From NCBI RefSeq assembly GCF_000702065.1, contig NZ_JNKN01000018.1, positions 1 to 42,090 of the forward strand: DNA of 42,090 nucleotides. The letters are read 5' to 3'. Under the pieces are notes generated by a model that did no database searches, was not told the DNA's origin, and saw nothing but the letters and a program-made list of their open reading frames with translations. Made by a program: the position numbers and the translations under genes. Below are positions 1-42,090 of this stretch, piece by piece (positions within the stretch are counted from its first letter, which is position 1; each line of letters starts with the position of its first letter). Source of the DNA: Kandleria vitulina DSM 20405. GTDB taxonomy: Bacteria; Bacillota_I; Bacilli_A; Erysipelotrichales; Coprobacillaceae.

Positions 1-89
1 GGGGTTTTCAGCGTGCAATAAAAACCATGAAAAATTACTGATAATTTTTTTTAAATTTTTACTTGATTTCTATTATCCAATTTTTTTGT

Positions 90-95
90 TATAAT
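90..95 (+). promoter_or_regulatory. -10 box of the oxidoreductase operon
   Basis: A perfect TATAAT lies 20 bases before the first start codon, followed by AGAAGGAGG. The best -35-like hexamers upstream (TTGATT at 63-68, spacer 21) are badly spaced, so only the -10 is supported. Confidence 0.45.
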
Positions 96-114
96 ATGAG
101 AAGGAGGTAAGAAT

Positions 115-1089
115 ATGAAACTAGGAATATTAGGAACAGGAATGATTGTTCAGGAATTTTTAGAAATAGCACCTTCATTGCATCTAAAAAAAGCATTTAT
201 TCTTTCAAGTGAGCGTTCACTTGAAAAAGCAAATAAGCTTATGAAGGTTTATCATCTCGATGGTGTGTTGACATCCTACGATGATCTTTTAAAAGAAGAT
301 ATTGATACCATCTATGTCGGCTTGCCTAATCATCTTCATTTCTCATTTGCCTTAAAAGCATTAGAGGCTAATAAACATGTCATTATTGAAAAGCCCATTG
401 TAAGCAATATGAGAGAACTGAATCAATTAAAAGAAGTGGCCAAGAAACATAATCGCATAATATTAGAAGCCGTTACCTTGCATCGTATGCCAGCTTATCT
501 TGATATGAAGAAACAGTTGGATAAGCTCGGTGATATTAGAATTGTCTCTTTAAATTACTCACAGTATTCTTCTCGTTATGATGCCTTCAAGAAAGGTGAA
601 ATCCTTCCTGTCTTTGATGTTCATAAATCAGGAGGGGCTCTCTATGACTTAAATGTCTACAATCTCAACTTTGTGATTGGGTTATTTGGTAAACCTTTAT
701 CAGTAGATTATCATGCCAATCTTCAACGTGGTATTGATACATCAGGTATCTTCACGATGGACTATGGCTCATTCAAGGCTGTCTGCATCGGCTCAAAGGA
801 TACCGGTGCGCCGTTAATGAATACAATCCAAGGAGAACAGGGCACAATTATCATTGATACCCCTGTATCTAGAATGAGACAGTATAAAATAAAACATGAT
901 GTAGAAGAAGTTAGAACATTTGAAGAAGAGCATGCTATGTTATACGAATTTAAGCAGTTCAAGAACATCATTGAAAACAATGATGTAGAAAAAGCAAATG
1001 ACTACCTTGAAATCAGTACCCATGTCTTATGGGCATTAGAAGAAGGAAGAAGAAAGGCAGGAATTATATTTGATGCAGACAATTATTAA
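115..1089 (+). CDS. Gfo/Idh/MocA family NAD(P)-dependent oxidoreductase
   Basis: Predicted cytosolic sugar- or polyol-type dehydrogenase of 324 residues, a usual family length. Residues 1-120 form a Rossmann domain opening with LGILGTGMI, the dinucleotide-binding glycine loop. The family signature EKPI follows near residue 93, where the lysine normally takes part in catalysis. The C-terminal half should be the alpha/beta substrate domain and contains a DVHKSGGALYDLNVY stretch typical of the family. The start has GAAGGAGG seven bases upstream. The next gene begins inside its 3' end and belongs to the same family, so the two are probably cotranscribed and may act on related substrates. The substrate cannot be read from the sequence. 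Confidence 0.9.
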   Translation: MKLGILGTGMIVQEFLEIAPSLHLKKAFILSSERSLEKANKLMKVYHLDGVLTSYDDLLKEDIDTIYVGLPNHLHFSFALKALEANKHVIIEKPIVSNMRELNQLKEVAKKHNRIILEAVTLHRMPAYLDMKKQLDKLGDIRIVSLNYSQYSSRYDAFKKGEILPVFDVHKSGGALYDLNVYNLNFVIGLFGKPLSVDYHANLQRGIDTSGIFTMDYGSFKAVCIGSKDTGAPLMNTIQGEQGTIIIDTPVSRMRQYKIKHDVEEVRTFEEEHAMLYEFKQFKNIIENNDVEKANDYLEISTHVLWALEEGRRKAGIIFDADNY

Positions 1090-2104
1090 CGTAGGCTTTA
1101 TTGGAGCAGGAAAATCTACCCATCGCTATCAGGCTCCATTCATATTAAGAAGAAAGGATAAGTTTAAGATTAAGACAATCTGGGCGAGAAATCTTGATCA
1201 TATTTCATGGGAAAGAATCCCTCAGGTAACATATACTGATTGTCTAGAAGACATGTTAAATGATCAGGATATTTCCCTAGTTGTCATTTCTACTCCAGTC
1301 ATGCATTATGAATATGCAAAAATGGCTTTGGAACACGGCAAGAATGTTGTCTGTGAAAAACCTTTTACCGATACATATGAACAAGCTGTAGAACTGTTTA
1401 ATCTTGCAGAAGAAAAGAATCTAAAAATCATGTGCATTCAGAATAGACGTTTTGATTCAGACTTCCTAACAACTCAGAAAGTCATTGAATCAGGTATATT
1501 AGGAGATCTTCTAGAAGTAGAAATGCATTATGATTACTATCGTCCCTATGTAAGTGAAAACACTGATCACTTTAATCCTTATCAGGGCTACCTTTATGGT
1601 CATGCCTGTCACACCTTAGATCAGGCTATATCTTATTTTGGTTTTCCTGATGATTATCATCTAGAAGTAAGACAGCTTTTAGGAGAAGGAAGAATGAATG
1701 ATTACTTTGATATAGATTTCTTCTATAAACAAACAAAAGTCTCTATCAAGTCATCTTATTTCCGTGTTAAATCAAGACCACGCTTTGTCGCTTATGGGAA
1801 AAAAGGAATGTTTACTAAAGAAACTGAAGATCGTCAGGAATATGATTTAAAGAGATTCTATATGCCAACAAGTGATCATCCTGATTTTGGAATGGATCGC
1901 GAGGAACATTATGGAGAAGCTATCTTCTATGATGAACATGGAGAATATCATCAAGAAAAGATTCCTACTATCAATGGCGATTATGCCCGTTATTATGATG
2001 AAGTCTATGAAATGCTTGTAAATAATAAAGAACCACTTGTAAAAAAAGAACAGACACTCTTTGTGATGAAACTTCTTGAAGAAGGCATCAAGCAGTGTAA
2101 ATGA
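1073..2104 (+). CDS. Gfo/Idh/MocA family oxidoreductase, second copy
   Basis: A 343-residue paralogue-type oxidoreductase. The N-terminal Rossmann loop reads VGFIGAGKSTHRY and the EKPF family motif sits near residue 95. The C-terminal domain holds a long acidic and aromatic stretch, and HACHTLDQAI matches the family's substrate-domain helix with a conserved histidine. The ATG at 1073 was chosen over the TTG three bases upstream; it lies inside the end of the preceding gene (17-base overlap), which implies translational coupling. A GAAGAAGGAAG purine stretch upstream may serve as ribosome binding site. Family membership is clear; the substrate is unknown. An imperfect hairpin follows at 2129-2163. 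Confidence 0.88.
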   Translation: MQTIINVGFIGAGKSTHRYQAPFILRRKDKFKIKTIWARNLDHISWERIPQVTYTDCLEDMLNDQDISLVVISTPVMHYEYAKMALEHGKNVVCEKPFTDTYEQAVELFNLAEEKNLKIMCIQNRRFDSDFLTTQKVIESGILGDLLEVEMHYDYYRPYVSENTDHFNPYQGYLYGHACHTLDQAISYFGFPDDYHLEVRQLLGEGRMNDYFDIDFFYKQTKVSIKSSYFRVKSRPRFVAYGKKGMFTKETEDRQEYDLKRFYMPTSDHPDFGMDREEHYGEAIFYDEHGEYHQEKIPTINGDYARYYDEVYEMLVNNKEPLVKKEQTLFVMKLLEEGIKQCK

Positions 2105-2128
2105 CGTGACAAATCTAAGAAAAGAGAT

Positions 2129-2163
2129 ACAATAAATGCGACAGCTTTGTCGCATTTTATTGT
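2129..2163 (+). terminator. Imperfect hairpin between oxidoreductase and methyltransferase
   Basis: ACAATAAATGCGACA (2129-2143) pairs with 2148-2163 with one bulged T, around loop GCTT. There is no U-tract on the + strand; TGTACAAGGAGG follows directly. It may be a weak terminator, a processing site or an operator. The next ribosome binding site begins just after it. Confidence 0.45.
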
Positions 2164-2180
2164 ACAAGGAGGAAATTAAT

Positions 2181-2774
2181 ATGGTATCAAATCCGGCAAG
2201 ACCACAGGGAGAAGAAGGAAAGAAAATGCTTGAACGCATGAATAGAAGTCATGCACCATTAAGAGAATGGGGGCTTTCTTTTTATGATTGGAAAGATCAT
2301 CTTCATATTCTAGATATTGGATGTGGCGGAGGTGCTACAATCAAGGATATGCTTTCTTTATCAGAAGGAAGTGTAATCAACGGTGTTGATTACATGGAAG
2401 CGAGTGTAAAGCTTGCCTCTATCTACAATGAAGAAGAATTAGGTAAACGTGTCTTTATCAAGCAAGGGGATGTAGCCAATCTCCCTTATGAAAATGATAG
2501 CTTTGATCTCGTTACAGCAGTAGAAACTATCTATTTCTGGAAAGATATCAAAGATAACTTCAAGGAAGTAAAACGTGTCCTAAAAGAAGGAGGCACTTTC
2601 CTTGTTTTATGTGAAGGAAGTGACCCCGATGAAAATAATTGGCCAAAGATTGATGGACTAGTTAAAATCTATACACCAGAAGAAGTAGCGGGTATTTTAA
2701 AAGAAAATCATTTCAAAAATGTTATATTTCATCGAGGAGAAGGACAATATATTGCAGTTTTAGGTGAAAAATAG
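2181..2774 (+). CDS. Class I SAM-dependent methyltransferase
   Basis: A 197-residue soluble methyltransferase. Motif I, LDIGCGGGATI, near residue 45 is the glycine-rich S-adenosylmethionine loop. The acidic residue after strand 2 is in NGVDYMEA, and NLPYENDSFDLVTAVETIYFW corresponds to motifs II/III of the Methyltransf_11 type. The ATG at 2181 was chosen because CAAGGAGGAAATTAAT precedes it with ideal spacing; an in-frame start 45 bases upstream lies inside the hairpin and would add a non-conserved leader. The substrate is unknown. The pckA promoter begins about 50 bases after the stop, with no strong terminator between. Confidence 0.88.
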   Translation: MVSNPARPQGEEGKKMLERMNRSHAPLREWGLSFYDWKDHLHILDIGCGGGATIKDMLSLSEGSVINGVDYMEASVKLASIYNEEELGKRVFIKQGDVANLPYENDSFDLVTAVETIYFWKDIKDNFKEVKRVLKEGGTFLVLCEGSDPDENNWPKIDGLVKIYTPEEVAGILKENHFKNVIFHRGEGQYIAVLGEK

Positions 2775-2823
2775 TTTAAAAATTGTATTTTTTCGACTTT
2801 CCAATAGGTAAATTTGAGAAATA

Positions 2824-2853
2824 TTGAAAATGCTTACATTTTTGTGTTATAAT
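2824..2853 (+). promoter_or_regulatory. sigma-A promoter of pckA
   Basis: TTGAAA at 2824-2829 and TATAAT at 2848-2853 are separated by 18 bases; the pckA start lies 27 bases further on. No cre-like site was seen beside it. Confidence 0.75.
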
Positions 2854-2880
2854 CTCACTTATAGGAAAGAGAGGAATACT

Positions 2881-4479
2881 ATGGATCACACATTATTGAA
2901 ATTAGGTATCTACAACGATACAGGAAAAGTACATTATAATTTAGGCGCTGCTGCTTTAGTGGAAGAATCATTAAAGAAGGGAGAAGGTGTCTTAACCGAC
3001 ACAGGTGCCTTATCTATTAAAACAGGAAAGTATACTGGTCGATCACCAGATGACAAGTTTATTGTCGATACAGACAATGTCCATGATCACATTGCTTGGG
3101 GTGATGTCAACAAGCCAATGGACGAAAAGACATATCGTCATTTGAAGGAACGTGTCTTAACATATATGGGGGATAAAGAATTATATGTGTTCCAGGGATA
3201 TGCCGGTGCTGATCAGAAGTATACAAGAAAGTTCATGGTTATCAATGAGAGAGCCTGTCAGAACTTATTTATTAGACAGCTTTTAATTAGACCTTCAGAA
3301 GAAGAATTGGAAGACTATGGTGAACAGGATTATACAATCCTATCTGTACCAGGATTCCGTTGTGTACCTGAAAGAGATGGTACACATTCTGAAGCAGCTA
3401 TTATTGTTAACTTTAAAGAAAAGATTGTCATTATTGCAGGTACAGAATATTCTGGAGAAATCAAGAAAGCTGTATTTACAGTTATGAACTACGTTATGCC
3501 AATTGAAGAAAACGTATTGCCAATGCATTGTTCTGCCAATATGAACCCTGAAACAAGAGGAACAGCAGTATTCTTTGGTTTATCAGGAACTGGTAAAACA
3601 ACATTATCAGCGGACCCAAATCGTCTTTTGATTGGTGATGATGAACATGGATGGTCTGAAGACCGTATCTTCAACTTTGAAGGAGGCTGCTACGCAAAAT
3701 GTATCAACTTAACTCAGGATGGAGAGCCATATATCTACAATGCGATCAAGTTTGGTAGTGAAGTAGAAAATGTTATTGTTGACCCTGTTACACGTATCCC
3801 AGATTATTTTGATGGCACACTTACATTAAATACACGTGTTGCTTACCCACTAGAACATATCGAAAATGCGATTATGCCTTCTGTAGGTATCAGACCGGAT
3901 GTTGTTATCTTCTTGACTGCTGATGCCTTCGGTGTCTTGCCACCGATTTCTAAGCTCGACAGCAACTCTGCAATGTACCACTTCGTTACTGGTTTCACAT
4001 CTAAAGTTGCTGGTACAGAACGTGGCATTACTGAACCAGAACCAACGTTCTCTACATTATTTGGAGAACCATTTATGCCACTTGACCCAGATGTCTATGC
4101 TGAAATGTTAGGTGAACGTATCAAGAAACACAATGTACGTGTTTATCTTATCAATACAGGATGGACTGGTGGACCATATGGCATCGGTCATCGTATGAGA
4201 TTAAAATATACAAGAGCCATGGTTACAGCAGCCTTGAACGGTGATATTGAAAAAGCACGTTTTATCCATGATAAGAGATTCAATGTGCACGTACCACAGG
4301 AATGTCCTAATGTACCACATCATATCATGAACCCAAGAAGTACATGGCAGGATCGTAAAGCCTATGATGCACAGGCTAATAAGCTTGCTAAAATGTTCAA
4401 AGATAACTTTGAACAGAAATATAAGCATATGCCTGATGCAATCAAGGAAGCAGGACCAAAACCTATTGAAAAAAAATAG
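2881..4479 (+). CDS. pckA: Phosphoenolpyruvate carboxykinase (ATP)
   Basis: Interconverts oxaloacetate plus ATP with PEP, CO2 and ADP in the cytosol. In fermenting gut bacteria it often runs toward oxaloacetate to fix CO2 and save ATP, but the direction here is inference. At 532 residues it has the normal length for the ATP-type enzyme. Visible signatures are RSPDDKF (about 54-60), the family P-loop GLSGTGKTT (233-241) and the kinase-2/metal motif GDDEHGW (252-258), with the adenine-binding region toward the C-terminus. The ATG at 2881 follows AGGAAAGAGAGGAATACT; an in-frame upstream ATG falls between the promoter boxes and was rejected. The gene has its own promoter, and an ISL3-type element lies about 45 bases beyond the stop, perhaps having displaced the original terminator. 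Confidence 0.97.
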   Translation: MDHTLLKLGIYNDTGKVHYNLGAAALVEESLKKGEGVLTDTGALSIKTGKYTGRSPDDKFIVDTDNVHDHIAWGDVNKPMDEKTYRHLKERVLTYMGDKELYVFQGYAGADQKYTRKFMVINERACQNLFIRQLLIRPSEEELEDYGEQDYTILSVPGFRCVPERDGTHSEAAIIVNFKEKIVIIAGTEYSGEIKKAVFTVMNYVMPIEENVLPMHCSANMNPETRGTAVFFGLSGTGKTTLSADPNRLLIGDDEHGWSEDRIFNFEGGCYAKCINLTQDGEPYIYNAIKFGSEVENVIVDPVTRIPDYFDGTLTLNTRVAYPLEHIENAIMPSVGIRPDVVIFLTADAFGVLPPISKLDSNSAMYHFVTGFTSKVAGTERGITEPEPTFSTLFGEPFMPLDPDVYAEMLGERIKKHNVRVYLINTGWTGGPYGIGHRMRLKYTRAMVTAALNGDIEKARFIHDKRFNVHVPQECPNVPHHIMNPRSTWQDRKAYDAQANKLAKMFKDNFEQKYKHMPDAIKEAGPKPIEKK

Positions 4480-4524
4480 GCACTTTTCCAGGTAGCGGGC
4501 TATCCTGATTGATGGGGTGTCACT

Positions 4525-4537
4525 AACTGTGGGAAAT
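4525..4537 (+). repeat. ISL3-type terminal inverted repeat, pckA side
   Basis: AACTGTGGGAAAT, a perfect inverted match to 6948-6960. Outside it the two flanks do not align. Confidence 0.75.
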
Positions 4538-4582
4538 TGCCTATCCCACGAAAGTGGAAAGACATACCGAAAAAATCGGTTA

Positions 4583-4617
4583 GGACCGATATCAGTACTC
4601 TGATATCAGTCCTTTTT
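4583..4617 (+). terminator. Hairpin terminator inside the left end of the IS
   Basis: GGAC plus GATATCAG pairs with CTGATATC plus GTCC around a TACT loop, followed by TTTTT on the + strand. On the minus strand it lies just past the transposase stop and is followed further on by a second T-run (ACCGATTTTTTCGG). It probably works both ways, ending the transposase message and blocking read-through from pckA. Confidence 0.75.
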
Positions 4618-4619
4618 CG

Positions 4620-6212
4620 TCATTTTTTCTTTTCGTTTATCCATTCCCTGCTTGTCGGCTGGGGCTCCAGGAAGAACGTCGTCTCTGAATTGAGGCAGAG
4701 CAGTACCTTGTTTCTGAAGCGATGCCAGTTGGAGTAGCCGCTCTCGTGCTTGATGTCCTTTATGAGCTTGTTCCTGTTTTCGATGACGCTGGAATTTATT
4801 CGTCTTCTTTTCCTTGCCTTGTGGTCTTCAAGATATTCAGTGATTATTTCCTTTTTCGCATTTGGCAGACTGTCATCGATCACATAGCTTTCCTCATCAC
4901 CTTCAATCGGAGTGAATGAATTGATGATGCTTGTTCTCCATTGGCAGAGGGTGGCAGAGAAGCTGCACATTTCCTTTACTGCTGAAGTGCTGAAATTGTA
5001 TATAAGCTCCTTGAGAGCCGTTGGAGCAGTCTTTATCGTACTCTTCCGGAAAAAATGGTAAAGCTGTTCCTGGAGAGCGACTGCCTCTGAAAGTTCATTG
5101 TCAGTTTCGAGTATTTTGCAGTATATGTCATGATAGTTGAGATATTCCCTGAATACCCGATTGTATTTCTTTTTCCTGTTGGGATCGAAGAGGCCATCTG
5201 AAGGACGCTTGTAGAGCATCCATTGGGCAAACTTCTTGAGAAGGTAATAGCTTTTTACATGATGGTTGAATTCCATCAGTTCATCTGGCGTCATTTCGCG
5301 TACCGGTTTTGCCTCCTTCTTCAGGATCCTGTGGTGATTCATTATTCGTATTCTTACCTTCTGGACGCATCTAGACAGTTCCATCTTGAGATGGAACGAA
5401 TCGCATGAATGGACAGCCTTTGGAAACCATCTGTGGGTCATGTCGCGGTAGGTGTTCCACATGTCGCTGCTGACGATTTGCACTTCCTCACGTTCCTTCA
5501 GAGGAATCTTCTGGAAGTAGGCATCGAGATCCGCCTTCTTTCTTGAAGGCAGGACATCGATGATGTCCATGGTTTCATAGTCCATCATCACAAACACATA
5601 GTCGCTTACCGCGGTATGGAAGGCATAGGTCTCATCCACCACCAGGTAGCGTGGAAGTTTCCTTCTTGGGATGTTGACATGGCTGTCGAATATTCTCAGT
5701 ACCGTCGAGGGAGAGATGTGATATCTTTCGGCTATCGCCTTGAAGGTCTCATGTGGGCGGGAACAGTCCTGCAGCACATTATATACGGTCACTGCAGATA
5801 CTTTTTCACCCGGAAAAGCAAAAGGATTTGGCTCAACGAATGTCTTGCCGCACTCGGTGCAGCGCATTCGCCTCTGGTCATAGTCTATGAAACAGGGGGA
5901 GTTTGTGATAACGGAATGCGTTATTTTCCTTATTTTGTATCCCTTGACCTTGTCGGTCATGTTTCCGCACGCATTGCATCTGCATGGGACAGGCTTCAGC
6001 CTGATGTAGACGTGCAGTCCGTCCGGTTCATTGTGGACGTTGATTCTTTCCGCCTGGTCATCCTGCAAATTGAAGAGCTTCAGCACGAAGCTGTCCACCG
6101 AAAAGGGCGTAGTGGTGGTGTCAAAGGAGATGTTTTCTCCTGAAGGAGGCTGATTGCCGATCCTGCTTATCGATTCGACTGACTCGATTGGACTTGATTG
6201 ATTATTTTTCAT
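4620..6212 (-). CDS. ISL3 family transposase
   Basis: DDE-type transposase of 530 residues, apparently intact. The N-terminal zinc ribbon shows CRCNACG and, about 45 residues later, CTECGKTF (zf-ISL3). A helix-turn-helix region follows (AIAERYHISPSTVLRIF). The catalytic domain carries the three acidic residues in LVVDETYAF, SSDMWNTYRDM and SSVIENRNK, in the order expected for DDE_Tnp_ISL3. The ATG at 6212 is preceded by AAGAAGG at suitable distance; a GTG at 6224 is an alternative that falls within that ribosome binding site. A terminator hairpin lies just past the stop. Base and codon use differ from the neighbouring host genes. Confidence 0.95.
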   Translation of the reverse strand: MKNNQSSPIESVESISRIGNQPPSGENISFDTTTTPFSVDSFVLKLFNLQDDQAERINVHNEPDGLHVYIRLKPVPCRCNACGNMTDKVKGYKIRKITHSVITNSPCFIDYDQRRMRCTECGKTFVEPNPFAFPGEKVSAVTVYNVLQDCSRPHETFKAIAERYHISPSTVLRIFDSHVNIPRRKLPRYLVVDETYAFHTAVSDYVFVMMDYETMDIIDVLPSRKKADLDAYFQKIPLKEREEVQIVSSDMWNTYRDMTHRWFPKAVHSCDSFHLKMELSRCVQKVRIRIMNHHRILKKEAKPVREMTPDELMEFNHHVKSYYLLKKFAQWMLYKRPSDGLFDPNRKKKYNRVFREYLNYHDIYCKILETDNELSEAVALQEQLYHFFRKSTIKTAPTALKELIYNFSTSAVKEMCSFSATLCQWRTSIINSFTPIEGDEESYVIDDSLPNAKKEIITEYLEDHKARKRRRINSSVIENRNKLIKDIKHESGYSNWHRFRNKVLLCLNSETTFFLEPQPTSREWINEKKK

Positions 6213-6280
6213 GAAAAATTGCACCTTCTTTCTTAGTATGTCTATATGTTAGTCTACGAAAGAGGTCTGATGTTCAAGAG

Positions 6281-6778
6281 TCAGGTGGTCAGCGCAAAAA
6301 CTTTTCGGCCTCGGCTCAGGGCCCTGCATATGGCCAGGTACGCCTGGTTAGCCAGGGCGCCCATGGTTTTTCTGATGCGGTACGCCAAAGAGGATGAGAC
6401 AGCTGATAGTGCCTCATCGGTTTCTGGAACTGTTATTTTTTCATCATCACCTTCAGGTGATGCGTCATCATTGATGACTGCCATTATTTCATGAGCTCCG
6501 ATCACATGGTATGGAAGAAGGAATGACGGAAGGACCGTATGCGTTGTGAATGTTCCGTCGTGATTGATCTGCTTGACCCTGAACAGTGTCAGAGTGATTC
6601 GCTCTTCGCCATAGGAGTAGCTTCTTTCCACGTATGAATGGATATGCCATTTGAACTGGCTCATCTTCCTGCGGAGCTGTTCAATGATCTCTGCCGGTCT
6701 GTATTCCTTTCTGAATTCCTCAATAAATCTGAACTTGTCGGTTGTATTGATTTTTCTGTCGTACTGTTGTATTATCAT
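6281..6778 (-). CDS. Unknown protein carried by the ISL3 element
   Basis: About 165 residues, upstream of the transposase on the same strand and inside the terminal repeats, so it travels with the element. It is basic overall, with a predicted helical N-terminus (FIEEFRKEYRPAEIIEQLRRKM) and a segment reading THTVLPSFLLPYHVIGAHEI. From memory that segment resembles the C-terminal part of the DUF6431 proteins found with transposases, but the zinc-ribbon cysteines of that family are missing (a single Cys near the C-terminus). The start is uncertain: ATG at 6778 or TTG at 6805, neither with a clear ribosome binding site, and both next to a strong hairpin at 6794-6831. A role in transposition or its control is inference only. 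Confidence 0.65.
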   Translation of the reverse strand: MIIQQYDRKINTTDKFRFIEEFRKEYRPAEIIEQLRRKMSQFKWHIHSYVERSYSYGEERITLTLFRVKQINHDGTFTTHTVLPSFLLPYHVIGAHEIMAVINDDASPEGDDEKITVPETDEALSAVSSSLAYRIRKTMGALANQAYLAICRALSRGRKVFALTT

Positions 6779-6793
6779 ATTGTCGTAGGACGA

Positions 6794-6836
6794 GTGATGA
6801 ATCAAACTTTAGGCGGAGAGATTCATCACTTTTTTC
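6794..6836 (+). terminator. Perfect 11-bp hairpin at the start of the IS passenger gene
   Basis: AGTGATGAATC (6794-6804) pairs perfectly with 6821-6831 around a 16-base loop, followed by six T on the + strand, so it is a terminator for + strand transcripts. In the minus-strand mRNA the same stem covers the 5' end of the passenger gene and could hide its start. Confidence 0.6.
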
Positions 6837-6860
6837 TTTCTGAAGGATCGGTATGATACT

Positions 6861-6890
6861 ATTGTATCCCATTTATTTCCCGCAAATCAA
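6861..6890 (-). promoter_or_regulatory. Promoter of the IS genes
   Basis: On the minus strand TTGATT (6890-6885) and TACAAT (6866-6861) are separated by 18 bases, just inside the element's right end and pointing at the passenger and transposase genes. Confidence 0.6.
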
Positions 6891-6929
6891 AAAAGAGCGG
6901 GTTCTGAAAATAATTTCCAGAATCCCGCT
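6890..6929 (-). terminator. Inbound terminator at the right end of the IS
   Basis: AGCGGGTTCTG (6896-6906) pairs with 6918-6929 with one bulged base; on the minus strand the stem is followed by CTTTTTT. It stops transcripts entering from the CDF exporter side just before the IS promoter. Confidence 0.8.
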
Positions 6930-6947
6930 GAAAGTAACAGAAAGATG

Positions 6948-6960
6948 ATTTCCCACAGTT
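6948..6960 (-). repeat. ISL3-type terminal inverted repeat, CDF exporter side
   Basis: ATTTCCCACAGTT, a perfect inverted match to 4525-4537. Confidence 0.75.
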
Positions 6961-6997
6961 TGGAAGATCATCAAAAAATAAAAGATATACCCACATT

Positions 6998-7024
6998 AAA
7001 AGCACTCTTTATAGAGTGCTTTTA
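6998..7024 (-). terminator. Terminator of the CDF exporter
   Basis: AGCACTC (7001-7007) pairs with GAGTGCT (7014-7020), flanked by A and T runs. On the minus strand it directly follows, and partly overlaps, the exporter's stop codon. Confidence 0.8.
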
Positions 7025-8131
7025 ATCGCTTATATCTAAATCAATCTGAATATTGAATGTATAATCCGGATAATAGTTTTTCATTTCATCTTCAACGATT
7101 TTTACAAGATGATCACAATCTTCTACATCAAAACTAAAGATCAGATCAACCTGAATGAATCGTTCTTCTTTATTAAGATAGAAACCATGAAAACCAAGAA
7201 TACCTTCATGTTCACTAATAACTTTCTTGAGTTTCTCTTTTGCATCTAAAATAAGAGGATCTTTCGTATTGATAGAATAAAGACCAATACCTGTCAATAT
7301 CACACCTGTTTCATCTATAACACGATTGGTAATATTTCTTGAAAGAGTATCAAATTCATTGATGCTCATTGTATCTTCTACTTCTACATGAATAGATCCC
7401 TGATAACGATCAGGCCCATAAGCATGAAGAAGAAGATCATAGCTTCCCTGTACGCCTTCTTCTTGATTGACAATCTCTTTTATCTTCTTAGATAAAGATG
7501 GATCAATACGTTCTCCAAGCAAATCAGAGAGCGTATTTTTTAGCATGTCGATACCGCTCTTGATAATAAAGATAGAAATAACAGCAGCCAAATAAGCTTC
7601 AATAGAAAAAGAAGTAAAAATGAAAAGAATGGCAGCTAAAAGAGTTGCACTAGAAATAATCGCATCAAATCTTGCATCTTCACCAGAATTGATCAATGAA
7701 TCAGAATGAAGACGTTTACCCTGTTTTTTAGTATATTCTCCTAAAATGATTTTGGTGATAACCCCAACAAATACAATAAACAATGTTACAAGGGAATAAT
7801 GAGGTTTCCCTGGATTTATGATTGACTTGATGGATTCAATAAGGGATGTAATCCCTGCATAAAGTACGAGACAGGCGATAATGGCTGCAGTGAGGTATTC
7901 AATGCGACCATAGCCTAATGGGTGCTTCTTGTTTGGTCTCATCATGGAGAGTTTGGTACCGACGATGGTAATCAAGGAGCTAAGGGCATCACTTAAGTTA
8001 TTGATTGCATCAAGGGTAATGGCAATAGAATGTGATAATAAACCAACAACAGCTTTAAATATAGCTAATACAATATTGACAAGTATGCCGATGAAACTTG
8101 TTTTAATAATATTCTTTTCTCTGTTTTCCAT
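7022..8131 (-). CDS. Cation diffusion facilitator, probable Mn-type exporter
   Basis: Membrane antiporter of 369 residues that should expel a divalent metal in exchange for protons. The N-terminal two thirds hold about six hydrophobic helices; residues from about 210 on form the cytosolic ferredoxin-like dimerisation domain. The helix-2 metal motif reads DAINNLSDA (residues 41-49), with Asn instead of the His common in zinc exporters, and helix 5 has DARFDA (152-157). An N..D plus D..D site is the arrangement reported for manganese-type CDFs such as MntE, so manganese is the best guess but unproven. AGGAGGAAAT precedes the ATG at 8131. The small membrane protein upstream ends 24 bases away on the same strand, so cotranscription is likely. 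Confidence 0.9.
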   Translation of the reverse strand: MENREKNIIKTSFIGILVNIVLAIFKAVVGLLSHSIAITLDAINNLSDALSSLITIVGTKLSMMRPNKKHPLGYGRIEYLTAAIIACLVLYAGITSLIESIKSIINPGKPHYSLVTLFIVFVGVITKIILGEYTKKQGKRLHSDSLINSGEDARFDAIISSATLLAAILFIFTSFSIEAYLAAVISIFIIKSGIDMLKNTLSDLLGERIDPSLSKKIKEIVNQEEGVQGSYDLLLHAYGPDRYQGSIHVEVEDTMSINEFDTLSRNITNRVIDETGVILTGIGLYSINTKDPLILDAKEKLKKVISEHEGILGFHGFYLNKEERFIQVDLIFSFDVEDCDHLVKIVEDEMKNYYPDYTFNIQIDLDISD

Positions 8132-8155
8132 ATTTCCTCCTAGTTAAAAAGCGAG

Positions 8156-8557
8156 TTATTTTCTCGCTTTTCTTAATTCTTCCTGATTATATTGTTTAAT
8201 CGCATTTTTATAGTTATCACTTGCAAAATGCATTGGAGCATACATAAGTAATGTTGCCACAATAACAATGACAATCCATCCTCCAATATGGGGAAGTGTT
8301 TTCTTTGATCCAAGTAGAGGAATCTTGCTCTTTATTTTGAAATAATCTAGTTCTAAGAATAGACCTAAACCAATTAGAATGAAGAATAGGAAGATACTTG
8401 TTTTAAATAATGTAACATCCATGGTACTCATTGCGGCAGCTACTTTGGCATTATAGATACCTTCAATAGGAAGATGTCCTAGAGAAGAAAATGCGGCAAC
8501 GATACAGCCTAAAAATGCGAACCATATAAGTACTCTTTTAATACTGATTTTAAACAT
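8156..8557 (-). CDS. Small membrane protein of unknown function
   Basis: A 133-residue protein with three hydrophobic helices, roughly residues 8-27, 50-68 and 93-112, and a charged C-terminal tail (SDNYKNAIKQYNQEELRKARK region). No domain is recognised. The third in-frame ATG at 8557 was chosen because GGAGGG ends seven bases before it; the first ATG at 8572 overlaps that ribosome binding site. It lies directly upstream of the CDF exporter on the same strand, so the two may form an operon, but a metal-related role is only a guess from position. Confidence 0.7.
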   Translation of the reverse strand: MFKISIKRVLIWFAFLGCIVAAFSSLGHLPIEGIYNAKVAAAMSTMDVTLFKTSIFLFFILIGLGLFLELDYFKIKSKIPLLGSKKTLPHIGGWIVIVIVATLLMYAPMHFASDNYKNAIKQYNQEELRKARK

Positions 8558-8643
8558 TGTCATTCCCTCCATAAAATAACTATAAACGATTATTAAACAT
8601 AAGACAATATGAACCCATAATATGAAAAAAAGTAGGATTATGA

Positions 8644-8672
8644 TTTAGAATAGTTCTTTTTTTGTATATAAT
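8644..8672 (+). promoter_or_regulatory. Promoter of the membrane protein / PH-domain operon
   Basis: TTTAGA (8644-8649) and TATAAT (8667-8672) with a 17-base spacer, ending 23 bases before the ATG at 8696. Confidence 0.65.
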
Positions 8673-8695
8673 GTATATAAAGTAGGTGAAAAAAG

Positions 8696-8950
8696 ATGAA
8701 CGGTATCATAGGTGCTTGCCTCTTCCTCATAGCATTATTGTTATGGTGTAAAGAGAAAATTACAGATACAGTATTTTTATTTGTAGTATGTGCTATGGCC
8801 ATAGCTATAGGTATGGGCATTACAGTATTATATATTAAGCATTATGATACAGGCCTACCGTTATATCAGATGATTATTCAAGATTACAGTGCTATGCTTA
8901 TTACAAGTGTGTTTGCACTCGTAATTGTCGTTGTAAAAATCATGAAATAA
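8696..8950 (+). CDS. Small three-helix membrane protein
   Basis: An 84-residue, almost entirely hydrophobic protein with helices near residues 3-16, 23-42 and 60-82 and short charged turns (KEKITD, KHYDTG). AGTAGGTGAAAAAAG precedes the ATG, and a good promoter lies directly upstream. It is 12 bases ahead of the PH-domain protein and almost certainly in the same operon. No family is recognised. It may partner the PH-domain protein at the membrane, an inference from adjacency. Confidence 0.7.
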   Translation: MNGIIGACLFLIALLLWCKEKITDTVFLFVVCAMAIAIGMGITVLYIKHYDTGLPLYQMIIQDYSAMLITSVFALVIVVVKIMK

Positions 8951-8962
8951 GGAGAACTATTT

Positions 8963-9343
8963 ATGGGAAAAGTATTATGGCATGATCGTAAACGTACATT
9001 TTGTGGATTACCATGGTCGTTTACCACTTATACATTAGAAAGTGATCGTTTTGTAGTAGAAAAAGGATTTTTAAGTCGTAAAGAATATGATGTAAGACTA
9101 TATCGTATTCTTAATATTAATTTATCTCGTAGTCTTTCTCAGCGTCTATTTGGATTAGGTACTATTCATATTGATAGTAATGATAAAGATCTTGGTTCTT
9201 TTGATTTATTGAATATCAAGAAATCAAAGAAAGTCAAAGAATTAATTTCTGAGCAGGTTGAAGCAGAGAGAAGAAGAAACCGTGTAACAGCTAGAGAATT
9301 TATGATGGATATGGATGATCATGATGATGACTTCAACTTATAA
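8963..9343 (+). CDS. Bacterial PH-domain (YdbS/bPH2-type) protein
   Basis: A 126-residue soluble protein. Residues about 10-90 have the strand pattern of the bacterial pleckstrin-homology fold: TTYTLESDRFVVEKGFLSRK, then DVRLYRILNINLSRSLSQRL, then FGLGTIHIDSNDKDLGSFDL. The DVRLYRI..NI segment leading into LFGLGTI is the usual signature of this family. The C-terminus is a charged helix with an acidic tail (MDMDDHDDDFNL). Unlike YdbS proper it has no membrane helices of its own; the preceding gene could supply them. GGAGAAC stands before the ATG. The thioesterase gene starts inside its last codons. Confidence 0.85.
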   Translation: MGKVLWHDRKRTFCGLPWSFTTYTLESDRFVVEKGFLSRKEYDVRLYRILNINLSRSLSQRLFGLGTIHIDSNDKDLGSFDLLNIKKSKKVKELISEQVEAERRRNRVTAREFMMDMDDHDDDFNL

Positions 9344-9734
9344 ACATATCGTACATTACTATGAAACAGATAGAATGGGTATTACCCATCATTCTAATTA
9401 TATTAGATGGATGGAAGAAGCACGTGTCTATTATCTAAAAGAAATAGGGTGGGGATATGATCATCTTGAAGAAATAGGAATTATGTCTCCTGTTACTAAA
9501 GTTGATTGTTCTTATAAGCATACCACCACTTTTGCGGATGAAGTATCTATTCACGTATCTGTAGAAGAATTTAAGGGTGTCAGATTAAAACTTAAATATA
9601 TGATGTATTGCAAAGAACAGCTTGTATGTGAAGCATATTCTGAACATTGTTTCTTAAATAAAGATGGTTTACCTATTCGCATTAAGAAAGAATATCCTGA
9701 GTTCTATGAAGCTTTAGTTAATGAAGAAAGATAA
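9315..9734 (+). CDS. YbgC/FadM-like 4HBT acyl-CoA thioesterase
   Basis: Hotdog-fold thioesterase of up to 139 residues, expected to hydrolyse acyl-CoA thioesters in the cytosol. The N-terminal HYYETDRMGITHHSNYIRWM is the classic YbgC pattern, with the catalytic Asp in YETDRMG and the HHSNY loop. Four in-frame ATGs (9315, 9321, 9324, 9327) are possible; 9327 gives the more usual N-terminus (MTSTYKH). The overlap of 17-29 bases with the PH-domain gene suggests coupled translation. The substrate is unknown. A bidirectional terminator follows. Confidence 0.9.
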   Translation: MIMMMTSTYKHIVHYYETDRMGITHHSNYIRWMEEARVYYLKEIGWGYDHLEEIGIMSPVTKVDCSYKHTTTFADEVSIHVSVEEFKGVRLKLKYMMYCKEQLVCEAYSEHCFLNKDGLPIRIKKEYPEFYEALVNEER

Positions 9735-9737
9735 AAC

Positions 9738-9769
9738 AAGCCCTGAGAGGTTAATACCTCTTAGGGCTT
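9738..9769. terminator. Bidirectional terminator
   Basis: AAGCCCTGAGAGGT (9738-9751) pairs with ACCTCTTAGGGCTT (9756-9769) with one mismatch and a TAAT loop. A T-rich tail follows on the + strand; on the minus strand TGTTTTAT follows. It serves the convergent thioesterase and immunity genes. Confidence 0.85.
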
Positions 9770-10049
9770 ATTTCTTTCTTCTTACAAGAAAATTCCACAT
9801 TGAACTTACTGATGTACTAGGTTCAATTCTAGATAATTCAGTAAAATAAGATACTCCCTTGCTAGAAAGCTGCTGCTTAGTGGCAAGAAGAGAAAGCTCC
9901 TGCTTTAGTTTAAAGATGCAGCTATTGATATCTTCGTTGTGATTAATTTTAGTAAAGCAGTCTTCAAATATTTCTCTTTCAGTAGAGCTGATTTCATGAT
10001 CATTTAGAATATCCGCAAGAAATGTTAAAATCTTTTCTTTTCTTCTCAT
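9768..10049 (-). CDS. Bacteriocin immunity protein (enterocin A immunity-like)
   Basis: A 93-residue, entirely helical soluble protein. The sequence reads like the EntA_Immun family: an N-terminal helix (KEKILTFLADILND), a turn HEISSTEREIFEDC, a second helix, and the conserved KLKQELSLLATKQQLSSKGVS-type segment followed by a C-terminal FTEL helix. Such four-helix proteins protect the cell from pediocin-like (class IIa) bacteriocins that attack the mannose PTS permease. The ATG at 10049 was chosen because CAGGAGC lies seven bases upstream; an in-frame ATG at 10211 would add 54 residues of low-complexity His/Thr-rich sequence and is less likely. No bacteriocin precursor or exporter is visible nearby, so it would be an orphan immunity gene. 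The assignment rests on pattern reading. Confidence 0.72.
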   Translation of the reverse strand: MRRKEKILTFLADILNDHEISSTEREIFEDCFTKINHNEDINSCIFKLKQELSLLATKQQLSSKGVSYFTELSRIEPSTSVSSMWNFLVRRKK

Positions 10050-10353
10050 TTTATGCTCCTGATAAATGTTTATAAGTAGGATTATAATACATTGATGGAA
10101 AAAAGGTGATGAATGTGTAGTTACACCTTCAATGGCTGTATGGACAACGTAGTCATCTGTACTTGTTGTATGAACGATACGTGTTTTATGTGTGCTTTTG
10201 CTTGAAAGCATTGTACAAGTCCAACAACATTTTTAGTTCCAGTATTGCTGATGAGTAATACTGTTACAATGATAATTAATAATTTTTTCTCCTATTATGA
10301 TAATACACATACTATATATGATACAAGTATATTAAAATAAATATAGAAATAAA
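10050..10353. other. Gene-poor stretch upstream of the immunity gene
   Basis: On the minus strand a TATAAT at 10086-10081 could be the -10 of the immunity gene, without a convincing -35. A frame open from ATG 10211 runs in frame into that gene. CAGTATT (10240-10246) pairs with AATACTG (10257-10263) as a weak hairpin. No other gene is supported here. Confidence 0.4.
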
Positions 10354-10387
10354 AACTTCCAAAAATGAATAAACATTTTTAGAAGTT
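10354..10387 (-). terminator. Terminator of asd
   Basis: AACTTCCAAAAATG (10354-10367) pairs with CATTTTTAGAAGTT (10374-10387) with one mismatch. On the minus strand the stem follows the asd stop and is followed by TTTATTTC. Confidence 0.75.
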
Positions 10388-10394
10388 AGTTAAA

Positions 10395-11486
10395 TTATTT
10401 AGCTGTAATGAATTTCTTAGCAGTTAATAATTCTGCACATAGAACGGCACCACCAGCAGCACCACGTACTGTATTGTGTGATAATCCTACGAATTTCCAA
10501 TCATATACAGTATCTTCTCTTAAACGACCAACTGAAACGCCAAATCCGTTTTCATAGTATACGTCTTTAGAAACCTGTGGACGATCATCTTCTTCAAGAT
10601 ACTGAATGAACTGTTTTGGAGCATTTGGAAGCTGAAGCTTCTGTGGTTCACCACTGAATGCTGCAAGCTTTTCGATAAGCTGTTCTTTTGTAGGGTTCTT
10701 TCTAAACTTAACAAATACAGCAGCTGTATGACCGTAAAGTACTGGTACACGGATACACTGTGTAGTGATCAATGGTGCATCTGCAGCGACGATTTCTTTC
10801 TTTTCGTCATCTACGTGTCCCCATACTTTTAATGGTTCTTTTTCAGATTTTTCTTCTTCACCTGAAATGAATGGGATAATGTTTCCTTGCATTTCTGGCC
10901 AATCCTTGAATGTTTTACCTGCACCAGAGATGGCCTGATATGTAGTTGCAACAACTTCATAAGGTTCAAATTCTTTCCATGCAGTTAATACTGGTGTATA
11001 AGACTGGATTGAGCAGTTAGGTTTAACGGCGATGAATCCACGTTTAGTACCTAAACGTTCTTTCTGATATTTAATAACATCAGTTGCTTCTGGGTTGATT
11101 TCAGGAATGATCATAGGAACATCAGGTGTCCATCTATGAGCTGAGTTGTTTGAAACAACTGGAGTTTCTGTTTTAGCATAGGCTTCTTCAATTTTCTTGA
11201 TTTCATCTTTGCTCATATCAACAGCTGAGAAGACAAAGTCTACCTGTGAAGCAACTTCTTCTACTTCATTGACATTTAATAGCTTAAGATCTTTAACAGC
11301 TTCAGGGATAGGTGTATCCATTTTCCATCTGCCTTCTACTGCTTCCTGGTAAGATTTGCCAGCGCTTCTAGGGCTCGCAGCCACGGCTACAACCTCAAAC
11401 CAAGGGTGGTTTTCCAATAACACAATAAATCTCTGTCCTACCATTCCAGTAGCACCGAGAATACCGACTTTTAGTTTTTTATCCAT
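10395..11486 (-). CDS. asd: Aspartate-semialdehyde dehydrogenase
   Basis: Reduces 4-phospho-aspartate to aspartate semialdehyde with NADPH, the branch point toward lysine, threonine and methionine. At 363 residues it matches the archaeal/fungal-type ASADH branch. The N-terminal NADP loop is [13 protein letters not shown] (residues 8-20). The catalytic cysteine is C158 in KPNCSIQ. The glutamine in YQAISGAG and the histidine in [12 protein letters not shown] near the C-terminus complete the expected site. GGAGAATTATT precedes the ATG. It has its own promoter about 95 bases upstream. hom, the next pathway enzyme, lies 2.7 kb away on the same strand with separate control. Confidence 0.96.
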
Positions 11487-11582
11487 AATAATTCTCCGTT
11501 TCGTTTTTTAGACTTAATTTAGAAAAAGATAAAATACAGGTGTAAAATATTCGTCTTTTGCAAAATTTACATCTTAAATGAT

Positions 11583-11611
11583 ATATTACTTGAAATAAAG
11601 GAAAATTACAA
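11583..11611 (-). promoter_or_regulatory. Probable promoter of asd
   Basis: On the minus strand TTGTAA (11611-11606) and TAATAT (11588-11583) are separated by 17 bases, giving a leader of roughly 90 bases. No T-box or lysine riboswitch pattern was recognised in that leader. Confidence 0.5.
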
Positions 11612-11671
11612 GTAAATATAACTAGTATTATAGTATTTTCGATGAATATTTGTTAGAATATTTAATGAAAA

Positions 11672-11705
11672 AGTGATTAAAACCGTTATTTAGGTTTTAA
11701 TCACT
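11672..11705 (-). terminator. Perfect 13-bp hairpin with minus-strand T-tail
   Basis: AGTGATTAAAACC (11672-11684) pairs perfectly with 11693-11705 around GTTATTTA. On the minus strand TTTTTCATT follows, the form of a terminator, yet no minus-strand gene ends here. It sits between the divergent asd and 11771 promoters. Confidence 0.6.
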
Positions 11706-11770
11706 GGGCATTTCACTCTTCTGATTTTTACTTATTTATATAATAAAGTCAAGAAAAGGAGAGATGTACA

Positions 11771-12349
11771 ATGTTAGATAATTATTTCAAGTTAATGAAT
11801 ATGAGATTAGAGGAAATGAAAGAGTATCTTCATCATATAGAAGATAACTATGATGAAAATATTGATTTCTGTTTTATGGTATCCCAGTTAAATGATTATG
11901 TGAATAATCATAGGGAACATTATCTTCATTTGGCTTTAAAGTCCATCATCAATGAAAAAGGTGTTGATGCAATTGAAAAGAATCTTATTATGTTGCTGTA
12001 CTTCTTTAATGGAGAAAAGGAAGTAGAACAGGTTAAGATCATTTTGAAAAAGATGGCTATGCAGTATCATAAAGGGATTCATGTCTATCAGATATTAAGA
12101 CATATCATGAACATGGATAATGTCTCATTGATTCATATTCTCTTCAATAAGGGATATCTTAATGTAAACGAAGCTGCATTTATTAATATAGTAGAAGAAA
12201 AATATGAAGAAGCTTTTGAATATCTTAAAGAGAGTGAATTAGACAATGAGGCATTGCTTGATTATTTTTGTGCGAGTGCACCTCGTCTTTATCATCAGTT
12301 AATGAGAAGAAACAAGACAAATGCTTTATATCGATTATCATTTGCGTAG
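11771..12349 (+). CDS. Helical protein of unknown function upstream of WYL regulator
   Basis: A 192-residue soluble protein, almost all alpha-helical, rich in Glu, Asn, Tyr and Met, with no signal peptide. Its repeated helix pairs (EAFEYLKESELDNEALLDYF, ILRHIMNMDNVSLIHILFNK) suggest a TPR- or ankyrin-like stack, but no family is recognised. AAAGGAGAGATGTACA precedes the ATG and a TATAAT lies at 11739-11744. The WYL regulator starts 11 bases past its stop, so the two form an operon and the protein may be a partner of that regulator; this is inference. Confidence 0.75.
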   Translation: MLDNYFKLMNMRLEEMKEYLHHIEDNYDENIDFCFMVSQLNDYVNNHREHYLHLALKSIINEKGVDAIEKNLIMLLYFFNGEKEVEQVKIILKKMAMQYHKGIHVYQILRHIMNMDNVSLIHILFNKGYLNVNEAAFINIVEEKYEEAFEYLKESELDNEALLDYFCASAPRLYHQLMRRNKTNALYRLSFA

Positions 12350-12360
12350 GAGGAATAACC

Positions 12361-13356
12361 ATGGGAGAAAGAATGCAGATTATTTTAAGGTTGATTATGT
12401 CATCTAGACTGCAGCCGATTAAATCGAAGGATCTTTTAGATGAACTAGAGAAGTTAGGATATCATTATAATATCAAGACGATCCATGCAACAGTTAAGCA
12501 GATCAATGCATTCTTTTATCCGCTTATTCAAGATACAATGATTCTTTCTAAAAGAGGGACTGGACTTGTGGTTAATAAGAATGTCTTTGAAGATGGTCAA
12601 TTACAGCTTCTTATAGATTCTATTAATTATAATAAAGATCTATCTTTTAAAGAGAAAGATCAGCTTGTAGATAAGCTGATGCATTTTTCTGATGAATCAC
12701 AAAGAAAAAGACTTATCTTTCATATGGAAAAAGATGAGAAGCCTTTTTCTTTAATGTTAAATCTATCTACGCTTATGAAAGCTATCGCAGAAAGAAAAAA
12801 CATTATTTTTGATTATGTAAGCTATAGAATAGAAGAAGGACATCCACGTGAAGTAGCTTCTAAGCATGGCAATAAGAACGGGCAGTATGTTGTGAGTCCT
12901 TATACGATAGTGTTGGATAATAATCATTATTATCTTGTAGGCTATTATAATAAGAGAAGTGATTCTTTATCCATGTATCGTATTGATCGTATGAGACGTG
13001 TTATGACGCATCGTGGTGATTATATTGATATACGTGAACAGTATGATATGGATGACTATATTTCACGTGCTTTTCATATGTTCGTCAATGGGAAACCAAC
13101 AGATCTTGTTCTTCGTTTTAGGCCACAGATTTTAAGAGAGGTGGTTTCACGTTTTGGGGAAAGTATTCATTTAAGAGTAGTGGATGATTCATGGTATGAA
13201 GCTATCATTAAAGATCAGAGCTATTCAAGAGGGTTAGCTATGTGGATACTGATGTTAGGAGAGAATGCATATGTCGTATCTCCTACACATATTAGAGAAG
13301 ATATTAAAAGAGAGCTGGATAAGACTCTCATGTATTATAAAAAGGGCGTATTCTAA
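12361..13356 (+). CDS. WYL-domain transcriptional regulator
   Basis: A 331-residue DNA-binding regulator. The N-terminal winged-helix part (IILRLIMSSRLQPIKSKDLL onward) is typical of YafY-like proteins. The central and C-terminal part is a WYL domain: KNIIFDYVSY opens it, and NNHYYLVGYY followed by SMYRIDRMRRV is the ligand-binding core, with the W of the motif replaced by Y. A WCX-like C-terminal extension follows (DLVLRFRPQILREVVSRFG). The ATG at 12361 follows TAGGAGGAATAACC; an in-frame start inside the preceding gene was rejected. WYL proteins usually sense nucleotides or nucleic acids; the target here is unknown. Its stop codon lies within a hairpin shared with the convergent gene. Confidence 0.9.
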   Translation: MGERMQIILRLIMSSRLQPIKSKDLLDELEKLGYHYNIKTIHATVKQINAFFYPLIQDTMILSKRGTGLVVNKNVFEDGQLQLLIDSINYNKDLSFKEKDQLVDKLMHFSDESQRKRLIFHMEKDEKPFSLMLNLSTLMKAIAERKNIIFDYVSYRIEEGHPREVASKHGNKNGQYVVSPYTIVLDNNHYYLVGYYNKRSDSLSMYRIDRMRRVMTHRGDYIDIREQYDMDDYISRAFHMFVNGKPTDLVLRFRPQILREVVSRFGESIHLRVVDDSWYEAIIKDQSYSRGLAMWILMLGENAYVVSPTHIREDIKRELDKTLMYYKKGVF

Positions 13357-13367
13357 ATACGTCCTTT
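13341..13367. terminator. Bidirectional hairpin containing both convergent stop codons
   Basis: AAAGGGCGTATT (13341-13352) pairs with AATACGTCCTTT (13356-13367) with one mismatch and a CTA loop. The WYL gene stop (13354-13356) and the convergent gene's stop (13353-13355) both lie in the loop. T-rich tails follow on each strand. Confidence 0.75.
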
Positions 13368-14126
13368 AAATATGCTATAAAGTTCTAGAGCCCACTGGTC
13401 TGGTTTAGTAATAAGCAGTTCCTGAGCGCTCATGTTGAAATAGTGATAGATCGCATTGGCAAAGAAATACTGATATCTTCTTAGATAGCGTGCTCCCATC
13501 TTCATAGAGAAGAAAACATGAACAGCAGTATTAGGAATCAGTAGATTCTTTTTATGTTTAAGCTGATAAGAGGAAGAGAACTGATTAAAAAGGCTTCTCT
13601 TCTTAATAAAATCAAGATTGTGAGACAAATAGTGCTGTTGCCAGCGAGAAATAAATTCTGGGTTTTCTTTTTGTTCACGCGTTAAAAAATGCATAACACC
13701 ACGAGAGATTGTTTTCTCCTTAATTAAAGGGTAGAAAATCATCGTTGCAGCAGATGCCTGCATCATGGCATAAGGTGTACTTAAATATTCAAAGTAGGCA
13801 CTATCAATAATACATTTATCAATTGTAATGTGTGAACGTTCAAGCAGTGAACAAAGTACTTCTCCACCATGACCTAATCCATAAGCGCAAGAAAGATGTC
13901 CTTCATCATGTTCATTGATATAGGCTTCAATCTGTTCCATTTCTTTTTCATGGGACACAAATGTTTCTTTGATTGTTTCATCAAAGCCATCAAATGAACA
14001 GATGGTAATATAGAAATCAGGAATCAGATCCTTGATTCCTCTTTCAAAGATTGAATAATGTTGCGCATTGTCTGGTATAAGAAGTAAATGTGTATTTCTG
14101 CTGTCTCCAAAATTATAAAATCTCAT
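13353..14126 (-). CDS. Alpha/beta-hydrolase-like protein lacking the nucleophile
   Basis: A 257-residue protein whose first 110 residues resemble an alpha/beta-hydrolase: strands LLLIPD and YITICSFDGFD, then the nucleophile elbow region at LSCAYGLGHGGEVLCSLL. The usual G-x-S-x-G reads GLGHG (83-87), so Gly85 stands where the catalytic serine would be. The C-terminal part is helical and basic. It may be a non-catalytic binding protein or use another residue. The ATG at 14126 was chosen with AGAGG eight bases upstream; a TTG six bases earlier is possible. The stop overlaps the convergent WYL gene by four bases. Confidence 0.65.
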   Translation of the reverse strand: MRFYNFGDSRNTHLLLIPDNAQHYSIFERGIKDLIPDFYITICSFDGFDETIKETFVSHEKEMEQIEAYINEHDEGHLSCAYGLGHGGEVLCSLLERSHITIDKCIIDSAYFEYLSTPYAMMQASAATMIFYPLIKEKTISRGVMHFLTREQKENPEFISRWQQHYLSHNLDFIKKRSLFNQFSSSYQLKHKKNLLIPNTAVHVFFSMKMGARYLRRYQYFFANAIYHYFNMSAQELLITKPDQWALELYSIFKGRI

Positions 14127-14154
14127 TGTCAATTCCTCTATTTATAATTATAAC

Positions 14155-14192
14155 AAAAAAGAAAAAGGGACTTAAGCCCTTTTCTCTTTTTT
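14155..14192. terminator. Terminator of hom
   Basis: AAAAAAGAAAAAGGG pairs with CCCTTTTCTCTTTTTT around ACTTAAG, giving T-tails on both strands. On the minus strand it directly follows the hom stop. Confidence 0.75.
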
Positions 14193-15347
14193 TTAATCTC
14201 TAACTTTAAATAAAGCGTAATCTTTTCCTTTGATTGCGTCTTCTACATCATGAATAGAGATTTCATTAGTAATGTAGATGTATTCTCCCTTATCAGTATA
14301 GGATTCTTCATAATCAATTTCGATTGGTTCTGAAGTATGAATATAGTACTTAGAAACATCAATAGGTGTGATTTTATCTGTGTAAGTATAATCATGAGTC
14401 CATAATTCTTTATTATGAGTTTTCATGATATCTGCTACAACAGCACTAGCAGTAACATAACGTCCTGCACCTTTTCCATAGAAAAGAACGTTTTCTACAT
14501 AATCATTTGTAATTTCTACTACATTGTAGGCATCCATAACGTTACCTACGATATCAGTCATTGGTACAAGTGTAGGTGATACATCAATACCAATAGAATC
14601 TTCAAGTTTTTTAGCCTGAGCGATAAGCTTAATACGATATCCAAGCTTTTTCGCGAAGTCCATATCAACTTTAGTAACACTGCGGATACCAGTTGTATTG
14701 ATTAAATCAAAATCAAAGAAAATGTGGAATGCATTCATTGCTAAGATCGCAATCTTATGTGCAGCATCATATCCATCTAGATCCAATGATTCATCTGCTT
14801 CTACATAACCTAAGTTTTTAGCGATACGTAATGCTTCACTGAAATCTAAGTTATCTGTTTCCATTAGTGAAAGAATGAAGTTTGTTGTTCCATTAAGAAT
14901 ACCTTCAATCTTCTTGATGTTATTTGCAATTAAGCTTTCTTTAGCAGGTACGACAACAGGAATACCTCCCCCGACTGATGCTTCATAGAAAATGTTTACA
15001 TTGTTTTTTCTTGCAGCTTCAAATAATTCCTGTCCGTGGTGAGCAATTAAAGCTTTATTGGCAGTGACGACATGCTTTCCTGATTCTAAGGCAGAAAGGA
15101 TGATTGTCTTTGCAAAGGTAAGACCACCAATCAGTTCGACAACGACATCGACTTCTGGGTCGTTGAGAACTTCTTTGAAATCATCTGTGTAGATGATACC
15201 TTCTGGAAGACCAGGATTCTCAAGTGCACATCCATACTTGACAATGACGTCTTCTCCAATCTCTTTCTCAAGTCTTTCTTTCTCCTTTGTAAGAATATCA
15301 ACTGTTCCAAATCCAACAGTACCTAATCCAATAATTCCTATAATCAT
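14193..15347 (-). CDS. hom: Homoserine dehydrogenase
   Basis: Reduces aspartate semialdehyde to homoserine, the entry to threonine and methionine. It has 384 residues, shorter than the usual 430-residue Gram-positive enzyme. The N-terminal nucleotide loop is IIGIIGLGTVGFGT (2-15). ELIGG and HVVTANKAL mark the Rossmann domain. The catalytic domain carries EGILNGTTNFIL and the substrate motif GYVEADESLDLDGYDAAHK with its conserved lysine. The C-terminal tail is too short for a standard ACT domain, so threonine feedback through ACT is unlikely. GGGAGGA precedes the ATG, and a strong promoter with a perfect -35 lies about 30 bases upstream. Confidence 0.95.
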   Translation of the reverse strand: MIIGIIGLGTVGFGTVDILTKEKERLEKEIGEDVIVKYGCALENPGLPEGIIYTDDFKEVLNDPEVDVVVELIGGLTFAKTIILSALESGKHVVTANKALIAHHGQELFEAARKNNVNIFYEASVGGGIPVVVPAKESLIANNIKKIEGILNGTTNFILSLMETDNLDFSEALRIAKNLGYVEADESLDLDGYDAAHKIAILAMNAFHIFFDFDLINTTGIRSVTKVDMDFAKKLGYRIKLIAQAKKLEDSIGIDVSPTLVPMTDIVGNVMDAYNVVEITNDYVENVLFYGKGAGRYVTASAVVADIMKTHNKELWTHDYTYTDKITPIDVSKYYIHTSEPIEIDYEESYTDKGEYIYITNEISIHDVEDAIKGKDYALFKVRD

Positions 15348-15376
15348 AGTGTGGTCCTCCCTTATTTATTGAGTAA

Positions 15377-15405
15377 ACACTATCAAAAAAAATATTTATT
15401 GTCAA
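15377..15405 (-). promoter_or_regulatory. Promoter of hom
   Basis: On the minus strand a perfect TTGACA (15405-15400) and TAGTGT (15382-15377) are 17 bases apart. Confidence 0.65.
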
Positions 15406-15461
15406 TTTTTTTATCTAAAATAAACAAATGAATATGTAATTTTGTTAAATAGCGAAAATAT

Positions 15462-16253
15462 TTATTCACTTATTAGATAGGAAATGGCTTCATCTAGGTG
15501 TTTTACAATATGATCACTTTGTTCTTGAACATCATCGGGAGCATAAGGGAAAGTGAAGCTTTCATCTACATTATTGATCATTGGCAGATCATTCCAAGAA
15601 TCACCGATACCACCGATGACATCAGATTGAAAATACTCTTCAATAAATTTCACTCCTGCACCTTTAGAACATCCTTTAGCACAGATATCCACATGTACCT
15701 TATTGGTAAAAGCATGACAGTATGCTCCATAGTGTTTATTGATATAGTTGGCACACTCTCTTGCTTCCTGTTCCTTCCCATTTGGAAAATGAAAAGAGAA
15801 CCCGTTGTAGCTATCTTTAGTTAGTGAAGATAAATCTTTAATAAAAGGGGAGGTTTCATTAGGAATCCCTTGTAGTTTCTGTAAAAGACGACGTAGGCGT
15901 ACTTGATATCGTTTCTTCCAGTTGAACATAAGATACATCATGTTGCCATCTACCACTGATACAGCGATAGGGAACTTTTCATAGATCTCTTTTATGATTG
16001 AAAAAGGAATCTTTGATTCAAAGATCACATTCTGATTCTCATCGAGAATCATTCCACCACTGTTGACAATATAGAAATCATAGTGAATATCCACATTGTC
16101 ACTTGGAATCAATACACCATCTAAAGAGCGTCCTGTACAGATACCAAACTTATGTCCTTGTCTTTGGAAATCTTTAATGGCAAGAAGATCTTTTTCTTTA
16201 AATCCAGTATGAAAGAAGAGCGTACCATCAAAGTCGCTAGCTAATATTTTCAT
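15462..16253 (-). CDS. Cof-type HAD phosphatase
   Basis: A 263-residue cytosolic phosphatase of the HAD superfamily, class IIB cap. Motif I is ASDFDGTLF at residues 5-13 with the nucleophile and acid/base aspartates. Motif II is ICTGRS. The catalytic lysine is expected near KGAGVKFIEEYF, and motif IV is GGIGDSWNDLPMI, where most Cof proteins have GD..ND. Such enzymes dephosphorylate sugar phosphates or flavin precursors; the substrate is not readable. The ATG at 16253 was chosen because AGAGGTG lies seven bases upstream. A TTGTAT-18-TATAAT promoter stands right before it. Confidence 0.9.
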   Translation of the reverse strand: MKILASDFDGTLFFHTGFKEKDLLAIKDFQRQGHKFGICTGRSLDGVLIPSDNVDIHYDFYIVNSGGMILDENQNVIFESKIPFSIIKEIYEKFPIAVSVVDGNMMYLMFNWKKRYQVRLRRLLQKLQGIPNETSPFIKDLSSLTKDSYNGFSFHFPNGKEQEARECANYINKHYGAYCHAFTNKVHVDICAKGCSKGAGVKFIEEYFQSDVIGGIGDSWNDLPMINNVDESFTFPYAPDDVQEQSDHIVKHLDEAISYLISE

Positions 16254-16272
16254 TGTCATTCACCTCTTGATT

Positions 16273-16302
16273 ATTATAGCTTTATTGAAGAGTAGGATAC
16301 AA
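16273..16302 (-). promoter_or_regulatory. Promoter of the Cof-type phosphatase
   Basis: On the minus strand TTGTAT (16302-16297) and TATAAT (16278-16273) are 18 bases apart. Confidence 0.6.
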
Positions 16303-16410
16303 ACTATTTATGGTCAACATATAGGTAAAAATAGCGTAATATAGATGTCATCTCCTATATATAATAAGATAGGAAAAACTTTTTAAAATTAATAAAATTT
16401 ATTCAAATAG

Positions 16411-16434
16411 AATAAAAAAGCCCCAATAATGGGC
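16411..16434 (-). terminator. Minus-strand terminator-like hairpin without a gene
   Basis: On the minus strand GCCCA pairs with TGGG-GC around a short loop, then TTTTTTATT. No minus-strand gene lies upstream of it before the ATPase operon, so what it would terminate is unknown. Confidence 0.5.
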
Positions 16435-16476
16435 ATAAATTTAATATTGGCATACCCAAAAGGTAGAGTTGGCATA
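16430..16476 (+). repeat. Short direct repeats upstream of the ATPase promoter
   Basis: TTGGCATA occurs at 16447-16454 and 16469-16476, exactly 22 bases apart, with a near copy TGGGCATA at 16430-16437. They lie 53-99 bases before the ATPase -35 box and may be protein-binding sites. The rest of the 16303-16528 stretch shows no gene. Confidence 0.4.
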
Positions 16477-16528
16477 TATGCAAGATATAGTTAGCGTTTA
16501 CAATTCATTCGTGCGATATCATATTTGC

Positions 16529-16557
16529 TTGAATTTTAAATTCTTAAGGAGTATTAT
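16529..16557 (+). promoter_or_regulatory. Promoter of the V/A-ATPase operon
   Basis: TTGAAT (16529-16534) and TATTAT (16552-16557) with a 17-base spacer, 27 bases before the first ATG. Confidence 0.75.
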
Positions 16558-16584
16558 TGTAACGATTAAAAGGAGGTAGCTGTT

Positions 16585-16899
16585 ATGGACAAATTGATTC
16601 AAGATATTGTAAGTGTGGATCACAGCTGTGCTAAAGCAGTTGAAGAAGCGAAAAAGAAGAAGCAAGATGTCTCTCTTAACATGAACGATAAGAAGAAAGA
16701 AATCTATGACGACTTCGTCGCTCAATACCAAAAAACACTGGACGAAAAGAAATCTGAACTTAGTGCAAAAATTGCAGAAACTAAGAAAAAAGCAGATGAT
16801 GAATATGAAGTCTCTCTTAATAAACTCTCTGATCTCTATAAGTTGCATAAAGACGAATGGATTGATGCCATCGTAGAAAGATGCAAGGACTTATCGTAA
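16585..16899 (+). CDS. ntpF: V/A-type ATPase subunit G/H (peripheral stalk)
   Basis: A 104-residue, strongly charged coiled-coil protein: nearly every stretch from residue 15 to 85 is a Lys/Glu heptad-like helix (VEEAKKKKQDVSLNMNDKKK region). It should pair with subunit E to form the peripheral stalk that holds the catalytic head against the membrane stator. AAAAGGAGGTAGCTGTT precedes the ATG. It is the first gene of a ten-gene operon, the place NtpF holds in Enterococcus hirae. Its stop overlaps the next ATG as TAATG. The sequence is low in complexity, so the call rests on position plus coiled coil. Confidence 0.85.
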   Translation: MDKLIQDIVSVDHSCAKAVEEAKKKKQDVSLNMNDKKKEIYDDFVAQYQKTLDEKKSELSAKIAETKKKADDEYEVSLNKLSDLYKLHKDEWIDAIVERCKDLS

Positions 16900-17933
16900 T
16901 GGGATTTTCATCTAACGCAGTACTTGCAAAAGCAAGATCTATGTATTCTCATAGAATGACACCAGCCAAGTATGAAGAACTTATTCATAAAGGAAGCGTA
17001 GCAGAAATTGTTAGCTTCTTAAAAAATGAACCTTCTTACCAGGATGTCCTTGAAGAAATCAAGGAAACAAATGTACATCGTGGTCGCATTGAGTCATTGT
17101 TAAATGAACAGGCATTTATTGAAACAACAAAGATGCTTAGATATGTGCCTAAGAAGAAACAGGAATTCTATAAGCTTAGTGTCATCAAGGAAGAGATTCA
17201 TTTAATTATTGATAAAGTCAGATTAATTGATAGTGAAGTCAATGATTCCTATGATCTCAATATTCCATCTTACCTTGCACAATGTGCATCATTTGATCTT
17301 TATGGATTAATTGCGATCGATGATTATGCTACATTGTGTCAGTACATGAAAAGAACTCCATTCTATAAGGTATTAAAGAAGAATATCCCAGAAGATGGAG
17401 AAAAGGTAGATATCAACATCATGGAGTATGATTTTAAGAAAGCATACTATGATCATGTTGTTGGAGTGATAAAAAAAGAATTCAAAGGGAAAAAGCAAAA
17501 GGATCTTTTGACTATCGTCTATACAGAAATAGAACTTGAAAATATTTCTAAGATCTATCGATTAAAGAAATATTTCAATGTGACAGAAGAACAGATCAGA
17601 GGATGTCTGATCACTGATTACTGTCGTCTATCTGATAGCATGATGGATATGCTTATTAAAGCAAAAGATGCTGAAGATATGCTGAAGAAGCTTTCTTCAT
17701 CTTCATATAAATTCTATGTAGATGAAAAAGACTTTGTTTACATCGAGTACTATGCTGAAAAGATAAAATATCATTTAGCTAAGAGATATATGAGATTCTC
17801 AACAGATCCATCTCTTGTCTATATGACATATGCGATTGTGCATAGGATAGAGATAAATAATCTTATTCACATTATTGAAGGAATAAGATATGGAGAATCA
17901 GCAGAGCGTATCAAAGCTATGCTGATCTACTAA
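16899..17933 (+). CDS. ntpC: V/A-type ATPase subunit C
   Basis: A 344-residue helical subunit that links the central rotor axle (D/F) to the membrane ring, like subunit d of eukaryotic V-ATPase. The N-terminus NAVLAKARSMYSHRMTPAKYEELIHKGSVAEIVSFL is a typical family opening, and EIELENISKIYRLKKYF in the middle matches the repeated helical bundle. The ATG at 16899 shares bases with the preceding stop; AAGGAC lies eight bases upstream. A start at 16881 inside the previous gene was rejected. It sits second in the operon, earlier than in Enterococcus hirae. Confidence 0.92.
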   Translation: MGFSSNAVLAKARSMYSHRMTPAKYEELIHKGSVAEIVSFLKNEPSYQDVLEEIKETNVHRGRIESLLNEQAFIETTKMLRYVPKKKQEFYKLSVIKEEIHLIIDKVRLIDSEVNDSYDLNIPSYLAQCASFDLYGLIAIDDYATLCQYMKRTPFYKVLKKNIPEDGEKVDINIMEYDFKKAYYDHVVGVIKKEFKGKKQKDLLTIVYTEIELENISKIYRLKKYFNVTEEQIRGCLITDYCRLSDSMMDMLIKAKDAEDMLKKLSSSSYKFYVDEKDFVYIEYYAEKIKYHLAKRYMRFSTDPSLVYMTYAIVHRIEINNLIHIIEGIRYGESAERIKAMLIY

Positions 17934-17949
17934 GAGGGAGATTGAATTT

Positions 17950-19461
17950 ATGGCAATAGAACAAATGGAATTGTTGAATCTGACTTTTCCTAAGAAAGAA
18001 CTTAAGCCGATTCTTGCATTAATGCAGGACAATGAGCATTTTGCTCCAATTTTGGCTAATAAGGTCATGAACAATGTCAAAGGTGTTGCATCTCTTAAAA
18101 GAAATGAAGAGCTAGCTAAACAGCTAGAACGCTTAAGAGAAATTGCATCACATATCAATCTTGAGCTTAATGAAGCAAAAGGTGAAGACAAAGACCTTGC
18201 CGTTTCGGAAGAAATTCTTTCTTCAGTAGAAAAAGAAGTAAGCCAGATCATCAAGAATAAAGAGCAGCTCGCTGAAGAGCTTGAAGAAAATAAGGCAGCC
18301 TTAGGATTAATAGGAGCCTTACAGGCATCACATGTTAATATTGATGAATTAAAATCAACAAAGTATATCGTAACAAGAGTTGGACGTATTCGTCTAAAAG
18401 ATGAACACAAGCTCTCTTATTACCATTCTAAACAGGTGATGTATTACAAATTAGGACAGACAGCAAAGCATGTTTACTGTCTATACACAACAACAAAACA
18501 TGCAATTGTACAAATTGATAACATCTTCTCATCAATGGGATTCAAGGAAATTGAACTTCCAGACTTCATCCATGGGACAATTGATAGTGCCAAAGATGAA
18601 CTTCAGGAAGAAATCAAAGGAATGGAATCTTATATCAAGAGCGCTGATGAGAAACTAGAAGTTATTAAACTTCGTTATCAGGATACATTATCAGATCTTT
18701 ATGCAAGTCTATATACGATGAATGAAAGAGAAAAAGAAAAAGACTTCATCGTAGATTATTCCACAGTCTATGGTCTCGCAGGATTTATTCCTAAAAGAAA
18801 TGGGACTGACTTTAAGAATAAGCTTACTGCATTAAATGCAGATATCCGTGTTCTACCATGTGATATGTATGAAGATCAGGGTGTGATTGCACCAACAATT
18901 ACTTATAACTATTTCTTTGCAAAACCATTCGAAATGATTTCAAAGGTCAAAGAGAAAGAAAGAGTAGATACAACATTAGCTTATGCAATGATGTACATTC
19001 TTACTTTCATGTTGTTATTGGGAGATTTAGGTGTAGGAGCTGTACTTCTTGTATTAGGATTAATGATGCATAAGAAGAAAATTGGACAGCTATTAGAAGT
19101 GCTTGGTATTTCTACAGCAATCGGTGGATTGCTTTATGGAAATGTCTTCTATGCACATAATCTATATCCTTCACTCATTCCTCAAGGAGATGTTGTTTTA
19201 CGTTATATTAATGCAGTGATTCTTCTTTTTGTAGGATCATTTATCATTAACACAGCGAAAACAATCTACAATGAAAACAGAGTTGTAGATAAAGTCTTCT
19301 CATTCAATGGTTTTGTAGGTATCATGATTGTTCTTGCAATCATGTCCTATATCCTCATCAGCATCGATACACATATCGTGGTTTCTGTTATGCCCGTGAT
19401 TGTGATTGTTGCATTAGGTATCATTACCATTCTAATGAAAAAGATGATGCATAAGAAATAA
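17950..19461 (+). CDS. V/A-type ATPase subunit I paralogue, C-terminally short
   Basis: A 503-residue relative of the stator/ion-channel subunit. Residues 1-335 are the cytosolic arm with coiled coils (about 60-115 and 210-260). The membrane part begins near 340 (TTLAYAMMYILTFMLLLGDLGVG) and keeps the family GD motif, then has about four to five further helices before ending in MKKMMHKK. Compared with the full-length copy directly downstream it lacks roughly the last 130 residues, including the TM7 region with the essential arginine (SFLRVGG in the other copy). Both copies begin alike (MAIEQMELLNLTFPK here, MAIAKLKLVEIEFPK there), so they arose by duplication. It is in frame, with AGAGGGAG upstream, and is not obviously decayed. 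Confidence 0.85.
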   Translation: MAIEQMELLNLTFPKKELKPILALMQDNEHFAPILANKVMNNVKGVASLKRNEELAKQLERLREIASHINLELNEAKGEDKDLAVSEEILSSVEKEVSQIIKNKEQLAEELEENKAALGLIGALQASHVNIDELKSTKYIVTRVGRIRLKDEHKLSYYHSKQVMYYKLGQTAKHVYCLYTTTKHAIVQIDNIFSSMGFKEIELPDFIHGTIDSAKDELQEEIKGMESYIKSADEKLEVIKLRYQDTLSDLYASLYTMNEREKEKDFIVDYSTVYGLAGFIPKRNGTDFKNKLTALNADIRVLPCDMYEDQGVIAPTITYNYFFAKPFEMISKVKEKERVDTTLAYAMMYILTFMLLLGDLGVGAVLLVLGLMMHKKKIGQLLEVLGISTAIGGLLYGNVFYAHNLYPSLIPQGDVVLRYINAVILLFVGSFIINTAKTIYNENRVVDKVFSFNGFVGIMIVLAIMSYILISIDTHIVVSVMPVIVIVALGIITILMKKMMHKK

Positions 19462-19474
19462 GGAAGGAGATTAT

Positions 19475-21379
19475 ATGGCAATAGCAAAATTGAAGCTTGT
19501 GGAAATTGAGTTTCCAAAGAGTCAGAGTAGTGTCATTCTTTCCAAATTGATCAATAGAGATGATTTTCATCCTGAACCGGCATCAAAGTTTGCGGATCGT
19601 GTAAGAGGCTTAACAACATTAAAGAATGCTAGCCACTTCGCTGATCTTCTTTCAAGAATGGAAGAAGCAAAGCAGACTTGTGGATTCAAGTATGAAGAAG
19701 CAGCACCAGCTTTCATGAGTATTGCGGAAGCGGATCAGGCTTTCTTGGAAGTTGCTGATCAGGTAACAAAAATAAACATGCTCAAAAAAGATCTGGAAGA
19801 AATGATTGAAGAAAATGAGTTGACTATCAAGCAGCTCACACCAATGGCAAATGATGATGCTATGGATTTCGACAACATTTTTACAAGCAAATATCTAGAA
19901 GTAAGATATGGACAGATGCCAGTGCACAATGTCGATAAGCTTTCTTTCTATGATAATCAGATTTTCTTGTTTAAGTCATTCTACAAAGATGCACATACCT
20001 GCTACTGTTTCTATGTGACAACACATGAAAAAGCACCAGAAGTTGATAACATCTTCTCTTCATTGTTCTTTGAACGTATTCACATTCCTGATTATGTTCA
20101 TGGAACACCAAAGAAGGCAATTGAAAGTCTTCAGGAAGAAATTGATTTAGCAAGAAAGAATATTGATAAATATGAAAAGCATAAGCAGCAGCTGATTGAA
20201 TCACATCAGGAAGAACTTTCAGTGATCTATGCGACATGCAAGGATCGTGCTTCTACTTCAGAAGCAGAGAAGTTCGTAGTTGTATTTGGTAACATGGCTG
20301 CTATCTATGGATTCTGTGAAAAGAAAGTGGCTAAACTGCTTACTAATGAATTAGCTGGCTATGAGAAAGTCACTGTAAACATTAAGCCAGCGATGGGAGA
20401 TTCTCGTTTAACACCGCCAACATTGCTTAAGAACAATTGGTTCTCTAAGCCATTCAGATTGTTTGTGGAGATGTACGGGGTACCTTCCTATACTGACTTT
20501 GATCCAACAAACTTTGTCGCAATCACTTATACATTGCTATTTGGTATTATGTTTGGTGATGTCGGACAAGGTCTTGTACTTGCCATTGTCGGTTTCTTGT
20601 TTGCTAAGCTTAAAGGCATTAAGCTTGGTGAAGTCGGAATGCGCATTGGCTTATCTTCCATTATCTTCGGGTTCTTCTTTGGTTCAGTATTTGGTAATGA
20701 AGAAGTACTGACATTCATGCCACACTTTGTACCAATGGAATCAAAGAATACAATGCCGCTTCTTGAAGCTGCCATTGGTATCGGGGTTGTATTGATTATC
20801 ATTTCCATGATGTTCAACACATACTTGAACTTGAAGAAAAAACATTGGGGAGAATTCTTCTTCTCACAAAATGGTGTTAGTGGATTAAGTTTCTATATAT
20901 CCATTATCATCTTGGCATTAAATAGTCTTATGGGATTACAGCTTCCATTAGGTTTACCATTTATACTCATATTTACAATTCTTCCAATCTTGCTTATTTT
21001 CTTGAAAGAACCTCTTTCAAGAAAGATTGAAGGATTCAAGATGTTCCCAGAAGGATTTGGAAGCTTCTTTACGGAAGGCTTCTTCGAATTATTTGATATT
21101 GTATTAACATTCATTACGAATACAATGTCATTCTTGCGTGTAGGTGGATTCGTCTTATCACATGCAGGTATGATGCTTGTTGTCTATACATTAGCCAACA
21201 AGATGGGTGGACCTGGATATTGGATTACCTTAGTTATCGGAAATATCTTCGTTATGGTACTTGAAGGTATGATTGTAGGTATTCAGGTATTACGATTAGA
21301 ATTTTATGAAATGTTCTCTCGTTACTATGAAGGTAATGGGATTCCATTTACTAGCATAAAAGATATATTAAAGAAATAA
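19475..21379 (+). CDS. ntpI: V/A-type ATPase subunit I, full length
   Basis: A 634-residue stator subunit that forms the ion half-channels. Residues 1-350 are the cytosolic arm; about eight membrane helices follow. The first contains FGIMFGDVGQGL, the family signature. Near residue 540 the sequence EGFFELFDIVLTFITNT is followed by SFLRVGGFVLSHAGMM, where the arginine is the essential residue that discharges the rotor glutamates. The final helix IQVLRLEFYEMFSRYYEGNG and the tail GIPFTSI are also typical. AAGGAAGGAG precedes the ATG, 13 bases after the short paralogue. This copy alone has everything needed for ion transport. Confidence 0.95.
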   Translation: MAIAKLKLVEIEFPKSQSSVILSKLINRDDFHPEPASKFADRVRGLTTLKNASHFADLLSRMEEAKQTCGFKYEEAAPAFMSIAEADQAFLEVADQVTKINMLKKDLEEMIEENELTIKQLTPMANDDAMDFDNIFTSKYLEVRYGQMPVHNVDKLSFYDNQIFLFKSFYKDAHTCYCFYVTTHEKAPEVDNIFSSLFFERIHIPDYVHGTPKKAIESLQEEIDLARKNIDKYEKHKQQLIESHQEELSVIYATCKDRASTSEAEKFVVVFGNMAAIYGFCEKKVAKLLTNELAGYEKVTVNIKPAMGDSRLTPPTLLKNNWFSKPFRLFVEMYGVPSYTDFDPTNFVAITYTLLFGIMFGDVGQGLVLAIVGFLFAKLKGIKLGEVGMRIGLSSIIFGFFFGSVFGNEEVLTFMPHFVPMESKNTMPLLEAAIGIGVVLIIISMMFNTYLNLKKKHWGEFFFSQNGVSGLSFYISIIILALNSLMGLQLPLGLPFILIFTILPILLIFLKEPLSRKIEGFKMFPEGFGSFFTEGFFELFDIVLTFITNTMSFLRVGGFVLSHAGMMLVVYTLANKMGGPGYWITLVIGNIFVMVLEGMIVGIQVLRLEFYEMFSRYYEGNGIPFTSIKDILKK

Positions 21380-21393
21380 GGAGAAATTGAATT

Positions 21394-21819
21394 ATGTTAA
21401 CATTTATCTTACCAGTAATCGTCGTTATTGCACTTACTTTACCACTTATCGCAGTATTTAACGGAAAGGTGAACGCTGCTAGCGCTAAAAAACGTTTAGC
21501 CTTACATGTAGCCGGATTCTTTGGTGCATGTGCATTCGTATTATTAGCTTCTGCTGCTAACTCACCAATCTTCGCCGCTGGTGCTAACCAGATCACTGGT
21601 ACATTAGCTCAGGGTCTTGGATTTATCTCTGCTGCATTAGCAACTGGTATGTCAGCATTAGGTGCTGGTATTGCCGTAGCTGCTGCTGCACCTGCTGCTA
21701 TTGGTGCTTTCTCTGAAAACTCAGAAAACTTTGGTAGAGCATTGATCTTCGTTGCCTTAGGTGAAGGTGTTGCCATCTATGGTCTATTAATCTCTATCTT
21801 AATTATCAACGCATTATAG
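21394..21819 (+). CDS. ntpK: V/A-type ATPase subunit K (rotor proteolipid)
   Basis: A 141-residue membrane protein with four helices, near 3-22, 36-55, 72-105 and 115-138. The second hairpin contains the glycine/alanine-rich helix typical of c subunits (GMSALGAGIAVAAAAPAAIG) and the ion-binding Glu124 in ALGEGVAIYGL. The first hairpin has no membrane carboxylate, so there is one ion site per four helices, as in NtpK of Enterococcus hirae. The residues next to Glu124 do not include the Thr/Tyr pair of that sodium enzyme, so the coupling ion cannot be decided. AAGGAG lies nine bases upstream. Confidence 0.92.
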   Translation: MLTFILPVIVVIALTLPLIAVFNGKVNAASAKKRLALHVAGFFGACAFVLLASAANSPIFAAGANQITGTLAQGLGFISAALATGMSALGAGIAVAAAAPAAIGAFSENSENFGRALIFVALGEGVAIYGLLISILIINAL

Positions 21820-21829
21820 GAGTTCAGAG

Positions 21830-22138
21830 ATGAAGTTCTATTTGATCAGTGATAACATCGATACATTGACAGCTATGAGATTAGTGGGTATCGAAGGAGA
21901 AGTTGTACATGAACGTCATGAATTTCTTTCTCTTCTTGAAGAAAAGATGAAACAGAAAGATATTGCAGTTATCCTTGTGACAACCAAACTGATTGAATTA
22001 GCACCGGATGTTATTTCTGAAATTAAATTAAAACAGCCAGAACCTCTGATTACAGAAATTCCTGATAGACATGGTCACTCTAAGATTGGTGAAGCTATCG
22101 ATGGATATGTATCAGAAGCCATTGGCGTAAAATTATAG
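21830..22138 (+). CDS. ntpG: V/A-type ATPase subunit F
   Basis: A 102-residue soluble rotor subunit that binds subunit D in the central axle. The fold pattern is typical: MKFYLISDNIDTLTAMRLVGIEG at the start, a middle strand IAVILVTTKL, and ITEIPDRHGHSK near residue 75, close to the standard IPxxxG segment, ending in YVSEAIGVKL. GGAGTTCAGAG precedes the ATG, ten bases after subunit K. Confidence 0.92.
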   Translation: MKFYLISDNIDTLTAMRLVGIEGEVVHERHEFLSLLEEKMKQKDIAVILVTTKLIELAPDVISEIKLKQPEPLITEIPDRHGHSKIGEAIDGYVSEAIGVKL

Positions 22139-22148
22139 GAGAGAGATT

Positions 22149-22739
22149 ATGCAGGATACAGAGATTTTTCTTTCTATGAAGAAAGAAATTGAAGCAGAGT
22201 CTCAGAAAGAAATTGATGCGATCATGGCTGAAGTAAAAGCCATGGAAGATGAAGCTATGGTTTCTATGCAGAAAGAAGCAAAGAAAGATGCTGATCTACG
22301 CTTAAAACAGGAACTTGATGATATTCAGTCACAAGCTTCACAGGAAATTTCTGAAACTCATACACAAAGAACAAAGGCACTTATCGCTAAAAGAGATGAG
22401 TATGTAAAAACAATCTTCGATGCCGCAAGAGAAAAGCTTGTTGCTTTTACGACAACACCAGAATATGGTGAATATCTTTCTCGTAAAGCTAAGGCGGCTA
22501 GCGAAGAAGATATGTCTGAACCAGTTCTTATGATTAGAAGTGAAGATCTTCATTATGTAGATATGATCAAAGAGAACTATGGTAAAGATCTTCAAGTTGA
22601 AGAAACATCAGACATTACAATTGGTGGATTTATCCTAAAAGATCAGGTTACATCAGTTGTAGTAGATGAAACATTAGAATTTGCATTGGAAAATCAGAGA
22701 GGCTGGTTCGCAGCTCATTCTGGTTTAATGATTAAATAG
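22149..22739 (+). CDS. ntpE: V/A-type ATPase subunit E (peripheral stalk)
   Basis: A 196-residue protein with a long charged N-terminal helix (about residues 8-80, alternating Glu/Lys and Met) that pairs with the G/H subunit, and a globular C-terminal domain (TSDITIGGFILKDQ, family pattern) that attaches to subunit B. The C-terminus ENQRGWFAAHSGLMIK is shorter than usual. AGGAGAGAGATT precedes the ATG. The stop is followed closely by subunit A. Confidence 0.9.
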   Translation: MQDTEIFLSMKKEIEAESQKEIDAIMAEVKAMEDEAMVSMQKEAKKDADLRLKQELDDIQSQASQEISETHTQRTKALIAKRDEYVKTIFDAAREKLVAFTTTPEYGEYLSRKAKAASEEDMSEPVLMIRSEDLHYVDMIKENYGKDLQVEETSDITIGGFILKDQVTSVVVDETLEFALENQRGWFAAHSGLMIK

Positions 22740-22759
22740 TGTGGAAAGGGGAAAGAGAT

Positions 22760-24514
22760 ATGAATAATCAGGATGTTATTTATTCAATCAATGGACCCGT
22801 TGTAACAGTTAAGAACTCAGATACATTCTCTATGCAGGAAATGGTTTATGTCGGTCATGCAAGACTGATGTCTGAAGTTATCTCTATTTCAAAAGAAAAG
22901 ACTGTCATCCAGGTTTATGAGTCCACTACTGGACTTAGACCTGGTGAACCAGTATATCCTACTGGACAGCCTATCTCAGTTACACTTGGGCCTGGTATTT
23001 TAAGAAATATCTTCGATGGGGTAGAAAGACCTCTTGAAGAAATTGCGAAAGAAAGTGGCGCATTTATTCCTACAGGAAGCCACGTAGAACCTTTGGACAC
23101 ACAGAAATTATGGGATGTTACACTTTGTGTAAAAGAAGGAGATCAAGTAGAAGGTGGAGATGTCTATGCGACAGTTCCAGAAACTGATCTTATCACTCAT
23201 AAATGTATGGTACCTCCATATGTAAAGGGGACTATCAAGGAAGTAAAAGAAAACGGTCAGTATCGTATCAATGATACTGTTGTCGTTTTAACATTAGAAG
23301 ATGGTACTGATCTTAACTTGACATTATGCCAGAAATGGGCAATCAAGCAGCCAAGACCAGTAAAGAAGAGATTACCAATCTCTATGCCTTTAGTAACAGG
23401 ACAGCGTGTTATTGATACATTGTTCCCAATTGCTAAAGGGGGAACAGCAGCTATCCCAGGTGGATTTGGTACTGGTAAAACAATGACACAGCACCAGCTA
23501 GCTAAATGGTGTGATGCGGACATCATCGTCTATGTAGGATGTGGTGAACGTGGAAACGAAATGACTCAGGTTCTTGAAGAATTTAGAGAATTGATTGATC
23601 CTAAGTCAAATAAGCCATTAGTTGATCGTACTGTTCTTATTGCCAATACATCAAACATGCCAGTTGCCGCTCGTGAAGCATCCATCTATACAGGTGTAAC
23701 ACTTGCAGAATACTATCGTGATATGGGATACCATGTTGCGATCATGGCAGACTCTACTTCTCGTTGGGCAGAAGCATTACGAGAAATCTCAGGTCGTCTT
23801 GAAGAAATGCCAGCTGAAGAAGGATTCCCAGCTTATCTTCCTTCAAGATTATCACAGTTCTATGAAAGAGCTGGATACATGGAAAACCTTAATGATACAA
23901 AAGGTTCCGTATCAATCATCGGTGCCGTATCACCACAGGGTTCTGATTTCTCTGAACCAGTTACACAGAATACAAAACGTTTCGTACGTACATTCTGGGC
24001 ATTGGATAAAGCGTTAGCTTATGCTAGACATTACTTTGCGATCAATTGGAATCAGTCATACTCAGAATATATTCCTGATCTTGAAAGATGGTATAGCAAA
24101 AATGTTGGACCTAAGTTCATGCAGGACCGTCAGGCGCTTTCTTCAATCTTAGCGGAAGAAAACAAGCTTCAGGAAATCGTTCAGTTAATGGGTAGCGATG
24201 TCTTACCTGACGATCAGAAATTAACAATGGAAATTGCCCGAGTTGTCCGTGTAGGATACCTTCAGCAGAATGCTTTCCATAAAGATGATACTTATGTACC
24301 ACTTGAAAAACAGTTAAAGATGATGGAAGTCATCGTTTACTTATATAAAAAATGCCAGGAAGTTGTCATGGATGGTAAACCTATTCGTCAGCTTATTGAA
24401 ACAGGCATTTTCGATGATGTTGTTAAAATCAAATATGATGTTCCAAACGATCATCTAGAATTATTTGATGACTACTATAAAAAGATTGATGCAGTTTGTG
24501 CATCTATTGACTAG
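22760..24514 (+). CDS. ntpA: V/A-type ATPase catalytic subunit A
   Basis: The ATP-hydrolysing subunit, 584 residues, standard length. The P-loop is GGFGTGKT (234-241). The inserted non-homologous region between the N-terminal barrel and the nucleotide domain (about 110-190), a hallmark of A subunits, is present. The catalytic glutamate lies in [17 protein letters not shown] and the Walker B in [21 protein letters not shown]. The ATG at 22760 is preceded by AAAGGGGAAAGAGAT; an in-frame GTG at 22739 overlapping the previous stop was rejected because that ribosome binding site would fall inside the gene. Three copies alternate with three B subunits in the head. Confidence 0.96.
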
Positions 24515-24525
24515 GAGGAAGTTAT

Positions 24526-25965
24526 ATGGCACTACAGTATGTTGGATTAAGTGAAATTAACGGACCATTAGTCGTATTAGATCACGTAAAGAATGCATCA
24601 TACGATGAAATGGTAGAATTCGTTTTACAGAACGGATCAAAAAGACAGGGGCGTGTTGTTCAGATTGAAGGAGACAAGGCTGTCATCCAGATTTTTGAAG
24701 GAACAAACTCATTATCATTAAAGAATACAAAAACAAGATTGTTAGGTAAACCTATGGAATTATCTCTTTCAAAAGAAATGCTTGGAAGAGTATTCAATGG
24801 GGCAGGTAAGCCAATTGATGGTCTTGGAGATATTTATGCAGAAAAGAGTGCAGATATCAATGGTCAGCCATTGAATCCAGTTTCTCGTACATATCCTCAG
24901 AACTATATCAACACTGGTATTTCATCTATTGACTGCTTAACAACACTTATCAGAGGACAGAAACTGCCAATCTTCTCAGGTTCAGGTCTTCCTCATAACC
25001 AGTTAGCTGTACAGATTGTTAAGAATGCTCAGGTCGCTGAAGAAGGACAAGAATTTGCGGTTGTCTTTGCGGCAATGGGTGTTACAAACGATGTCGCTAA
25101 CTACTTCAGAAGATCATTTGAAGAAGCTGGTGTTATGGACCATGTTGTTATGTTCTTAAACTTATCAAATGATCCAATCATTGAAAGAACATTAGCACCA
25201 CGTTGTGCATTAACAGCAGCTGAATACTTAGCATTTGAACATGATATGCATGTTCTTGTTATCTATACAGATATCACTTCATATTGTGAAGCATTACGTG
25301 AATATTCTTCAAGTAAAGGTGAAATCCCAGGACGTAAAGGTTATCCAGGATACCTTTACTCAGATCTTGCTTCATTATATGAAAGAGCTGGTATTGCTAA
25401 AGGAGCAAAAGGATCTGTTACACAGATTCCAATCTTAACAATGCCTAACAATGATATTACTCATCCAGTACCAGATTTAACTGGATATATCACTGAAGGG
25501 CAGATTACTCTTGATCCAGAATTATCTTCAATGGGAATCTTCCCACCAGTTAATGTATTACCATCATTATCACGATTAATGAAAGATGGTATCGGTGAAG
25601 GATTTACAAGAGCGGATCATCAGGATGTCGCTAACCAGCTATTTGCGGCTTATGCCCATGTACAGGATGTTAAAGCCTTAACATCAGTTATCGGTGAAGA
25701 TGAATTATCTGCAGCCGATAAAAAGTTCATGACATTTGGTCGTCTTTTTGAACAGCATTTCCTTAACCAAGGGGACGAAAACAGATCAATTGAAGAGACA
25801 CTTAACTTAGGATGGATGCTCTTGTCCGTATTGCCAAGAACTTCATTGGATCGTCTCGATAACAAGCTTCTTGATCAGTTCTATGATCACGAAAAAGCTG
25901 TTGAATACTTCGGCTTACAAGAAAGCAATGTCATCAAGGAATTAAAGGACGCTGTCAATGGCTAA
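24526..25965 (+). CDS. ntpB: V/A-type ATPase subunit B
   Basis: The non-catalytic head subunit, 479 residues. It lacks a P-loop, having [15 protein letters not shown] instead, which is typical of B subunits. [41 protein letters not shown] is the conserved core, given here by its ends at about 290-330. LEGTNSL-like beta-barrel segments form the N-terminus. CTAGGAGGAAGTTAT precedes the ATG. Its last eight bases overlap the start of subunit D. Confidence 0.96.
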
Positions 25966-26581
25966 GCAAGTATTCCCTACTAAGGCAAACCTTATTGCGA
26001 CAAAGAGTTCGCTTGCCTTAGCGAAACTTGGTTATGATCTGCTTGATAAAAAAAGAAACGTACTCATCAAGGAGATGATGACTCTCCTTGATGATGTAAA
26101 AGAAATCCGTGATAAAATCACAGATTCCTATGCGAAAGCATATGAAGCATTAAAAGATGCCAACGTTTCTGTAGGGATTATCAGTGACTTAACTGAAAAT
26201 ATTCCTGTAGACGATGGCCTTCATGTAAAATATCGTTCTGTCATGGGAGTAGAACTTCCTCGTATCGAATACGAAGAAACACCATTGCGTGTCGGATACG
26301 GTTTCGAAACCGCCAACTCCCGTGTTGACTACGCTTATCTCTGCTTCTCAGAAGTCAAGAAATTGACTGTCAAGCTTGCTGAAATAGAGAACTCTGTCTA
26401 TCGATTAGCGAATGCAATCAGACAGACACAAAAGCGTGCTAACGCCTTAAAGAATATCTCAATTCCTCAGTTTGAAAAGACTGTCAAGTTCATCTCCGAT
26501 GCGCTTGAAGAAAAGGAAAGAGAAGAATTTACAAGACAGAAAGTTATTAAAAGTCAAAAAGAAAAGAAAGAAGCTCATTAA
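25958..26581 (+). CDS. ntpD: V/A-type ATPase subunit D (central axle)
   Basis: The 207-residue rotor axle. The N-terminus ([20 protein letters not shown], then [17 protein letters not shown]) matches the family, as does the C-terminal helix with [18 protein letters not shown], which pairs with the first as a long coiled coil. The ATG lies inside the end of subunit B with AAGGAC seven bases upstream. The stop overlaps the stop of lon on the other strand within a terminator loop. It is the last gene of the operon. Confidence 0.95.
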
Positions 26582-26597
26582 CGAGCTTCTTTTTTTA
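26569..26597. terminator. Bidirectional terminator between the ATPase operon and lon
   Basis: AGAAGCTC (26569-26576) pairs perfectly with GAGCTTCT (26583-26590); seven T follow on the + strand and a T-rich tail on the minus strand. The loop holds both stop codons (TAA at 26579-26581 and, on the other strand, 26580-26578). Confidence 0.9.
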
Positions 26598-28851
26598 TGC
26601 CTGTCTTTTCAAGTACTTCATCTACATGAGAAACAGGGATGATTGTTAACTTATCTTTAATTTCATCAGCGACATCATCAAGATCATCTTTATTCTCATT
26701 AGGAATAAACACTGTCTTCACTCCAGCACGCTGAGCTGCCATCAGTTTCTCATTTAATCCACCGATAGGCATGATTGTCTCTCTTAAAGAGACTTCGCCT
26801 GTCATCGCAAATTCAGGGGATACAGGATGACCAGTAATTAAAGAGGCCAACGCAGTTGTTAAAGTAATACCAGCACTTGGTCCATCTTTAGGAGTCGCAC
26901 CAGCAGGTACATGGATGTGGAGATCATGATCTTTGAAGACATCGGAAAGATTTGGGAATTTTGATTTTACGATTGAAAGGGCAATCTGAGCAGATTCTTT
27001 CATGACATCACCTAATTGACCAGTAATGATAATCTTACCGCTACCTTTGGTAAGCGCGGTCTCAATAAATAATATATCACCACCAGCCTGTGTCCAGGCC
27101 AGACCTGTCACAATACCAGGCTGTTTTATTTCATGAACATGTTCATGACTGATAGGGTGCATATCAAGATATTCTCTTAGCTGGTCTTTAGAAATGGTGA
27201 TATCACCATTTCCTTCAACGATGTTGATGGCTGCTTCACGGCATAATGTATCAATACGTTTCTTTAGACCACGTACGCCTGCTTCCATTGTATAGTCGTT
27301 GATAATAGTTGAAAGCGTCTCATCATCGATTGTGAGATGATCGTCAAGACCCATGGTCTTGATTGCTTTTGGTAAAAGGTGACGCTTTGCGATTTGTAGT
27401 TTTTCAATTGGTGTATAGCCATTGAATTGTATAACTTCCATACGGTTAAGAAGAGGTTCAGGAATGGTATCAAGAGAGTTGGCAGTACAGATGAAGAAGA
27501 CATCACTTAAGTCATAAGGAACATTCATATAGTGATCGGTGAATGAGAAGTTCTGTTCTGGATCAAGAACTTCAAGCAATGCTGAGGCAGGATCTCCGTT
27601 GTAGCTTTGAGAGAGCTTATCTACTTCATCAAGTACCATTACTGGGTTCGACGCATGCGACTTGTGAATTGCATCCATGATACGACCAGGCATAGCACCG
27701 ATGTAAGTTCTGCGATGTCCGCGAATATCCGCTTCATCTCTGACACCGCCAAGTGCTACACGAACATATTCACGTCCTAGGGCATGAGCGATAGATTGTC
27801 CGATGCTTGTCTTACCAGTACCAGGTGCTCCTACAAATAATAAGATAGAACCTGATTGTTTTTTGTTAAGACTCATAACCGCAATCTGCTGGAGAATACG
27901 TTTCTTGACTTTCTTTAATCCGTAGTGTTCTTGATCAAGAATCTCTTTTGCGTTTTTAAGATCAATAGAAGAATCTGATTTTTCCCAAGGAAGATCAGTC
28001 AAGAAGTCTACATAATTGAACAGCTGGCCATATTCAGGTGAATTCTGACCTTCCTGTTTCATACGGCTAATTGCTTTAGTCGCTTCTGTTCTTGCTTCTT
28101 CATTCATCTTAGAATCTTGTAGCTTTAATTCAAGCTTTCTTGTCTCACTGACATTTTCAGGATGAAGTTCATCCAATTCTTTTTGAAGAAAATCTATCTG
28201 TTTCTTGATGGCCTGTTCACGATAAACCTTCTGGTTTTCATCTTCCTGCGCATTTTTCGCTTCAGAAGTAACACGATACATTTCCAGGTTTTCATAGATG
28301 ACTTTTTCATAAAGGGCAATTCTTTCTTTTTTAGAGTCAGTCTTTACAAATTCATATTTCATCTCTGGTTCAATATCCATCCAGCCAGCACTAGTCGCAA
28401 TGACTTCTTCAATTGTACGTAAACGTACAATCCAAGAACGGTAGATATTGCCGCCTTCAAAATACTGTAATGAGTTAAGTAAGGCATTCTTGATTGTATT
28501 GACGTGTTCTTTATATTCATCATCAGAAAGATCTTCAATATCAGGACGTTCTGTGGCTTCAATGGAAATGCGATGATCAGTCACAGTCGCATTCTTGATA
28601 TTCATACGGTCCCTTGTCTTGATAGAGACAAAGCCACTCTGTCCTTCATCTAGGACTTCACCTTGTACCCCGATGGATGCAAAGCTTTCATCAGTTAAGG
28701 CATTGTAAGGTGTATCATCTTTCATGAATACGAAGAGAACTTCTGCTCCTAATTTAGGATCAACACCGGTCATGCGCTTGTAATAATCAATGTTGAAGTA
28801 TAATGTTGTAAAAGGTATGACAACCGTATCATACACGGGAATGATTAACAT
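26578..28851 (-). CDS. lon: ATP-dependent protease Lon
   Basis: Cytosolic AAA+ protease of 757 residues that removes misfolded and selected regulatory proteins. The N-terminal substrate-binding domain (1-190) is followed by a coiled coil (about 200-265), the ATPase domain with P-loop GAPGTGKT (341-348) and Walker B VMVLDEVDK (404-412), and the protease domain with catalytic Ser659 in KDGPSAGITL and Lys702 in GGLNEKLMAAQRAG. The ATG at 28851 follows TAAGGAGGAACAGACT; an in-frame start 75 bases upstream lies beyond the CIRCE element and was rejected. The CIRCE 24 bases upstream of the start indicates heat-shock control by HrcA. Confidence 0.97.
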   Translation of the reverse strand: MLIIPVYDTVVIPFTTLYFNIDYYKRMTGVDPKLGAEVLFVFMKDDTPYNALTDESFASIGVQGEVLDEGQSGFVSIKTRDRMNIKNATVTDHRISIEATERPDIEDLSDDEYKEHVNTIKNALLNSLQYFEGGNIYRSWIVRLRTIEEVIATSAGWMDIEPEMKYEFVKTDSKKERIALYEKVIYENLEMYRVTSEAKNAQEDENQKVYREQAIKKQIDFLQKELDELHPENVSETRKLELKLQDSKMNEEARTEATKAISRMKQEGQNSPEYGQLFNYVDFLTDLPWEKSDSSIDLKNAKEILDQEHYGLKKVKKRILQQIAVMSLNKKQSGSILLFVGAPGTGKTSIGQSIAHALGREYVRVALGGVRDEADIRGHRRTYIGAMPGRIMDAIHKSHASNPVMVLDEVDKLSQSYNGDPASALLEVLDPEQNFSFTDHYMNVPYDLSDVFFICTANSLDTIPEPLLNRMEVIQFNGYTPIEKLQIAKRHLLPKAIKTMGLDDHLTIDDETLSTIINDYTMEAGVRGLKKRIDTLCREAAINIVEGNGDITISKDQLREYLDMHPISHEHVHEIKQPGIVTGLAWTQAGGDILFIETALTKGSGKIIITGQLGDVMKESAQIALSIVKSKFPNLSDVFKDHDLHIHVPAGATPKDGPSAGITLTTALASLITGHPVSPEFAMTGEVSLRETIMPIGGLNEKLMAAQRAGVKTVFIPNENKDDLDDVADEIKDKLTIIPVSHVDEVLEKTGIKKEAR

Positions 28852-28874
28852 AGTCTGTTCCTCCTTAGCACTAT

Positions 28875-28901
28875 TTAGCACTCTATATATAGTAGTGCTA
28901 A
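28875..28901 (-). promoter_or_regulatory. CIRCE element (HrcA operator) before lon
   Basis: TTAGCACTC-N9-TAGTGCTAA, one base off the consensus TTAGCACTC-N9-GAGTGCTAA. A further half-site TTAGCACTA lies next to it at 28866-28874. On the minus strand TTCACA-17-TATATA could be a promoter overlapping it. Confidence 0.88.
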
Positions 28902-28940
28902 TCATATGTGAAATAAATAGGTTCATAGGAACCTTGCTAC

Positions 28941-28956
28941 TTTGACAGTTGTCAAA
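28941..28956 (-). promoter_or_regulatory. Palindromic operator, lon-proximal
   Basis: TTTGACA-GT-TGTCAAA, a perfect 7+7 palindrome. Read on the minus strand it contains TTGACAACTGTCAA, identical to the second site at 28982-28995. Confidence 0.7.
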
Positions 28957-28981
28957 GATTAATTAAATGATACATTGAAAA

Positions 28982-29011
28982 TTGACAACTGTCAACTTTG
29001 ATGAGTATAAT
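28982..29011 (+). promoter_or_regulatory. tetR promoter with overlapping operator
   Basis: TTGACA (28982-28987) and TATAAT (29006-29011) with an 18-base spacer. The -35 is the left arm of the palindrome TTGACA-AC-TGTCAA (28982-28995), the same sequence as the site 40 bases upstream. A repressor bound here would block its own promoter. Confidence 0.78.
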
Positions 29012-29035
29012 TTTTTTGATAGGATGGTGTAAAAC

Positions 29036-29566
29036 GTGTATAAAGGCAAAAATAAGACCGCATTGATGTCTCAGAAATGTATTAAGGAAGCCTTCTTCGC
29101 ATTACTTAAAGAAAAGAACTTTCAGGATATTACAATCTCTGATTTATGCAAGAAAGCGGATATATCAAGACAGACATTTTATTCACTCTTTAAGAATAAA
29201 GAGAATATTCTTATTTATGAATTAAAACAAAATTATCCTTTTGCGATGTGTCAATACAATGAAGATGTCACTTTACAAAAGCTATGCACATCATTTAGCA
29301 GTTATCTTAATGAAAACTACTGCTTTATTAAACTGCTTATTGATAATGATTATGGTCAGCTTCTTTATCAGATGTTCTATCAGTCCCTATTGCATTGTCA
29401 TTGCGATATGAGAGATGAAGCAGCTATCAAGGATGAATATTTTGCCTCATTTATGGCAGGCGGCATGTTAAGCATTACGAAAACCTATGTCACAAAAGAA
29501 AAAAGAGAACAGTCCTTTATTGAAAAAATCACTTATGAATTATTTTCAGGAACGTTCTTTAAATAG
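29036..29566 (+). CDS. TetR family transcriptional regulator
   Basis: A 176-residue repressor of the TetR/AcrR type. Residues 10-55 hold the DNA-binding domain: IKEAFFALLKEKNFQDITIS, then DLCKKADISRQTFYSLFKNKENIL, the recognition helix being SRQTFYSLF. The remainder is the helical ligand-binding domain, typical of the DhaS/TetR_C group. The start is GTG at 29036 after AGGATGGTG; no later ATG would keep the full first helix except the one at 29066. Two identical palindromes upstream suggest self-regulation, and the GNAT gene eight bases downstream is a likely operon partner. The ligand is unknown. Confidence 0.88.
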   Translation: MYKGKNKTALMSQKCIKEAFFALLKEKNFQDITISDLCKKADISRQTFYSLFKNKENILIYELKQNYPFAMCQYNEDVTLQKLCTSFSSYLNENYCFIKLLIDNDYGQLLYQMFYQSLLHCHCDMRDEAAIKDEYFASFMAGGMLSITKTYVTKEKREQSFIEKITYELFSGTFFK

Positions 29567-29574
29567 GAGGAAAT

Positions 29575-30033
29575 ATGATTAGAAGAGCAGAAGAAAGAGA
29601 TATTCCTAGATTGCTTGAACTATTAAAGCAGGTCAATCAGGTACACTTTGAATTAAGACCAGATTTATTTAAGAAGGAAACAAAGTATAATGCGAATGAT
29701 CTTGAGAGATTATTAAAAAACGAAGATCATGTGATCTTCGTCTATGATGATGAGGGCGTACAAGGCTACCTCTTCTCAGAAATCAGAGATTATACTAAAA
29801 ATCAATTATTGCAGCCCATCAAGACTCTTTATATTGATGATTTATGTGTTGATGAACAATCCCGCGGAAATCATGTTGGTAAAAAGCTATTAGAACATGC
29901 TAAAGAGTATGCTAAAGAAAACCACTTCCATAACATCACTCTACATGTATGGGAAGGCAATGACTCAGCCTATGAATTCTATAAAAGAAATGGCATGAAA
30001 GAACAGAGTCGTACAATGGAAATGATTTTATAA
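29575..30033 (+). CDS. GNAT family N-acetyltransferase
   Basis: A 152-residue acetyl-CoA-dependent transferase. The family core is complete: IRRAEERDIPRLLELLKQV at the start, LYIDDLCVDEQSRGNHVGKKLLEHA (motif A, with the R/Q-x-x-G-x-G/A acetyl-CoA loop seen as RGNHVGK) and NITLHVWEGNDSAYEFYKRNGM (motif B). AGGAGGAAAT precedes the ATG. It is cotranscribed with tetR. The substrate is not readable; small amines are common in this subgroup. Confidence 0.9.
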   Translation: MIRRAEERDIPRLLELLKQVNQVHFELRPDLFKKETKYNANDLERLLKNEDHVIFVYDDEGVQGYLFSEIRDYTKNQLLQPIKTLYIDDLCVDEQSRGNHVGKKLLEHAKEYAKENHFHNITLHVWEGNDSAYEFYKRNGMKEQSRTMEMIL

Positions 30034-30037
30034 AAAA

Positions 30038-30063
30038 ATGAGCAGTTCCCACTGCTCATTTTC
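30038..30063 (+). terminator. Terminator of the tetR-GNAT operon
   Basis: ATGAGCAGT (30038-30046) pairs with ACTGCTCAT (30051-30059) around TCCC, followed by a short T-run. Confidence 0.8.
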
Positions 30064-30064
30064 C

Positions 30065-30161
30065 GTATAGCTATTATTATTGTGCTATACTGCCTTCTTC
30101 CATCTTGGTGTGTATAAACACACCATCCACCTTTTCTCCTGTCCTCTTTCGAGGACAGGAG
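30065..30161. other. Three consecutive hairpins, possible structured RNA
   Basis: GTATAGC/GCTATAC (30065-30071 and 30084-30090), GGTGTGT/ACACACC (30107-30113 and 30118-30124, loop ATAA) and the perfect 11-bp CTCCTGTCCTC/GAGGACAGGAG (30136-30146 and 30151-30161). On the minus strand the last loop is GAAA closed by C-G, a GNRA tetraloop. Six T follow at 30174-30179. No known RNA family was recognised. Confidence 0.5.
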
Positions 30162-30178
30162 TTAATATAACACTTTTT

Positions 30179-31081
30179 TCAGATTTTGTAAATGTCTTTT
30201 ATAAACCAATTTACAATTTTTTTCTGGGCTTCTTTATTGTATAGAACAACCTCGTAATGTTTGCCTTTTTTTCCAGTTCTTTCTTCTTTTACAAGTCCAA
30301 ATTTATAGCCGGCATCAGTGATGATGATATGTCCAAATGGATCGTTGTAATAACAGTCATACTTTTTGATTCTTCTGGTAATATCAGTCGCCTTGATAAG
30401 CTTATTGGCATTATTTAATTCAGAAAGAGCCTTGGCGATTTCACTGGCAGTCTGGTAGTCTTTGTAGACAAAACGTTCCGCCTGGTTTTTGGAGATAAAG
30501 AACTCTTCTGGAAAATCATTCGCAATATGATAGTAGCGTTCTTTCTGATGATTGGTAAATACGCAAATAAATTCTAGAAAGACATCCATATAGAGCTCTC
30601 TTGTATCTTTTCTTACCCCGATGATACGTATGAATTCTTCTCTTGTAAAGGGAAGAAGAACAATCAGATTGGTGATAGTCTGATCATCAATAAGAGCAGA
30701 AGGTTCCATATTATTGCGTTTAGCGATTTCTTCTCTAATTAAAGATAAGCCCTGGAAGAGTTCTCTTCCTTTTTTATTAAGAAAAGAACGATAAGGTTTC
30801 TTGAATGGTTTCCCTTCATGAAAAGGTGGAGTATGGGTCTTAGTAAATTCATTGATCAATTTAAGAAAAGGTTCACCATAGCGGTTATAGCCTTTTTCTC
30901 CTACACGTTCAACCATTAACATCTCTTCTTTGGTTTTAGGAAGCTTGATGATCATATCCAGTAAGGAGTTGTTAGAAAAGATAAAGTAGACAGGGACAAG
31001 CGCTTCGTCTGCCATCTTGGAACGAAGTGATTTAAGCTGTTTTAGGAGTAGTTCTCCATCAGCGTTTAATTGAAATGTCAT
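30179..31081 (-). CDS. Stand-alone protein with two HRDC domains
   Basis: A 300-residue soluble protein. Residues about 8-75 form an HRDC domain (LLLKQLKSLRSKMADEALVP, then YFIFSNNSLLDMIIKLPKTKEEML and VGEKGYNRYGEPFLKLI). A second HRDC-like unit covers about 105-170 (LIREEIAKRNNMEPSALIDD, then LPFTREEFIRIIGVRKDT). The C-terminal third is basic, with a winged-helix-like stretch and aromatic residues. HRDC domains normally sit at the end of RecQ helicases or RNase D, but no helicase or nuclease motif is present, so it probably binds nucleic acid on its own. The ATG at 31081 follows AAAGGAGGTCCTAGCT; an in-frame start 51 bases upstream was rejected. Confidence 0.82.
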   Translation of the reverse strand: MTFQLNADGELLLKQLKSLRSKMADEALVPVYFIFSNNSLLDMIIKLPKTKEEMLMVERVGEKGYNRYGEPFLKLINEFTKTHTPPFHEGKPFKKPYRSFLNKKGRELFQGLSLIREEIAKRNNMEPSALIDDQTITNLIVLLPFTREEFIRIIGVRKDTRELYMDVFLEFICVFTNHQKERYYHIANDFPEEFFISKNQAERFVYKDYQTASEIAKALSELNNANKLIKATDITRRIKKYDCYYNDPFGHIIITDAGYKFGLVKEERTGKKGKHYEVVLYNKEAQKKIVNWFIKDIYKI

Positions 31082-31176
31082 AGCTAGGACCTCCTTTATT
31101 TCATTGTAGCCTGTTCCAAAAGAAAATAACACATAAGATGGAAAATTTGTTAGAATGGTTTAAAAGGAGTGTTTAT

Positions 31177-31827
31177 ATGATACAAGGCGTTATTTTTGAT
31201 GTAGATGGTACATTGTTTGATTCATTGTCAATGTGGGAAAGAGTAGATCAGCTTTATTTAGATAGAAAGGGAGTAAAAGCGACTCCTGAGATATCAAGAC
31301 AGCTGTTTCATCTTCCTTTAGAAAAAGGGGCATTGTTTATTAAGAATAAATTTCATCTTAAAGAAGATGTGGATACTATCATGAAAGAAATCATGCATAT
31401 TTCAAGGGATATGTATTTAAATGAAGTTCCAGTGAAAAAAGGGGTATTATCAGTATTGAATTATTTTCAAGAAAAGCATATTCCTATGACTGTTGCCACC
31501 AGCAACAATAAGGAATTAGTAAAGGCGGCTTTTCATCGTCATCATATGGGACATTATTTTAAAGAGATTTTAACCAGTGATGAAATTGGAAGAGGTAAAA
31601 ATGAACCTGATATCTACCTTAAGGCATGTCAACAGATGCATGTTTCACCTGAGAATACATTAGTATTTGAAGATGCGCTTCATGCCTTAAAAACAGTCAA
31701 GACGGCAGGCTTTAGAAGTGTAGGATGCTTTGATGCCTACAGTATTCAAGATCAGCCACAGATCAAAAGACTTGCAGACCATTATGTAGTAGAAATGGAT
31801 GAAATTTTAAAAGAGATCAAGGAATGA
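31177..31827 (+). CDS. HAD family phosphatase (beta-phosphoglucomutase-like)
   Basis: A 216-residue HAD hydrolase with a small helical cap. Motif I is GVIFDVDGTLFDS at the N-terminus, motif II TVATSNNKE, the catalytic lysine lies in GRGKNEPDIYLKA, and motif IV is LVFEDALHALKTVKTAG. This is the PGM-like subgroup, which acts on small phosphorylated sugars or glycerol phosphates. AAAAGGAGTGTTTAT precedes the ATG at 31177; an upstream in-frame ATG was rejected. It may be cotranscribed with the hydrolase and aroD that follow. Confidence 0.9.
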   Translation: MIQGVIFDVDGTLFDSLSMWERVDQLYLDRKGVKATPEISRQLFHLPLEKGALFIKNKFHLKEDVDTIMKEIMHISRDMYLNEVPVKKGVLSVLNYFQEKHIPMTVATSNNKELVKAAFHRHHMGHYFKEILTSDEIGRGKNEPDIYLKACQQMHVSPENTLVFEDALHALKTVKTAGFRSVGCFDAYSIQDQPQIKRLADHYVVEMDEILKEIKE

Positions 31828-31881
31828 TAATTCATTTCAAAAATATTTGTTTCATATACAGAAGTGAGGTAAACTATAACT

Positions 31882-32571
31882 ATGGTTATGGGAAAGATTT
31901 ATTATGAACGCATTGGTGAAGGACGACCTGTGATCTGCCTTCATGGCAATCAGGAAAATAGAACTATTTTCTATGAACTTGCCAATGCTTTAAAGGATGA
32001 ATATCAGATGATTCTTATTGATAGTCGTTATCATGGGAAATCTGTGAAAGAAGGTGAGCTCTCGCTTTCACAGATGAGTAAAGATGTGATGTCTGTTGTA
32101 AACTCACTTAATTTAGATGAATATGATGTCATCGGATTTAGTGATGGTGCCAATATAGCCCTGACACTCGCCTTAAAAGATTCACGTCTTAAAAACATGG
32201 TATTGCTTGCACCTAATAGTGATGTAAAAGCGCTTAAGTGGCCTTATCGATTATTGATGAGAATGCAGGTTATTGGCTATCTGCCATTTTGTCTATATCA
32301 TCCTGTCGCAAGAAGAAAACGTAAGTTAACGAAGTGGATGCTTGAAGAACCTCATTTTAGTGAAGAGATGCTACAGAAGATAAAGATACCAACGCTACTT
32401 CTTGGCGGAGAGAGGGATATGATTAAAGAAGAAGATTTCTTAAGAATTTCTTCTCTTCTTCCTTATTGTAAATATGAAGTTATTGCGAATAGTTCACATT
32501 TTATGATGATAGATGCTTTTCCTGTTGTACTAAAAAAAATAAGGGGGTTTCTGTATGCCTGTCATCGATAA
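31882..32571 (+). CDS. Alpha/beta hydrolase
   Basis: A 229-residue cytosolic hydrolase with a full catalytic triad: Ser87 in GFSDGAN, Asp179 in GGERDMI and His206 in SSHFMM. The oxyanion-hole HG is at ICLHGNQENR. This resembles small carboxylesterases or carbon-carbon bond hydrolases; the substrate is unknown. AGTGAGGT lies upstream of the ATG at 31882 (31888 is an alternative). The aroD gene starts inside its last 17 bases, so translation is probably coupled, though a shared pathway is not evident. Confidence 0.88.
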   Translation: MVMGKIYYERIGEGRPVICLHGNQENRTIFYELANALKDEYQMILIDSRYHGKSVKEGELSLSQMSKDVMSVVNSLNLDEYDVIGFSDGANIALTLALKDSRLKNMVLLAPNSDVKALKWPYRLLMRMQVIGYLPFCLYHPVARRKRKLTKWMLEEPHFSEEMLQKIKIPTLLLGGERDMIKEEDFLRISSLLPYCKYEVIANSSHFMMIDAFPVVLKKIRGFLYACHR

Positions 32572-33322
32572 GAAACTAAAGGTAAAGAACATCGTTTTCG
32601 GGGAAGGAATACCTAAGATTTGTATTCCGGTAACTGAAAAGACAGCTAAAGATATTTTGGAGACAGTGAAAGGCTATGAGACACATGATGGCTGGGATGT
32701 CTTGGAAGTACGTTTAGATTATTTTGAATATTATGAAGATATTGATGAAGTTATTTCATTATTAAAAGATATTCGACAAGTGACAAGTCGTCTTGTCCTC
32801 GCTACAATTCGTACGATTGAAGAAGGCGGTAGAGTGGCTGTAGGTCCAGATACTTATCTTGATCATCTTAAAGCAATGTGTGAATCAGGTTGTATTGATC
32901 TTGTCGATATTGAACTTACAAAGGGGAATTCATGTGTAACACAGTGTGTCTATGCGGCACATGCAAATGATGTTGTAGCGATTATCTCAAAACATGATTT
33001 TAATGAGACACCTGATAATTACACTATGAAAAAATATTTAAGAAAGATGGATGATCTAGGAGGAGACATTCTTAAGCTTGCGGTGATGCCACATAATAAA
33101 GCTGATGTCATCAGGGTGCTAGAAGTTACTGATGAAGTCAATAATGATGTTGAACCATTGCTTATTACTATATCAATGGGGTATCTTGGTTCAATTACAA
33201 GAGTAAGCGGTGAATCCTATGGATCGGTAATGACTTTTGCGACAATTGGGAAAGAAAGCGCACCAGGACAGATACCACTAGATCAGATGATTAAGACGCT
33301 TCATACACTTCACAATGATTAA
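32555..33322 (+). CDS. aroD: 3-dehydroquinate dehydratase, type I
   Basis: Converts 3-dehydroquinate to 3-dehydroshikimate in the shikimate pathway through a Schiff base. The 255-residue length is standard. The Schiff-base lysine is K174 in DILKLAVMPHNKAD, the catalytic histidine H147 in SKHDFNETP, and the N-terminal DVLEVRLDYFE matches the EXRXD signature. The C-terminal SMGYLGSITRVSGESYGS loop is also typical. AAGGGGGTTTCTGT precedes the ATG. No other shikimate gene is in the window. A strong terminator follows. Confidence 0.95.
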   Translation: MPVIDKKLKVKNIVFGEGIPKICIPVTEKTAKDILETVKGYETHDGWDVLEVRLDYFEYYEDIDEVISLLKDIRQVTSRLVLATIRTIEEGGRVAVGPDTYLDHLKAMCESGCIDLVDIELTKGNSCVTQCVYAAHANDVVAIISKHDFNETPDNYTMKKYLRKMDDLGGDILKLAVMPHNKADVIRVLEVTDEVNNDVEPLLITISMGYLGSITRVSGESYGSVMTFATIGKESAPGQIPLDQMIKTLHTLHND

Positions 33323-33344
33323 CTCCGAATTTCGGAGTTTTTTT
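33321..33344 (+). terminator. Terminator of aroD
   Basis: AACTCCG (33321-33327) pairs with CGGAGTT (33333-33339), followed by a run of T. Confidence 0.88.
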
Positions 33345-33357
33345 ATAAGAAGAGAAT

Positions 33358-33744
33358 ATGAAGGACTATAAGATTATTAAGCTGTTAGGAAAAGTTTTTT
33401 TAGCTACAAGAAATAATAAGAACTATGTGCCTATTATACATTTGGCAATAAGATAGAAGCTGAATTAAGAGATTATCAAAAACTCTTAAAGTTGAATATA
33501 AGAATACTGCGTATGATAGATGTGGATCTTCAAAGAGAAAATACATTGAATGAGATAGTGTCTTTGAGTATGTACTATCAGATAAGATGATTATCTTGAA
33601 GAAATAAGAAGAATAAGTCATGAATGTGAAAAAGAAAATATCAATATTGATTATTTTCCAACCAGCTTTATTATTAATAATGGAATTATTGATAATAAAG
33701 TACTGGTCAAAGACAAAAGCGTTTTTGGAGTATATAGAAGGTGA
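33358..33744 (+). pseudogene. Remnant of a small kinase-like (RfaY/choline-kinase fold) gene
   Basis: No single frame is open, but three frames give consecutive pieces of one protein. From 33358: MKDYKIIKLLGKV. In a shifted frame: YYTFGNKIEAELRDYQKLL and IRILRMIDVDLQRE. Then FEYVLSDKMI and finally EEIRRISHECEKENINIDYF followed by PTSFIINNGIIDNK. From memory this order matches small Firmicutes proteins annotated as serine/threonine or LPS-core-type kinases, which have KSGYSYLV and the YIDYECN active site; both regions are missing or garbled here. Several frameshifts and a lost C-terminus mark it as decayed. The last stop overlaps the ribosome binding site of the HD-domain gene. Confidence 0.7.
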
Positions 33745-33750
33745 AAAGAA

Positions 33751-34515
33751 ATGATTGATTTACAGTATGCAAAAGTCGCATTTAAGGATTATGTATCATC
33801 CTATAATGAACAGGTGGGAGCTATTAAGCTAAAGATTGTACACACCTACGGTGTCATGAAGATTACTAAGGAATTATGTGACAAGATGAATATTAATGAA
33901 GAAGATACTAATCTTGCTTTATTGATTGCTCTTCTTCATGATATTGGACGATTTGAACAATATAAAAGGTATGAAAGCTTTGTAGACTATGAAACAGTCG
34001 ATCATGCGGATTTTGCATGTCAGCTTTTATTTGAAGAAGGATTAATTAGAAAGTTTATCAAGGATGAAAGCTATGATGACATTATCTATCATAGTATACA
34101 GCAACATAATCGCTATAAGATAGAACATGAATATGATGAAAGAACATTGTTCTTTATTAATATGATAAGAGATACAGATAAGCTGGATAACTTTAGAGTT
34201 AAAGAAACAGAGTCTTTTGAAACTCTGTTTAAGGAAGAAAAAGAGGAAGTAGAGAAGTCGGATATCAGTGATCGTGTGTATGAGACATTCATGGATGAGA
34301 AGCTCATCTATGGACCAGATCGTCATACGTCATTGGATATGTGGATTTCCTATGTCGCTTTTATATTTGATTTACATTTTCCATTAAGTAAAAGCTATAT
34401 TGATGAACATGATTATGTGAATATCTCTTTTGATAGATTAACACCAAGTGATAATGAAACAAGAAAAAAGTATGAAGAAATGAGACAATGTGCATTGGCT
34501 TATATCAAGAGATAA
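33751..34515 (+). CDS. HD-domain phosphohydrolase
   Basis: A 254-residue soluble protein of the HD superfamily. HTYGVMKITKEL supplies the first histidine, ALLHDIGRFEQYKRY the HD pair, and HADFACQLLFEEG plus YHSIQQHNR further metal ligands; DTDKLDNF near residue 145 carries the last aspartate. Such metal-dependent enzymes hydrolyse nucleotides or phosphoesters; the substrate is unknown. AGAAGGTGAAAAGAA precedes the ATG. The gene follows the decayed kinase and precedes an XRE-type regulator with its own promoter. Confidence 0.9.
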   Translation: MIDLQYAKVAFKDYVSSYNEQVGAIKLKIVHTYGVMKITKELCDKMNINEEDTNLALLIALLHDIGRFEQYKRYESFVDYETVDHADFACQLLFEEGLIRKFIKDESYDDIIYHSIQQHNRYKIEHEYDERTLFFINMIRDTDKLDNFRVKETESFETLFKEEKEEVEKSDISDRVYETFMDEKLIYGPDRHTSLDMWISYVAFIFDLHFPLSKSYIDEHDYVNISFDRLTPSDNETRKKYEEMRQCALAYIKR

Positions 34516-34534
34516 ATGTTCCTTTTTTAAGTGG

Positions 34535-34563
34535 TTGCTATTGTAACGGGAAACCCTTATAAT
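34535..34563 (+). promoter_or_regulatory. Promoter of the XRE-type regulator
   Basis: TTGCTA (34535-34540) and TATAAT (34558-34563) with a 17-base spacer, 22 bases before the ATG at 34585. Confidence 0.72.
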
Positions 34564-34584
34564 ATGCCGGAAGGGAAGGTTTGT

Positions 34585-35157
34585 ATGACATTAAAAGATA
34601 TTTTAGAGAAGAGAAATATGACCCCATATCATCTTTCAAAGATTTCCAATGTTCCCTATTCTACCGTCAATGATCTATATAAGGGAATCAGTACATTAGA
34701 GAAATGTTCAGCAGGTACAATCTATAAGATTATGCATGCATTAGGTTTATCTACGGATATGGTACTTGTTTCTATCATGGAGAAAAGACCTGGTCTTGAG
34801 AATTTTAAAAGAGAAGTAAGACAGGGAATCAATGAGATGGGAGAAGTCAAATATGTCATCTCGGTATTAGGGAAGAATGTGATTGATTTCTATATGCAGT
34901 TAGATTGGCATATTGAAGCACTTTATCTTCTTGCTACAATTGAGTATCTCTGCCATAAGAATCATCTTGATTTCATTGATCAGTATGATTACAGTGCATT
35001 AGAAACATATGTTCCAGAAGAAGCCATCTATCCTGAAGGGATTGGTCTGCTTTCAAGAATTATGGGAATGGATATGAAAGAAAGAGTATTGGAGTTTGCG
35101 ATTCCTGAATATATGAAATACAATATTATTGAGTATGAGATGGATCAGGTTGTCTAG
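34585..35157 (+). CDS. XRE-type helix-turn-helix protein
   Basis: A 190-residue putative regulator. Residues 1-60 form a Cro/C1-type HTH: LKDILEKRNMTPYHLSKISN, then VPYSTVNDLYKGISTLEKCSAGTIYKIMHALGLS, the recognition helix being YSTVNDLYKG. The rest (about 70-190) is a helical domain of unknown function rich in aromatic and acidic residues. The ATG at 34585 follows GAAGGGAAGGTTTGT; an in-frame GTG at 34531 lies upstream of the promoter and was rejected. It directly precedes the queuosine operon but is separated from it by a promoter and riboswitch. Confidence 0.85.
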   Translation: MTLKDILEKRNMTPYHLSKISNVPYSTVNDLYKGISTLEKCSAGTIYKIMHALGLSTDMVLVSIMEKRPGLENFKREVRQGINEMGEVKYVISVLGKNVIDFYMQLDWHIEALYLLATIEYLCHKNHLDFIDQYDYSALETYVPEEAIYPEGIGLLSRIMGMDMKERVLEFAIPEYMKYNIIEYEMDQVV

Positions 35158-35160
35158 CTC

Positions 35161-35189
35161 TTGACTTCATTTTTAACTCTTCGTATAAT
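35161..35189 (+). promoter_or_regulatory. Promoter of the queuosine operon
   Basis: TTGACT (35161-35166) and TATAAT (35184-35189) with a 17-base spacer. Transcription should begin about 15 bases before the riboswitch stem. Confidence 0.85.
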
Positions 35190-35210
35190 ATGTAAGCAAA
35201 AATAAGAATA

Positions 35211-35252
35211 AGACAGTTCGCTTGTACCATCCTGTCTCTAAACAAAACCAGG
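35211..35252 (+). ncRNA. preQ1-I riboswitch aptamer
   Basis: P1 is AGACAG (35211-35216) paired with CTGTCT (35232-35237). The loop starts TTCGC and contains TACC, and the A-rich tail CTAAACAAAACCAGG (35238-35252) should thread back as the H-type pseudoknot. This closely follows the Thermoanaerobacter-type preQ1-I aptamer (UCGC in the loop, tail UUAACAAAACAAGG). It precedes the preQ1 biosynthesis genes, exactly as expected. Confidence 0.85.
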
Positions 35253-35272
35253 ACTACTGATTTGATTTTTTA

Positions 35273-35300
35273 GGGTGTACAAGATTGTACACCCTTTTTT
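35273..35300 (+). terminator. Riboswitch expression platform terminator
   Basis: GGGTGTACA (35273-35281) pairs perfectly with TGTACACCC (35286-35294), then six T. It lies between the aptamer and queD, so preQ1 binding should favour termination. Confidence 0.88.
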
Positions 35301-35323
35301 GATGCAGGCGACAAGGAGGCAAT

Positions 35324-35728
35324 ATGTATAGAGTATCAACACAGGCATCATTTGATGCAGCACATTTTTTAAAGGATTATCCAGGTAAATGTCATAATCT
35401 TCATGGACATCGCTGGAAAGTTGTGATCGAAGTCTCTTCGCCTGAATTAGATGAAGGGTCAATGGTTATTGATTTTACTGATATCAAAAAAGAACTAAAG
35501 AAGATGGCTGATCATTTTGATCACTGTCTTATTATTGAAGAAGGATCACTAAAAAAAGAAACATACGAAGCGCTTGTATCAGAAGATTTTCGCATTGTCA
35601 CAGTTAACTTTAGACCTACGGCAGAATGTTTTGCTAAATATTTCTTTGATCAGCTTTCTTCATCTTTTCCAGTTAATAAAGTACAAGTCTACGAAACACC
35701 TAATAATGTAGCAACTTACGAGGTGTAG
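35324..35728 (+). CDS. queD: 6-carboxytetrahydropterin synthase
   Basis: Converts dihydroneopterin triphosphate to 6-carboxy-tetrahydropterin, second step of preQ1 synthesis. At 134 residues it has normal length. Zinc ligands are His14 (DAAHFL) and His27/His29 in CHNLHGH, where Cys23 is the catalytic cysteine. FDHCLIIEE and the late RPTAECFAKY plus VYETPNN are family features. CAAGGAGGCAAT precedes the ATG. It is the first gene behind the riboswitch. Confidence 0.95.
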   Translation: MYRVSTQASFDAAHFLKDYPGKCHNLHGHRWKVVIEVSSPELDEGSMVIDFTDIKKELKKMADHFDHCLIIEEGSLKKETYEALVSEDFRIVTVNFRPTAECFAKYFFDQLSSSFPVNKVQVYETPNNVATYEV

Positions 35729-35730
35729 TT

Positions 35731-36390
35731 ATGTTTAAAGTTGTAGAAATGTTTGAAAGCATCAATGGTGAAGGCTATAAAGCAGGACAGCTGGCTTATT
35801 TTGTAAGATTTCAGGGATGCAATATGAACTGTGTCTACTGTGATACTAAGTGGGCCAACAAGAAAGATGCTCCGTATCAGCTGATGTCAGCACAAGATAT
35901 TGTTTCAAAAGTCAATGAAGCACATATCAAGAATGTGACTTTGACAGGCGGTGAACCTATGCTTCAAGAAGAGATTGAAGAACTGATCAGGCTGTTATAT
36001 GAGAATGGTCATGAAGTAGAAATAGAGACCAATGGGTCAATTGATATTTCTTCTTATGATCATTGTGATTATCGTCCAAGTTTTACTTTAGATTATAAAT
36101 GTCCAGATAGTGGGATGGAGAAGTTTGTGGATGTGATGAACTATGATCATATTCAAGAAAAAGATACCATTAAGTTTGTCTGCTCATCACGTATTGATTT
36201 AAAGAAAGCTTATGAGATTATTGAGAAGTATGCATTAAATAAAAAAGCACATGTCTACTTATCTCCGGTCTTTGGAAAAATTGATCCACAGGAGATGGTG
36301 GCATTTATGCTTGAAAAGAATATGAATGATGTCAACTTGCAGCTGCAGATGCACAAGTTTATCTGGGATCCAGAAGAAAGGGGTGTTTAG
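35731..36390 (+). CDS. queE: 7-carboxy-7-deazaguanine synthase (radical SAM)
   Basis: Rearranges 6-carboxy-tetrahydropterin to 7-carboxy-7-deazaguanine. A 219-residue radical SAM enzyme with the cluster cysteines C30, C34 and C37 in CNMNCVYC, and ESINGEGYKAG at the N-terminus, the usual QueE opening. TLTGGEPMLQ is the SAM-binding GGEP motif. GAGGTGTAGTT precedes the ATG, two bases after the queD stop. Needs a [4Fe-4S] cluster and magnesium by family knowledge. Confidence 0.95.
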   Translation: MFKVVEMFESINGEGYKAGQLAYFVRFQGCNMNCVYCDTKWANKKDAPYQLMSAQDIVSKVNEAHIKNVTLTGGEPMLQEEIEELIRLLYENGHEVEIETNGSIDISSYDHCDYRPSFTLDYKCPDSGMEKFVDVMNYDHIQEKDTIKFVCSSRIDLKKAYEIIEKYALNKKAHVYLSPVFGKIDPQEMVAFMLEKNMNDVNLQLQMHKFIWDPEERGV

Positions 36391-36957
36391 ATGATTGATA
36401 CAAAAGCGATAGAAGAACATATTCGTGGTATTCTTATTGCCTTAGGTGATGATCCTGATCGAGAAGGATTAAAGGAAACACCACAAAGAGTAGCACGCAT
36501 GTATGAAGAAGTCTTTGAAGGCATGAATTATACTAATCATGAGATTGCAGAAATGTTTAATAAGACTTTTGAAGAAGATTTAAATGAACATAATCAAGAT
36601 ATTGTCTTTGTCAAAGATATAGATGCCTTTTCTTACTGTGAACATCATATGGCACTCATGTATGATATGAAAATATCAGTTGCCTATATTCCCAATGGAA
36701 AAGTCATCGGCTTAAGCAAGATTGCTCGTATTTGTGATATGGTCACAAAAAGACTGCAGCTTCAAGAACGTATTGGCAGTGATATTGCGGATATTATTTC
36801 GGAAGTAACTGGCAGTGAAGATGTCGCTGTCTTTATTGAAGCGAAGCATAGCTGCATGAGCGCAAGAGGGATTAGAAATACTGGCGCAAAGACTTATTCA
36901 AGAACATTAAGGGGAAGATTTGAAAAAGAACCTTATCTATTAGGAGGAATGATGTAA
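36391..36957 (+). CDS. folE: GTP cyclohydrolase I
   Basis: Opens GTP to dihydroneopterin triphosphate, the first step toward both folate and queuosine. It has 188 residues. Zinc-binding CEHH appears in [10 protein letters not shown] and the second Cys in [32 protein letters not shown] and [14 protein letters not shown] are standard. Its position between queE and queC, under the preQ1 riboswitch, means GTP supply is controlled with the pathway. The stop overlaps the queC start (TAATG). Confidence 0.96.
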
Positions 36958-37646
36958 TGAAAGCTTTAGTTTTATCTAGTGGTGGTATTGACAGTACGAC
37001 ATGTTTAGCAATGGCTGTAGAAAAATATGGCGCTGATAATGTCATTGGATTATGCATGTACTATGGACAAAAGCATCAAAAAGAAATAGAGAGTGCCAAG
37101 AAAGTAGCGAACTACTATGGGACTGAGCTTTATGAATTGAATCTTTCTAAGATCTTTGCTTATTCAAAGTGTACGTTATTAAATCAAAGTGAAGACGAGA
37201 TTCCTCATGAATCCTATGATGAACAATTAAAACATACTGATGGTGCTCCTGTTTCTACTTATGTACCATTTAGAAATGGGTTATTCTTATCAGCTGCTGC
37301 TTCTTTTGCTTTATCAAAAGAATGTTCAGTCATCTATTATGGAGCCCACGCTGACGATGCAGCAGGAAGTGCTTATCCTGATTGTTCACCAGCATTTAAT
37401 AATGCGATTAATGAAGCTATCTATTTAGGAAGCGGTCAACAATTAAAGGTTGAAGCACCATTTATCAATAAGACCAAAGCAGATGTTGTGAAGATTGGTC
37501 TTGATCTTCATGTTCCTTATGAATTGACATGGAGCTGCTATGAAGGTGGCGATGAGCCATGTCATACATGTGGAACATGTGTAGATAGAGAAAAAGCATT
37601 TGAGCTTAATGGAACAATTGATCCATTATTAAAAGGAGATAAATAA
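36957..37646 (+). CDS. queC: 7-cyano-7-deazaguanine synthase
   Basis: Makes preQ0 from 7-carboxy-7-deazaguanine, ammonia and ATP. A 229-residue PP-loop ATPase with SSGGIDSTT at residues 7-15 and a C-terminal zinc site of four cysteines in [28 protein letters not shown] and [17 protein letters not shown] are family hallmarks. It overlaps folE by one base, and its stop overlaps the queF start in the same way. AGGAGGAATG lies just upstream. Confidence 0.96.
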
Positions 37647-38140
37647 TGAGCAGAACAAAAGAAGAAATGAAGGATGTTACATTCTTAGGAAACCAGAATA
37701 CAAAATATCCTACTGATTATGATCCAAGTGTCCTCCAGTCATTTGATAATAAACATCCTGGAAGAGAATATTTTGTAAAATTCAACTGTCCAGAATTTAC
37801 TAGCTTATGTCCCATTACTGGACAGCCAGATTTTGCGACTGTTTATATTTCATATGTTCCTAATATCAAGATGGTTGAAAGCAAATCCTTGAAGCTATAT
37901 TTATTTAGTTTTAGAAATCATGGTGATTTCCATGAAGACTGCATGAATATTATCATGAATGATCTGATCAAATTGATGGATCCATTATATATTGAAGTAT
38001 GGGGTAAATTTACACCAAGAGGTGGGATTTCAATTGATCCATACTGCAACTATGGAAAGAAAGGTACAAGATGGGAAGAGGTTGCTTGGCAGCGTTTGAC
38101 TCATCATGATCTTTATCCAGAAAAAGTCGATAATCGTTAA
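37646..38140 (+). CDS. queF: preQ0 reductase (NADPH-dependent)
   Basis: Reduces the nitrile of preQ0 to preQ1, the base that TGT inserts into tRNA and the ligand of the upstream riboswitch. It is the short unimodular (YkvM-type) form, 164 residues. The catalytic Cys55 is in [12 protein letters not shown], with Asp62 next to it, and the NADPH motif ESKSLKLY is near residue 78. Its TAA lies inside the terminator stem that ends the operon. Confidence 0.96.
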
Positions 38141-38152
38141 TCGACTTTTTTT
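38121..38152 (+). terminator. Terminator of the queuosine operon
   Basis: AAAAAGTCGAT (38121-38131) pairs with ATCGACTTTTT (38140-38150), followed by more T. The queF stop codon (38138-38140) falls at the edge of the loop. Confidence 0.88.
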
Positions 38153-38180
38153 CTTTTTTATAAAAATTTGATTATAATAA

Positions 38181-39632
<1,452 letters not shown>

Positions 39633-39655
39633 TAATTTCACAAGCTGAAAATAAG

Positions 39656-39684
39656 TAGAAAAAAGTAAGCGCTTTAATTATAAT
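39656..39684 (+). promoter_or_regulatory. Promoter with embedded cre site before the second GH1 gene
   Basis: TAGAAA (39656-39661) and TATAAT (39679-39684), spacer 17. The spacer holds AGTAAGCGCTTTAA (39664-39677), two bases off the typical cre TGTAAGCGCTTTCA. CcpA bound here would repress the gene when a preferred sugar is present. Confidence 0.72.
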
Positions 39685-39714
39685 AGTTTGTGGCAAAATA
39701 AGGAGGAGTTTTAA

Positions 39715-41187
<1,473 letters not shown>

Positions 41188-41192
41188 AATGA

Positions 41193-41221
41193 AGCAAGTA
41201 AGTTGTCTTACTTGCTTTTTT
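41193..41221. terminator. Terminator after the GH1 genes
   Basis: AGCAAGTAAG (41193-41202) pairs perfectly with CTTACTTGCT (41207-41216) around TTGT, followed by T. It also abuts the stop of the convergent gene. Confidence 0.88.
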
Positions 41222-41690
41222 ATTCGATATAAGCAATATAGTAGCCGATATTTAGCTCTTTATTGTAGATGTAAAGTTCATAACTAAAAATATTTTTAAT
41301 TCTACGATGAACATATTTTGTACTAGAAGAAGCCTTTAACTGTTTAATCTCTTTAAAGAATTTTTCATGTTCAGGTGTAACTGAATTATCTTCAGTTACA
41401 GCTTCATCATCCGTATCTTCTTCATCTTCTCCAGTTACAACTTCATTAAGGTCTGTTTCATCTATATCAATTCTGTAATCTGATTGATAGAATTTTTCGA
41501 TATCTTTTCTTTTGCTTTGTTTAAATTGATCGAGAGAAATAAAGTTCTTAAGCTCAACTGGCTTCTTTAATGTAAAGCGACAGACATAGGTGTCACTGCT
41601 TTCTATATTATCGATAGGTTCATAGTTAAAATCAGCATCTACCTGTAGACTGATTCGCTTTTTATAAAGTTCCCGACAGAAAACCCACAT
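41220..41690 (-). CDS. Unknown protein, 5' end probably removed by an IS
   Basis: An open frame of 156 codons. Residues 10-75 have mixed strands and helices, then a very acidic linker (VVTGEDEEDTDDEAVTEDN) and a C-terminal basic and aromatic part (TKYVHRRIKNIFSYELYIYN). No family is recognised. The first codons come from sequence that looks like the left end of an IS200/IS605-type element (CCCAC hairpin at 41684-41706), no ribosome binding site precedes the ATG, and the frame enters abruptly. The native N-terminus was therefore probably lost by the insertion, leaving a fragment. It may not be expressed. Confidence 0.5.
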   Translation of the reverse strand: MWVFCRELYKKRISLQVDADFNYEPIDNIESSDTYVCRFTLKKPVELKNFISLDQFKQSKRKDIEKFYQSDYRIDIDETDLNEVVTGEDEEDTDDEAVTEDNSVTPEHEKFFKEIKQLKASSSTKYVHRRIKNIFSYELYIYNKELNIGYYIAYIE

Positions 41691-41725
41691 GCCTTTAGAC
41701 CGTGGGATGAATGGCGGTTAAAATA

Positions 41726-41734
41726 TGGTATAAT
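41726..41734 (+). promoter_or_regulatory. Extended -10 promoter of tnpB
   Basis: TGGTATAAT, an extended -10 box. A small hairpin GGAAAT/ATTTCC (41744-41749 and 41753-41758) lies in the leader, then AAAGGAGAAAG before the ATG. Confidence 0.5.
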
Positions 41735-41783
41735 ATACATACAGGAAATCCTATTTCCGAGTCTTTAGAAAGGAGAAAGCTGT

Positions 41784-42090
41784 ATGCATCTTACCGTAAA
41801 ACAACAAGTAAAGCGTCTTTCAAAGGAAGATTACAGAACTATAAGAGAACTGTGCCATACAGCAAAGAATCTTGCCAATGAAGCCATTTACAATGTAAGA
41901 CAGTATTACTTTTCTGAGGGCGAGTTTTTAAAATACGAAAAGAATTACACTCTTTTAAAGAACAGCCCTAACTACAAAGCGTTAAACTCTAACATGGCAC
42001 AGCAGATCCTGAAAGAGGTTGATGGCTCTTTTAAGTCATTCTTCAGCCTGCTGAAGCTGGCAAAGCAGGGAAAATACGCTTTCAAGGACT
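41784..42090 (+). CDS. tnpB: RNA-guided endonuclease TnpB, N-terminal part
   Basis: Partial: 102 codons, open to the window edge, no stop. It starts MHLTVKQQVKRLSKEDYRTI and continues with LCHTAKNLANEAIYNVRQYY, then KNSPNYKALNSNMAQQILKE and VDGSFKSFFSLLKLAKQGKY. These helices are the N-terminal (OrfB_IS605 helix-turn-helix) part of TnpB. TnpB proteins cut DNA guided by an RNA from the element's right end; the RuvC and zinc parts and that RNA lie outside the window. AAAGGAGAAAGCTGT precedes the ATG. Confidence 0.85.
   Translation, partial: MHLTVKQQVKRLSKEDYRTIRELCHTAKNLANEAIYNVRQYYFSEGEFLKYEKNYTLLKNSPNYKALNSNMAQQILKEVDGSFKSFFSLLKLAKQGKYAFKD

Follow-up and report, generated by a model that had tools for sequence, protein, structure and literature searches.

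The stretch of DNA analysed here, hereafter the window, comprises 42,090 nucleotides from Kandleria vitulina DSM 20405. It contains a complete V/A-ATPase operon, with the gene order G-C-Is-Il-K-F-E-A-B-D, where Is and Il denote short and full-length versions of subunit I (Table 1). Note that the match for G is weak (Pfam V-ATPase_G, E value of 0.0014, under the cut-off). Is and Il are intact open reading frames that begin with ATG and are 13 nucleotides apart. A purine-rich stretch, which can serve as a ribosome-binding site, precedes each. The Is protein has a cytosolic arm, spanning approximately residues 1-320, followed by about six membrane helices. In the genome of the window, there is one V-ATPase operon and one gene for subunit E. 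Two further open reading frames in this genome (G000:C26:14676-18160), encoding 472 and 510 aa, have the sizes of F-type beta and alpha, with a weak match to subunit B. Since the pair looks like F-type ATP synthase beta/alpha, the V/A-ATPase is apparently not the sole rotary ATPase there. Other genes in the window were read by eye. A 534-aa open reading frame (4620-6224, - strand) is ISL3-type transposase-like and adjoins a shorter one on the same strand (6281-6805). Five compact open reading frames (35324-38140, + strand) resemble the queuosine precursor genes QueD, QueE, FolE, QueC, and QueF.

Table 1. The V/A-ATPase operon and features of its two subunit I genes (window coordinates)
Feature	Position	Strand	Details
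G/H-like coiled-coil peripheral-stalk gene	16585..16899	+	104 aa; named from weak Pfam match and operon position
Subunit C (AC39 / d type)	16881..17933	+	PF01992, E 6.6e-55
Is, short subunit I paralogue	17950..19461	+	503 aa; without SFLRVGG arginine
Is, best-kept motif of distal lobe	18517..18579	+	Residues 190-210, DNIFSSMGFKEIELPDFIHGT
Is, leftover membrane domain	18973..19458	+	Residues 342-503
Is, helices in structure model			342-355, 360-372, 377-396, 415-443, 452-474, 481-502; low confidence past residue 440
Il, full-length subunit I	19475..21379	+	634 aa; R555 and R607
Il, segment round essential arginine R555	21119..21172	+	SFLRVGGFVLSHAGMMLV; no counterpart in Is
Subunit K (c-ring proteolipid)	21394..21819	+	PF00137
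Subunit F	21830..22138	+	PF01990
Subunit E (peripheral stalk)	22149..22739	+	Sole E gene found in genome
Subunit A (catalytic)	22739..24514	+	
Subunit B	24526..25965	+	
Subunit D (central stalk)	25958..26581	+	

Is and Il share 27% identity over 500 residues (E 3e-52). With both reading frames open, this bears out the original prediction that the operon carries two adjacent, in-frame paralogues of subunit I. Judged by sequence, Is is by descent a subunit I paralogue and the product of a subunit I duplication. Il aligns end to end with NtpI of Enterococcus hirae (8wci; E 2.6e-38) and passes the curated cut-off for PF01496 (92.6 bits against 30.7). Two arginines of Il, R555 (SFLRVGG) and R607 (VLRLEFYEMF), are invariant among 19 aligned full-length copies. 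They correspond to the pair of arginines that subunit a has in its final two helices. With its complete match, both arginines, and a Pfam score above the cut-off, Il is a full-length subunit I. Both arginines are absent from Is, which stops after roughly six predicted helices of the membrane domain. Hence, the first copy does lack the essential-arginine segment, as had been predicted. No match to PF01496 was obtained for Is, or for six further short copies tested. The structure model of Is (pLDDT 82, pTM 0.58) aligns, over residues 3-470, with subunit I of Thermus (6r0z_N; Z 18.0, rmsd 6.5, 436 aligned). Thus, of the features that mark subunit I, Is has the cytosolic dumb-bell arm fold, according to the model, and a place in the V/A-ATPase operon. 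The eight-helix membrane domain, the essential arginines, and the Pfam match are missing. Because of these three failures, we do not file Is as a functional subunit I.

Our family sample comprised 43 genomes from 20 genera. The family (f1) is Coprobacillaceae according to its named members, as far as NCBI lists them: Massilimicrobiota, Stoquefichus, Longibaculum, and Thomasclavelia. A short copy is present in 38 of the 43 genomes, mostly in the same slot. Hence, the gene is not missing from close relatives; its absence from all of them would have spoken against the original prediction. Is lies directly upstream of Il in 34 genomes. In three others, from two genera, it is elsewhere in the genome, still intact, and the operon has closed up (G011, G030, and G031). 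One genome (G018) has a soluble short copy of 315 aa. Four lack Is (G007, G009, G028, and G029) and, for the remaining genome (G008), the contig ends too early to judge. The Il proteins of the four genomes without Is fall in two parts of the tree, so Is has been lost more than once. Three length classes are apparent: 495-518 aa, with about six membrane helices; 435-459 aa, with about four; and 315 aa, with none. The tree needs three changes of length class within the family. Hence, in sequence-based prediction, the membrane part of Is shrinks across the family from six helices to four and, in one genome, to none. We conclude that the membrane helices of short copies are dispensable. The relocated copies are 435-436 aa long (L036:6029-7339, L038:7004-8311, and L040:6239-7549) and, in both genera, have the same two neighbours. 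By eye, these are an rRNA methyltransferase-like gene and an NlpC/P60-like gene; they gave no V-ATPase link or functional hint. A single ancestral move out of the V-ATPase operon likely explains all three.

Similar proteins occur in the wider class, to which all matches listed in a search of the phylum belong. Soluble-only copies, of 320-341 aa, were found in families f22 (nine genomes) and f11 (four genomes). C and Il flank the copy in f22 and in the f11 genome G452; G667, G671, and G672 have it between G and C. We built a maximum-likelihood tree of the arm from 86 rows and 323 columns. The window's Is forms one clade with 16 further family copies (support 99/95), accounting for 17 of the 18 copies sampled. 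The f11 trio groups with the full-length proteins of the genus it comes from (100/97), and the short copies of f22 lie among the full-length ones of that family. Note that the short copies of L050 and L089 are long-branch rows, placed without confidence. A single origin for all short copies was rejected, with a log-likelihood 242 lower (AU test, p-AU 2.2e-63). Hence, barring gene conversion, there were at least three duplications. Conversion between neighbouring genes might give the appearance of separate origins. However, the G-C slot in three f11 genomes makes this unlikely as the whole answer. If pore-less arms have arisen at least three times, an arm without a pore is useful by itself.

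The predicted structure of one soluble form, from locus L084, has a pLDDT of 87 and resembles subunit I (Z 18.3) and subunit a (Z about 16). This copy (L084:10306-11331, - strand) ends with a basic, helix-forming tail, IFKKIKNAFKKSE, modelled with low confidence. The tail may contact the membrane, standing in for the helices that are gone; it is missing from most of the other soluble copies. In f2, the other family of the order, there was no short copy among the matches listed. Third matches considered as short copies in f2 were rejected; G052 and G082 have one subunit I, and G175 has a frameshifted single subunit I. The apparent short copy of G668 is likewise a frameshifted single gene. Some f2 loci, including L131 and L132, have a V/A-ATPase with a clearly different and shorter subunit I, of about 592-630 aa. 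The short-copy profile matches this protein in two pieces only, and some genomes have two such operons. Six distant loci have one full subunit I apiece.

Short copies are under purifying selection. Pairwise dN/dS is 0.08-0.23 for those of the family, compared with 0.05-0.15 for Il, and the selection persists after relocation. For the soluble f11 copies, dN/dS is 0.10, with dS near saturation. Mean column identity is 45% among Is copies and 65% among Il copies; hence, Is evolves faster than Il. We also compared regional identity between each short copy and the full-length copy of the same genome, in three groups. The distal lobe is the best kept in all three (0.40 in f1, 0.71 in f22, and 0.62 in f11) and, for its DNIFSS...HG motif, the values are 0.56, 0.87, and 0.82, respectively. 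Equivalent values for the proximal lobe are 0.23-0.27, 0.45-0.51, and 0.51. Note that, within the arm of Il too, conservation is highest in the distal lobe. Hence, conservation of this lobe is not specific to Is, and provides support rather than proof for its use.

Among known proteins, Is is closest to subunit I, or NtpI (E. hirae 8wci; Thermus thermophilus 6r0z and 3rrk), and to eukaryotic subunit a. It shares with them the fold of the arm, with proximal and distal lobes, and the first membrane helices with a GD-G motif, and is encoded by the same operon as subunit I. Unlike these proteins, Is has neither the last membrane helices nor the two arginines, scores below the Pfam cut-off, and sits beside a complete subunit I. 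In related families, the short copies are the arm alone. Eukaryotic V1 subunit C (Vma5; ATP6V1C) offers a second comparison, being separate from subunit a, with two globular ends and a coiled coil, and holding a peripheral stalk (PMC6131620). It has no homologue in A- and F-type enzymes (PMC6131620). Fold comparison with subunit C (7u4t_O), using Foldseek and VIA, gave Z 8.3 for Is and 9.1 for the soluble form, far below the Z of 18 for subunit I/a, and coiled coils give such values by chance. There was no C chain among the profile matches, and no Pfam C match, although this does not prove unrelatedness. Unlike subunit C, Is in the family of the window has membrane helices. By analogy, Is may work like eukaryotic subunit C; we do not regard it as a homologue by descent and claim no membership. 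The subunit a isoforms (Vph1/Stv1 and a1-a4) are, like Is and Il, paralogues of one subunit in one organism. However, these are full-length, conducting alternatives for different membranes, whereas Is is non-conducting and shares an operon with the conducting copy.

What might a subunit I without a pore do? In Thermus, the subunit I arm has separate binding sites for two EG stalks (PMC5758568), and the eukaryotic arm binds one stalk at each of its ends (PMC10313074). The A-type collar is subunit I alone; yeast adds C and H, with C holding a third stalk (PMC6131620). The same review agrees with the earlier premise that V/A-ATPases, for the enzymes studied, use one subunit I (PMC6131620). A pore-less arm made repeatedly beside a full subunit I is best explained as a collar arm that binds EG. 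Our proposal, to which we give an even chance, is that Is acts as an extra, non-conducting collar or stator arm, which binds an EG stalk and is like eukaryotic subunit C in function. Is, made by the same operon, would join the V/A-ATPase as an additional collar subunit. Its dumb-bell arm, mainly through the distal lobe, would bind a peripheral EG stalk at the foot; this would most likely be a stalk left unheld in the usual two-stalk bacterial enzyme. Is would then brace that stalk against Il. In the family of the window, the leftover membrane helices would anchor Is, and Il alone would provide the ion path. In favour of this, Is occupies the same operon slot, next to every likely partner, in 34 of the 43 family genomes. 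Furthermore, the conducting helices are lost, the arm is kept, and the predicted folds match the arm of subunit I/a (Z 18.0 and 18.3). Note that Is is not needed for the basic enzyme, since four family genomes lack it and three have it outside the operon. A second E or G gene, marking an extra stalk, was not found, though one gene can supply three copies. We are more doubtful of a broader possibility: that certain bacterial V/A-ATPases possess a third peripheral stalk and a collar of two arms, derived by recurrent duplication of the subunit I arm. This would be a convergent bacterial counterpart of eukaryotic subunit C, with intermediates (six helices, four, and none) still found in living species.

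The original prediction allowed for a second stator arm, an assembly factor, or a regulatory isoform. The stator arm fits best, given the repeated origins of soluble, arm-only copies and the well-kept distal lobe, and the other two options remain as rivals. As a regulator, Is could act as a decoy, its arm competing with Il for V1's EG stalks, or could park V1 off Vo. Either way, activity or assembly could be turned down; complexes holding Is would have no ion path. We consider this rather unlikely. Is keeps the putative stalk-binding lobe yet cannot conduct, some genera do without it while others encode it outside the operon, and it evolves faster than Il, all of which favour regulation. However, predicted co-transcription and the fixed slot by Il in most genomes suggest a constant dosage, close to that of Il, and not conditional expression. 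Less probable still is an assembly factor or placeholder, which would hold EG stalks or the proteolipid ring during assembly and come off before the enzyme is complete. The position of the gene, between those for the rotor-attachment subunit C and Il, would suit such a role, as would its dispensability and optional membrane anchor. Conversely, repeated origin from a stator arm points to structural use of the arm. We know of no assembly factor with such an origin.

It is very unlikely that Is has left the V-ATPase to work for a different protein or membrane process. While relocated copies are under strong selection outside the operon (dN/dS 0.08), most copies remain in it, and such copies lie within this operon in three separate families. 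We can practically discount a decaying pseudogene, or an assembly or sequencing artefact. Compared with Il, Is is truncated and faster-evolving, four genomes have lost it, and I-gene frameshifts do exist in some assemblies (G001, G175, and G668). However, a frameshift near position 19461, which might have restored the missing helices, was sought and there is none. Similar ends, at 495-518 aa, occur in many independent genomes, including the single-contig G019 and G010, and this rules out a frameshift or assembly error. Similarly, family-wide conservation (38 of 43 genomes), the single clade that unites 17 of the 18 copies sampled (99/95), and dN/dS of 0.08-0.23 rule out a pseudogene. The frameshifts themselves, which may be real or sequencing errors, affect the single full-length gene in L107 (G668) and L130 (G175), and the short copy in L029 (G001).

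In the literature searched, which took in few subscription journals, we found no account of a bacterial subunit I that is truncated or present as a second copy. The shrinking membrane part, the soluble-only copies in two other families, the minimum of three duplications, and the best-kept distal lobe are new. Recurrent arm-only copies, kept by selection, suggest an extra stator arm in some bacterial V-ATPases, somewhat like subunit C of human cells. In the A-type and bacterial enzymes studied, one subunit I is the collar that holds two stalks, and a pore-less second copy would alter that picture. Recurrence would also show which part of subunit I is useful alone, and offer a living model for the rise of a separate collar subunit, such as eukaryotic C. 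For annotation, note that the short copies tested miss the Pfam subunit I family; hence, they would be called hypothetical or, wrongly, a second subunit I.
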